Source: Verrucomicrobiota bacterium
GTDB lineage: Bacteria; Verrucomicrobiota; Verrucomicrobiia; Chthoniobacterales; UBA10450
NCBI GenBank assembly: GCA_003218305.1
Contig: QHMY01000041.1
Coordinates: 1-47,843 of the forward strand
DNA length: 47,843 bases
Direction: 5' to 3'
Position numbers and translations under genes: made by a program. The number at the start of each line of letters is the position of its first letter. The stretch's first letter is position 1. Under the pieces are notes generated by a model, which did no database searches, had not been told where the DNA came from, and was given only the letters and a program-made list of their open reading frames with translations. Shown one piece after another: positions 1 through 47,843 of this stretch.

Positions 1-1
1 C

Positions 2-622
2 GGGAAAAAGAACGGCAACCAACTAGAAAACATCATCGTTTTTGAAACGGATGAAGCTTACGTCCCGATGAAAGTGACTTACGCCCGCACCGGCTCCCTC
101 GAAGCCGATCTGCCGAACAAACGGATCCTCATGCATGTGATGGGCGCCCGTTACCAGCAGCGCGACGAATTCGAGCCGTTCGATCTCAACCGGATGAGGG
201 ACGGAATCAGCGTCGAGGAAGGGACGCTTCCGATCAGCCTGGATGAGCTTTACGAAAAGGAGAAGAGACGGGCCAGTCGGTCGATGCTCTCGCTCGAGCA
301 GCTTCTGGAACAGCTGGATAACGACGATCCGAAGTTGCGCAGCTCGAGCCGCACCGAGATCAACAAACGCTTTTCCTTCCCGCTCGCTTGTATTGTCTTT
401 GCTCTCGTGGGCGTCCCTCTCGGCATCACGGCGCATCGGCGCGAAACCTCCTTCGGTTTCGGGGCGAGCCTCGTTATCGGCGTCTTTTATTTTCTCTTCA
501 TCATCGTCGCCGACACCTTGCGGACGAATCCGAAACTTCACCCCGAACTTCTCGTCTGGTTTCCGAACCTGCTTTTCTTGGCGCTCGGAATCTGGATGTT
601 CCGCCGGCTGAGCCGGCAGTAG
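2..622 (+). CDS. LptF/LptG (YjgP/YjgQ) family permease, C-terminal part; 5' end lies outside the window
   Basis: Frame 2 is open from base 2 (GKKNGNQLENIIVFETDEAYVPMKVTYA...). C-terminal 'RSSSRTEINKRFSFPLACIVFALVGVPLGI' is the typical LptF/G late TM segment. Confidence 0.85.
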   Translation, partial: GKKNGNQLENIIVFETDEAYVPMKVTYARTGSLEADLPNKRILMHVMGARYQQRDEFEPFDLNRMRDGISVEEGTLPISLDELYEKEKRRASRSMLSLEQLLEQLDNDDPKLRSSSRTEINKRFSFPLACIVFALVGVPLGITAHRRETSFGFGASLVIGVFYFLFIIVADTLRTNPKLHPELLVWFPNLLFLALGIWMFRRLSRQ

Positions 623-663
623 GATTCACAGGAGGAAACAGAGGGAACGGAGATAATTCCGAA

Positions 664-763
664 ACCTCTGTTGCCTTTGTTACCTCCTGTTACGAAACGG
701 GAGATGCAGGCAACGCGTCGCCCATCATGAAGAATCTCTTCAAGATCGCGCGAACATAATTCG
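664..763 (-). pseudogene. Remnant of the 3' end of a second transglutaminase-like gene
   Basis: Minus strand reads NYVRAILKRFFMMGDALPASPVS*, matching the C-terminus of the downstream intact gene NFGRAILKKFFIISDELPASSIS*. The DNA similarity continues into the 3' flank (664-748 vs 841-924). Confidence 0.7.
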
Positions 764-864
764 GTTTTTGGAGCGCAGTAATCCGCCGCTCTTGGGCGAT
801 TCGCAGAAGCAAAGGGAGGAAATAGAGATTTCCCCAACACCTCTGTTGCCTCCGTTATCTCCTG

Positions 865-1683
865 TTAGGAAATGGAAGACGCAGGCAGCTCGTCGCTGAT
901 GATGAAGAATTTCTTGAGGATGGCCCTGCCGAAATTCGTCGTGAGCGCCACGTCAGCGGCGTCGCGGCCGACAGCCATGACAATGCGGCCGATGCGCGCA
1001 ACGTTGTGGCGCGCGTCGAACGTGTACCAGCGGTCTCCCAGATAAACTTCGAACCAGCCGCTGAAATCCATCGGAAGGACGACCGGCACACCGATGTCTC
1101 CCATATAGCCGGTGACGTAGCGGGCCGGAATGTTCATGCAACGGCAGAAGGCCACGGCGAGATGACTGAAATCACGGCAAACGCCGCGGGGATCATTGTA
1201 AACATCGAAGGCGGACTTCGAGGGATCGGCGAAATGGTAGCCAAAGGTGATGTGGTTATGCACCCAGTCGCAGATGGCCTTGACCCGTGGCCAGCCGGGC
1301 GCCGTCGCGCCGAAAAGCTTCCAGGCGATGTCGGAAAGTTTATCCACCTCGCAATAACGGCTGGTCAAAAGGAAAGGAAGCGTCTCGCTCGGCAGATCTT
1401 CCACCTTGTGTTGGGGGGCGTCCGGACATTGCACGTCGGGTTGGCCGCTGTCCTCGATCACGGTCTCGAGAGAGAGCCGGAGATTTCCTGCCGGCGCGAG
1501 AATGCGCGCGCAGCGATTGCCGTAGAGATCGGTAAAATCGGTGAGGGGAACCTCCGGTTCGACGCGGACCTTCTCCTCGGCTCGAAGATCCTTTTGCCGG
1601 GAGGGATGGACGTACAGCATCAAAATCATCGGGGTGGAACCCGGGAGTTCGAATTCGATATCGAAGCCGATTTTGATGAGCAT
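865..1683 (-). CDS. Transglutaminase-like domain protein
   Basis: 272-aa ORF with the transglutaminase-core pattern 'DPRGVCRDFSHLAVAFCRCMNIPARYVTGYM...WFEVYLGDRWYTFDARHN' (Cys/His/Asp). Confidence 0.88.
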   Translation of the reverse strand: MLIKIGFDIEFELPGSTPMILMLYVHPSRQKDLRAEEKVRVEPEVPLTDFTDLYGNRCARILAPAGNLRLSLETVIEDSGQPDVQCPDAPQHKVEDLPSETLPFLLTSRYCEVDKLSDIAWKLFGATAPGWPRVKAICDWVHNHITFGYHFADPSKSAFDVYNDPRGVCRDFSHLAVAFCRCMNIPARYVTGYMGDIGVPVVLPMDFSGWFEVYLGDRWYTFDARHNVARIGRIVMAVGRDAADVALTTNFGRAILKKFFIISDELPASSIS

Positions 1684-1765
1684 AAGGTGGCGCGCGGGGG
1701 ATGCGGGCCGCGGAAGATACTTCCGTCCGGAAAATAAGAAACCGATTTTGTGGAGGAAGGCTCAC

Positions 1766-1938
1766 GACTGTCATCCCGAGCCGCGCAGACGGCGAGGGAC
1801 CTCTCAACCGGTCGAAGGCCACACTCGGCAGAGATAAATGCCGCCGTCATTGAAGGTATTGTGCTTCCGAAGGCTCCAAGAGCGCGGCAAGTTCCATCGC
1901 GAGGTCCCTCGTCGTCTATGCGGCTCGGGATGACAGTC
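1766..1938. mobile_element. Short inverted-repeat (MITE-like) element, copy A
   Basis: 38-bp termini (1766-1803 and 1901-1938) are inverted repeats with about 3 mismatches; consensus GACTGTCATCCCGAGCCGCGCAGACGGCGAGGGACCTC. Confidence 0.75.
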
Positions 1939-1945
1939 GGGGGGC

Positions 1946-2749
1946 CTAACTCGCCGAGCCAAACTTGGCCGTGACGACGACCTTGTCGCCAACAACCAGC
2001 TGAACCTCGCGCAAACGGACTTTTCCCAGCGGCAAAGCCATCAGCGGGAACTTCCGGCCCTCAACCTTTTGCAGGTAAGGCGTAAGGATGCCGCAGGCCA
2101 CGGTCGCCATTCCGCCGTCGCCGGTGCAGGTCAATCCGGACAACTTCAGATTCAGCTCATCATCCAAATCGAGTCGCGCGGTCACGCGGATTGACGCGCG
2201 GAGAAATAATTTTCGGGCCCGTACTGTCACTTCCGCTGCGACGGAATGAGCATTTTCCTGCCGCAGCTTCAATTGGACGCCCTCGACGGTGATGCCGTGC
2301 TTTTCCGCCTGATCCCGAGCGAGCTTGAAGACAAGAGCTTCGAGATCCGCCTGGGACAGGGAAATCTCGATGTTGCCATCAGCCGCGTGGTCGAGGGAAA
2401 GCACGATCTGATCGTTTGAATCCTTGCCCTGGCGGAGTTGAACGCTGTGCGCGGCCAGCGAAAGATCGAGTGTAACCGGACCGACCAAGAGCGGCGAAGC
2501 GCTCAGAGTGAACTGATCAATTTCGAGCGCGGGCGACGTCTCGCCTGAAACGGGCGAAGGGTGGGGCACATCCTCACGGAGCCGGGCGCCGTCTAGAGAA
2601 ATGGTAATCGCTTCGAGATGAGGGTAGGCACGCTCGCGCACCGTGACAGGCGGGGAGTCCGTGACGAAGCTGCGTTGGAGGCTCTCGTTCAGTAGGCGCT
2701 GGAGCTCAAAAGCGGAGGAGGGGAAAGTGTTGGTGTGGAGTGGAAACAT
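1946..2749 (-). CDS. Conserved hypothetical protein
   Basis: 267-aa ORF with protein-like composition; no family recognised with certainty. Confidence 0.6.
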   Translation of the reverse strand: MFPLHTNTFPSSAFELQRLLNESLQRSFVTDSPPVTVRERAYPHLEAITISLDGARLREDVPHPSPVSGETSPALEIDQFTLSASPLLVGPVTLDLSLAAHSVQLRQGKDSNDQIVLSLDHAADGNIEISLSQADLEALVFKLARDQAEKHGITVEGVQLKLRQENAHSVAAEVTVRARKLFLRASIRVTARLDLDDELNLKLSGLTCTGDGGMATVACGILTPYLQKVEGRKFPLMALPLGKVRLREVQLVVGDKVVVTAKFGSAS

Positions 2750-2816
2750 TGGAATGGCGAACGTCGAATTTCGAAGGTCGAATGTCCAATCGGGAGAAGC
2801 AGAAACCTGCTCGCAA

Positions 2817-2883
2817 CGCTGGGCTATTTTCAGCGACCAGAGAGGCTAATACGACTATATGTCTCCAGGAATTTTCAAACTGA
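2817..2883. repeat. 67-bp dispersed repeat, inverted relative to 14316-14382
   Basis: The reverse complement matches 14316-14382 at 59/67 positions by eye. Confidence 0.8.
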
Positions 2884-2946
2884 ACCACCCCTGCGAAGAA
2901 AAGATGTTGCATCCCAAGGCTTCTTCGCTACTTTCCGCGTTCCCTT

Positions 2947-3216
2947 ATGGCGAAAACGTCCTGGATAAATCGCAACGACCGCAAGCGCGCTACCGTAAAA
3001 AAATACGCGGCCCTGCGTGCTGAGCTGAAGGCGAAGAAAGATTACCAAGGCTTGTCGCAACTCCCTCGGGATGCGAGCCCTACGCGGGTGGTAAACCGTT
3101 GCGAAGTCAGCGGCCGCCGCCGGGCCTTCATTCGCCGGTTCAAGATTTCGCGCCTCACCTTCCGTGAGCTCGCTTCCGCCGGGTTCATCCCTGGTGTGAC
3201 CAAATCGAGCTGGTAG
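2947..3216 (+). CDS. rpsN: 30S ribosomal protein S14 (long, zinc-independent type)
   Basis: 89 aa: MAKTSWINRNDRKRATVKKYAALRAELK...PTRVVNRCEVSGRRRAFIRRFKISRLTFRELASAGFIPGVTKSSW. Confidence 0.95.
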   Translation: MAKTSWINRNDRKRATVKKYAALRAELKAKKDYQGLSQLPRDASPTRVVNRCEVSGRRRAFIRRFKISRLTFRELASAGFIPGVTKSSW

Positions 3217-3261
3217 AAACCCGCTCGCTGGGCTTCCGGGTGCAGGGCACGCATCCGCTAA

Positions 3262-4671
3262 ATGAATCTTTCGTTATTTCTATTCCTCGCCTTTGGCCCC
3301 ATGGCTGAAGCGATTTCGGAGCATTGGGATCCATTCGGTCTGATCCTGCTCAAGCTGGGCGCCATCGCAGCTCTGGTGGTGGCGAACGGCTTTTTCGTCG
3401 CGGCCGAGTTCGCCCTGGTCAAGGTGCGCGGCAGTCAGCTGGATGCGTTGGAAACGGAGGGAAACCGGCGCGCGGGCGTTGCGCGGCAGGTCATTTCGAA
3501 CCTGGATGCATATCTCTCCGCCTGTCAGCTCGGAATTACCTTGGCCAGCCTGGGCCTGGGATGGGTCGGCGAACCATTTCTGGCGCGAATGCTCCAGCCG
3601 TTTTTCAAGCTGGCGTCGATCGAATCGCCGGCTGTGATCCAGGCGACTTCGTTCGTCCTCGCGTTTTTCACCATTACATTCCTTCACATCGTTCTCGGCG
3701 AACAGGCGCCGAAAATCCTCGCGATCCGAAAAGCCCTCGGCACCTCCATGGCGATCAGCCCGCCATTGCGTTGGTTCTATTTTTTGTTCCGCCCGGCGAT
3801 CTGGTTCCTGAACGCTTCCTCCAACTGGGTCTTGAAGCATCTCTTCCGGATTGATCCGGTGACGGAAGGCGAAGTCTCGCACAGCGAAGAAGAGCTCCGG
3901 CTCATTCTCGACCAGAGCGAGAAGTCCGACGAAGTCTCTTCTCTCGGTCGCGATCTACTCGTGAATATTCTCGACCTTCGCGAGCGGGTCGTGCGCGATA
4001 TCATGACACCGCGCGGCGAAGTCGTTTTTCTCGATATGGAACAGAGCTTCGAGGAGAACGCGAAGAAAGCCTTCGAGTCGCGGCACACCAGATTCCCGCT
4101 TTGCCGCGGGCATCTCGACGACACGATCGGCCTGATCCACATCAAGGAGTTGGCGCCCATGATGCGCGATCCGCAGCCCGACCTGCTCCGGATTAAGCGG
4201 GACCTGATTCCCGTGCCGGAGATGCTGTCGCTCGAAAAATTGCTCAACCTCTTCCTGGCGAAACACGCCCATCTCGCCATCGTCGTGGACGAGTATGGGG
4301 GCACGGTCGGAATGGTGACGCTGGAGAATGTTCTCGAGGAAATCGTCGGCGACATCCAGGACGAGTTCGACACCGAGAAGGCTGAGTTTCGCAAGATCAA
4401 CGACAATGAGTTTTCCATTGATGGCGCGGTGGGGCTGTACGAGCTGCAGGACCTCGCTGGCCTGGAATTGGAGAGCGCCGATGTGAGCACGATCGGCGGT
4501 TACGTGACGCACCTGCTCGGTCATCTTCCCAAGCAGGGCGAACAGGTCAGGATCGAAAATTACCTGGTTACCATTTCCCAAACGGACGGCCGGCGGGTGG
4601 GCCAGTTGCATTTCCGGAAATTGAGCGACGCAGAAATGGAAAAGGCGCCGAAGTCGGACGCCGCGGTATAA
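3262..4671 (+). CDS. Hemolysin/CorC-CNNM family protein (DUF21 + CBS pair + CorC_HlyC)
   Basis: 469 aa; DUF21-like N-terminus ([24 protein letters not shown]), CBS signature ([45 protein letters not shown]). Confidence 0.93.
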
Positions 4672-4732
4672 TTCGGCCCAATTCGGGAGACTCAATCGAG
4701 CCGGCTCGGCTCAGGCGTGATACGATTCGGAC

Positions 4733-5271
4733 ATGCAAAACGAGGTCGACATCATCCGCGACGTCTCGAGACGGATGGATGATGCGGGCATCGCTTACAT
4801 GCTCACCGGCTCTATGGCCATGAACTACTACGCTCAACCGCGCATGACGCGAAATATCGACGTCGTGGTGGCTCTTACCACTGCCGAGGCGGAGAAGATC
4901 GTCGAGTTATTCGATCGCGATTATTTTCTGTCCGAACAAGCCGTCCGCGATTCGATCGCTAACGAATCGATCTTCAACCTAATCCATAACGAGAGCGTCA
5001 TTAAGGTGACTGCATCGTGCGCAAGAACACGCCTTACCGGAGGGGCGAGTTCGACCGGCGGCGGCGAATCACGATTGACGATTTCTCGACTTGGATCGCA
5101 AGCAAGGAAGACCTGACCATTTCGAAATTTTTCTGGGCGAAGGATTCCGGATCGGAAATCCAAATGGGCGATGTGCGGAACCTGGCCGCAACCGGCTGCG
5201 ATATCTCCTACATCGAACATTGGACGGCAGAACTCGGCCTGACTAATCTCTGGCAGCAATGTCGCCCGTAA
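4733..5271 (+). pseudogene. Nucleotidyltransferase-like (DUF6036-type) protein split by a frameshift near 5007
   Basis: The N-terminal half is in frame 2 (MQNEVDIIRDVSRRMDDAGIAYMLTGSMAMNYYAQPRMTRNIDVVVAL...NESVIKV) and the C-terminal half in frame 1 (DCIVRKNTPYRRGEFDRRRRITIDDFSTWIASKEDLTISKFFWAKDSGSEIQMGDVRNL). Restoring one base in AAG GT_ GAC joins them. Confidence 0.75.
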
Positions 5272-5513
5272 CGGACACATCTCCCGAGATAGCCGCGATG
5301 ATCCGCGACCGGATCATGAAACTGTCCGGCGCTCAACGTTTCATTATGGGCGCGCGCATGTTTGAGAGCGCTCGAGTCATCGTGCTTGCCTCCTTCTCCG
5401 GGAATATTTCCGAGCTGGAACGGAAACGGATGCTCTACGAACGCTTCTACGGCGAACGTCTGACGTCAGCTGTGGAAACGGCGGAGGCACCAAAGTCCGA
5501 GGCAGCGGTGTAG
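5259..5513 (+). CDS. Small hypothetical protein overlapping the nucleotidyltransferase 3' end
   Basis: 84-aa ORF whose start overlaps the upstream gene end; protein-like (MIRDRIMKLSGAQRFIMGARMFESARVIVLASF). Confidence 0.6.
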   Translation: MSPVTDTSPEIAAMIRDRIMKLSGAQRFIMGARMFESARVIVLASFSGNISELERKRMLYERFYGERLTSAVETAEAPKSEAAV

Positions 5514-5544
5514 TTCAGACCCCGCTCGGCGCGCAGGCAGAGTT

Positions 5545-5699
5545 ATGGAATTGATTCACGAGACAGACATCATTTGTCCGCACTGCGGTGAATCGTTCCC
5601 GCTCCAATTGAAGATTGCACCGTCTGCTGCCGGCCGATCACCCTGACGATCCATTGCCGGCCGGGGGAGATTCAAAGCGTTTCTGAAGCCGGGGCCTGA
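5545..5699 (+). pseudogene. CPXCG-motif cysteine-rich (zinc-ribbon) small protein, disrupted
   Basis: 5545.. reads MELIHETDIICPHCGESFPLQ; from 5610 a different frame reads EDCTVCCRPITLTIHCRPGEIQSVSEAGA*. Both halves match the CPXCG family layout, but the middle is missing and the frames differ. Confidence 0.7.
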
Positions 5700-5700
5700 C

Positions 5701-5740
5701 AAAAGAAAAGTCTCTACTTTCCCGGGCGAAACGGATAAAC
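5701..5740 (+). promoter_or_regulatory. Conserved upstream element of the secreted-protein paralogs, copy 1
   Basis: AAAGAAAAGTCTCTACTTTCCCGGGCGAAACGGATAAAC, resembling 8930-8969; contains an AAAG-N6-CTTT dyad. Confidence 0.5.
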
Positions 5741-5830
5741 CTCGATTACAGCCCGCGTCAAAGTGGGACCCAGCCTCCCGGAGGTAGGATTGCTCAACTT
5801 CGAAACGGGCTCCAATTGGAGGAGTACGCC

Positions 5831-8818
5831 ATGTTTCGAAATCTGTTACGGTGGCTTGCGGTCCCGTTGCTTGTGTTCTTAAGCAACAGTTCCGGAAATT
5901 CCGCGGCCCAAGGCGCTTCGGAAGGCATTTTTGTGGGACCCGATATCATCACGGGAGACATCGGATCGATCGCGGGAGAAGGCATGGAACAGTTTGGCAG
6001 TGACGGGACTCAGGTGGGCCTGGGGATCGGCACGACCTCTTGCAATCCGGGAGACGTGCAGGTGGATTTTTTCGCGATACCAGCAACGAACCATCCTGTC
6101 ATTCCGCTCAACTTGTACCGAATGAGCGGCGGAGCGAACAACGACGATCGTTTTGAGCAAATTGGGCAGTCCTGGGTGAAACACACCTTCGGGTCATCGA
6201 ATGACAATGAATGTGAACTTGGCTGCACCCCAGACCCCGACGGCACCCATCTCGGCGCGGGGTGCTCGGATACTTACCGGGCCGTTCAAAACGCGACGCA
6301 AGGTCTCCTGGGCTCCCGCGCGTTGATCAATCCTTTCACCGGCGCTTTCTCAGCGACCGCGCGGGATCACACCGGCCACACCCACACGGGCACATCGCAT
6401 CGGCTCCTGGTGGAAGGGAGCGACCTGAACACGACGACGAATCCGGGTGCGGCTTATTATGCCGAGGTTCAATACATTTCTTCGGATGAGTACGCCTGGT
6501 GCCAGACCCATCCCGGCCAGTGCAATATGTATAACAACGCGTCTTACCGTCGCATTCTGGTCAACGGCACCACGAATTTCACGTTTGTAATGGCGGCTTC
6601 CGTCGTGCAAAGGGCCGCGGCCGTCAACGCCTGGACCGGAGCGACCATCAACACGATCGAACCGGCGCCGGGAATCGATGGCCGTGCCTTTATTGCCTAT
6701 AAAGTGACGAATCCATCTATCGGCCTCTGGCATTATGAATACGCGATCTATAACGAGAACCTCGATCGCGCGATCCAATCCTTCAGAATTCCGGGATGCG
6801 GAATCACGGTGAGCAATCCTGGGTTTCACGCGCCGCTCAACCATCCCGGATTTCCCAACGATGGAACCCAGGGAAACGCGGGATTCAGCAACGCGCCCTG
6901 GATCGCAAACCAAACCTACGACGCTCTGACCTGGACCACGCAAACCTTTGGGCAGAACCAGAACGCCAATGCCATTCGGTGGGGCACTCTGTACAATTTC
7001 CGTTTTGATTCCGATCGTCCGCCCCAGGCGATGAATGCCACCATCGGCTTCTTCAAGACGGGAACGCCGATTGCCGTCGGGATTGTTGGCCCGCTTCAGG
7101 ATCCCGCAGCCTGCAACGTAACGCCATCACCCACTCCCACCGCTACCGCCACGATCCCTCCCACTCCCGCGCCCACACCCACGCCTGCCCCGTCTCCGAC
7201 GCCGGTCCCAACGCCGATCATGCCCCTGGGGACGAACGGTAAGATAGCCTTTACGAGAAATGGCGACATCTACGTGATGGAACCAGACGGCTCCCATCTG
7301 ACGAATCTTACGCCCAATTCCTTTACCGATTACTACCCAGCCTGGTCGCCCGATGGCACCAAGATCGCATTTACCAGTAATCGAAACACCAATCCCAACG
7401 TCCCTGACATTTACGTGATGAACGCAAATGGCACGAATCAGACCCGCCTGACGAACGGGACTTTCTTGCTGTCCTCAAGCAACCCATGCTGGTCACCTGA
7501 TGGCGTCAGGATCGCTTTTGAAAGGTTGGGTGAAATCTACGTGATGAATGCAGATGGTTCTAATGCGACACGGCTGACCAACAACACGTGGACGGATTCT
7601 GAACCTGACTGGTCGCCTGATGGGGGGAAGATCGCTTTTCTCAGCAGGCCCGACGGCCCCCCTAAAATATTCGTGATGAATACCGACGGCTCCGGCCAAA
7701 CCAATCTTACTCAGGACCAGCTGGGACAGGAATACAACGCCGCCTGGTCGCCTGATGGCGCGAAGATCATATTTGCGGCGGACGGGAGCGAAGCTGGCAT
7801 TTGGGTGATGAGTGCCTATGGCACGAACCCTGTCCGTCTGGCAAACTCGGATGGTGGTTTCAGCCCCACTTGGTCGCCTGACGGCACCAAGATCGCGTTT
7901 TCACGAAACGGCTACATCTACGTGATGAATGCGGATGGGTCTAATCAGACCCGTCTCACGACCGGTTTCGGCCAGGATGGATATCCAGCATGGCAGCGGC
8001 TGGCGGGGACGCCCCCTGCGCCGGCGGCTCAGGCCATTAACCTCTCGACGCGGATGCGAATCCAGACTGGTGAAAATGTTGCCATCGGCGGTTTCATCAT
8101 CACGGGAAGCGGTCCGAAACATGTGCTCCTTCGCGCCATTGGACCCTCCCTGGCGCCATTCGGCATCCCGAATGTCATGGCCGACCCGGTGATGGAATTG
8201 CATGGTCCGGGAGCTTTCGTCACGATCACGAACGATAACTGGCGGGATGATCCCGCACAGCAAGGCGCAATTTTCGCTACCGGCATTGCGCCAGGTAATG
8301 ACCTTGAGTCAGCCATCGTTGCTACTCTGCCTCCCGGCGCCTATACCGCCATCGTTCGAGGGAATGGCAATACCTCAGGTGTTGGGCTGGTGGAAGTCTA
8401 CGACCTCGACAGCACCGCTCTCTCAAGACTGGGCAACATCAGCACACGCGCTTTTGTAAACACGGACAACGACATCGTCATCGCCGGATTCATTTTGGGA
8501 CACAACACCGGCACTGACCGGATCGTCATCCGTGGTCTTGGCCCGAGTATTGTCTGTACGGGATGCTCGTCCTTGCTCCAAGATCCAAGGTTGGACTTGC
8601 GCAACAGTGATGGAGCGCTTGTGGCTGCCAACAACGATTGGCAGGATAACCCGGCCCAAGCGGCGGAAATCAACGCGGCCGGTCTGGCGCCAGCGAACCA
8701 GTTGGAATCCGCTCTGGCCGCGACGCTCTCCCCGGGCCTTTACACGGCGCTGCTTTCGGGAACGAACAACGGCACCGGCCTCGGCCTGGTGGAAGTATAC
8801 GATCTCGGAGCACCGTGA
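5831..8818 (+). CDS. Large secreted protein: signal peptide, unknown N-terminal domain, Thr/Pro linker, six PD40/TolB-like beta-propeller repeats, two C-terminal ~130-aa repeats
   Basis: The ORF is open from 5816; ATG at 5831 (MFRNLLRWLAVPLLVFLSNSSGNSAAQG) fits a signal peptide. Six 'W(S)PDG.KIAF...IYVMNADG' units follow, then two 'NLSTRM...GFIITG...KHVLLRAIGPSL...VEVYDL' units. Confidence 0.9.
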   Translation: MFRNLLRWLAVPLLVFLSNSSGNSAAQGASEGIFVGPDIITGDIGSIAGEGMEQFGSDGTQVGLGIGTTSCNPGDVQVDFFAIPATNHPVIPLNLYRMSGGANNDDRFEQIGQSWVKHTFGSSNDNECELGCTPDPDGTHLGAGCSDTYRAVQNATQGLLGSRALINPFTGAFSATARDHTGHTHTGTSHRLLVEGSDLNTTTNPGAAYYAEVQYISSDEYAWCQTHPGQCNMYNNASYRRILVNGTTNFTFVMAASVVQRAAAVNAWTGATINTIEPAPGIDGRAFIAYKVTNPSIGLWHYEYAIYNENLDRAIQSFRIPGCGITVSNPGFHAPLNHPGFPNDGTQGNAGFSNAPWIANQTYDALTWTTQTFGQNQNANAIRWGTLYNFRFDSDRPPQAMNATIGFFKTGTPIAVGIVGPLQDPAACNVTPSPTPTATATIPPTPAPTPTPAPSPTPVPTPIMPLGTNGKIAFTRNGDIYVMEPDGSHLTNLTPNSFTDYYPAWSPDGTKIAFTSNRNTNPNVPDIYVMNANGTNQTRLTNGTFLLSSSNPCWSPDGVRIAFERLGEIYVMNADGSNATRLTNNTWTDSEPDWSPDGGKIAFLSRPDGPPKIFVMNTDGSGQTNLTQDQLGQEYNAAWSPDGAKIIFAADGSEAGIWVMSAYGTNPVRLANSDGGFSPTWSPDGTKIAFSRNGYIYVMNADGSNQTRLTTGFGQDGYPAWQRLAGTPPAPAAQAINLSTRMRIQTGENVAIGGFIITGSGPKHVLLRAIGPSLAPFGIPNVMADPVMELHGPGAFVTITNDNWRDDPAQQGAIFATGIAPGNDLESAIVATLPPGAYTAIVRGNGNTSGVGLVEVYDLDSTALSRLGNISTRAFVNTDNDIVIAGFILGHNTGTDRIVIRGLGPSIVCTGCSSLLQDPRLDLRNSDGALVAANNDWQDNPAQAAEINAAGLAPANQLESALAATLSPGLYTALLSGTNNGTGLGLVEVYDLGAP

Positions 8819-8835
8819 TCGGCACATCGGACGAC

Positions 8836-8868
8836 GAGATTCAAACCGTCTCTGAAACAGACGCCTGA
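8836..8868 (+). pseudogene. Duplicated 3' tail of the CPXCG gene
   Basis: GAGATTCAAACCGTCTCTGAAACAGACGCCTGA = EIQTVSETDA*, paralleling EIQSVSEAGA* at 5667-5699. Confidence 0.6.
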
Positions 8869-8892
8869 CGGGATTTTGTTTTCGCAACGCAC

Positions 8893-8918
8893 TTGGCGGG
8901 GTTAGCGACCCGCCCTAC
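8893..8918. repeat. REP-like hairpin GGCGGG-GTTAGCGA-CCCGCC
   Basis: Sequence ...TTGGCGGGGTTAGCGACCCGCCCTAC lies between the two paralogs. Confidence 0.5.
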
Positions 8919-8929
8919 AGAAGAGGTGC

Positions 8930-8969
8930 GAAGAAAAGAGTCTACTTTTCTGCGTAAAATGTGTAAGAC
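8930..8969 (+). promoter_or_regulatory. Conserved upstream element of the secreted-protein paralogs, copy 2
   Basis: GAAGAAAAGAGTCTACTTTTCTGCGTAAAATGTGTAAGAC; contains a GAAAAG-N6-CTTTTC dyad and parallels 5701-5740. Confidence 0.5.
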
Positions 8970-8988
8970 GTGATCTGAAGGAAGCGCC

Positions 8989-11900
8989 ATGTTTAGAAAA
9001 GTATTGAGCGGTCTCGTGCTGCCGTTGCTCTTGCTCTTAAGCGGCAGCTCGGAAAATTCCGCGGCACCCGAGGTGCCGAGCGCTCCAGGTTTTGTCCCGG
9101 GACCTGACGTCATCGCTGGAAACATGGCCGACTTGTACCAAGATGGGGCAAGCGGGTCCCAACGCGGCTTAGCGATGGGAATAACCACGTGCAACGGCGG
9201 AAACGCGCTCGTGAATTTTTTCGCGATGCCGAACACAAACCACCCGGCCGCCGCTCAAAATCTCTATCGGATGAGCGGTGGATCGGGTAACAACGAACGC
9301 TTCGAGCAAATTGGCCAGGCTTGGGTCAAGCATACCTACGGGGCAAAACAGGCCAATAGCTGTAACTTTGGCTGCCGGCCGGGAGGCAACCTCACGCATC
9401 TGGGCGTGGGTTGCTCCGACACCTACTTCGCCTCTCAAAGCGCGACCCAAAGCGACCTGGGTTCGCGCGCCCGGATAAATCCGTTTACCGGCATCTTTTC
9501 ATCGACTGCGAGGGACCACACCGGCCACGTTCACACAGCCACATCGCACTTGCTCTTGGTGGAAAGCAACGACCTGAACACGGTGTTGAATCCGGGCGCG
9601 ACCTATTACGCAGAACTGCTCTACATCACTCCGGATGAGTATGCCTGGTGCCAAAGCCATCCCGGGGAATGCAACATGTATAACAATGCGTCCTACCTTC
9701 GTTATGATGTTACTGGGACGACGAATTTTTCCTTTTTGGCCAATGGCTCCCCAGTGCGAATGAGCCCGGCTATCAATGCCTGGCCCGGAGCGATCATTAA
9801 TCCGATCGAACCCGAGCCGGGGGTCGATGGCCGCGCCTTCATCGCTTACAAAGTCACGAATCCGTCCGCGGGGGTTTGGCATTATGAATACGCGCTCTAT
9901 AACCAGAATCTCGATCGCGCGATCCAGTCCTTCAGCGTGCCGCTCGGATGCGACATCACGCTGAGCAACCTCGGGTTTCACGCGCCGCTGAATCATCCCG
10001 GGTTTCCCAACGATGGAACGCTGGGAGACGCGGGATTTAGCAACGCGCCGTGGACCTCGAATCAAACGACGGACACGGTCAGTTGGAGTTCGGAGACCTT
10101 TGCCCAGAATCAGAATGCGAACGCGATTCGCTGGGGCACGTTGTATAACTTTCGCTTCGATTCTGACAAACCGCCGGTCGCGACGGAGGCGACGATCGGC
10201 TTCTTCAAGAGCGGCGCGCCAGTCACCGTTGCGATCCTGGGTCCGAATGCCTGCGACGCAATTCCGTCGCCTACTCCCACCGCCACAGCGCCTAATCCCA
10301 CTCCCACAGGGACTCCTTCGGCCACGCCTCCCACCGCCACGCCCACTCCTACCGGCACACCTCCCGCTTCACCGACTCCTGCGATCTCGCCGGTGCCGGC
10401 GGCGCAGGCCCTCAATCTCTCGACGCGCATGCTGGTCCAGAGCGGGGCGAATGTGGGCATTGCGGGGTTCATCATTACGGGAGCCGCACCGAAACATGTC
10501 CTTATCCGGGCCCTTGGACCTTCCATCACCGGGCTTCCTGGCGTGCTGGATGATCCAATGCTGGAACTGTATCGTCCCGGCGCCTTCACTATCACCAACG
10601 ACAACTGGGGAGACGACCCCGCGCAGGCAGCAGCAATCATTGCCACGGGCATCCCGCCGGCCAATGATCGCGAAGCAGCCATTGATGCGACCCTGAACCC
10701 CGGTGCCTACACCGCCATTATTCGCGGAAAGTTCAACAGCTCTGGGGTTGCCTTGATTGAAGTGTACGATCTTAGTCCCACCGTCCCGTCCAAACTGGCC
10801 AACATCAGTACCCGCGCTTTTGTCTCCTCGGGTGCCTCCATTGTCATCGCGGGCTTCATCCTGGGCGGTAACAGCGGCAGCGACAACATTGTGGTCCGTG
10901 GTATCGGCCCGAGCATAGCGTGCGGGGGCGGCTGCTCTTCCTTGCTCCGCGGGGGTGGCTGCTCTTCCTTGCTCCAGAACCCAACGCTGGAGCTTCGTGA
11001 TAATAACGGAGCGCTCCTGGTCGCGAATAACGACTGGCAGGATAACCCGGCCCAGGCATCGGAAATCTCCGGGGCAGGTCTCGCGCCGATGAACAGTCGC
11101 GAGGCGGCGATAGCAACGGCGCTTCCACCCGGCCTCTATACCGCCCTGTTGGCCGACCTTAACCATGGCACCGGTCTTGGTTTGGTTGAAGTCTATGACC
11201 TCGGGAATAGCGCGACGCCCTTTTCCCCACCGGGTCAGTGCATTCAGAACTTCGACAGCGTGATCGCGGGGAATTTGCCCCCGGGGTGGAGTGCAACAGT
11301 TACCATCGGCAGTTTTCCCTCGTGGAGAACTTCGACGATCGATCCCCATAGCCCGCCCAATGATCTCTTCGTGAACGACCAGGAAGGTATCAGCGACAAG
11401 ATAGTAACCTCGCCGCCCATCCTTATTAATTCGGCCTCAGCCGTGTTGAGTTTTCGCAACAGTTTCAACACGGAATACGCGCCGCCGCCGTCGGAATTCT
11501 TCTGGGATGGGTATGTGCTGGAGGTCTCCATCAATGGAGGACCCTTCAACGACGTCACTCATCCAACGGTGGGGGGCACTTTTGTAACTGGCGGCTACAC
11601 GGGAGAAATCACTGCCGCGGCGAACAACCCGCTGGCGGGACGGATGGCTTGGAGCGGCAATTCCGGGGGTTACACCAACACCGTGATTAATCTCGGACCG
11701 GGCCTCATCGGGCAGACCATCAGCTTGCGCTTTCGGATGGGGACAGACGAAGCGACAGGGGCGCCCGGAGTCCGCGTCGACGGACTCGCCGTCTCGGGTG
11801 CGTCGTGTTTTTATCCGTCGCCGACACCTTATCCCACACCCACACCCGTGCCGGGACTGTGCACCACCGAGAACTTCGATAACGTAGCCGCACCAGCGCT

Positions 11901-13083
11901 GCCCCTGGGGTGGAGTGCGGAAGTTTTCTCAGGCGATTATCCCACTTGGGAAACCGCAACGGAAAAACCGGATAGCCCGCCCAATGATCTCTTCGTGGGC
12001 GACCAGGATGGGATTAGCGACAAGGTGGTAACCTCGCCCCCCATCCTCATTAATTCAGCCTCAGCCGTGTTGACCTTCCGCAACAATTTCCTCACGGAAT
12101 ATGACACGTCGACGCTCTGGGATGGGTTTGTGCTGGAAGTTTCGATCAACGGTGGGCCCTTCAACGACGTGACTGATCCAGCGGTCGGAGGCACCTTTGT
12201 CTCGGGCGGCTACACCGGCTATATCGACTCTACAGCGAACAATCCGCTGGCGGGACGGCTGGCCTGGAGTGGCGATTCGGGGGGCTACATCACCACCGTG
12301 ATTAACCTTGGACCGAACCTCAACGGACAGAGCATCAGACTGCGTTTCCGGATGGGAACAGACGAAGCCGTCTCGGCGCCCGGGGTCCGCATCGACGGAC
12401 TCGCCATCTCGTGTTTTGGTCCATCGCCGACACCTGGTCCGTCGCCGAGCCCTGGTCCGTCGCCGACGCCTGGTCCGTCGCCGATACCCTCACCGAGTGC
12501 CACGCCGGACCCCTGCATTGAGGGTTTCGATAACGTCATCGCGCCAGCCCTGCCCTCTGGGTGGAGTGCGGAAGTTGTCTCGGGCGATCTTGCGACGTGG
12601 GCAACCACGACGACCACACCGGATAGCCCGCCCAATGATCTCTTCGTGGAGGATCAGGACGGTATTAGCGAGAAGCTGGTAACCTCACCCCCGATTCTCA
12701 TTAATTCAGCCTCGGCCGTGTTGACGTTTCGCAACAACTTCCGCACGGAATATGCGCTGGAGGTATTCTGGGACGGGTTTGTTCTGGAAGTTTCCATAAA
12801 CGGTGGACCTTTCCTCGACGTGACTGATCCAGCGGTCGGAGGCAGTTTTGTAACTGGCGGTTACACGGGAGAAATCACCACCGCGGCAAACAATCCGCTG
12901 GCGGGGCGCATGGCTTGGAGTGGCGATTCAGGGGGTTACATCAACACCGTGATTAACCTCGGACCGAGCCTCAACGGATCGCCCATCAGGCTGCGTTTCA
13001 GGATGGGAACAGACGAAGCTGTGGGGGCGCCCGGCGTCCGCATCGACGGACTCTCCATCTCGGGATCGTGTTTGGGGCACTAA
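8989..13083 (+). CDS. Giant secreted modular protein paralogous to 5831-8818: signal peptide, shared N-terminal domain, Thr/Pro linker, two 'NLSTRM' repeats, three ~190-aa jelly-roll/MAM-like repeats separated by P/S/T linkers
   Basis: 1364-aa ORF; internal repeats 'FDNV.AP.LP.GWSAEV.SGD...TPDSPPNDLFV.DQDGISDK.VTSPPILINSASAVLTFRN' occur three times. The N-terminal ~430 aa aligns throughout with the upstream paralog. Confidence 0.93.
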   Translation: MFRKVLSGLVLPLLLLLSGSSENSAAPEVPSAPGFVPGPDVIAGNMADLYQDGASGSQRGLAMGITTCNGGNALVNFFAMPNTNHPAAAQNLYRMSGGSGNNERFEQIGQAWVKHTYGAKQANSCNFGCRPGGNLTHLGVGCSDTYFASQSATQSDLGSRARINPFTGIFSSTARDHTGHVHTATSHLLLVESNDLNTVLNPGATYYAELLYITPDEYAWCQSHPGECNMYNNASYLRYDVTGTTNFSFLANGSPVRMSPAINAWPGAIINPIEPEPGVDGRAFIAYKVTNPSAGVWHYEYALYNQNLDRAIQSFSVPLGCDITLSNLGFHAPLNHPGFPNDGTLGDAGFSNAPWTSNQTTDTVSWSSETFAQNQNANAIRWGTLYNFRFDSDKPPVATEATIGFFKSGAPVTVAILGPNACDAIPSPTPTATAPNPTPTGTPSATPPTATPTPTGTPPASPTPAISPVPAAQALNLSTRMLVQSGANVGIAGFIITGAAPKHVLIRALGPSITGLPGVLDDPMLELYRPGAFTITNDNWGDDPAQAAAIIATGIPPANDREAAIDATLNPGAYTAIIRGKFNSSGVALIEVYDLSPTVPSKLANISTRAFVSSGASIVIAGFILGGNSGSDNIVVRGIGPSIACGGGCSSLLRGGGCSSLLQNPTLELRDNNGALLVANNDWQDNPAQASEISGAGLAPMNSREAAIATALPPGLYTALLADLNHGTGLGLVEVYDLGNSATPFSPPGQCIQNFDSVIAGNLPPGWSATVTIGSFPSWRTSTIDPHSPPNDLFVNDQEGISDKIVTSPPILINSASAVLSFRNSFNTEYAPPPSEFFWDGYVLEVSINGGPFNDVTHPTVGGTFVTGGYTGEITAAANNPLAGRMAWSGNSGGYTNTVINLGPGLIGQTISLRFRMGTDEATGAPGVRVDGLAVSGASCFYPSPTPYPTPTPVPGLCTTENFDNVAAPALPLGWSAEVFSGDYPTWETATEKPDSPPNDLFVGDQDGISDKVVTSPPILINSASAVLTFRNNFLTEYDTSTLWDGFVLEVSINGGPFNDVTDPAVGGTFVSGGYTGYIDSTANNPLAGRLAWSGDSGGYITTVINLGPNLNGQSIRLRFRMGTDEAVSAPGVRIDGLAISCFGPSPTPGPSPSPGPSPTPGPSPIPSPSATPDPCIEGFDNVIAPALPSGWSAEVVSGDLATWATTTTTPDSPPNDLFVEDQDGISEKLVTSPPILINSASAVLTFRNNFRTEYALEVFWDGFVLEVSINGGPFLDVTDPAVGGSFVTGGYTGEITTAANNPLAGRMAWSGDSGGYINTVINLGPSLNGSPIRLRFRMGTDEAVGAPGVRIDGLSISGSCLGH
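10922..10975. repeat. 27-bp tandem duplication inside the coding sequence (2 copies, 1 mismatch)
   Basis: 10922-10948 and 10949-10975: GCGGGGG(C/T)GGCTGCTCTTCCTTGCTCC, encoding GGGCSSLLR/GGGCSSLLQ. Confidence 0.9.
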
Positions 13084-13102
13084 TGCTTTGGGAGGGCGAC
13101 GC

Positions 13103-14197
13103 TCACGTCTTCTTCGTCCGAATAAGTTTGTCGAGAAGCGCGTTAGTCGCTTTTTCCAGGAAGATTCCCCACGCACTGAGCACGGCCATCGTCGCGGCAG
13201 CGATAAGCAGAAACGCCCAGATTGGTTGGTCCCGAATGCGAAGTCCCAGCCAGATAACGTAAGGTTGATGCACCAGATACAAACCGTAGGAGAAGGCGCC
13301 AACGAGGCCGAAAATTTTGGCCGGGCCCGGGAATCGCGCGATGATTCCGGCCACGCCGACAACCTCGAGGAAACAGCACGCGCCAGTGGCGAAATCGACG
13401 AAAATGTAAGCGTAGCCGTTGTGATAAAGCTGGAGCGCCGCGGGATAGAGGAGCAAGCCGGCCACCAATCCTGCACCGCCCAGAAAAAAGCGTTCGGCCC
13501 GCGCGGTGGATCGGCTGTGCCACATTCCCAGCGTCATGCCCAGGGCAAATTCGGGCAGCCGGCAGACCGCAAAGCCTCCCTGCACCCACATGCCGTTCTG
13601 CGGATAGACGACCAGCATCAGGTAGCGCGTCAGAAATCCTACGGCGCACGCCGCCAGCAGGAAATTCCATGGTCCGAGTTTTCGCGCCGCCCAGAAAAGC
13701 AGCGGAAAGAGCAGGTAGAACTGAATGAGCATTGCGAAGTACCACCAGGCCGGGTTCAGGTAGTAGTAATTCATCTCGATATCCACAAACCGCAGTCCGA
13801 GCAGGCTCAGGACGACGCGGCCATCGACTTCTTCGGGGCGCACCACAAAGGGTGAAACCAGGTACACCAGATGTGCGATCCAGTACATCGGATAGAGGCG
13901 AAGAAAGCGGGAGCGATACCACACTCCCCATGTCAGACCGCCGGCGTCGGCGCGGCGCGCGGTTGATTCCATCAGCGCCCAGCCGCTCAGGATGATGAAA
14001 ACGCCCACCGCATGGAACCCGAGCCCCGAGATCTGCAGCCAGACGATTCCCAGAACGGTGACGGCGCTGGCGGCGAGGTTGGTCCAGTCAGCCGGCGGGA
14101 GTTCGCCGTGCTCGAAGTAGGTTCGGAAAAAATGAAAGTAAACGACCCAGAGGATCGCCAGTCCCTTTGCAATATCGAGCCAGAGAAGCCGTTTCAT
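13103..14197 (-). CDS. Acyltransferase family 3 (OafA/YrhL-like) membrane protein
   Basis: 364 aa, polytopic; 'LDIAKGLAILWVVYFHFF' and 'FGLVGAFSYGLYLVHQPYVIW' are acyltransferase-3 hallmarks. Confidence 0.88.
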   Translation of the reverse strand: MKRLLWLDIAKGLAILWVVYFHFFRTYFEHGELPPADWTNLAASAVTVLGIVWLQISGLGFHAVGVFIILSGWALMESTARRADAGGLTWGVWYRSRFLRLYPMYWIAHLVYLVSPFVVRPEEVDGRVVLSLLGLRFVDIEMNYYYLNPAWWYFAMLIQFYLLFPLLFWAARKLGPWNFLLAACAVGFLTRYLMLVVYPQNGMWVQGGFAVCRLPEFALGMTLGMWHSRSTARAERFFLGGAGLVAGLLLYPAALQLYHNGYAYIFVDFATGACCFLEVVGVAGIIARFPGPAKIFGLVGAFSYGLYLVHQPYVIWLGLRIRDQPIWAFLLIAAATMAVLSAWGIFLEKATNALLDKLIRTKKT

Positions 14198-14315
14198 CCC
14201 CGTCCGGCTGTAGCAGCAGGGAAGACAGGGAGGAAGTAAGAATTATGAATTAAAAGCCCGGAGGTTGGCAGGTGCCTCTTGCGTTGACCATCGTTGGCTC
14301 GCGTTCGGTATTGGC

Positions 14316-14382
14316 TCAGTTTGAAAACTCCTGGAGACCCCTAGTCGTATTGGTCTCCCTGTTCGCTGAAAATAGCCCAGCG
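14316..14382. repeat. 67-bp dispersed repeat (partner of 2817-2883)
   Basis: TCAGTTTGAAAACTCCTGGAGACC...CGCTGAAAATAGCCCAGCG; about 88% identity to the reverse complement of 2817-2883. Confidence 0.8.
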
Positions 14383-14538
14383 TTTTAACGCTGGGAAAAT
14401 CGGTTAATCAAGAGATCGAGTCCCGTTAGGGACGACAGGAGCGCCAGGAAAGAGAACCGCTTCTGCCGTCCCTAATGGGACTTCGGACTCTGTTACGATC
14501 AAAACCAGGGTTAAAACCCTGGGCTATTTTCAGAAGCG
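14364..14538. repeat. Nested inverted-repeat (cruciform/MITE-like) element
   Basis: Outer arms CGCTGAAAATAGCCCAGCGTTTTAACGCTGGG (14364-14395) and CCAGGGTTAAAACCCTGGGCTATTTTCAGAAGCG (14505-14538); inner arms 14418-14438 and 14463-14490 around GTCCCGTTAGGGAC / GTCCCTAATGGGAC. Confidence 0.75.
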
Positions 14539-14627
14539 AAATCAAAATGAGCCAATGCCCGACGGTGATCATCGAATCGTTGCCCAATTGCGAGCGAGGC
14601 GATTCGCGCCGAATCTGACGCCCCGAC

Positions 14628-16157
14628 ATGGTTAGCCGAAAAATGAGAATGATCCTTAGCGCGGCGATCGTGCTTATCCAGGCGTCGGCGCTGGCTGAAC
14701 CCGGCGCAGTGGCAAAACAAACGCGCGCTTGGCGCGCGGCTCATGAGCGCGAAATCCTGACCGAGTTCGTCGAGCTGCTATCGATCCCAAATCTCGCCAC
14801 GGATGCGCCGAATATTAATCGGAACGCGCAAGCGATTCGCGCGCTGTGCGAAAAGCGCGGGCTCACCACGAAGCTGCTCACAATCGAAGGGGCTCCGCCG
14901 GTGGTCGTGGCCGATCTCGCCGCGCCGGATTCGAAACGAACGATCGCATTCTACGCGCATTACGACGGCCAACCGATCGATCGCGCCCAGTGGACCAGCG
15001 ATCCTTGGAAACCGGTTCTGCGCGATCCGGCGGGAAAGGAAAGCGATTGGCGCGGGGCGAAGTCGATCGATCCCGAGTCGCGCCTTTTCGCGCGTTCCGC
15101 CGGTGACGACAAGGCGCCAATTATGGCCATGCTCGCAGCCCTTGACGCGCTCCGCGCCGCGGGCGTGAAGCCGTCCGTCAGTCTTCGCTTTGTTTTCGAA
15201 GGAGAAGAAGAAGCCGGCTCGCCGCATCTGGCCGATTACCTGAAGAAATTCCCGGACGCAGTCCGCGGGGACGCCTGGGTTTTTTGCGATGGCCCCGTCC
15301 ATCAAAGTCGGCGTATGGAGCTGGTTTTCGGCGCGCGCGGCACGCTGGGTCTCGACCTGACGGTTTACGGTCCCGTCAAAGGTTTGCACGACGGCCACTA
15401 TGGGAATTGGGTGCCGAACCCCATTGTGCGCCTCACCCATCTGCTCGACTCGATGCGGGACGAGAGCGGCCGGATCTTGATCAAAGACTTCTACGACGAT
15501 GTTCGGCCGCCCACGGAGATGGAAAAGGAAGCGCTCTCGAAGATTCCAAACGTTGAGGCCGAACTGCGGCGCGAATTTGAGATTGGTTCGACCGAAGGCA
15601 GCGAAAAGTCGCTGAACGAATTGCTTATGCAGCCGGGATTAAACCTGCGCGGGATCGAGGCGGGACACGTCGGCGACCAGGCGTCGAACACGATCCCGAC
15701 TGAAGCGCGCGCCTCGATTGATTTTCGACTGGTGCCAAACGAAACCCCGGACTCGATCAAACCGCTCGTCGAGCGTCATCTGGAGGCGCAGGGCTACACG
15801 ATTGTGCAACAGCCACCGGATAGCGCGAGCCGGCTCGCACATCCGAAAATCGTGAAGGTCGATTGGGGTTCCGGCTACCCGCCGTCACGCACATCTCTGG
15901 ATCTGCCGTTCTCGCGCGAGCTCGCGAGCATCATGACCGCCGCCGGCCACGAACCGGTCCGCCTGCCGACGGTTGGCGGCAGCCTGCCCATGGATCTCTT
16001 CCAGCGCGGCACCGACATTCCCGTGATCGCTTTCCCCATTGCAAACCACGACGACAATCAGCACGCCGCCAACGAAAACCTTCGCCTCCAAAATCTCTGG
16101 GACGGCATCGAAGTCTTCGCCGCCTTTTTCAGCTCCCTCGAGCGCGCGAAGAACTAG
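14628..16157 (+). CDS. M20 family metallopeptidase/dipeptidase, exported
   Basis: 509 aa; signal-like N-terminus, 'TIAFYAHYDGQP', 'FVFEGEEEAGSPHL', 'ANEN' C-terminal metal ligand region. Confidence 0.92.
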   Translation: MVSRKMRMILSAAIVLIQASALAEPGAVAKQTRAWRAAHEREILTEFVELLSIPNLATDAPNINRNAQAIRALCEKRGLTTKLLTIEGAPPVVVADLAAPDSKRTIAFYAHYDGQPIDRAQWTSDPWKPVLRDPAGKESDWRGAKSIDPESRLFARSAGDDKAPIMAMLAALDALRAAGVKPSVSLRFVFEGEEEAGSPHLADYLKKFPDAVRGDAWVFCDGPVHQSRRMELVFGARGTLGLDLTVYGPVKGLHDGHYGNWVPNPIVRLTHLLDSMRDESGRILIKDFYDDVRPPTEMEKEALSKIPNVEAELRREFEIGSTEGSEKSLNELLMQPGLNLRGIEAGHVGDQASNTIPTEARASIDFRLVPNETPDSIKPLVERHLEAQGYTIVQQPPDSASRLAHPKIVKVDWGSGYPPSRTSLDLPFSRELASIMTAAGHEPVRLPTVGGSLPMDLFQRGTDIPVIAFPIANHDDNQHAANENLRLQNLWDGIEVFAAFFSSLERAKN

Positions 16158-16204
16158 CTATGCTCATGGCCGGATTTGGTGCACCACAAAGTTGAGCCTA
16201 GGCC

Positions 16205-16969
16205 TCATTTGGAAGTGCCCTCCATAGGGTACCAGTCATGCGCTGGCACGTTGACAGCGATCTTCGATCTTCGTCCTGTATCGCGCTGCTCCAACTCGAC
16301 GTGCCACTCACGCGAGCTCTCACTCCACTCTGCAGACACGACACGCGCGTCGCGAAGAATCTCGGACTCGCGGAGTATCGCAAGTGCGTCATCGCGCGAA
16401 CCCTGTGGCCCCGGCTTCATTTCTTGCGCTAGGAGCTCTTCGGCTCGCTGCGCATTAGCGGTGAGCCGATGCGCGAGCTGCTGCACGAACCCTCCTTTTG
16501 CCATTAGAAGAGGCCGAGTCAGAGAAAACGGGAGGTCTCCTTCATTGCGAATCGTAGTCGTGCCCCGTATTTCAGCGTATCTCTTGGTCTCTTCCGTTTC
16601 TTCGATGGCGACAAAGTCGCCATCGATCTCGATCGAGTCGTAGACGCCTCCGCCCAAATGGAGTTGGTTTGGGAGGCGCTTGAACAAGAGTTTCACGTGA
16701 CCCTCCTTAAATTCGACTTTTGCTAGCCGACCCAAAAACGTCGCCGCTTGCAGCGGCTCTCGATCGTCAACACGCGGCCAAACCAGGTAACCATCGTCCC
16801 CTGGGAGAAGAACCATTCGATAGAAGTAACTATCACCCTTGCTCTCCGGGTCGAGGTCGAGGGCTTCCCACTCTCCCAGCAGCGTGGACTTCTCCTTCGC
16901 AGGCGGCATGACGGTAATGGTCGCAAGCGCAACCGTCGAAACGAATAATGCGGCTAGCTGTGCGCGCAT
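16205..16969 (-). CDS. Hypothetical exported protein
   Basis: 254-aa ORF; N-terminus MRAQLAALFVSTVALATITVMPPAKEK resembles a signal peptide. Confidence 0.65.
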   Translation of the reverse strand: MRAQLAALFVSTVALATITVMPPAKEKSTLLGEWEALDLDPESKGDSYFYRMVLLPGDDGYLVWPRVDDREPLQAATFLGRLAKVEFKEGHVKLLFKRLPNQLHLGGGVYDSIEIDGDFVAIEETEETKRYAEIRGTTTIRNEGDLPFSLTRPLLMAKGGFVQQLAHRLTANAQRAEELLAQEMKPGPQGSRDDALAILRESEILRDARVVSAEWSESSREWHVELEQRDTGRRSKIAVNVPAHDWYPMEGTSK

Positions 16970-16989
16970 CGGGTCTAGCGAGAATGAGC

Positions 16990-17343
16990 TCAGGCGCCGC
17001 TGGCGGGAGCGAGCGTGGATTGCAACGGATGTACTTTCATAATGTTGATCGAGGCATCAGAGCGGCCAGCGGCGGCCCGCAGCGATCGGTTAGGGTGCAC
17101 GGGAAAAACACGGTATGCGAATTCGACCCAACAGAACAGCGTGAATAGTGCGATGCAGACCAAAATCCAACGTGTCCAATGTCGGACACGGAAGCAATAG
17201 ACTGCCACGGCGCCGACATGTGCAACGACGACCGGCAAGAACGTCCAGAACAGGTGCACATAATCTGGAGAGGATGCCTGCGAGATGAATGCCGCCACGC
17301 CGCCAGCAGCGACCGCGATAACAAAGAGGGCTCCGCGAATCAT
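16990..17343 (-). CDS. Small hypothetical membrane protein
   Basis: 117-aa ORF with three hydrophobic segments. Confidence 0.6.
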   Translation of the reverse strand: MIRGALFVIAVAAGGVAAFISQASSPDYVHLFWTFLPVVVAHVGAVAVYCFRVRHWTRWILVCIALFTLFCWVEFAYRVFPVHPNRSLRAAAGRSDASINIMKVHPLQSTLAPASGA

Positions 17344-17494
17344 CGTGGGCGGGCGAGCGGGGTCAGTCCTAGAATCTCGGCAGAATTCATGACGCTTCGC
17401 TTTTGACTGAGGCCAATCCGGTGCGCTTGAACGCGGCGGATGGAATTTGATCTTCGCTCACAGGACCCGCATTGCCTGTTTAGCGTTGGACCGG

Positions 17495-17863
17495 TCAGGA
17501 TGTTTTTGGCTTGGTGATTCGAACATCCGCCTCAGTTCCATCCGCATGCTTGAGCCGAAATTTCCGCGTCTCTCCAGGGTTCCATTTCGTGAACCGTCGA
17601 AGCTCCATGGCCCGTTTCCCAGCGACGGTTTCGCCCTCAATCTGGATGATTTGGTCGCCCGGCTTGATGCCGGCGGCCTCCGCCACCGAACCGTGGGCCA
17701 CCTCGGTCACCAGAATTTTTGTAACCAATGGGTTGAGGAAAAACCCTTCACCCTCCACTTGGGTGACGAGGCCGAGTTTCTGTTCCGCCGCGTGGCCAGG
17801 GTGCGGGAGAACAAGCGACAAGATAACGGTGACGGCTATCCGGGTGGCTGTTTGGAGGAGCAT
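17495..17863 (-). CDS. Exported PDZ-domain protein
   Basis: 122 aa; 'ILVTEVAHGSVAEAAGIKPGDQIIQIEGETVAGKRAMEL' is a PDZ core. Confidence 0.85.
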   Translation of the reverse strand: MLLQTATRIAVTVILSLVLPHPGHAAEQKLGLVTQVEGEGFFLNPLVTKILVTEVAHGSVAEAAGIKPGDQIIQIEGETVAGKRAMELRRFTKWNPGETRKFRLKHADGTEADVRITKPKTS

Positions 17864-17891
17864 AGGAGAAAATCGGGGCCTAACGAGAATT

Positions 17892-17907
17892 AGACGAAAG
17901 TTCGTCT
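17892..17907. promoter_or_regulatory. Dyad-symmetric motif upstream of the PDZ gene
   Basis: AGACGAA-AG-TTCGTCT, perfect 7-bp arms; a further CTTTCGTCT lies about 17 bp further on. Confidence 0.4.
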
Positions 17908-18024
17908 TTAAAGGCGAACAGTCTTTCGTCTATCACGGCAGCGTACCGGGGAAAATGGGGAAGAAACACGGCAAATCAATTACACGGCGGTCCAGAAGTG
18001 TGCAAGCCGGCATCAGGTGACCGG

Positions 18025-18978
18025 TCATCTACGTTCGGCCTGGCTTTGGACTAGCTGGATGGCGTCGCGGAATTGGAGGGGGGCGACGATGTTGGCGAAC
18101 GATTCGGCGGAGCCGCCGGTGCCGCGAATCTCGACCGTGCCGTAATTGAAGAATCGGCCCAGCATTCCCTGGGACACGGCGACGGATTCGATCCTCGAAA
18201 TGAACATCTCGAAGGTCTGGCGCCGCACGAACCCGACCTTAATCAAAACGCGCCGATCGGTGATGACCAGCTCGCTCGTTTTAACGCTGAGCACCGCGGA
18301 CGTAATGATCGCGACCGGAATGACCAGGAGCAGCCAGACCCATGATTGGTCTTTCCAGGAAGAGATCAGCGCAATCGGCGCGATCAGGATGAGCGTGAAG
18401 ATGGCGGCAAGAATCGGCACGATAAGGACGATCCAGTGAATCGTGGTTTTGTGCAGAGGGCGTTCGTCCGCCTGCAAGGTTGCGGCGGTGTAGGGGCCGA
18501 CAGATTTGGAATCGAGGACGGGGAGGGGGGACGGCGGAGGAGGCGGGGGCGGGGACGGAGAGGATGGAGGATTAAGGATAGAGGATGGAGAAGGGAGAGA
18601 AGAAGCGGGCGGAGCCGGAGACGTTGAAGACGAGGAGGATGGAGGATTGAGGGTGGAGGATGGAGAAGGCGGAGCTGTGAGAGACGGAGAGGATGGAGGG
18701 TTGAGGATGGAGGATGGCGAAGACAAAGGCGGAGAGGATGGAGGATTGAAGGTGGAAGGCGGCGGGACCGGCGAAGGCGGGGTGGAAGACTCCTGGGGAA
18801 AGGTTGGCCGGGAAGCGCTGGCGAATTGGGGGAAGGTGGAGAGCGGCGCCCAAGTGGAGGCGCCTTCGTGCCAGGCCAGGTCGGAAGGGTCGATCGCGCC
18901 GGAAAGGAGGCGATTGCGCACCTCGGATTCGGAGTAAGGCCCGATCGGGCGGCCGTGATGGTGGATGAGAAACTCCAT
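18025..18978 (-). CDS. GYF_2 (DUF4339) domain + P/S-rich repeat linker + PH-like (bPH) membrane protein
   Basis: 317 aa; N-term 'MEFLIHHHGRPIGPYSESEVRNRLLSGAIDPSDLAWHEGASTWAPLSTF'; C-term 'SELVITDRRVLIKVGFVRRQTFEMFISRIESVAVSQGMLGRFFNYGTVEIRGTGG' is a bacterial PH pattern. Confidence 0.88.
   Translation of the reverse strand: MEFLIHHHGRPIGPYSESEVRNRLLSGAIDPSDLAWHEGASTWAPLSTFPQFASASRPTFPQESSTPPSPVPPPSTFNPPSSPPLSSPSSILNPPSSPSLTAPPSPSSTLNPPSSSSSTSPAPPASSLPSPSSILNPPSSPSPPPPPPPSPLPVLDSKSVGPYTAATLQADERPLHKTTIHWIVLIVPILAAIFTLILIAPIALISSWKDQSWVWLLLVIPVAIITSAVLSVKTSELVITDRRVLIKVGFVRRQTFEMFISRIESVAVSQGMLGRFFNYGTVEIRGTGGSAESFANIVAPLQFRDAIQLVQSQAERR
18540..18770. repeat. Degenerate minisatellite encoding the P/S-rich linker
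   Basis: Repeated GAGGATGGAGGATTGAGG(G/A)TGGAGGATGG units, encoding (S)SILNPPSSPS-like peptides on the minus strand. Confidence 0.8.
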
Positions 18979-18992
18979 GAAGGGTTAATGTG

Positions 18993-19076
18993 ATCAGTAA
19001 TCAGTAATCAGTAATCAGTAATCAGTAATCAGTAATCAGTAATCAGTAATCGGTAATCGGTAATCGGTAATCGGTG
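18993..19076. repeat. Heptanucleotide tandem repeat, 12 units
   Basis: 8x ATCAGTA (18993-19048), 3x ATCGGTA (19049-19069), 1x ATCGGTG (19070-19076). Confidence 0.97.
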
Positions 19077-19170
19077 GTCAGTCATCGCTTAGCCGTCAGT
19101 CCTCGGTCGTCGTTTGCTCGATCCGCATTGCGCCTGAGTCGGTGAAACGGTAAACAGCGACCGGGCTTAC

Positions 19171-20382
19171 ATGGCGCACGACGTTTTCATCTCGCACTCG
19201 ACCAAGGATAAAGTGGTCTCCGATGCGGTGTGCGCGGCGCTGGAGAATGGCGGGATCCGCTGTTGGGTGGCGCCACGCGATGTGCAGGCGGGACGCTCGT
19301 TTGCCGGCGAAATCACCCGCGCCATCCAGGAGAGCAAAATCATGGTGCTGATTTTCTCCGCTCACTCGAATAATTCCGAGCAGGTCCTGCGCGAGGTGCA
19401 GCTCGCGGTCAGCTCGCATCTGCACATCATCCAGTTCCGGATCGAGGACGTCCTCCTGAATGACGATCTGAAATATTTCCTGAGCACTCCGCACTGGCTC
19501 GATGCCTTGACGCCGCCGTTGGAAAATCATCTGAGGCGACTTGAAACGTCGATCAAGACTTTGCTCGATGGTGGCACGGTGGAACGAGCGGCGCGTGCGC
19601 CAGTTCCGGTTGCTCAAGCGGGCGGGCGATCGCGCGGAGGAGTGCAATGGATTTGGGGCGTGCTGGGCGCTCTGGTGGTGGGCGGATTGGTTTGGCAATT
19701 CGCGCGCGTGGGAAATCGGCCGGAGGCAGCTGCGGTATCGGCACCCGTTCCGCCGGCGGCCGCCGCCGAACCCGCCATGCCGCCGACACCGGCAACGGCG
19801 GCGAACGAAGTAGTGGTAGAATTTCCTGAGGTCGATACAGGCACAACGCCCGGGCATACGGTGGCCGCTCTTCCTTATTTGCATCGCCTCGGGATTTCAG
19901 TGACCGACATCCAGCCGGCGGAATCGGAAATCGTCCTGATTAACAATCGTGGTTTGTATCAGGGCGCGGCGGTGGCGCCGACGACCAGCCAGAACCTGAT
20001 CACGCAGGTTAATACGGGCAATGTTCCGGCCTCGTTTACTCTAAAGTTCGCGGAACCCGCCCGCAGCGCCAGCTTCACCCGGCCGGCGCTCTATCCCGCG
20101 ACCGAAAGCGGAATCACGCACCCGGCGTGGAGCGTTCATGCGCTCGACGCGGAGGGGAACGAGCTGAGTTCGCAAAGCGAAGGCCTCACCAGATGCTGGC
20201 CGCCGGCCGGTTGCAAAGAAGTTCCGGCAGTTGTCTATGCCTTGCGCGCGCCAGCCTTCGAACCGATTGCGGCGTTGCGCTTCGACTCCGATCCACGCCT
20301 CGACGGCAAGCCGTTTGCCGCCTTCAGCGCGATCATGATCGAGCGGCTGACGCTCGTGCGCGAAACGAAAGAGTCGCGCTAG
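19171..20382 (+). CDS. TIR-domain protein with a transmembrane segment and a C-terminal (predicted extracytoplasmic) domain
   Basis: 403 aa; 'HDVFISHSTKDKVVSDAVCAALENGGIRCWVAPRDVQAGRSFAGEITRAIQESKIMVLIFSAHSNNSEQVLREVQLA' is TIR; 'WIWGVLGALVVGGLVWQFA' is TM; then about 200 aa of unknown beta-rich domain. Confidence 0.9.
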   Translation: MAHDVFISHSTKDKVVSDAVCAALENGGIRCWVAPRDVQAGRSFAGEITRAIQESKIMVLIFSAHSNNSEQVLREVQLAVSSHLHIIQFRIEDVLLNDDLKYFLSTPHWLDALTPPLENHLRRLETSIKTLLDGGTVERAARAPVPVAQAGGRSRGGVQWIWGVLGALVVGGLVWQFARVGNRPEAAAVSAPVPPAAAAEPAMPPTPATAANEVVVEFPEVDTGTTPGHTVAALPYLHRLGISVTDIQPAESEIVLINNRGLYQGAAVAPTTSQNLITQVNTGNVPASFTLKFAEPARSASFTRPALYPATESGITHPAWSVHALDAEGNELSSQSEGLTRCWPPAGCKEVPAVVYALRAPAFEPIAALRFDSDPRLDGKPFAAFSAIMIERLTLVRETKESR

Positions 20383-20408
20383 CAAAAATTAACCGCGGAC
20401 AAAAATGC

Positions 20409-20502
20409 CGTCATCCCGAGCGCAGTCGAGGGTTCCCGTCGTATGTCGCGCGACGTTCTACGGGGTCCTTCGACTCCGCTGCGCTCCGCTCAGGATGACA
20501 TT
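20409..20502. repeat. REP/hairpin-type intergenic repeat
   Basis: TCATCCCGAGCGCAGTCGAGG...CCTTCGACTCCGCTGCGCTCCGCTCAGGATGACA, partly inverted ends between convergent genes. Confidence 0.6.
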
Positions 20503-20532
20503 CATTTTCGCGCCATGCCATTCCATCGAGAA

Positions 20533-21609
20533 CTACAATTGAAGCGCCGTCCGAAGATGCGGGACGAGGCGCTTGGTGAACTCGACGGAGTCGCCGGCGG
20601 ACAGGTGCGACCACTCGGGACAGGTGAAACTCGCCAGCTCCGGATGGTCTTCGTAGTAGATGCCCGGAACTTTGGTATCGTTTAGCAGGCGTTCCCAATC
20701 GCGCGCACGCGGGTTGAGCCGGTCCTCCAGAGCCTTGAGCTCGCCGTTGTGCGGAAACCGGACGAAGACAATCTTGCCCCCGCGGGCACGAAGTTTGTCG
20801 ACCGCTTTGGCCGTGTCCTGGAAACGGGCCTCGACCGCCTTGCCCATGTTCGGTCCGAACACTTCGATGGGCACATACGAAGGAGGCGGGGGAGGCGTGA
20901 AGAGTGGCAGCCAGATTTGTTGGATGCGGGTTTGCAATTCTCCGGGCTGCGCGCACTTCTCGGTCATGCGCGCCCGGCGTTCGCGGTCGACGGTTTGGAA
21001 GTAAGGCGGGAAGGTCGGCGGGACCTGGGCGTTGGGACGGTTTGGAATGGGCAGACGCATCAACAACCGCTCGAGCGTCAAGTCTTCCTGCTTTAGGAAA
21101 GCGACATGCTCTTCGAGGAACATGCCGATGTGATGGCTCGCCCGTTGGGCCAGGGTCTGCTTGCGGTAGCGACTCAAGGCCTTCTCGGAAGTTTCCAGAA
21201 GCGGGCCACCCGGCGCGAAGAACATCCCGGGCACAATGCTGCAGATAATGGTGCCGTGGAAACGCTCGTCGTTCGCGAGATCGGCGAGCACCGGATACGC
21301 GCAACTCCCGGGAAGAGCGAGTTGGACCGGGCGTTTGCCGAGCCCTTTTTCCAGCTCGTCGAGGTCGAGATCAAATAACGGGCGCGAGTCGCCGACAATA
21401 ACCAGCGACTCTGGTTGCACGGCTCGTCGGGTTTGCGTCCACAGGTCTTCGGTATCGTTCAGGGTTGGCGCGTAACCGATGGAGCGAACATAAAGTTCCC
21501 AGGCCCCGGCCGCCGCCATAACGATCAGCACGACGATGACGGTCATCCCGCGCCAGGGCACCGCTGGAATCGGCCGCTCGAACTCAGAACTGGAAGTAGA
21601 TGAAGGCAT
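20533..21609 (-). CDS. SGNH/AlgX-like membrane-anchored protein paired with MBOAT acyltransferase
   Basis: The ORF extends to 21702, but M at 21609 (MPSSTSSSEFERPIPAVPWRGMTVIVVLIVMAAAGAWELY) gives a plausible start with small overlap; 'SLVIVGDSRPLFDLDL', 'PEWSHLSAGDSVEFT' (catalytic-like DS and H). Confidence 0.75.
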   Translation of the reverse strand: MPSSTSSSEFERPIPAVPWRGMTVIVVLIVMAAAGAWELYVRSIGYAPTLNDTEDLWTQTRRAVQPESLVIVGDSRPLFDLDLDELEKGLGKRPVQLALPGSCAYPVLADLANDERFHGTIICSIVPGMFFAPGGPLLETSEKALSRYRKQTLAQRASHHIGMFLEEHVAFLKQEDLTLERLLMRLPIPNRPNAQVPPTFPPYFQTVDRERRARMTEKCAQPGELQTRIQQIWLPLFTPPPPPSYVPIEVFGPNMGKAVEARFQDTAKAVDKLRARGGKIVFVRFPHNGELKALEDRLNPRARDWERLLNDTKVPGIYYEDHPELASFTCPEWSHLSAGDSVEFTKRLVPHLRTALQL

Positions 21610-23005
21610 TGCTATTTCCCTGGTTGAGAATAATGGCGCAAGCCATGACCGCCCAGACGGCGGTGACGACCCAGCGCGGAAGACGCTCAACGGCTTGCTC
21701 AAGGCTGATTTCGCGCAGCGACCAGTGCGCGAGTATCATAAAGAAAGTGACGATGCCGATCTGAAGCATCTCGCGGGTTGCGAGGATCGCGTCGCCGTGA
21801 GCATGTCCGCCGAACATGCCGCGCAAGATTCGGGTGGCGACGGTGAAATCGGACGCGCGGAAAAAGACCCAGGCGACACAGACGGCGGCGTAGGTGACAA
21901 GGCCGAGCAGAATTTTCACCGCGAAAGCGTCGGCCCATGCCTTTTCCCCGATGAGCGCACGCAGGGTGTGTTCGATCACCAAATAGAAACCGTGCAGTAA
22001 TCCCCAGACGACAAAGGTCCAGGCCGCGCCGTGCCAGAGACCGCCGAGGAACATGACGATGACAAGGTTGATGGCGGCGCGCGCCCACCCGACCCGGTTG
22101 CCGCCGAGCGGAAAGTAGAGGTAGTCGCGCAGGAACGTGGAAAGCGAAATGTGCCAGCGCCGCCAGAAATCCGAAAAGCCGATCGCGGCGTAGGGGAAGC
22201 GGAAATTGTCTTTCAAATGGAAACCAAGGCAGAGGGCGGCGCCGATGGCGCAGGTCGAGTAGCCGGCGAAATCGAAAAAGATCTGGCCGGCAAAGGCGAT
22301 CACGCCCATCCAGGAATCGAGCGCGATCAGCGGGCCGCCGTAACCAAATACTCTATCGGCGGAACCGGCGAGCAAGGTGTCGGCGAGGACGACCTTTTCG
22401 AAGAGGCCTAAAGTCATGAGGGCCAGGCCCCAAAGGAAACGGCCGGTCTGCGGTTTCGGCGGCGCGAGGAGTTGGGGCAGGAAATCTCCCGCTCGGACGA
22501 TGGGGCCGGCCACCAGCTGAGGGAAGAAGGAGACGGCCAGGACGAAATCACGCAGCGATTTGGTCGGCGACATCACGCCGCGATAGACGTCCAGAGTGTA
22601 GGAGAGGGAATGGAAGGTGTAGAACGAAATGCCGACCGGGAGGAGGATGTCGAGATGCGGCGGTTGATAGGCGACGCCGATTTGCGCCATCAGCCATTTG
22701 AAGTTTTCGAGCAGGAAGTTCCCGTATTTGAAGAATCCGAGCATGCTCAGGTTCATGGCGACGCTGGCAACCAGCCAGACCCGACGGGAATGGCGGCCTC
22801 GGGCTTTGGCGATTCTGGCGCCGAGCCAAAAATCCATCGCGGTGGTGAAAAAGAGGAGCGCGGCGAAGGGCGGGTTCCAGGCGCCGTAGAAAACGTAACT
22901 CGCGGTTACGAGGAGGTTTTTCCGTGCCGTCCAGGAGCGCATGCTCCAATACGCGGTAACGACGACCGCGAAAAAGACGACGAACGTGAGCGAGTTAAAC
23001 AGCAT
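21584..23005 (-). CDS. MBOAT family O-acyltransferase
   Basis: 473 aa; 'PVGISFYTFHSLSYTLDVYRG', 'LWHGAAWTFVVWGLLHGFYLVIE' are MBOAT motifs. Confidence 0.93.
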   Translation of the reverse strand: MLFNSLTFVVFFAVVVTAYWSMRSWTARKNLLVTASYVFYGAWNPPFAALLFFTTAMDFWLGARIAKARGRHSRRVWLVASVAMNLSMLGFFKYGNFLLENFKWLMAQIGVAYQPPHLDILLPVGISFYTFHSLSYTLDVYRGVMSPTKSLRDFVLAVSFFPQLVAGPIVRAGDFLPQLLAPPKPQTGRFLWGLALMTLGLFEKVVLADTLLAGSADRVFGYGGPLIALDSWMGVIAFAGQIFFDFAGYSTCAIGAALCLGFHLKDNFRFPYAAIGFSDFWRRWHISLSTFLRDYLYFPLGGNRVGWARAAINLVIVMFLGGLWHGAAWTFVVWGLLHGFYLVIEHTLRALIGEKAWADAFAVKILLGLVTYAAVCVAWVFFRASDFTVATRILRGMFGGHAHGDAILATREMLQIGIVTFFMILAHWSLREISLEQAVERLPRWVVTAVWAVMACAIILNQGNSNAFIYFQF

Positions 23006-23093
23006 CCGAAGCCGATGTGCCTAGCGATTGGCGCAAGGGAGAGCAAGCGCAATGTGCGGAAGGACGAATGGCGAATGGAAAAGGAGAGGGGAT

Positions 23094-23136
23094 GACCGCG
23101 GATTAAATATCCGAGTCATCCGCGTAATCCGCGGTC
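23094..23136. repeat. Hairpin: perfect 12-bp inverted repeat GACCGCGGATTA / TAATCCGCGGTC
   Basis: Arms 23094-23105 and 23125-23136; 19-nt loop. Confidence 0.75.
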
Positions 23137-23207
23137 TAACTTTTCTGGTAGGGCGACGCTCTGCGGAGCCGCCGGCCGAGAGGAAAGGTCTCGTGGACCG
23201 AGAGAGG

Positions 23208-23660
23208 CTAGTTTGATGCAGCGGACTTCACAGTCGCGATCTTGGCGCTGCCAATAAAGGTAGCGGCCTCGTCCACGACCAGCCGCGGCGATTCGATATC
23301 ACCGTGGACCGTGCAGCCGGAGCGCAATTCGCAGCGCTCACCGGCGGTGATGTTGCCTTCGACTTTTCCATCAACGACGACGGATTTGGTTCTGATCTCG
23401 CCTTTGATCGTCGCGTGCTCGCCGACGGTCAGCCGACCATTGGAGTCGATCTTGCCTTCGACCAAGCCGTCAATGTGCAGCTCTTTCTGGAACTTGACCG
23501 AACCTTTGATGGAGACTCCCCTCGAGAGGATGCCGCCAGCGCGCGGCTGTTCCGCGGCACCATTTGGCGTCGGTTCCGTCCTGGCCGGAGCGGGCGGCGG
23601 CGGCGTGGGAGCCATCGGCGTAACGGGTTCGGTTTTTCTGCTGCCTGAAAACATCTGCAT
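23208..23660 (-). CDS. Bactofilin family polymer-forming protein
   Basis: 150 aa; 'ISRGVSIKGSVKFQKELHIDGLVEGKIDSNGRLTVGEHATIKGEIRTKSVVVDGKVEGNI' type repeats. Confidence 0.9.
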   Translation of the reverse strand: MQMFSGSRKTEPVTPMAPTPPPPAPARTEPTPNGAAEQPRAGGILSRGVSIKGSVKFQKELHIDGLVEGKIDSNGRLTVGEHATIKGEIRTKSVVVDGKVEGNITAGERCELRSGCTVHGDIESPRLVVDEAATFIGSAKIATVKSAASN

Positions 23661-23760
23661 GAGCTAAATCTCCTGGTTGCGCTGACTTTTGGTAGGGGGC
23701 GCCAGTTTGGGATAGAAGTGGCGCAAGGTCAACCGATCTTTGGCCAGAAACGGGACTCGA

Positions 23761-23926
23761 CTGTCATCCCGAGCCGCGCAGACGGCGAGGGGCCTCCCAG
23801 CTAGTCGAGCCATCACCCAATTCGGAACAACCGCCATGTCGGTGACGGTGTTGCACGTCCGAAGGTTGAAGACGAGTAATATCCTGCTGCGGGGTCCTTC
23901 GCCGTCTTCGCGGCTCGGGATGACAA
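23761..23926. mobile_element. Short inverted-repeat (MITE-like) element, copy B
   Basis: Ends TGTCATCCCGAGCCGCGCAGACGGCGAGGGGCC... / ...GGTCCTTCGCCGTCTTCGCGGCTCGGGATGACA; internal GTGACGGTGTTGCACGTCCGAAGGTTGAA shared with copy C. Confidence 0.85.
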
Positions 23927-23946
23927 GCAATCAGCCGCCGATCTCC

Positions 23947-25155
23947 TCACGCCTGAGACCGAGAAGGTTTCCCACGGCGAATCGCGAAGAGGTAATAAAG
24001 AGTGCCTCCCAGGCCAAAGGCGGTGGCGCCGAGGAAGTTTGTGGCCGGTCCCAATTTCCAAAGATACGCGCCGATGATCGCAGCCAGGCTGACGACAAGA
24101 TCGCGAACCAGATAATAAGCGCCGATCATTTGTCCGCGCCGCTCGGGCGCGCAGTAGCCGATTATCAAGGCCTTGCGTGAGGTGTCCCCGAATTCCTTCA
24201 ACCCGCGGATCGCGAAGGCGAGCAAAAGCATGGCAAAGCTGCCTGACAGCCAGAGCATCAGGGGAAAGAGCGTGAAGAACCCGAAGGTCGCGAGGATAAA
24301 AGGTTCGCGGCCGTGCTTGTCCGCGAAATGCGAGGCAGGAATGATGCAGAGCGTGGCCGCCAGCATTTCGGTTGTCGTGAGGACGCCGATCTGTCGCGCG
24401 CTGACGCCGATGTTATCCATGGCGTAGATGACGACCCAGGCGAATGGGATCCGTTCGCAAAAGCGCACTAGAATGTCGCTGAGCAAAAGCCGTCGCAGGG
24501 AGGCGTTGAAGCCTTGAAGGCTTTGCCAGAACGTCCAGCGCTCGGTCGGCGTTCCGGTGGAAACTGGCGTTTCGCGCAGCTCGCGCTGAACAAGAATTGT
24601 GGCCAGAGAAAGGACGATTGAAACAACGAGGCCGATGCGCACGCCGTTGATGATCCCGAACCGGTCGATCAGGATTCCGCCGACGATCGGTGCGATCATA
24701 ATCGGCAACCGCTTGATGACGGATTGAAGGCCGACGCCCATGGAATGGCGGTTCGCACCGAGGCTGGCCCCGACCAGCGAAAAGGTCGCGGGCAGCGAGA
24801 AACAGGTCCAGGAAAGAAAGAGAAACATGCCAGCGATGACTGCGCCCCAATGCGGCACCAGGAGCACGAGCGAATAACCGGCGATCGAGAAAATGTTGAA
24901 CGCGAGAAAGGCGCTCCGATGTCCCCAGCGATCGACCAGAACGCCGCCCGGATAGGCGTACATGGCGCCGAGCAATGTCCGGAGCGCGTCGAAAAGGCCG
25001 ATGACGAAAATGGTCGCGCCCAGAGCCTGGAGGTACTTCGGGACGAAACGCATCCAGAGTTCTTCGCCGGCGCCGATGACGAAGCTGGCGATGAGGAGGA
25101 TGACGAGGTTGCGCTTGAGACCGAAGAAATCGCCAATTCGGCGCCAGAAGTTCAC
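23947..25155 (-). CDS. MFS transporter
   Basis: 402 aa polytopic; 'YPGGVLVDRWGHRSAFLAF' MFS loop motif. Confidence 0.9.
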   Translation of the reverse strand: MNFWRRIGDFFGLKRNLVILLIASFVIGAGEELWMRFVPKYLQALGATIFVIGLFDALRTLLGAMYAYPGGVLVDRWGHRSAFLAFNIFSIAGYSLVLLVPHWGAVIAGMFLFLSWTCFSLPATFSLVGASLGANRHSMGVGLQSVIKRLPIMIAPIVGGILIDRFGIINGVRIGLVVSIVLSLATILVQRELRETPVSTGTPTERWTFWQSLQGFNASLRRLLLSDILVRFCERIPFAWVVIYAMDNIGVSARQIGVLTTTEMLAATLCIIPASHFADKHGREPFILATFGFFTLFPLMLWLSGSFAMLLLAFAIRGLKEFGDTSRKALIIGYCAPERRGQMIGAYYLVRDLVVSLAAIIGAYLWKLGPATNFLGATAFGLGGTLYYLFAIRRGKPSRSQA

Positions 25156-25246
25156 GAGGCGAGATTGCTCCGTTTCATGGCTTGCTCATGATCTTATCGG
25201 AATCGGCTGGCGACAATCGATTCCATATTGGTAGGGATAGAAGGCG

Positions 25247-25411
25247 TGTCATCCCGAGCCGCGCAGACGGCGAGGGACCTCACAATTACTCGGATGGTCA
25301 CTCAAGCCAGAACAAGCGTCACTACTGTGACGGCGTTGTTCGTCCGAAGGTTGAAAAACGCGACAAGTGCCACTGGGAGGTCCCTCTCCGTCTGCGCGGC
25401 TCGGGATGACA
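25247..25411. mobile_element. Short inverted-repeat (MITE-like) element, copy C
   Basis: Ends TGTCATCCCGAGCCGCGCAGACGGCGAGGGACCTC / GAGGTCCCTCTCCGTCTGCGCGGCTCGGGATGACA; internal GTGACGGCGTTGTTCGTCCGAAGGTTGAA. Confidence 0.88.
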
Positions 25412-25465
25412 GGCATCAGCGCGTCCTCGCTCGCTACCCTCACGAAGCGTGCTTACACTGGCGCG

Positions 25466-26482
25466 GTGCGCGCGGCCTGGAAAAGAATTCGTTACCGTCT
25501 GGAGTGGCTGGCGCTGAAGAGCGCGACGAAAATCATTCCGCTCCTCTCGCGCAACGCCTGCTATCGGCTGGCGCAACTTATCGGAGCGATCGCCGCCACC
25601 GTTGACCGGGCGGGCCGGCGAGTGGCGCTGAGCAATCTGGAAGTCGCGTTCGGCGGTGAACTGTCGTCGACCCGCCGGAACGAAATCGTGCGCGAATCCT
25701 ATCAGCATTCCGCCCGAACGATGATCGACCTTTTCTGGAGTCCGCGCCTGACGAGGGAAAATTATTCGCGCTACATCGACGTGGTAAATCTCGATCTCTG
25801 GCAGGAGGAAACGAAGCCGGGGAAACCCGTCATCTTTGCCTGCTGCCACTACAGTAACTTCGAATGGATCGCCAATGCGGCCAATTACTTCGGGATCGAG
25901 AGCGCGCTCGTGACTCACGATTTTAAGAATGAATTGCTCAACCCGATCTTTGTCAGTCTGCGCGAAAGCAGCGGGCAGCGGGTGATCTCCCGGCAGGGCG
26001 CGGTCCTTCAACTCTTCAAGACGCTTCGCCGCGGAGAACGCGTCGCGATCCTGACCGACCTGACCATTCCCGCGCAGTTGCCGACGGTGGCGATCGATTG
26101 TTTCGGGTTGAAGACGAGTGTGACCTTCGCCCATGCCTGGGCCCATCGGCGCGCCGGTGCGACCATCATCAACGTGCACTGCGAGCCGCTGCCGCGCGGA
26201 CGTTACCGGGTTGTTTTTCATCCCCGGATCGAATTTCCGTCGGACGCTTCCTTTCAGGAAATCGCGCAGGCGTGCTGGGACCAGTTCGAGCCCTTCGTCC
26301 GGGCGAACCCCGCGCCGTGGATGTGGATGTACAAGCATTGGCGCTACCGGCCGATCGCCGCCGATCCGGCGGATTATCCCTTCTACGCCAATATATCGGA
26401 GTATTTCGAGCGTCGTCTCGAGGAACGGGAGAAGAAGCTCGAGCCAATGTCCTCCACTTTGAGCGTCGAAATCCCGGCTTGA
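25466..26482 (+). CDS. LpxL/HtrB-like lysophospholipid acyltransferase
   Basis: The ORF is open from 25367, but its N-terminus is translated repeat copy C. A GTG at 25466 gives MRAAWKRIRYRLEWLALKSATKIIPLLSR..., a typical LpxL start; 'ACCHYSNFEW', 'ILTDLTIPAQ'. Confidence 0.82.
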   Translation: MRAAWKRIRYRLEWLALKSATKIIPLLSRNACYRLAQLIGAIAATVDRAGRRVALSNLEVAFGGELSSTRRNEIVRESYQHSARTMIDLFWSPRLTRENYSRYIDVVNLDLWQEETKPGKPVIFACCHYSNFEWIANAANYFGIESALVTHDFKNELLNPIFVSLRESSGQRVISRQGAVLQLFKTLRRGERVAILTDLTIPAQLPTVAIDCFGLKTSVTFAHAWAHRRAGATIINVHCEPLPRGRYRVVFHPRIEFPSDASFQEIAQACWDQFEPFVRANPAPWMWMYKHWRYRPIAADPADYPFYANISEYFERRLEEREKKLEPMSSTLSVEIPA

Positions 26483-26497
26483 GTGTCCCGCGCCTAT

Positions 26498-26536
26498 TGA
26501 CAAAAACCGCGCGATACGCTTTTCCAGTGGGTAACT
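26498..26536 (+). promoter_or_regulatory. Candidate promoter, conserved with 27401-27438
   Basis: TTGACAAAAACCGCGCGATACGCTTTTCCAGTGGGTAACT just before ATG. Confidence 0.55.
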
Positions 26537-27205
26537 ATGAAACTTCTCCGCCGTTCTTTGTTCTGCCTCGGCGCCAGCGCTGCGTTATTCCTGACGAGCT
26601 GCGGCACGACGACCTCCTCGGTTTCGTCCGGGAATTATCGGGTCACGGCGCATCGCCCGCACAATCCATCCGCGGTGCGAGTAAAGGTTTCGCTCTCGCA
26701 GCAAAACGTTTACGTGATGGAAGGCGATCGCGTCCTGATGGCGGTCGCCACCACCGTCGGGATTCCGGCCAAGCCCACGCCGAAGGGAAACTTCACCATT
26801 TATTCCAAGCAGGAGCACAAGCGATCGGGCTCGTATGGATTCCGGGTCCAGGGCGACCGGATCATCCCTGCCGAAGCGGGCGCGAATATCCCGGGTCGCT
26901 ATGTCGGTTACCCGATGGGCTATTGGTGTGAGTTCGCTCCGGCCTACGGCTTTCATCAAGGCTATGTGCACCTGCGCCCGCGCAGTCATGGCTGCGTTCG
27001 TTTGAAGGGCGAGGCGGCGGCGAAGTTCTGGGCTCTGGTGAAGGTCGGGACACCGGTGAACATCGCCGAAACCCAGCCGGAAGACGCAACGATCGGGCCG
27101 AAGATCCAGCGCGTCGATGATTCCAAGACGCCGGACCCGCCGAATAGCGTCGCGATTTCAGAAGCCGCGTTCCAGAAGCCGAGCGGACCTGTATTCGACG
27201 ATTAG
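26537..27205 (+). CDS. L,D-transpeptidase (YkuD) lipoprotein
   Basis: 222 aa; lipobox FLTSC; 'RSHGCVRLKGEAAAKFW' catalytic motif. Confidence 0.92.
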   Translation: MKLLRRSLFCLGASAALFLTSCGTTTSSVSSGNYRVTAHRPHNPSAVRVKVSLSQQNVYVMEGDRVLMAVATTVGIPAKPTPKGNFTIYSKQEHKRSGSYGFRVQGDRIIPAEAGANIPGRYVGYPMGYWCEFAPAYGFHQGYVHLRPRSHGCVRLKGEAAAKFWALVKVGTPVNIAETQPEDATIGPKIQRVDDSKTPDPPNSVAISEAAFQKPSGPVFDD

Positions 27206-27273
27206 CGCATTTGCAGCCTGCCGACCAGGAGACGGGGAAGGGTGTGAGCCGCCTTCTGCCTCCTCCGTTTTGC

Positions 27274-27348
27274 TGTAGCCGCTTCGCTGTGCGAAGCGCT
27301 GGGATGAAGCGTCGCCGAGCTCACGTCGCCCACAGGGCGACGGCTACA
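27274..27348. repeat. REP-like structured repeat
   Basis: TGTAGCCGCTTCGCTGTGCGAAGCG...CGTCGCCCACAGGGCGACGGCTACA: an outer inverted repeat and two internal hairpins. Confidence 0.65.
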
Positions 27349-27438
27349 GACCTTGCCCGAGCATCCCGTCACGAACTTTGGAGTCTAAGCGATGATGATT
27401 GACAAAGCTGCTCGGCTACGCTTTTCCATTGAATACCT

Positions 27439-28044
27439 ATGCAACATCTCTCGCGTCTCCTTCTCTGTCTCGGCGCTACGGCAACTTTGTTTTTAACGGC
27501 CTGCGGAACCACCTCCAGCGTCTCTTCCGGGAATTATCGCGTGACGGCCCATCGCCCGCACGATCCTTCCAAAGTGGAAGTCAAACTGTCCCTCTCGACG
27601 CAAAATCTTTACGTGATGGAAGGTGATCGCCTGTTGATGGCGGTCCAAGGCAATGTCGGCAAACCCGGCGACGCGACTCCGACGGGCAATTTCACCATCT
27701 ATAACAAGGAGAAAAAGCGGCGCCGCGCCAGCGAGCCCGATCGGGGTTACCCGATGGCTTATTGGTGTGAGTTCAAACCGGCGTATGGCTTTCACGAAGG
27801 ATTCGTTCATCCCTACCCGCATACCCATGGGTGTGTCCGGCTCCATCGCGAAGCGGCCGCCCGGCTTTTCGAGTTGGCCCGAATTGGCACGCCGGTGCAC
27901 ATAGCAAACTCTTTGCCCGAAGACGCCAAGTATGGCAGCCAGGTTACCAGACTCGATCAAAGCCGCGACCCGGACCCGCCCCGCTCTTACATGATGTCGG
28001 ATGCCTGGTTCAAGGATCCTCCGGGACCGCTCCTGGTCGATTGA
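27439..28044 (+). CDS. L,D-transpeptidase (YkuD) lipoprotein, tandem paralog
   Basis: 201 aa; lipobox FLTAC; 'HTHGCVRLHREAAARLFEL'. Confidence 0.92.
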   Translation: MQHLSRLLLCLGATATLFLTACGTTSSVSSGNYRVTAHRPHDPSKVEVKLSLSTQNLYVMEGDRLLMAVQGNVGKPGDATPTGNFTIYNKEKKRRRASEPDRGYPMAYWCEFKPAYGFHEGFVHPYPHTHGCVRLHREAAARLFELARIGTPVHIANSLPEDAKYGSQVTRLDQSRDPDPPRSYMMSDAWFKDPPGPLLVD

Positions 28045-28123
28045 TTTTGGGTCGAGAAACAGGGACCTTCCGTCGGAGTCGCTGTCCCTCGGAAACAGGT
28101 GTAATGTCTGGTCGATCCAAGCC

Positions 28124-29362
28124 ATGAGCACGAATCTCATCTCCAGCGGCACGACGGCGCGCGAGAAAGTGAACCTGCGCACGCCGGAAGTAATGACGGC
28201 GGTGCAGGAGCAGGTCGAGTCGCATTATCGCAGCGACATCGTCGACAAGGTGCGCCGCGCCGGGGGCATCCTGGCCTTTGGCGACGTGACGGTGCGTTTG
28301 GCCAAGCAATTCGGCTTCTGTTACGGCGTCGAGCGCGCCATCGATCTGGCTTACGCGGCGCGCAAAGTTTTCAAAGACCGCCGGCTTTTCATCGTGGGTG
28401 AGATCATTCACAACCCCGAGGTCAACGAACAGATTTCTTCCCTGGGCATCAAGAACCTGATGGGGAAGAACAAGCAGGCCGATATTGCCGACCTGCAGCC
28501 GGAAGATGTCGTGATTGTCCCCGCGTTTGGGACCGAGCTGGCTACCCTGGAGCAAATCAAGGAGCGCGGTTGCCAGATCGTGGACACGACGTGCGGTGAC
28601 GTGATGAGTGTCTGGAAGCGGGTGCGCAAATATGCGAGCGAATCCGCAACTTCGATCATTCATGGCAAGGCCGAGCACGAAGAAACCAAAGCCACCAGCT
28701 CGCGCGCGCTCGGTAACGGGAAGGGACATTATCTCGTGGTCCTCACCCTGGCTGAGACCGATTATGTTTGCGATTACATCCGGCAAGGAGGCGATAAGCA
28801 GGCTTTCCTGGAGAAATTCCGGAACGCGCATTCTCCCGGATTCGATCCTGATTTGCATTTGCGAACGGTGGGGGTGGCGAACCAGACCACCATGTTGCGC
28901 GGCGAGACCGAAGAAGTGCAGCGCCGCATTCGACAGGCCATCGTGGATCGCGACGGACCGCAGCTTGCGGCTACGAACTTCCGCTTCTTCGACACCATTT
29001 GCGGCGCCACGCAGGAACGACAGGACGCGTTGCGCGAACTTCTCGATGTCCGGATGAACCTGTTGCTCGTCGTGGGCGGCTATAACAGTTCTAACACGTC
29101 GCACCTGGCCGAGATGGGTGAGGAAAAGCTGCCGACTTATTTCGTCCGGAACGCCTCGCGGTTGTTATCTGACCAAGAGATTCTGCATTACGATCTTCAC
29201 GCGAAGCAGGAGGTCATCGCGAAAAATTGGCTGCCGGCGGGGCCGATCGTGGTCGGCATCACGGCGGGGGCGTCCTGCCCGAATAATCTCATCGAAGAAA
29301 CGCTCGTGCGTCTTTTCGAGCTGCGCGGAGTGAAACGCGAACAGCTCGAGGCAGCGGCGTAG
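28124..29362 (+). CDS. ispH: 4-hydroxy-3-methylbut-2-enyl diphosphate reductase
   Basis: 412 aa from ATG 28124; 'QFGFCYGVERAIDLAY', 'EIIHNPEVNEQ', 'GGYNSSNTSHLAE', 'ITAGASCPNNLIEETL'. Confidence 0.95.
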   Translation: MSTNLISSGTTAREKVNLRTPEVMTAVQEQVESHYRSDIVDKVRRAGGILAFGDVTVRLAKQFGFCYGVERAIDLAYAARKVFKDRRLFIVGEIIHNPEVNEQISSLGIKNLMGKNKQADIADLQPEDVVIVPAFGTELATLEQIKERGCQIVDTTCGDVMSVWKRVRKYASESATSIIHGKAEHEETKATSSRALGNGKGHYLVVLTLAETDYVCDYIRQGGDKQAFLEKFRNAHSPGFDPDLHLRTVGVANQTTMLRGETEEVQRRIRQAIVDRDGPQLAATNFRFFDTICGATQERQDALRELLDVRMNLLLVVGGYNSSNTSHLAEMGEEKLPTYFVRNASRLLSDQEILHYDLHAKQEVIAKNWLPAGPIVVGITAGASCPNNLIEETLVRLFELRGVKREQLEAAA

Positions 29363-29363
29363 C

Positions 29364-30284
29364 TTACAGCGATTCGCGCTGCGCGAAGGCAGCGGCCCGC
29401 TCGAGCGACTCGCGCGCTTCCGGAAGGACGGGCGTCGATTCCTGCCAGCCGTGGGGGAGACCCGCCGAGACATTGAGTTCAACTTTATTGCCCGCTTCCG
29501 CCCAATGCTGGCGCATTTGCAACGCTTCGGGATGGAGCAGCTCTGTGTCGCTCACTTCGATCAGCAACGGTGGCAAACCAGCCAGATTCGCGAAGAGCGG
29601 CGAAGCGAGGCCGTAGCGCGGATCGGTCCCTTGCAAATAGGCATCGGCGTAGGCGCGGAAACTTTCCGCGTAAAACATGTCGCAAAGATGTTCGCGGGCA
29701 CGCAGTTGCGGTTCGCGTCCGAAAGTTAGATCGACCCATGGAGAAAAGGTCAGGATCGATGACGGCAGGGGCAAACCGAGATCGCGCGCATTGATGGCGA
29801 GGGCAATGGCAAGGCCGCCGCCCGCCGAATCGCCAGCGAAAACAAAACGGCGCCCTGCCGATTTCGCGCACAAGTGGCAATAGACCCTCAGTACATCCTC
29901 GAGCGCCGCCGGAAACGGGTGTTCCGGGGCAAGGCGATAGTCCGGCGCGTAGCATTCCGCCTTCAACAGGCGCGTCAGAGTGACGGTGTTTGGCCGATGC
30001 GTTTGCGGCGAGCAACAGACATATCCGCCCCCGTGCAAATAGAGCAGGATGGTGTCGCTTGTCTCCCGCCAGCGCAGACGCTCGCACGGGACGCCGTCTA
30101 CGGACGCATTTTCGATCGTGATCCCCGCCCGCCAACCCCACGCCATGCACAATGGGCGCGGCAAACCCATGATGCGCCTGACTTGTCGCGCCAGACCGGC
30201 GTGCGTCGGCGCCGGTCGACGTTTGGTAAAAATTCGATAAAGAACGCCCGCAATTTTTCCCCGGAGGCTGCGTTTCGTTCGCAT
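29364..30284 (-). CDS. Alpha/beta hydrolase (HSL-type esterase/lipase)
   Basis: 306 aa; 'LYLHGGGYVCCSPQTHR' and 'GDSAGGGLAIALA'. Confidence 0.92.
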   Translation of the reverse strand: MRTKRSLRGKIAGVLYRIFTKRRPAPTHAGLARQVRRIMGLPRPLCMAWGWRAGITIENASVDGVPCERLRWRETSDTILLYLHGGGYVCCSPQTHRPNTVTLTRLLKAECYAPDYRLAPEHPFPAALEDVLRVYCHLCAKSAGRRFVFAGDSAGGGLAIALAINARDLGLPLPSSILTFSPWVDLTFGREPQLRAREHLCDMFYAESFRAYADAYLQGTDPRYGLASPLFANLAGLPPLLIEVSDTELLHPEALQMRQHWAEAGNKVELNVSAGLPHGWQESTPVLPEARESLERAAAFAQRESL

Positions 30285-30339
30285 CAGCTAATCTAGCGCG
30301 GCCAGCGCGATTCAACCTCGGCGCACGAATCTATTTCGT

Positions 30340-31179
30340 ATGCGTGCAATCTGGAAAGGAAGTATCAGTTTCGGCTTGGTCAACATTCCGATTGCTCTTT
30401 ACCCGGCGACACGCCGGGAAGAGCTGAAATTTCGGCTGCTGCGGGCGAAGGATCACAGCCCGGTCAATTACAAGCGGGTGGCGGAAAAGGACGGCAAAGA
30501 GGTGCCGTGGGATCAGATCGTCAAAGGATTCGAATACGAGAAGGGAAAGTTCGTCGTCTTGAACGAAAAGGATTTTCAGCGGGTCGATCTCGAGGCGACC
30601 CAGACGATCGACATCCAGGACTTTGTCGAGCTGGAGGAAATCGACCCGATGTATTTCTACAAGCCGTATTATCTCGAGGCGCAGAAAGGCGGCGACAAAG
30701 CCTACGTGCTCCTCCGCGAAGCGCTGGCCGATGGCAAGAAGGTGGGGATTGCTAAGGTTGTGATCAAGACTCGGCAGTATCTGGCCGGGGTGAAGGCGGC
30801 GAAGAATGCGCTCGTCCTGGAGTTGATGCATTTTGCCGAGGAATTGGTGGACTCCGAAAAATTGAACCTCCCGAAAAAACTGGAGGCAGGGAAGCGGGAA
30901 AAAGAAATGGCTAAGAAGCTAGTGGAGAGCATGAGCTCGAAGTGGGATCCCGAGAAATACCGCGACGATTATCGCGAGGCGCTGATGGAAGTGATTGAGG
31001 AAAAGGTCGAGTCGGGCGGAGAAGAGATCGAGGAGAAGGCGAAGCCGAAGAAGGAGTCCACCAAAGTGATCGACCTGGTGGCGGTGCTGCAGGAGAGCCT
31101 GGCGAAAGCGCAAGGCGGCAAGAAGAAAAAGAGCGCGGCGAAGCGGACGGTGAAGCATCACGCGAAGAAGGCGGCGTAG
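30340..31179 (+). CDS. ku: Ku protein (non-homologous end joining)
   Basis: 279 aa; MRAIWKGSISFGLVNIPIALYPATRREELKFRLL...; basic Lys-rich C-terminus. Confidence 0.95.
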   Translation: MRAIWKGSISFGLVNIPIALYPATRREELKFRLLRAKDHSPVNYKRVAEKDGKEVPWDQIVKGFEYEKGKFVVLNEKDFQRVDLEATQTIDIQDFVELEEIDPMYFYKPYYLEAQKGGDKAYVLLREALADGKKVGIAKVVIKTRQYLAGVKAAKNALVLELMHFAEELVDSEKLNLPKKLEAGKREKEMAKKLVESMSSKWDPEKYRDDYREALMEVIEEKVESGGEEIEEKAKPKKESTKVIDLVAVLQESLAKAQGGKKKKSAAKRTVKHHAKKAA

Positions 31180-31218
31180 GGTCGTCGCGCTTCGGACCAG
31201 ATGGCGCAACGAACGACT

Positions 31219-31596
31219 TGTCATCCCGAGCCGCGCAGACGGCGAGGGACCTCACCCACCGCGATCGAACAGCTCTTGCCCCAAATCTTTCCACAGCGGA
31301 TTCAGCGTCCGCACCAGCGCAGTTTTCTTTTCACACCGCCAACCCTTGATCACCTTCTCCCGCGTGATGGTATCGCGAATGTCGCGGTAGTCTTCGTAGT
31401 AAACGAGACGGTTCAGCTTGTACTGCTTCGTGAAACCCTTAACGGTCCCGGTCTTGTGCTCCCAAACTCGGCGCTGTGAGATCTTTGGTCACGCCGGTGT
31501 ACAACACGACTCGACTGCGATTGGTCATCATATAAACGAAGAACGTCTTCATTCCATTGGTGGGGTCCCTCGCCGTCTGCGCGGCTCGGGATGACA
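31219..31596. mobile_element. Inverted-repeat element (copy D) enclosing a GIY-YIG nuclease gene
   Basis: 38-bp ends (31219-31256 and 31559-31596) are inverted repeats with one mismatch and have the same sequence as the MITE-like copies A-C. Confidence 0.8.
31252..31552 (-). pseudogene. GIY-YIG (COG2827-like) nuclease, one-base frameshift
   Basis: MKTFFVYMMTNRSRVVLYTGVTKDLT (31552-31475), one extra base at about 31474, then RRVWEHKTGTVKGFTKQYKLNRLVYYEDYRDIRDTITREKVIKGWRCEKKTALVRTLNPLWKDLGQELFDRGG* ending at 31252. Confidence 0.82.
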
Positions 31597-31610
31597 CGCT
31601 TCTCTACGCT

Positions 31611-32069
31611 CTATGATTTTAGTTCGCTCAGCGCGTCGGCGATGGCGTTCTGGAGGAGCCGCGGTCCGGAACCACCAACTCCCACATCCACCGATTCCAG
31701 CCGTCGAATCAGGTCGATGACTTCGCGGCGCGGGTAAGGCCCGCCTGCGGCGGCGCAAAAGTGGGTGCGGCAACCAAAGGGTCGGGATTCGTAGATAATG
31801 CAGTTGCCAGTGGCGGGGTCGAGCATCGGACAAGCGCCCGCCGGGTGCTCGGGCATTTCCCGGCGGCCGCTCGCCCGGAGCGCCTTGGCCGCCAGCAAAG
31901 CCTCACCCTTCGTCAGAAAGGGGGTGCGGCCGGTCAGTTTGAAATGACAGCATTCCTTGAGACGCACGCAATCGCGCTGGATGGGACGCAGCGAAAGATC
32001 GGCATAGACCTGGCGCACTTCCTCCGTCGCACGGCGAAGATCTTGCGTGGGGGCGGGCCGAGGTTTCAT
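31611..32069 (-). CDS. YkgJ-like cysteine-cluster protein
   Basis: The ORF extends to 32129; M at 32069 (MKPRPAPTQDLRRATEEVRQVYADLSLRPIQRDCVRLKECCHFKLTGRTPFLTKGEA) fits the end of the upstream gene; Cys pattern C-x5-CC ... CPMLDPATGNCIIYESRPFGCRTHFC. Confidence 0.85.
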   Translation of the reverse strand: MKPRPAPTQDLRRATEEVRQVYADLSLRPIQRDCVRLKECCHFKLTGRTPFLTKGEALLAAKALRASGRREMPEHPAGACPMLDPATGNCIIYESRPFGCRTHFCAAAGGPYPRREVIDLIRRLESVDVGVGGSGPRLLQNAIADALSELKS

Positions 32070-33304
32070 GATGGCAAAGCTGGCGCACGATCGGCCATCG
32101 CATGTCCGGCGATCCATCCCGTCGTCCACGCTGCCTGGAAATTGAAGCCGCCCGTCACGCCATCAAGGTCGAGCAGTTCCCCGGCAAAATAAAGATGAGG
32201 CGTGATGCGGCTCTCCATCGTCTTGAAATTGACCTCGCGAAGACTCACTCCGCCGCAGGTGACAAACTCCTCTTTGTTGAGGGATTTTCCGTTCACCTCC
32301 AATTCTGTGTGAGTGAGGATCTGGGCCAGGGCCTGAGCGTTTGCGCGCGAGAGAGTCGTCCAGCGCGTCCCGAGATCGATGCCGGCAGCGAGCGCGAGCT
32401 GTTCCCAAAGACGCGCGGGGAGGGGAGCAAGAGGCGAATTAATCACGAGACGATTGGGGTTTGATTCCCGGAGCGATTGCAGATGAATCCGCAAGGCCTC
32501 CTGCGTGAAATCCGGCACCCAGTTAACGCGCAGGACGAAACGGTAATCGAGATCGTGCAACGCTCGCGCACCCCAGGCTGAAAATCGCAGGACGGCCGGA
32601 CCGCTGACGCCCTGATGAGTGATGAGCATCGGACCGCGCTCGCGCAGTTTCGCGGCGTGAAGCGAAACTTCGATATCGGGAACGGAAATGCCGGGCAGCA
32701 GACGGAGCCACGGTGTGGAGACATGCAGGGAAAAAAGGGACGGCACGGGCGGGACAATGGTGTGGCCGAGCGATTGCGCGATTTGGGCGCCAGCGATCGA
32801 ACGGGAACCCCCGGTGGCAAGCAGGAGTCGATCGCAATGGATTGTCCCGGCCTCGCGCGAACGCAACGCGAACGTGGCTGGTCCGCCGAGGATGGCTTCC
32901 TCGATTCCCGTACGGGGGAAGAGTCGGACTCCAGCCGCTCTAGCTTCGCCCAGCAGGCAGTCGATGATCGTCAGCGAAGAATCCGTCACCGGAAACATGC
33001 GGCCATCTGGCTCCGTCTTGAGCTGGACGCCGCGCGCTTCAAACCAGGCGACGGTGTCAGCCGGGGAGAATCGGTGCAGAGGGGAGATGAGGGCGCGTTC
33101 GCCGCGGGGGTAATGCTCGCTCAACGTCCGCGGATCGAAGCAGGCGTGAGTCACGTTGCAACGTCCGCCACCGGAGATTCGGACCTTGGTGAGGAATTCC
33201 GAGCCGCGTTCGTAGAGAGAGACCTCATTCTCCGGGTTGGCCCGGGCGCAGGCAATGGCCGCGAAAAATCCCGCCGCGCCCCCGCCGATGATCGCGATTT
33301 GCAC
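32066..33304 (-). CDS. HI0933-like NAD(P)/FAD-dependent oxidoreductase
   Basis: 412 aa; 'IIGGGAAGFFAAIACA', 'GGGRCNVTHA', 'FVTCGGVSLREVNFKTMES', 'LYFAGELLDLDGVTGGFNFQAAWTTGWIAG'. Confidence 0.93.
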   Translation of the reverse strand: MQIAIIGGGAAGFFAAIACARANPENEVSLYERGSEFLTKVRISGGGRCNVTHACFDPRTLSEHYPRGERALISPLHRFSPADTVAWFEARGVQLKTEPDGRMFPVTDSSLTIIDCLLGEARAAGVRLFPRTGIEEAILGGPATFALRSREAGTIHCDRLLLATGGSRSIAGAQIAQSLGHTIVPPVPSLFSLHVSTPWLRLLPGISVPDIEVSLHAAKLRERGPMLITHQGVSGPAVLRFSAWGARALHDLDYRFVLRVNWVPDFTQEALRIHLQSLRESNPNRLVINSPLAPLPARLWEQLALAAGIDLGTRWTTLSRANAQALAQILTHTELEVNGKSLNKEEFVTCGGVSLREVNFKTMESRITPHLYFAGELLDLDGVTGGFNFQAAWTTGWIAGHAMADRAPALPS

Positions 33305-33528
33305 GAGGCACCGTGATGCAGGTACGGGAAGTTACAACTCTTCCTCTTCCACCTCTTCCTCCGTATTCACGTCACTGAAAGAGTGAAGAGCAGTGGGAGA
33401 GGAAGAGGTAGCGGTTGAGCCAAGGAGGGGCGCTTTCCAAACCGCCCACTCTAAGACGGCGGCCTGGAGAACGCCGCTGCTTGATGGCTCTGCAACCAGC
33501 GACGCTGTCCAACGAGAATCTTGACACG

Positions 33529-33972
33529 ATGAAGAGCGGGAAACAGCCTGCGCTAATGAACTCTCTCAATCGCTTCACTGATCCGGTTTATTGCCTGATG
33601 CGTTTGCTGGTCGGGCTGATGTTCTTCTGTCATGGCGCGCAAAAAGTTCTCGGTATGTTCGCCAAGCCGGGACAGCCTCCCGGTCCGCCCGACATGTTGA
33701 CGACCGTCGGCGGATGGATCGAAGTCATTTGCGGCCTGCTAATCGCCATTGGATTGCTGATGCGTCCCGCCGCGTTTCTGGCCAGCGGCATGATGGCCGT
33801 CGCGTATTTCATGGCTCACGCCGGCAACGGATTCTTCCCGATCGTCAATCGGGGAGAAATGGCCGTGGTTTATACCTGGCTTTTCTTGTTCATGTTTTTC
33901 TATGGCCCCGGGCGATTCAGCGTCGATGCCATGATGCGGGGCGGATCTTCATCCGCGCCCTCGACAAGCTGA
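33529..33972 (+). CDS. DoxX family membrane protein
   Basis: The ORF is open from 33415; M at 33529 or 33556; 'YCLMRLLVGLMFFCHGAQKVLGMF...GGWIEVICGLLIAIG'. Confidence 0.87.
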   Translation: MKSGKQPALMNSLNRFTDPVYCLMRLLVGLMFFCHGAQKVLGMFAKPGQPPGPPDMLTTVGGWIEVICGLLIAIGLLMRPAAFLASGMMAVAYFMAHAGNGFFPIVNRGEMAVVYTWLFLFMFFYGPGRFSVDAMMRGGSSSAPSTS

Positions 33973-33995
33973 TCGAGCCGCACTCAATTCTATCC

Positions 33996-34772
33996 ATGAA
34001 ACGAATCTTCATTGCAGTCGCTTTCGCTTTCCTGGCTCAGACTCTTCCCGCGCAGGACTGGGCCAAGACGAAGCTGGAAAAGTCCACCCGCCATGGCGAG
34101 TGGATCGATTACAAATCAGGCGAGCGCACAATCAAAGCCTTCGTGGTGTATCCCGAACGGAAGGACAAGGCGCCGGTGGTCATCGTTATTCACGAGATCT
34201 TCGGGCTGACCGATTGGGTCCGCGGTGTGTGCGATCAACTCGCCGAATCCGGCGTGATCGCCATCGCGCCGGACATGCTCAGCGGGCAAACATTCTCAGA
34301 TGTAGATGGCGCGCGGAAGGCGATTTCGGGTCTGCCGAAGGAGCAGGTCAAGGCGGACCTGGATGCGACAGCGGAATATGCGATGACGAAAATTCCCGCG
34401 GCCAACGGTTCGGTGGCGGTCTGTGGTTTTTGCTGGGGCGGGGGAAAAACGTTCGAGTACGCGGTGGCAAATCCGAAACTGAAAGCGGCCTATTCCTTCT
34501 ACGGGACAGCGGTGGAGAACGCCGAGGACGCAACCAAGATCATGTGCCCGGTTTACGGGTTCTACGGCGAGAACGATGCCCGCGTGAATGCGACCATTCC
34601 GAAGGGGGAGGAACTGATGAAGGCTGCCGGCAAGAAGTACGAGCCCATCATCTACAAAGGCGCGGGCCACGGTTTCATGCGCGAAGGCGAATCGCCTACC
34701 GGGACGCCGGAGAACAAGAAGGCGCGCGACGATGCGTGGGCACGGTGGAAGACGTTGCTGAAGCAGCTCTAA
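33996..34772 (+). CDS. Dienelactone hydrolase family protein, exported
   Basis: ATG 33996, signal peptide MKRIFIAVAFAFLAQTLPAQ; 'VVIVIHEIFGLTDWVRGVCDQLAESG', 'VCGFCWGGG', 'YKGAGHGF'. Confidence 0.92.
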   Translation: MKRIFIAVAFAFLAQTLPAQDWAKTKLEKSTRHGEWIDYKSGERTIKAFVVYPERKDKAPVVIVIHEIFGLTDWVRGVCDQLAESGVIAIAPDMLSGQTFSDVDGARKAISGLPKEQVKADLDATAEYAMTKIPAANGSVAVCGFCWGGGKTFEYAVANPKLKAAYSFYGTAVENAEDATKIMCPVYGFYGENDARVNATIPKGEELMKAAGKKYEPIIYKGAGHGFMREGESPTGTPENKKARDDAWARWKTLLKQL

Positions 34773-34815
34773 CCGTTTCGTCCGCCGCGACAGCCCTATT
34801 CGTCGAGGGCGTACT

Positions 34816-35000
34816 GCGCTGTCATCCCGAGCCGCGCAGACGGCGAGGGACCTCTCAGTCGTGGCACACGTCACACAAATGACATGACGCGCTCCACGCC
34901 GAAGGCGCCGCCTTGTATCGCGATAGCGATTTACCCGCCTGTGAGGTCGGCGCTCCTCCCGGGTCGCGATCCCGGTCTGCGCGGCTCGGGATGACAGCGC
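34816..35000. mobile_element. Short inverted-repeat (MITE-like) element, copy E
   Basis: Perfect 26-bp inverted repeat: GCGCTGTCATCCCGAGCCGCGCAGAC (34816-34841) and GTCTGCGCGGCTCGGGATGACAGCGC (34975-35000). Confidence 0.88.
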
Positions 35001-35014
35001 TGTTTTAGTTTCGC

Positions 35015-37111
35015 CTATTTCCCTAGCTCATCCGCCAGCGCTCCGGCGTCGTACACTTTCTGCAGCGCTTCGGTAATCACGGCGGAATCAACGCTCACGG
35101 CCCTGGCTTGTTTGTCGGCGAAAACGCAATCGAGCACGAGCGATTGAATGTTGCCGTCGAAAATAATCCCGACGAATTCGTTCGCTTTGTTCACAACCGG
35201 GCTTCCGCTGTTGCCGCCAATAATGTCGGCATCCGAGACAAAGTTGAATTTTGTTTCGGGACTGAGCGCGGCCTTCTTGTCGATCCAGCGCTGGGTGAGA
35301 TTAAAAGGCGGCTGATTGTTGTGCTCGGTTGAGCGTGCATAAAGACCGGAGACGTCGGTGAAGGGAGCGACCGGTTTGCCATTCTCCTCGTAGCCGCGAA
35401 CCGTGCCGTAGGAAAGACGCAGGGTAAACGTCGCGTCGGGATAATTGCTGGTTCCTTCGAGGGCGAAACGCGCTTTGGCGATCTCACCGTAGGCCTGCTC
35501 CTTCACTTCGTCTTGCGTGTCATAAGCTTTCCGGGCCGCGCGGGCTGGGCCGTCGATCAGGCGGGCCAGTTCAATCATCGGATCCTTGGCCGCTGTCACC
35601 GCCGCGGCCCCGCCTTCGTATAACTGCTTTCGCGCCGCCACGTCTTTCAGCTTCGTGCCCGTGATTAGTTCCAAGGCTCGTGCCGTAGGAGATTTGCCAG
35701 CAAGAATTTTTTGGACCAGCGGATCGTTGAATCCGAAACGGGTCGCGAGATCGGAGAGGGAATCGGTCAGCGTTACCTGCTCCAGATCGTCATAGATCGG
35801 CTGGGTGCCAAAAAGGTCCAGCTCGAGCGATTCCTTGTTGCTGTCGCGGAATTCGGGGAATCGTTCGCCGTTCGGTTTCGGACGCTCGTCAGCCGCCCGC
35901 AACAGTCGCCGCGCAATCTTGAAAAGAGTACTGTTGAAACCGCGTGGCGCGCGATAGGTAGCCCCCTGTTTCCCACGAAATGTTTCGTAGTAGCTGTAGG
36001 TCGCGATAATCTTTGCCGTTTCTTCCTGCGCCTTGTTAATCCGCTCGTAGGCGGAGAGCGTTCCCTTCCATTTCGCATCTTTCGCCATTGCATCGCGCAA
36101 TTTTTGTTCGCGCGCTTTGAGGGCGCGGTCGATCTCGGGATCGAGCAACGCCGCCAGATAACCCTCGTACCGTTTCCGATTATTCTCGATGCCTCGGACG
36201 AGATTCTGGGCGCGGCGCTGGTTTTCGAGCGACCGATCCGCCCAGGAGTGCAGGAGACTTTCCCGCCGATAGAACAGGTTGAGCAGGTAAGGCACTTCCT
36301 GATCCCGCAACTCAGCAAGCTCGGTGGCGGCGAGCTGCCGGTCGGTGCGTCCGGGGTGACCACTGACGAAGGTAAGCTCGCCGTCCTTGGGCCCTTCCGT
36401 ATTCCACTTCAGGAAGTGCTCGATTTTCGCGGGCTGGCCGTTCTCGTAGGCCCGGAAGATGCAGACGTCGAGGTCGAAACGCGGATACTCGAAATTGTCG
36501 GGATCGCCGCCGTAGAACGCCATTTGTTCCTCCGGAGCGAAAACGAGGCGGACGTCGTCATAGCGTTTGAACCGATATAAATGATAAGCGCCGCCCTGGT
36601 AGAGGGTGATGACATCGGAGCGCAATCCGGTCTTGTCTTTGCTCTCCTTTTCAATTTCCGCGATGACCTTCTGGCGCGCCGCTCCGGATTGGTCCGGCGT
36701 CATGCCCGGCTTCAAGGCAGCGTTCACGCGCGGTGTTACATCCTCAATCGACATGAGCACATTGAGCTCGAGATCGGTGGCGCGGGGCTCTTCCGCCTGG
36801 GTCTTGGCGTAGAAACCGTCGCGCACGTAGTTGTTTTTCTCGCTGCTAATTTTTTGCAGCGTATCGAGCCCGACGTGGTGATTGGTTATACAAAGGCCGT
36901 TCGCGGAAACGAATGATCCGCTGCCGCCGGAATTAAACCGAACGCTCGATTTCTGGAGGTGTTCGAGCCACTGCGGAGTCGGTTCGAATTGATATTTCTC
37001 TTTGAATTGCTTGAGAGGCGGATTGTTGAAGAGCCACATTCCCTCGTCCGCGAAGGCTGAAACGACAGGGCCGGCCAGGAGGAGAATGAGAGCAAAAGAA
37101 CGGTATCGCAT
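35015..37111 (-). CDS. S46 family serine peptidase (DPP7/DPP11-like), exported
   Basis: The ORF extends to 37210; M at 37111 gives signal peptide MRYRSFALILLLAGPVVSAFA; 'GLCITNHHVGLDTLQ' and 'GGNSGSPVVN'. Confidence 0.92.
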   Translation of the reverse strand: MRYRSFALILLLAGPVVSAFADEGMWLFNNPPLKQFKEKYQFEPTPQWLEHLQKSSVRFNSGGSGSFVSANGLCITNHHVGLDTLQKISSEKNNYVRDGFYAKTQAEEPRATDLELNVLMSIEDVTPRVNAALKPGMTPDQSGAARQKVIAEIEKESKDKTGLRSDVITLYQGGAYHLYRFKRYDDVRLVFAPEEQMAFYGGDPDNFEYPRFDLDVCIFRAYENGQPAKIEHFLKWNTEGPKDGELTFVSGHPGRTDRQLAATELAELRDQEVPYLLNLFYRRESLLHSWADRSLENQRRAQNLVRGIENNRKRYEGYLAALLDPEIDRALKAREQKLRDAMAKDAKWKGTLSAYERINKAQEETAKIIATYSYYETFRGKQGATYRAPRGFNSTLFKIARRLLRAADERPKPNGERFPEFRDSNKESLELDLFGTQPIYDDLEQVTLTDSLSDLATRFGFNDPLVQKILAGKSPTARALELITGTKLKDVAARKQLYEGGAAAVTAAKDPMIELARLIDGPARAARKAYDTQDEVKEQAYGEIAKARFALEGTSNYPDATFTLRLSYGTVRGYEENGKPVAPFTDVSGLYARSTEHNNQPPFNLTQRWIDKKAALSPETKFNFVSDADIIGGNSGSPVVNKANEFVGIIFDGNIQSLVLDCVFADKQARAVSVDSAVITEALQKVYDAGALADELGK

Positions 37112-37264
37112 AGGCGCGCAGACTACGGCCAAGGCCGAGCCGTACCAAGATGCTTTTTCCGACTCCTGCTCATGATCTTGCTCCTGATCCACTCTGGCAG
37201 GGGCGATCAAGAATAGGATCAGGAGCAGGAGACTCCAGAGCGGTGCGGGCGCGGCCAGAGGCCG

Positions 37265-37792
37265 TTACAGGCCGGTGGGATGTCGCGCTTCGAAGCCGGA
37301 CAGCGTTCGCGAGGTGGGCTGCCAGCGGGGCGCCCAACGCCGCGAGGGATTGTGCGGAGAGGTCGTATCGAGGCGAAGACCGGCGATCACGGCGAAGGCG
37401 TGACCATTGCGAGCGTAAACCGTGATCCATTTTCCGTGTCCGCGATCCCCGAAAGCGCGCAACTCCGTCGAGCTCAAGGGCACGCTGACCAGGCCAGCGC
37501 CCGCCAAAGCGTAGGAGACGGTGGCGGAGCAGTCGTAGCCGCTGTCATGAAAAGTGCGATGGCCTCCACCGTAGCGGTACGGCTTTGTGCGTAATTGATT
37601 TGCGGCCCAGATGGCGCGTTTGACTGAAACCGGCGCGTTGGCCGGCGCCAGGGCCAATCCGCCACGAAGTTGGGCCTCATTTCCCGGAACGGTCGGGCCG
37701 GAGGCCGGAAACGAATCAACGGCGAGGCTGACCTGGGTGGCCAGAACGTAAAACGCAGCGCAGGAAATGAGTTTACGAACAGGATTCTTCAC
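37265..37792 (-). CDS. NlpC/P60-like exported protein
   Basis: 175 aa; 'KPYRYGGGHRTFHDSGYDCSATVSYALAGAGL' and 'NGHAFAVIAG' (Cys and His motifs). Confidence 0.75.
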   Translation of the reverse strand: MKNPVRKLISCAAFYVLATQVSLAVDSFPASGPTVPGNEAQLRGGLALAPANAPVSVKRAIWAANQLRTKPYRYGGGHRTFHDSGYDCSATVSYALAGAGLVSVPLSSTELRAFGDRGHGKWITVYARNGHAFAVIAGLRLDTTSPHNPSRRWAPRWQPTSRTLSGFEARHPTGL

Positions 37793-37937
37793 AGGTTTTT
37801 ATTAGCGGTTGCTGTGCCAGGGGTATTTCAAAAAATCGGCATAACGTCTAGCACAATTTGTCGCAAGACACTGGAGATCAGTGGTGTAGCCGCGTTCCTA
37901 TAGACGCGATCGGCAAGGGCTGCAAGCCGGTGCCGAC

Positions 37938-38537
37938 TCAATTTTTCTGCTGCTGGAGGGCGGCCACCTTCTCCTCAGCGCGGCTCACTTCGGACTTTCG
38001 TCCGCTTCCCATGGCCAGAAGTTTTTTCTGACGATGGAGATTGAGAAGCGCGGCCTCCAGTTCGGCTTTCTCCTGCTGGGCTACGGCGACGGCCGCTGCA
38101 TTCGTGGCCTCCTCCAGAGCGGCCTTGGCGTTTTCCAGTTCGCTTTGAGGAATTTCCGCCGCATCGAACCGGCTTTGTTGCTCGACTAGATTTTCCTGGG
38201 CCACCTGCACCCGGGCCTTCGCGAGGTCCGATTCAAGGCGCACCACTTTCATGGCGCGGTGTTCCGCTTCCACCTTTGCGATAATGCCGCTTCGGAAGAG
38301 GCGTTCTCCGGAAGCGGCGCTTTTCTTCGCTTTCTCGAGCGCAAGCGCGATCTGTTCGGGTCCGAGCTGCGGGGCGGCTGCCGCGGTTGACTCGACCGGG
38401 GCCCGGTTCGGCATTTCCTGAATCAATAAAGGCGGCTCAATCTCGAGTGGCTCCCCTGGATCCTGGGGCAACTCCTCTTCGGCCAGCAGCGAGGCTGCCA
38501 GAAACAGGCTCAGAGAAAATGCGAGGAAACGCATCAT
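37938..38537 (-). CDS. Exported coiled-coil hypothetical protein
   Basis: 199 aa; signal peptide MMRFLAFSLSLFLAASLLA then a long Ala/Glu/Lys/Gln-rich helix. Confidence 0.7.
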   Translation of the reverse strand: MMRFLAFSLSLFLAASLLAEEELPQDPGEPLEIEPPLLIQEMPNRAPVESTAAAAPQLGPEQIALALEKAKKSAASGERLFRSGIIAKVEAEHRAMKVVRLESDLAKARVQVAQENLVEQQSRFDAAEIPQSELENAKAALEEATNAAAVAVAQQEKAELEAALLNLHRQKKLLAMGSGRKSEVSRAEEKVAALQQQKN

Positions 38538-38688
38538 CGCGCTAAAGTATCACAGCTAAAGTGTGGTCGGCTAGCAAAACGGATCACCTCGGGGCCTTTG
38601 GCATGAGGAGGTCCAGACTTCTGGAGAAATTGCCTCGCCGCTCGAGCACGCGAAGCGCAAAGAGGGAGGCAGCCGCGATTCATTTCGA

Positions 38689-39813
38689 ATGGCTTTCGAT
38701 CACAAAGGGGAACCAGGCGAGGAGAGGACGCGGGAGGCAAAGGCACGCCAGATCCGGTTGACGGATGTGTTGCGCGGTCCGTTCGACGTCAAGTCGGTGG
38801 CGCTCACCGGTCTCTTCGTGCTCGCGGTGTTCTATACCATGTATTTCATGCGCGCGATGTTGTTGCCCATCGTGCTGGCTTTGCTTCTGAGTTACCTGCT
38901 CGCTCCCCTGGTCAGGCTTTTCGCCTACATTCGGATCAATGCGGCGTTCGGCGCGGCCATCGTCCTTCTTTCCCTGGTGGGAGCGCTGGTCTACGGAATT
39001 TCCCGTTTGGCCGATCCGGTCACGGGCTGGCTGGAAAAAGCTCCCTACAGTTTGCATCAGATCGAGCAAAAAATAATGCCGCTGAAGAAACCGATGGAGA
39101 AAGTCGCGCAGGCGAGCGGTGAGATCGAGAAGCTGACCACATCGCCAGAGGCGCACGCGCAGACGGTGGTGGTGAAACGCAATGCGCTCGCCGAAGCGTT
39201 CCTGACCCAGACCCCGGAGTTCATTGCCAGCGCGGTGGTCATGATGATCCTCCTCTATTTCCTTCTCGCCTACGACGGGGTCTTTCTGGCGAAAATTACC
39301 AGGGCCATCCCGCGCCTGGCGGACAAGAAACGCGCGGTTTCGATCGTGCGCGAGATCGAGCTGCAAATCTCCCGTTACCTCCTGACCATCACCCTGATTA
39401 ACATCGGCCTCGGGACCGCCGTCGGAGTAGCCGTCTATTTTCTAGGGTTGCGCAACCCAATCATGTGGGGCGCGTTCGTGGCCCTGCTCAACTTTGTGCC
39501 CTACCTCGGCGCACTGACCGGCATTATTTGCATAACCCTGGGCGCGCTCCTGAGTTTCGATAGTTTGGGATATGCCATGCTGATCCCGGCGAGCTATTTG
39601 GTTCTGGCAACCTTGGAGGGAAATTTTGTGACGCCCCTGGTCCTGGGTCGCTCGCTCACTCTGAATCCAGTAGTCATTCTGATCGCGCTGGCCTTTTGGG
39701 GTTGGATGTGGGGAATCTCCGGGATGATTCTCGCGGTGCCGATCCTGGCGGCTTTCAAAATATTTTGCGATCACATCGAGCCGATGGCGCCAATCAGTGA
39801 GTTAATGAGCTGA
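38689..39813 (+). CDS. AI-2E family transporter
   Basis: 374 aa; 'LVALLNFVPYLGALTGI'-type motif (AFVALLNFVPYLGALTGIICITLGALL) and C-terminal 'LNPVVILIALAFWGWMWGISGMILAVPILA'. Confidence 0.92.
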   Translation: MAFDHKGEPGEERTREAKARQIRLTDVLRGPFDVKSVALTGLFVLAVFYTMYFMRAMLLPIVLALLLSYLLAPLVRLFAYIRINAAFGAAIVLLSLVGALVYGISRLADPVTGWLEKAPYSLHQIEQKIMPLKKPMEKVAQASGEIEKLTTSPEAHAQTVVVKRNALAEAFLTQTPEFIASAVVMMILLYFLLAYDGVFLAKITRAIPRLADKKRAVSIVREIELQISRYLLTITLINIGLGTAVGVAVYFLGLRNPIMWGAFVALLNFVPYLGALTGIICITLGALLSFDSLGYAMLIPASYLVLATLEGNFVTPLVLGRSLTLNPVVILIALAFWGWMWGISGMILAVPILAAFKIFCDHIEPMAPISELMS

Positions 39814-39908
39814 ATTGTGCGGTGCCGCTGAGGGGGCGGCTTGCAAAGAAGGAGGGTTGGCGCCATGGGGAGCGCATGGCTGTTTCCGCAGGTGCTCCGC
39901 GAACCGAG

Positions 39909-41627
39909 ATGGAACCAGTCTTAGCCCGGCGCAATCGGCTGTTCTTTCTCGTTGCCCTCCTTCCCGCGGTGCTGATCGCCGCCATCATCAGTCGTTATGG
40001 AGTCAATGTTCCATACGGCGATGAGTGGTCGGTCCTCACTTTTCTCGGGAAATGGGATTCACACCAGCTGACGTTTGCCGATTTCTATGCGACCCACAAC
40101 GGGCACCGCATCCTTCTCCCGCGTCTGGTCTTCCTCGCCCTGGCTGAGCTCGCGCCAGGGAATCTGAAAGCGGAGATGTTCTTCTCGCTCCTGCTCTGCT
40201 CGCTGACTTCTGTCGGCCTCTACTTTCTTTTGCGACGCTCCGTGAGCGGCTCGACGGCGAAGCACCTGGCGCTTTGGGCGCTGATCAATCTTTTGCTCTT
40301 CTCGCCCATCCAGGCGGAGAACTGGCTCTGGGGTTTTCAACTCCAGGTTTTCCTTTCGAATCTCTGCGTCGTGGGAGCGATCGTTTGCGTGACGTCGAGC
40401 GCGAGTCTCGCCGCTCGTTTTGCCGGCGCGCTTGTTTTTGCCATGGCGGGGACGTTTTCTTTCGGGAATGGAGTGCTGATCTGGCCCGCTGTTTTTGTGG
40501 TCCTGCTCTCCCGGCGGGAGAGGTTTGCCGTTCAGGCCGCCTGGATCGTCGCGGCGTTGCTAATCATGCTTGCTTACGTTTCCGGTTATCCGGCACGTGA
40601 ACCGACTCCGGCGGCGACGCGCTGGTTCGATTACCTTCTCTATTTCACTGGTTTTTTAGGGGCGCCCCTGGCGCGAATTCCGAATGGCGCGCCTCTCATT
40701 ATTCCCGTCGTGCTCGGGGGAATTCTCGTGACCGGATTTGTTTGGATCGCCGCCCGACTGGTCTGGCGCCGGGAAGGACTTGGAACCACCGCGCCATGGC
40801 TGGCGCTGGGATCATATGCCATGGGAAGCGCCGCGATGGCCGCATTCGCCCGGATCCATTCGGGACCGGTCCACGCTCTTGATTCGCGCTACACCACTGT
40901 CGGGATAATTCTGGTCATTAGCCTGATCGGCTTGGTGGCGGCGGTGATTGGCCAGGATCCAAACCCAACTGGAGCCAGGTTTCGTAGGAAGAGGATCGTT
41001 ATTGTGGTGGCGGTGGCAAGCGTGCTGGTGCTGTACGCGATAAATCTGCCGTTTGAATTCCGGTATTTGCGTCTGAACCGCAGCTTTCGTGAGCGTGGAA
41101 AGGCGGCCCTGGAATTTTCCGCAGTCTTGGATGTCGAGCAGATTTGCCGCGCCGTGCTCTTGATCAGAGAAGATCCGGAGACTCTGGCGCGATGTTTGAG
41201 GGTGCTTGATCGCCTCAAGATGCTGCACCCCCCGCGGAGACAGACCGCGGTGGTCATGGATACAGAAGATCGGCCCAAACGCGCCACGGACGAATACGGC
41301 TTCTTCGAAAACCTTCGACCCTCGAACGACGGCGATATTCTGATTGCTTCTGGCTGGAGCTATCTTCCGGTCGAGGGCAGGCCGCCGGCGGCCGTGGTGC
41401 TCGCCTATCTGAATGGCACGGACTGGAAGGCGTTCGCTCTGTCTGACCTCACGGAAGTCCGCCCGGACCTCAGCGAAAAGTATCACAGCGGCAGCTATCT
41501 CGATTCGGGTTGGCGGTTTGGCTTTTCGCGCAGCCTCCTGCCTCCGGGAGATCAGGAAATTTCCGCCTGGGCCGTGGAAGCGGAGAAGGGCCGCATTTAT
41601 CGACTGCCGGGATTTTTCTTTCGATAG
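39909..41627 (+). CDS. Large polytopic membrane protein of unknown function
   Basis: The ORF is open from 39822; M at 39909 (MEPVLARRNRLFFLVALLPAVLIAAIISRYGVNVPYGDEWSVLTFL) is a plausible start; about 10 TM stretches. Confidence 0.7.
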   Translation: MEPVLARRNRLFFLVALLPAVLIAAIISRYGVNVPYGDEWSVLTFLGKWDSHQLTFADFYATHNGHRILLPRLVFLALAELAPGNLKAEMFFSLLLCSLTSVGLYFLLRRSVSGSTAKHLALWALINLLLFSPIQAENWLWGFQLQVFLSNLCVVGAIVCVTSSASLAARFAGALVFAMAGTFSFGNGVLIWPAVFVVLLSRRERFAVQAAWIVAALLIMLAYVSGYPAREPTPAATRWFDYLLYFTGFLGAPLARIPNGAPLIIPVVLGGILVTGFVWIAARLVWRREGLGTTAPWLALGSYAMGSAAMAAFARIHSGPVHALDSRYTTVGIILVISLIGLVAAVIGQDPNPTGARFRRKRIVIVVAVASVLVLYAINLPFEFRYLRLNRSFRERGKAALEFSAVLDVEQICRAVLLIREDPETLARCLRVLDRLKMLHPPRRQTAVVMDTEDRPKRATDEYGFFENLRPSNDGDILIASGWSYLPVEGRPPAAVVLAYLNGTDWKAFALSDLTEVRPDLSEKYHSGSYLDSGWRFGFSRSLLPPGDQEISAWAVEAEKGRIYRLPGFFFR

Positions 41628-43144
41628 ATATCGTAAGAGCCTCGCTGGTCCCGCAGTTCAAAATTGGATTGCACGACCTGGTTTGGAGCGTCGGATCCGA
41701 AACGCGAGGACTCGTTCGGTTCGTTCCAGTCGTCGAGTCGATGATCGAGAATAAGCCAGTCAGCCGAGAGAAGATCAGCGCTGAGCCGCGATCCGGGCCG
41801 GTTCGCCGAGAGGGGATTCATTTCGAGAAAATAAGTGGCCGGCTTCAGTTGGGGCAGCAGATGATAGAGAAAGGTGTCGTTATAGTTCGTGCGCCGCAGA
41901 TCGGCGGGGCCGACAAAGAGTCGCTGACCCGTCGAAGCGAGGTTGGTGATCGTCTCGAGCAATTCGCTGGTTTCGCGCGCGACCGAGAGAGATTCCATGG
42001 GGAAGCTGCGGCCATGATGTTCGAGGAAAACGACATCGTCTTTTTTGGAGCGGCCTCCGGCTCCGAAGGCTTGGCGTACAGGGAAAATTAGCTCGGGCGC
42101 CATTCCCGCGACCAGCAGCAAGGTCACAGCAACGAGAAGAAGGTGGCGGCTCTGCGAAGCGGGTCGGGCTATCCAGTGATCGAAAAGGATGGCAAGCGAA
42201 ACGGGAAGCAGCGCCAGGGAAAGGAAGCAGCACAGGGTGATGTGGCCGCTGTCCATTCGTTGCAAGGCTTCGTGAGTGATTCCCAAAGCGAAAATGGCTG
42301 CAGCCAAAAAGACGCGATTGGGCCACGCGCTGGTCTCCTTGCGCAGAGCCAGAAATCCAGCGCCGGCGTTAATTAAGGCCGCCACCAGGTGAAAGCCCAA
42401 AAGGTAAATCACGTACGGAGGAAGCGAAGCCCAGGGGAGTTTCCGGGCCGGATTGGTGAAGACAACCGGATAGAGGAAAACGTTATCGAAGAAGTTACGA
42501 AATCCGACCGCGTAGATCAAAAAGATCAGGGGAAGCATGCCCAAGCCGAACCCGGCAAGGCCGGTCCAACGGATTTTGCCGGGTTGGAAGAGAAGCAGAA
42601 GCCCTGTGGAAAGCAGCACCGCCGGGGTGAGATCGGGTCGAAAAAGTAAAGCGACCGCAGCAAGAAGGCCCGCAAGAAAAATCCCTCGGGCGCCGGGGCG
42701 CGCCGCTGCCAGCCAGATGGACCAGAGCGCGCAGGCCAGGCTTCCGATCCACGCGAACGGCGCCAAGCCGGTGAGCAATAGAAAGAAGTGGGCGATCAGG
42801 ACCGAGCCGAGAGCGAGGCAAACCCCGCGGGGGCGCACGATGCAGAAAAGCGCGGCCAGGATGGCGAGGTGATAAGCAAATCCGACGGTTCGAGCGGCGA
42901 ATATACTCGGTGAAAAAAGAGCATAAACGCCCGCGAGGAGGTAAGCGTTAGCCGGGCCGTAAAAGCTCTCGAAATCCCGGTACGGCAGCCAACCTTTTAA
43001 GATCAGTTCCGGGTAGAGGAGCACCGAGCCATCGTCCATTCGCTGGGCCACCGCATCGTAACCGGGCGCCGCGGTCCCCACGATCACCAGGAGCACGATG
43101 ATCCCAAGGGCAACGGTGCGCCAACTTCGTGGCAGGCTAAGCAT
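41597..43144 (-). CDS. Polytopic membrane protein, possibly GT-C/PMT-like glycosyltransferase
   Basis: 515 aa; 'LYPELILKGWLPYRDFESFYGPANAYLLAGVYALF' resembles GT39-type loop 1. Confidence 0.72.
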   Translation of the reverse strand: MLSLPRSWRTVALGIIVLLVIVGTAAPGYDAVAQRMDDGSVLLYPELILKGWLPYRDFESFYGPANAYLLAGVYALFSPSIFAARTVGFAYHLAILAALFCIVRPRGVCLALGSVLIAHFFLLLTGLAPFAWIGSLACALWSIWLAAARPGARGIFLAGLLAAVALLFRPDLTPAVLLSTGLLLLFQPGKIRWTGLAGFGLGMLPLIFLIYAVGFRNFFDNVFLYPVVFTNPARKLPWASLPPYVIYLLGFHLVAALINAGAGFLALRKETSAWPNRVFLAAAIFALGITHEALQRMDSGHITLCCFLSLALLPVSLAILFDHWIARPASQSRHLLLVAVTLLLVAGMAPELIFPVRQAFGAGGRSKKDDVVFLEHHGRSFPMESLSVARETSELLETITNLASTGQRLFVGPADLRRTNYNDTFLYHLLPQLKPATYFLEMNPLSANRPGSRLSADLLSADWLILDHRLDDWNEPNESSRFGSDAPNQVVQSNFELRDQRGSYDIYRKKNPGSR

Positions 43145-43308
43145 ATTGGGCGACCGCTTCTACGATGGATTACGAGGATTTTCCAGAGGCCTTTTGCTTG
43201 GCAAAGCCTCAAGCCTTCAGCGGAATTCCCTTCCATGGCCGGGGGACAGCGTGGCGAATGCCAGTCCGGTGGAATGCGCCGTGCTTAGGCAGGGAAGGGG
43301 GTGCTTTT

Positions 43309-43934
43309 TGCAACTGCGAACGAAACGTATTTTAGCGACATCTTTGTTCGCGATCACTTGGATCGCTACGGTGGGTTATGGGTTGGGCGCCTTGTTCCAA
43401 AACGAGAACGCGCCGGGCCCCGTCGGGAAAGCTTCACAGGAATGGACATCAACCCAAATTGTCCGGGCAACCGACCGGCCCACCCTGGTGATGCTGGCCC
43501 ATCCTCATTGCCCGTGCACCCGCGCCAGCATCGGCGAGCTCGCGCAAATCATGGCGCGACTTCGAGGAAGAGTAGCAGCCTACGTTCTCCTGGTTAAGCC
43601 GAAGACAGCCGGCCGCGACTGGGAGGACACGGACCTTCGACGCAGCGCTGAGGCAATTCCGGGCGTGCGAGTGCTGTTCGATCTCAACGGCGCTGAAGCC
43701 CGCCATTTCGGCGTGGAGACATCAGGTCACACTCTCTTGTTTGACGCGGATGGCCGCCAGCTCTTTAGCGGCGGGATCACCGCCTCAAGAGGACACGCCG
43801 GCGATAACGCCGGGGAGCGGGCGCTCGTTGCGCTCGTCAACCGTGAAACCCCTGCCCTAATTCGGACGCGCGTCTTCGGTTGCTCCCTGGCGAATCGCTC
43901 CGAAACGAAGCCCCCGGTGCTATGTTTGAAATGA
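43309..43934 (+). CDS. RedB-like/thioredoxin-fold-like membrane-anchored protein
   Basis: The ORF is open from 43098; start uncertain near 43309; TM 'RILATSLFAITWIATVGYGLGALF' then 'LVMLAHPHCPCTRASIGELAQIMARL'. Confidence 0.6.
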
Positions 43935-46492
43935 GCCTTGGCGCCAGTGGCGTCAACTATTCCGTCGATCGCGCCGAGGAGCTCTTTCAGCAGCATCGGA
44001 AGGAGATTGTTCGGAACACGGACCGGTTGTTTGGCCGGCTGATGTTCTTCCAATGGATCGCCGCGATCCTCATCGCTCTTTTCGTCGCACCCTCGAGCTG
44101 GGAAGGTCAATCAGGCCGGCTCCACTTGGATGTCTGGGCCGCCCTCATTTTAGGCGGCGCCATCAGCATCGTTCCTATCTGGATGACCTGGGCCTGGCGT
44201 GGCGCAACGATGAACCGTTTCGTCATAGCGGTCGCGCAGATGCTCATGTCGGCGCTGTTAATTGCGCTCACGGGTGGACGGATCGAAACGCATTTTCATG
44301 TTTTCGGATCCCTGGTCATTCTCTCGTTTTATCGTGATTGGCGGGTGCTCATTCCCGCGACCGTCATCGTGGCGCTAGATCACTTCCTGCGCGGAATTTA
44401 CTGGCCCTACTCCGTTTATGGAGTGTTGGCGGCCAGTCCGTTACGCTCACTCGAGCACGCCGGCTGGGTAATTTTCGAAAACGTCTTTCTCGCCATCTCA
44501 TGCCTGCGCAGTATCCGGGAGATGCGGTCAATTGCGAATCGGACCGCGGCTCTTGAGGCGAGCGAGCAGGGGTTCCGCCAAATCTTTGAGGAAGCGCCCA
44601 TCGGAATGGCTGTGGTCGGACTCGATGAAAGCTTTAATCAGGTAAACCGGACGCTCTGTCAGATGGTGGGATATTCGGAAAGCGAGCTGACGCAAAGCAC
44701 CACCATTGACATCACCTTCGAGGACGATATTCCGCAGGGAAAACAAAACGCGGAAGAGCTGCTGACCGGCGGGCCGCGTTCCTCGGTGGAGAGACGATAT
44801 ATCCGGAAGGATGGTGAGGTTCTCTGGATTACGCGCACCGCCTGCCTGATGCGAGACGTCGACGGCCAGCCGCGAAATTTCCTGATCATGGTGGAAGACA
44901 TTTCCGACCGGAAACGAGGTGAAAAGGCCTTATGCGAAAGCAAGCGCGAGCTGGAAGCGGCTCATCACGCGAACCAACTCATCATGGATAATTCCCAGGA
45001 TGTGCTTTGCACGATGGACGAGTGGGATCGCTTCGTCAGTGTCAGTGCCGCATGTGAGCACGTATGGGGCTATACCCCCGCCGAGCTTATTGGACGTCCT
45101 TACACGGACTTCGTTTGTCCTGAAGACCAGGTGATGACCAGGCAGGTTGCGGACGTGTTGCGGATGGACGGCAAGATCACAGACTTCGTTAATCGTTGTG
45201 CGCGGAAGGACGGTACCCTGGTCGATGTGCTTTGGTCGGCCTCCTGGTCGGAGACGGACAAGACCATGTTTTGCGTGGCCCACGATATCACCGATCGGGC
45301 CCGTATCGAGAAGGCTCTCCGGGACGCGAAGGAGGAGGCGGACCGGGCCAACCACGCCAAGAGCGAATTTCTTTCCCGCATGAGCCACGAGTTGCGGACG
45401 CCACTCAACGCCATCCTCGGGTTTGGTCAGCTCCTTGAGCGGCAAAACCCGACGGAAACGCAGCGGTCTCGCATTGGCCATATCATCAGCGCCGGACGTC
45501 ACCTGCTTAATCTAATTAATGAAGTGCTCGACATTAGCCGTGTCGAGACCGGCAATATGCAACTGTCGCTCGAGCCCGTGGGCCTGGCCGATGCTTTAGA
45601 GGAAGCGCTTGGCCTCATGCGGCCGATGGCGGCCGAGCGCAGGATCGAACTTTCGACACCGGACCCTGATCAGGATCAGTATGTGATGGCGGACCGGCAG
45701 CGGTTGAAGCAAGTGCTCCTCAATCTTCTGACGAATGCCGTGAAATACACGCCGCTCGACGGCAAAGTGACCGTTGTGGCCGGCGAGACCGCCAACGGCA
45801 CCATGCGCATCGTCGTTAGCGATACCGGCGTCGGGATTTCGCGCGAGAAACTGGCCCGATTGTTTACCCCTTTCGATCGCCTGGGCGCGGAACAAACCGG
45901 CGTGGAAGGAACGGGGCTTGGGCTCGCGCTTTGTCAGCGCCTTACCCACGCGATGAATGGATCGATCGGTGCCAGCAGTGTTCCCGGAGCCGGCAGCACT
46001 TTCTGGGTGGAGTTGGCGCGCGCTGATTCGCCGCTCAAGTGCTTTGCACCGGCCAGACTCCCGGTTTCCGCGGAGGTGCCCGGATCGGACGAAAAGAAGA
46101 CGACCATTCTCTACGTGGAGGACAACCTGTCGAACCTTACGCTGATCGAACAAGTGTTGGCCGAACAGTCTAACATCAAGCTCATCACGGCGATGCAAGG
46201 GCAGCTGGGAATCGAGCTGGCCCGCCGGCATTCACCTGATTTGATTCTGCTGGATCTGCATCTGCCCGATTTGGCCGGTTGGGAAGTGCTCACGCGTCTG
46301 CAACGCGACGAGGGCACGCGGGAGATTCCGGTGGTGATCATCAGCGCCGACGCCACTTCGCGTCAGCTCAAGCGCCTCATGGCCGCGGGTGCGCGCGCTT
46401 ACCTAACCAAGCCGCTGGATATGTCAGAATTCTTCCGGGTCATAGCAGAAACGTCCATGTCCCGGCTCAGGGAAGATTCAGTCGCAGCTTAA
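43931..46492 (+). CDS. Membrane hybrid histidine kinase: multi-TM sensor, PAS domains, HisKA, HATPase_c, REC
   Basis: 'FLSRMSHELRTPLNAILGFGQLLE' (HisKA), 'VLLNLLTNAVKYTP', 'DTGVGISREKLARLFTPFDRLG', 'GTGLGLALCQRL', REC 'ILYVEDNLSNLTLIEQVL...LILLDLHLPDLAGWEVL'. Start at 43922 or 43931 (ATGA overlap). Confidence 0.93.
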   Translation: MSLGASGVNYSVDRAEELFQQHRKEIVRNTDRLFGRLMFFQWIAAILIALFVAPSSWEGQSGRLHLDVWAALILGGAISIVPIWMTWAWRGATMNRFVIAVAQMLMSALLIALTGGRIETHFHVFGSLVILSFYRDWRVLIPATVIVALDHFLRGIYWPYSVYGVLAASPLRSLEHAGWVIFENVFLAISCLRSIREMRSIANRTAALEASEQGFRQIFEEAPIGMAVVGLDESFNQVNRTLCQMVGYSESELTQSTTIDITFEDDIPQGKQNAEELLTGGPRSSVERRYIRKDGEVLWITRTACLMRDVDGQPRNFLIMVEDISDRKRGEKALCESKRELEAAHHANQLIMDNSQDVLCTMDEWDRFVSVSAACEHVWGYTPAELIGRPYTDFVCPEDQVMTRQVADVLRMDGKITDFVNRCARKDGTLVDVLWSASWSETDKTMFCVAHDITDRARIEKALRDAKEEADRANHAKSEFLSRMSHELRTPLNAILGFGQLLERQNPTETQRSRIGHIISAGRHLLNLINEVLDISRVETGNMQLSLEPVGLADALEEALGLMRPMAAERRIELSTPDPDQDQYVMADRQRLKQVLLNLLTNAVKYTPLDGKVTVVAGETANGTMRIVVSDTGVGISREKLARLFTPFDRLGAEQTGVEGTGLGLALCQRLTHAMNGSIGASSVPGAGSTFWVELARADSPLKCFAPARLPVSAEVPGSDEKKTTILYVEDNLSNLTLIEQVLAEQSNIKLITAMQGQLGIELARRHSPDLILLDLHLPDLAGWEVLTRLQRDEGTREIPVVIISADATSRQLKRLMAAGARAYLTKPLDMSEFFRVIAETSMSRLREDSVAA

Positions 46493-46588
46493 GGGTCAAA
46501 TAAAATGCCAGCCTCACCAATCACTTACACGTCGCGGTCCAGAACCCAGCACAATTGGCAGGGAGCCGTCAGCAGAACGTTCGCGAGG

Positions 46589-47065
46589 ATGAAAATCCTC
46601 ATCATCGACGACGAACCCATGAATGTTGCGCTCCTGGAAGAGATGCTGGCCGAAGCCGGCTACAAACAGCTCAAGTCGATCACCGATTCCCGCCTCGCCC
46701 TCGAGACCTGTTATTCTTTCGCGCCGGACCTGGTTCTGCTCGATCTGATGATGCCGCATGTCGACGGCTTCGCGATTCTCGACGCCCTTCGCTCCGCCGG
46801 GGCTGAGGTCTTCTTGCCGGTTATTGTGCTGACGGCCGATTCGAACGAAGAGACGAAGCGCGCGGCCCTTCGCGCGGGTGCGACCGATTTCCTGCTTAAG
46901 CCGCTTGATTACCTCGAAGTGCGCCTGCGGATTGCAAACCTTCTCGAGATGCGACGTCTCCATCTTCAACTCGATACTCAAAGGGTGGCGTTAGAAGAGG
47001 CCCTGCACGAAAAAAGCCTCGAACTGCGCGAAGCGCATTTGCATTCGCAAACCGCTTTGAGCTAG
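46589..47065 (+). CDS. Response-regulator receiver (REC) protein
   Basis: The ORF is open from 46505; M at 46589; 'ILIIDDEPMNVALLEEML...LVLLDLMMPHVDGFAIL...VIVLTADSNEETKRAALRAGATDFLLKPLD'. Confidence 0.9.
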   Translation: MKILIIDDEPMNVALLEEMLAEAGYKQLKSITDSRLALETCYSFAPDLVLLDLMMPHVDGFAILDALRSAGAEVFLPVIVLTADSNEETKRAALRAGATDFLLKPLDYLEVRLRIANLLEMRRLHLQLDTQRVALEEALHEKSLELREAHLHSQTALS

Positions 47066-47179
47066 CGCGTCGCTTCTTGTTTCAACCAGCGTCGTCCTGA
47101 CCGCTGCCATCTTTGGTTCGGTAGGTCTTTCCTTGGCGATTGCATTTGGTTCGCGGCCAGCGAATCATCAGGAGACCTC

Positions 47180-47843
47180 ATGACGATTGACGCCGACCAG
47201 ACCTACGACGTGGTGATCATCGGCGGGGCGCTTTCCGGAGGCGCCACTGCGGCTTTGCTCCTTCGGCAGAACCCCGGAATCCGCATCCTGATCGTGGAAA
47301 AATCGGCGCAACTGACTCGCCGTGTGGGCGAGGCCACGGTGGAAGTGAGCGCCTATTTCCTGGGACGGGTTTTGGGACTGACGCAGTACCTGAACGAACA
47401 CCATCTCATCAAACAGGGCTTGCGATTCTACTTTGCCAATGGCGACGTGAAAAATCTCGAGGACGCGAGTGAGCTGGGCGGTCGATACCAGGCGCGCCTT
47501 CCCTCCTACCAGCTCGACCGGGCCACGTTCGACGAGGAAGTGCTGCGCCGGGCTTGCGTCGCCGGCGCCGATTTATTGCGCCCGGCGAGCGTGATCGATG
47601 TGCAGCTTTTATCCGGGCAGGACCAGACAGTCGTCCTCAAGAACGGCGAGGGAACAAAAACAGTCCGCGCTCGCTGGGTCGTCGATGCTTCCGGCGTGGG
47701 CGCGGTGCTCGCGCGCAAAGAAGGCTGGTGGAAATCGAATACGGCCCATCCCACCGCCGCCGCGTGGTCTCGCTGGAAGGGCGTGAAGGATTGGGACAGC
47801 TTGGAACTCGCCCAGAAATTCCCCAAATGGGCTTCGTCGGTTT
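47180..47843 (+). CDS. FAD-dependent oxidoreductase, tryptophan-halogenase-like, N-terminal part (runs off window)
   Basis: ATG 47180; open to the window end; 'YDVVIIGGALSGGATAALLLRQ...KSAQLTRRVGEATVEVSAYFLGRVLGL', 'YQLDRATFDEEVLRRA', 'WVVDASGVGAVLARK'. Confidence 0.82.
   Translation, partial: MTIDADQTYDVVIIGGALSGGATAALLLRQNPGIRILIVEKSAQLTRRVGEATVEVSAYFLGRVLGLTQYLNEHHLIKQGLRFYFANGDVKNLEDASELGGRYQARLPSYQLDRATFDEEVLRRACVAGADLLRPASVIDVQLLSGQDQTVVLKNGEGTKTVRARWVVDASGVGAVLARKEGWWKSNTAHPTAAAWSRWKGVKDWDSLELAQKFPKWASSV

Follow-up and report, generated by a model that had tools for sequence, protein, structure and literature searches.

A widespread mobile unit with tagged REP palindromes around a stand-alone GIY-YIG nuclease, the probable dedicated partner of CGTC/TGTC REPs

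The window analyzed here is the whole stretch of 47,843 nucleotides (contig C194; the assembly comprises 3.6 Mb in 285 contigs). At 31219-31596, it holds a gene for a GIY-YIG nuclease between inverted repeats, and the question raised by this locus is whether gene and repeats travel together as one mobile unit or were brought together by chance. The locus is probably a defective representative of a class of mobile elements with a very wide distribution.

The unit (31219-31596, unstranded) is homologous to C169:3548-3924 in the same genome and to G023:C76:6623-7000, with the same limits. Its terminal repeats are REP palindromes with outward TGTC tags, located at 31219-31256 (left, plus strand) and 31559-31596 (right, minus strand). 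The two inverted arms are 38 nt each and 97% complementary, and a PF01541 GIY-YIG gene (51.8 bits vs the cut-off of 22.6) is the sole gene between them; the original prediction had likewise placed a GIY-YIG ORF between 38-bp inverted repeats. The gene occupies 31252-31552 on the minus strand, and its stop codon, TGA at 31252-31254, was confirmed to be supplied by the left repeat. When the intact sister copy on contig C169 was used as the reference, the window nuclease matched it with 81% identity in two pieces (C169 copy numbering): residues 1-27 at 31472-31552 and residues 25-98 at 31258-31479. The pieces are in different frames and the window gene is thus frameshifted; this copy is probably dead.

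The end sequence was matched nine times in the window (up to 3 mismatches) and never in 100 shuffles. The same ends had been predicted to bound at least four short non-coding elements, and the four listed were recovered: A (1769-1935), B (23762-23925), C (25247-25411), and E (34820-34997, with a more diverged right end), all unstranded. Genome-wide, a 33-nt version of the end gave 114 matches (56 forward and 58 reverse), and the reversed-pattern control gave none. From the fetched regions, 44 complete end pairs were assembled, with element E additional to them. The length was 116-194 bp in 42 pairs, mostly 155-158 bp, and 377 and 378 bp in the other two. These two, the only pairs longer than 200 bp, both hold nuclease genes, which are the only GIY-YIG genes of the clade in this genome; the third PF01541 match is UvrC-like. 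The sister gene (C169:3584-3880) is enclosed by matching ends, C169:3548-3580 on one side and 3892-3924 on the other, and codes for an intact protein of 99 aa; the homology between the window and C169 units runs from end to end and stops there. The outer flanks of the elements showed only a preference for G/C at positions -2 and -3.

The 42 short elements had a mean identity of 68%, and no similarity to the interior of the nuclease unit was detected inside their ends. As the interiors are unshared, the short elements are companions with common ends and not deletion derivatives of the present nuclease copies. The idea that the nuclease-bearing copy mobilizes the short copies as its derivatives was therefore kept in part: that the ends and the nuclease belong to one mobile unit is strongly supported, but an origin of the ~156-bp elements by internal deletion of present nuclease copies was rejected, only the ends being common. 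As for the copy involved, the one in the window is frameshifted and the intact one is at C169. Repeats of other kinds were also noticed in this material. The tandem 7-bp unit GTAATCA, drifting to GTAATCG, was seen at 18976-19101 of the window, and a DNA-polymerase-like ORF (L001, 1795-3210, minus strand) contains in frame SRHPERSEAKSRDP...GPSTSLGMTA, a stretch resembling the translation of a repeat from another family.

Empty sites in relatives, proposed as a check in the original prediction, were found. The orthologous ku-ykgJ spacers of G023, G024, and G025 are without the nuclease unit, and G023 carries, elsewhere, an element that matches window 31219-31596 exactly end to end. Element B was absent at the orthologous sites of G023, G021, and G025, and element C at that of G023; element E was absent at the G023 site, and a related element is present there in G021. 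With relatives of ~80% identity and an intergenic site, the comparison clearly establishes the absence but not the precise boundary, and neither a target-site duplication nor an exact junction was readable in the window's lineage. A short element of the same repeat family was observed in G020 (L241, contig C35), in the spacer orthologous to window 31180-31610 (ku-ykgJ).

In Azospirillum lipoferum 4B, the unit is located between sufB and sufC, and it is missing in three congeners of about 94% identity. Next to the unit of Shinella PSBB067 (L263), the upstream flank resembles the end of the same gene as in the A. lipoferum sufB-sufC spacer (L253), an indication of two insertion events in that spacer. 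The DNA match between the nuclease units of S. meliloti and Shinella is confined to the unit. Up to 11 nuclease matches per genome were counted (G228, for which the comparison set was one other genome in the genus, 78% identical); presence was patchy, and some copies were broken. In Sinorhizobium C101 and Sphingobium TYG64 and TYG74, the unit is missing and one palindrome with tags on both sides remains. The TYG64 palindrome, CGTCACCCCGGG-TCAAG-CCCGGGGTGACG, is identical to a fusion of the left REP's outer half with the right REP. Doubly tagged palindromes were otherwise almost absent (strict search of about 1.27 Mb of fetched loci); they fit a scar of excision or slippage, and they could also be an insertion target. 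No REP was found at the unit-free site of Sphingobium TYG72, and the same applied to one or more empty sites in Azospirillum. Judged from these genome comparisons, the unit evidently moves whole, from end to end.

The terminal REPs differ in detail between lineages. In the window, the tag is TGTC, the stem begins with AT and is longer than 8-9 bp, and the loop has 6 nt. Tandem G-A mismatches interrupt the hairpin, and its folding energy does not stand out (z about -1). The REPs of Alphaproteobacteria form a perfect hairpin of 8-9 bp that starts with AT and has a loop of 4-5 nt. The unpaired tail is CT in the window type and CCA in Alphaproteobacteria, and the window REP is on this account a related type rather than a typical member of the CGTC superfamily. 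Of 117 parsed loci, nearly all had the tag [CT]GTC; Sinorhizobium C101 has CCTC. Stem sequences vary, but base pairing is retained: complementarity at the first two positions of the variable middle was seen in 54% of 166 distinct middles, compared to 20% after shuffling (maximum 27%). Between REP type and nuclease sequence, the Mantel correlation was 0.39 overall, which is significant, with none between phyla, and co-evolution of the two is consequently not claimed.

Whether GIY-YIG homologs are generally flanked by such ends was examined in a set that included 80 named nuclease loci from many phyla; in the window's family, 60 of the 83 genomes had a nuclease match. The motif [CT]GTCATYYYGA was present, pointing outward, on both sides of 51/110 nuclease loci; among 1244 random windows drawn from these loci, there was no such case. 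A strict hairpin-only REP detector overlooked the tandem G-A type and was superseded by a detector combining motif and hairpin, which was applied to four sets with a 250-bp range; since the two locus sets overlap in assemblies, counts were also made by distinct protein. A REP in some orientation within 250 bp was detected at 139/152 clade loci vs 77/389 other ORFs of the same loci, and outward REPs on both sides at 75/152 vs 2/389 (Fisher 4e-46). By distinct protein, 125 of 136 clade members had a TGTC/CGTC-tagged REP within 250 bp, which favors the predicted link, and the remaining 11 had no detectable REP in that range. Other single-domain GIY-YIG genes, most of them from the same genomes, served as the control, and 1 of 19 was REP-flanked. 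When 158 distinct proteins were placed in a tree, a branch with SH-aLRT 95 separated these controls from the clade; the inner order of the tree is weak due to an alignment of only 95 columns. The association with REPs is thus specific to one nuclease clade.

The REP-nuclease arrangement was seen in relatives from more than 10 phyla. The 2013 survey of CGTC REPs (PMC3733652) lists S. meliloti, N. aromaticivorans, A. lipoferum, and Neisseria; in these, the nuclease was located next to such REPs or enclosed by them, and the arrangement is likewise present in Planktothrix, Spirosoma, Shinella, and Sphingobium. The active-site residues Y7, Y18, R28, H32, and E65 were 99-100% conserved in 155 sequences, and the C-terminal Asn (N84) was kept at 99%. 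Two Rhizobium plasmid loci (L257 and L258) encode proteins of 38-39% identity and have no clear CGTC REP by eye, while a loose detector scored every plasmid locus positive in some orientation. Phage matches to the nuclease reached 35-44% identity only. Outside the REP clade, a UPF0213-like GIY-YIG gene (L341, G194:C269:24100-27400) was observed with a REP-like hairpin on both sides; it may represent a second GIY-YIG clade associated with a different family of palindromes.

In two lineages, REPs are more abundant where the nuclease is present. For the window's family, a positive correlation was obtained between REP density and the number of nuclease copies (Spearman 0.47, p = 8e-6; within-genus permutation p = 0.016). 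Among 192 Alphaproteobacteria, the clade is present in 20 of the 21 genomes with at least 10 REP matches, compared to 37 of the 171 others (p = 3e-11; the REP pattern was limited to a single stem type, and genomes related to each other are not wholly independent samples). Abundance of the repeats in genomes lacking the nuclease had been named as evidence against the link: the repeats are mostly rarer there, with exceptions such as G021 (97% complete, 146 REPs, clade nuclease absent). G211 is also REP-rich without a clade nuclease.

We consider it probable that the locus represents a REPtron-like mobile unit in which tagged REPs surround an unrelated GIY-YIG enzyme, and that the clade is the dedicated partner of CGTC/TGTC REPs. 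The plan of such a unit would be two outward-tagged REP palindromes around a stand-alone GIY-YIG nuclease of ~95 aa, and the ~156-bp REPIN/MITE-like elements, having the ends of the nuclease unit, would be its non-autonomous companions. We infer that the nuclease acts catalytically on REPs and brings about the mobilization. It would recognize the tagged REP hairpin, as a single strand or a cruciform, and cut there or close by; the replication or repair machinery of the host would then copy or move the DNA between two tagged hairpins. With somewhat less confidence, we suggest that CGTC/TGTC REPs and REPIN-like pairs across bacteria are spread by this stand-alone nuclease and have neither a transposase nor a recombinase nor a reverse transcriptase of their own. 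If true, this would be a mobility mechanism not described before and would explain the spread of CGTC REPs.

The REP-based proposal was weighed against four other explanations. Chance insertion of a gene into a repeat, the alternative put forward with the original prediction, could account for a single locus; it is refuted, to the point of having practically no weight, by the two of two clade genes between such ends in the own genome and by the counts of 75/152 vs 2/389 elsewhere. The most serious competitor, though an unlikely one, is that the REPs spread by other means and a free-standing GIY-YIG homing endonuclease exploits them as plentiful, safe places for its gene, cutting them and being copied into them. 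GIY-YIG enzymes do include known homing endonucleases (PMC1564403), and two empty sites hold a single doubly tagged palindrome, a possible target. Such a parasite would be expected to leave half of one target on either side, but each flank is a complete REP in inverted orientation, and some empty sites (Azospirillum and Sphingobium TYG72) are REP-free. REP abundance also climbs with the nuclease, which is not in itself required of a pure REP parasite.

It is very improbable that the nuclease serves the cell by resolving REP hairpins or cruciforms, regulated by REPs or acting on them in housekeeping and no mobility enzyme, even if branched DNA is cleaved by GIY-YIG enzymes with structure specificity, Slx1 among them (PMC6902002), and protection of REP-rich genomes would likewise yield the abundance correlation. 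A housekeeping gene need not lie between inverted substrates, and the patchy presence, the up to 11 matches per genome, the broken copies, and the fact that the unit travels with its ends and without the flanking genes all speak against this role. We give hardly more than a slight chance to the nuclease being the passenger of a RAYT (HUH) or other transposase that moves these REPs. RAYTs move or are associated with other REP families (PMC2817692, PMC3116915), and the own genome has four Y1 transposase genes. However, no Y1_Tnp transposase is present between the ends; the Y1 genes are located elsewhere, none of the four is near a TGTCAT motif, and each is flanked by a different palindrome. Di Nocera et al. 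(PMC3733652) found no transposase flanked by CGTC REPs, and a passenger would not be one and the same nuclease clade across more than 10 phyla. Another inverted pair in the window, CTGAAAATAGCCCAGCGTTTTAACGCTGG at 14366-14394 and 14505-14533, has an arm that recurs beside a RAYT-like Y1 transposase at another place in the genome (L165); it is probably a RAYT-linked REP pair of a different family.

The CGTC superfamily occurs in many bacterial phyla and includes Neisseria dRS3, which is equated with CGTC-1, and Rickettsia RPE-4 and RPE-6 (PMC3733652). The survey that described it stated that CGTC REPs "apparently lack a dedicated transposase" and did not mention GIY-YIG proteins (Di Nocera, De Gregorio and Rocco 2013, PMC3733652). 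The nuclease is likely the missing mobility enzyme of this repeat family, which in 2013 was reported without one. A dedicated nuclease partner would answer the closing question of that survey, what mobilizes CGTC REPs, and would add a transposase-free kind of mobile element. A decade-old question would become a simple biochemical and genetic test, and a function is suggested for the many genes that now go only by the name "GIY-YIG nuclease family protein". Open-access full text yielded no paper that connects GIY-YIG proteins with REP, REPIN, RAYT, or dRS3; an earlier description elsewhere is possible.

Compared with known systems, the unit resembles the CGTC superfamily in the unpaired [CT]GTC tag, the stem starting with AT, the short loop and tail, the inverted dimers, and the occurrence in many phyla, whereas in the window type the stem is longer and contains tandem G-A mismatches, and the tail is CT instead of CCA; a GIY-YIG nuclease is linked here to REPs for which the 2013 survey had no dedicated enzyme. 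The REPtron of RAYTs and REPINs (PMC2817692, PMC3116915) shares the enzyme gene between inverted REPs and the scattered short non-autonomous REP pairs, but RAYT is an HUH tyrosine enzyme working with GTAG REPs, and here a GIY-YIG enzyme goes with a TGTC/CGTC tag. UPF0213 and prokaryotic Slx1-like proteins (PDB 1zg2 and 1ywl; phmmer E 2e-4 and 0.016) have the same minimal single-domain GIY-YIG fold; the REP-linked proteins, in contrast, form a separate clade that keeps the C-terminal Asn, and such controls were REP-flanked in 1/19 cases. GIY-YIG homing endonucleases of the I-TevI type and Penelope-like elements are likewise selfish and use a GIY-YIG nuclease for mobility, as is proposed here, but the present unit has no intron, NUMOD DNA-binding domain, or reverse transcriptase, and is limited by complete inverted REPs.
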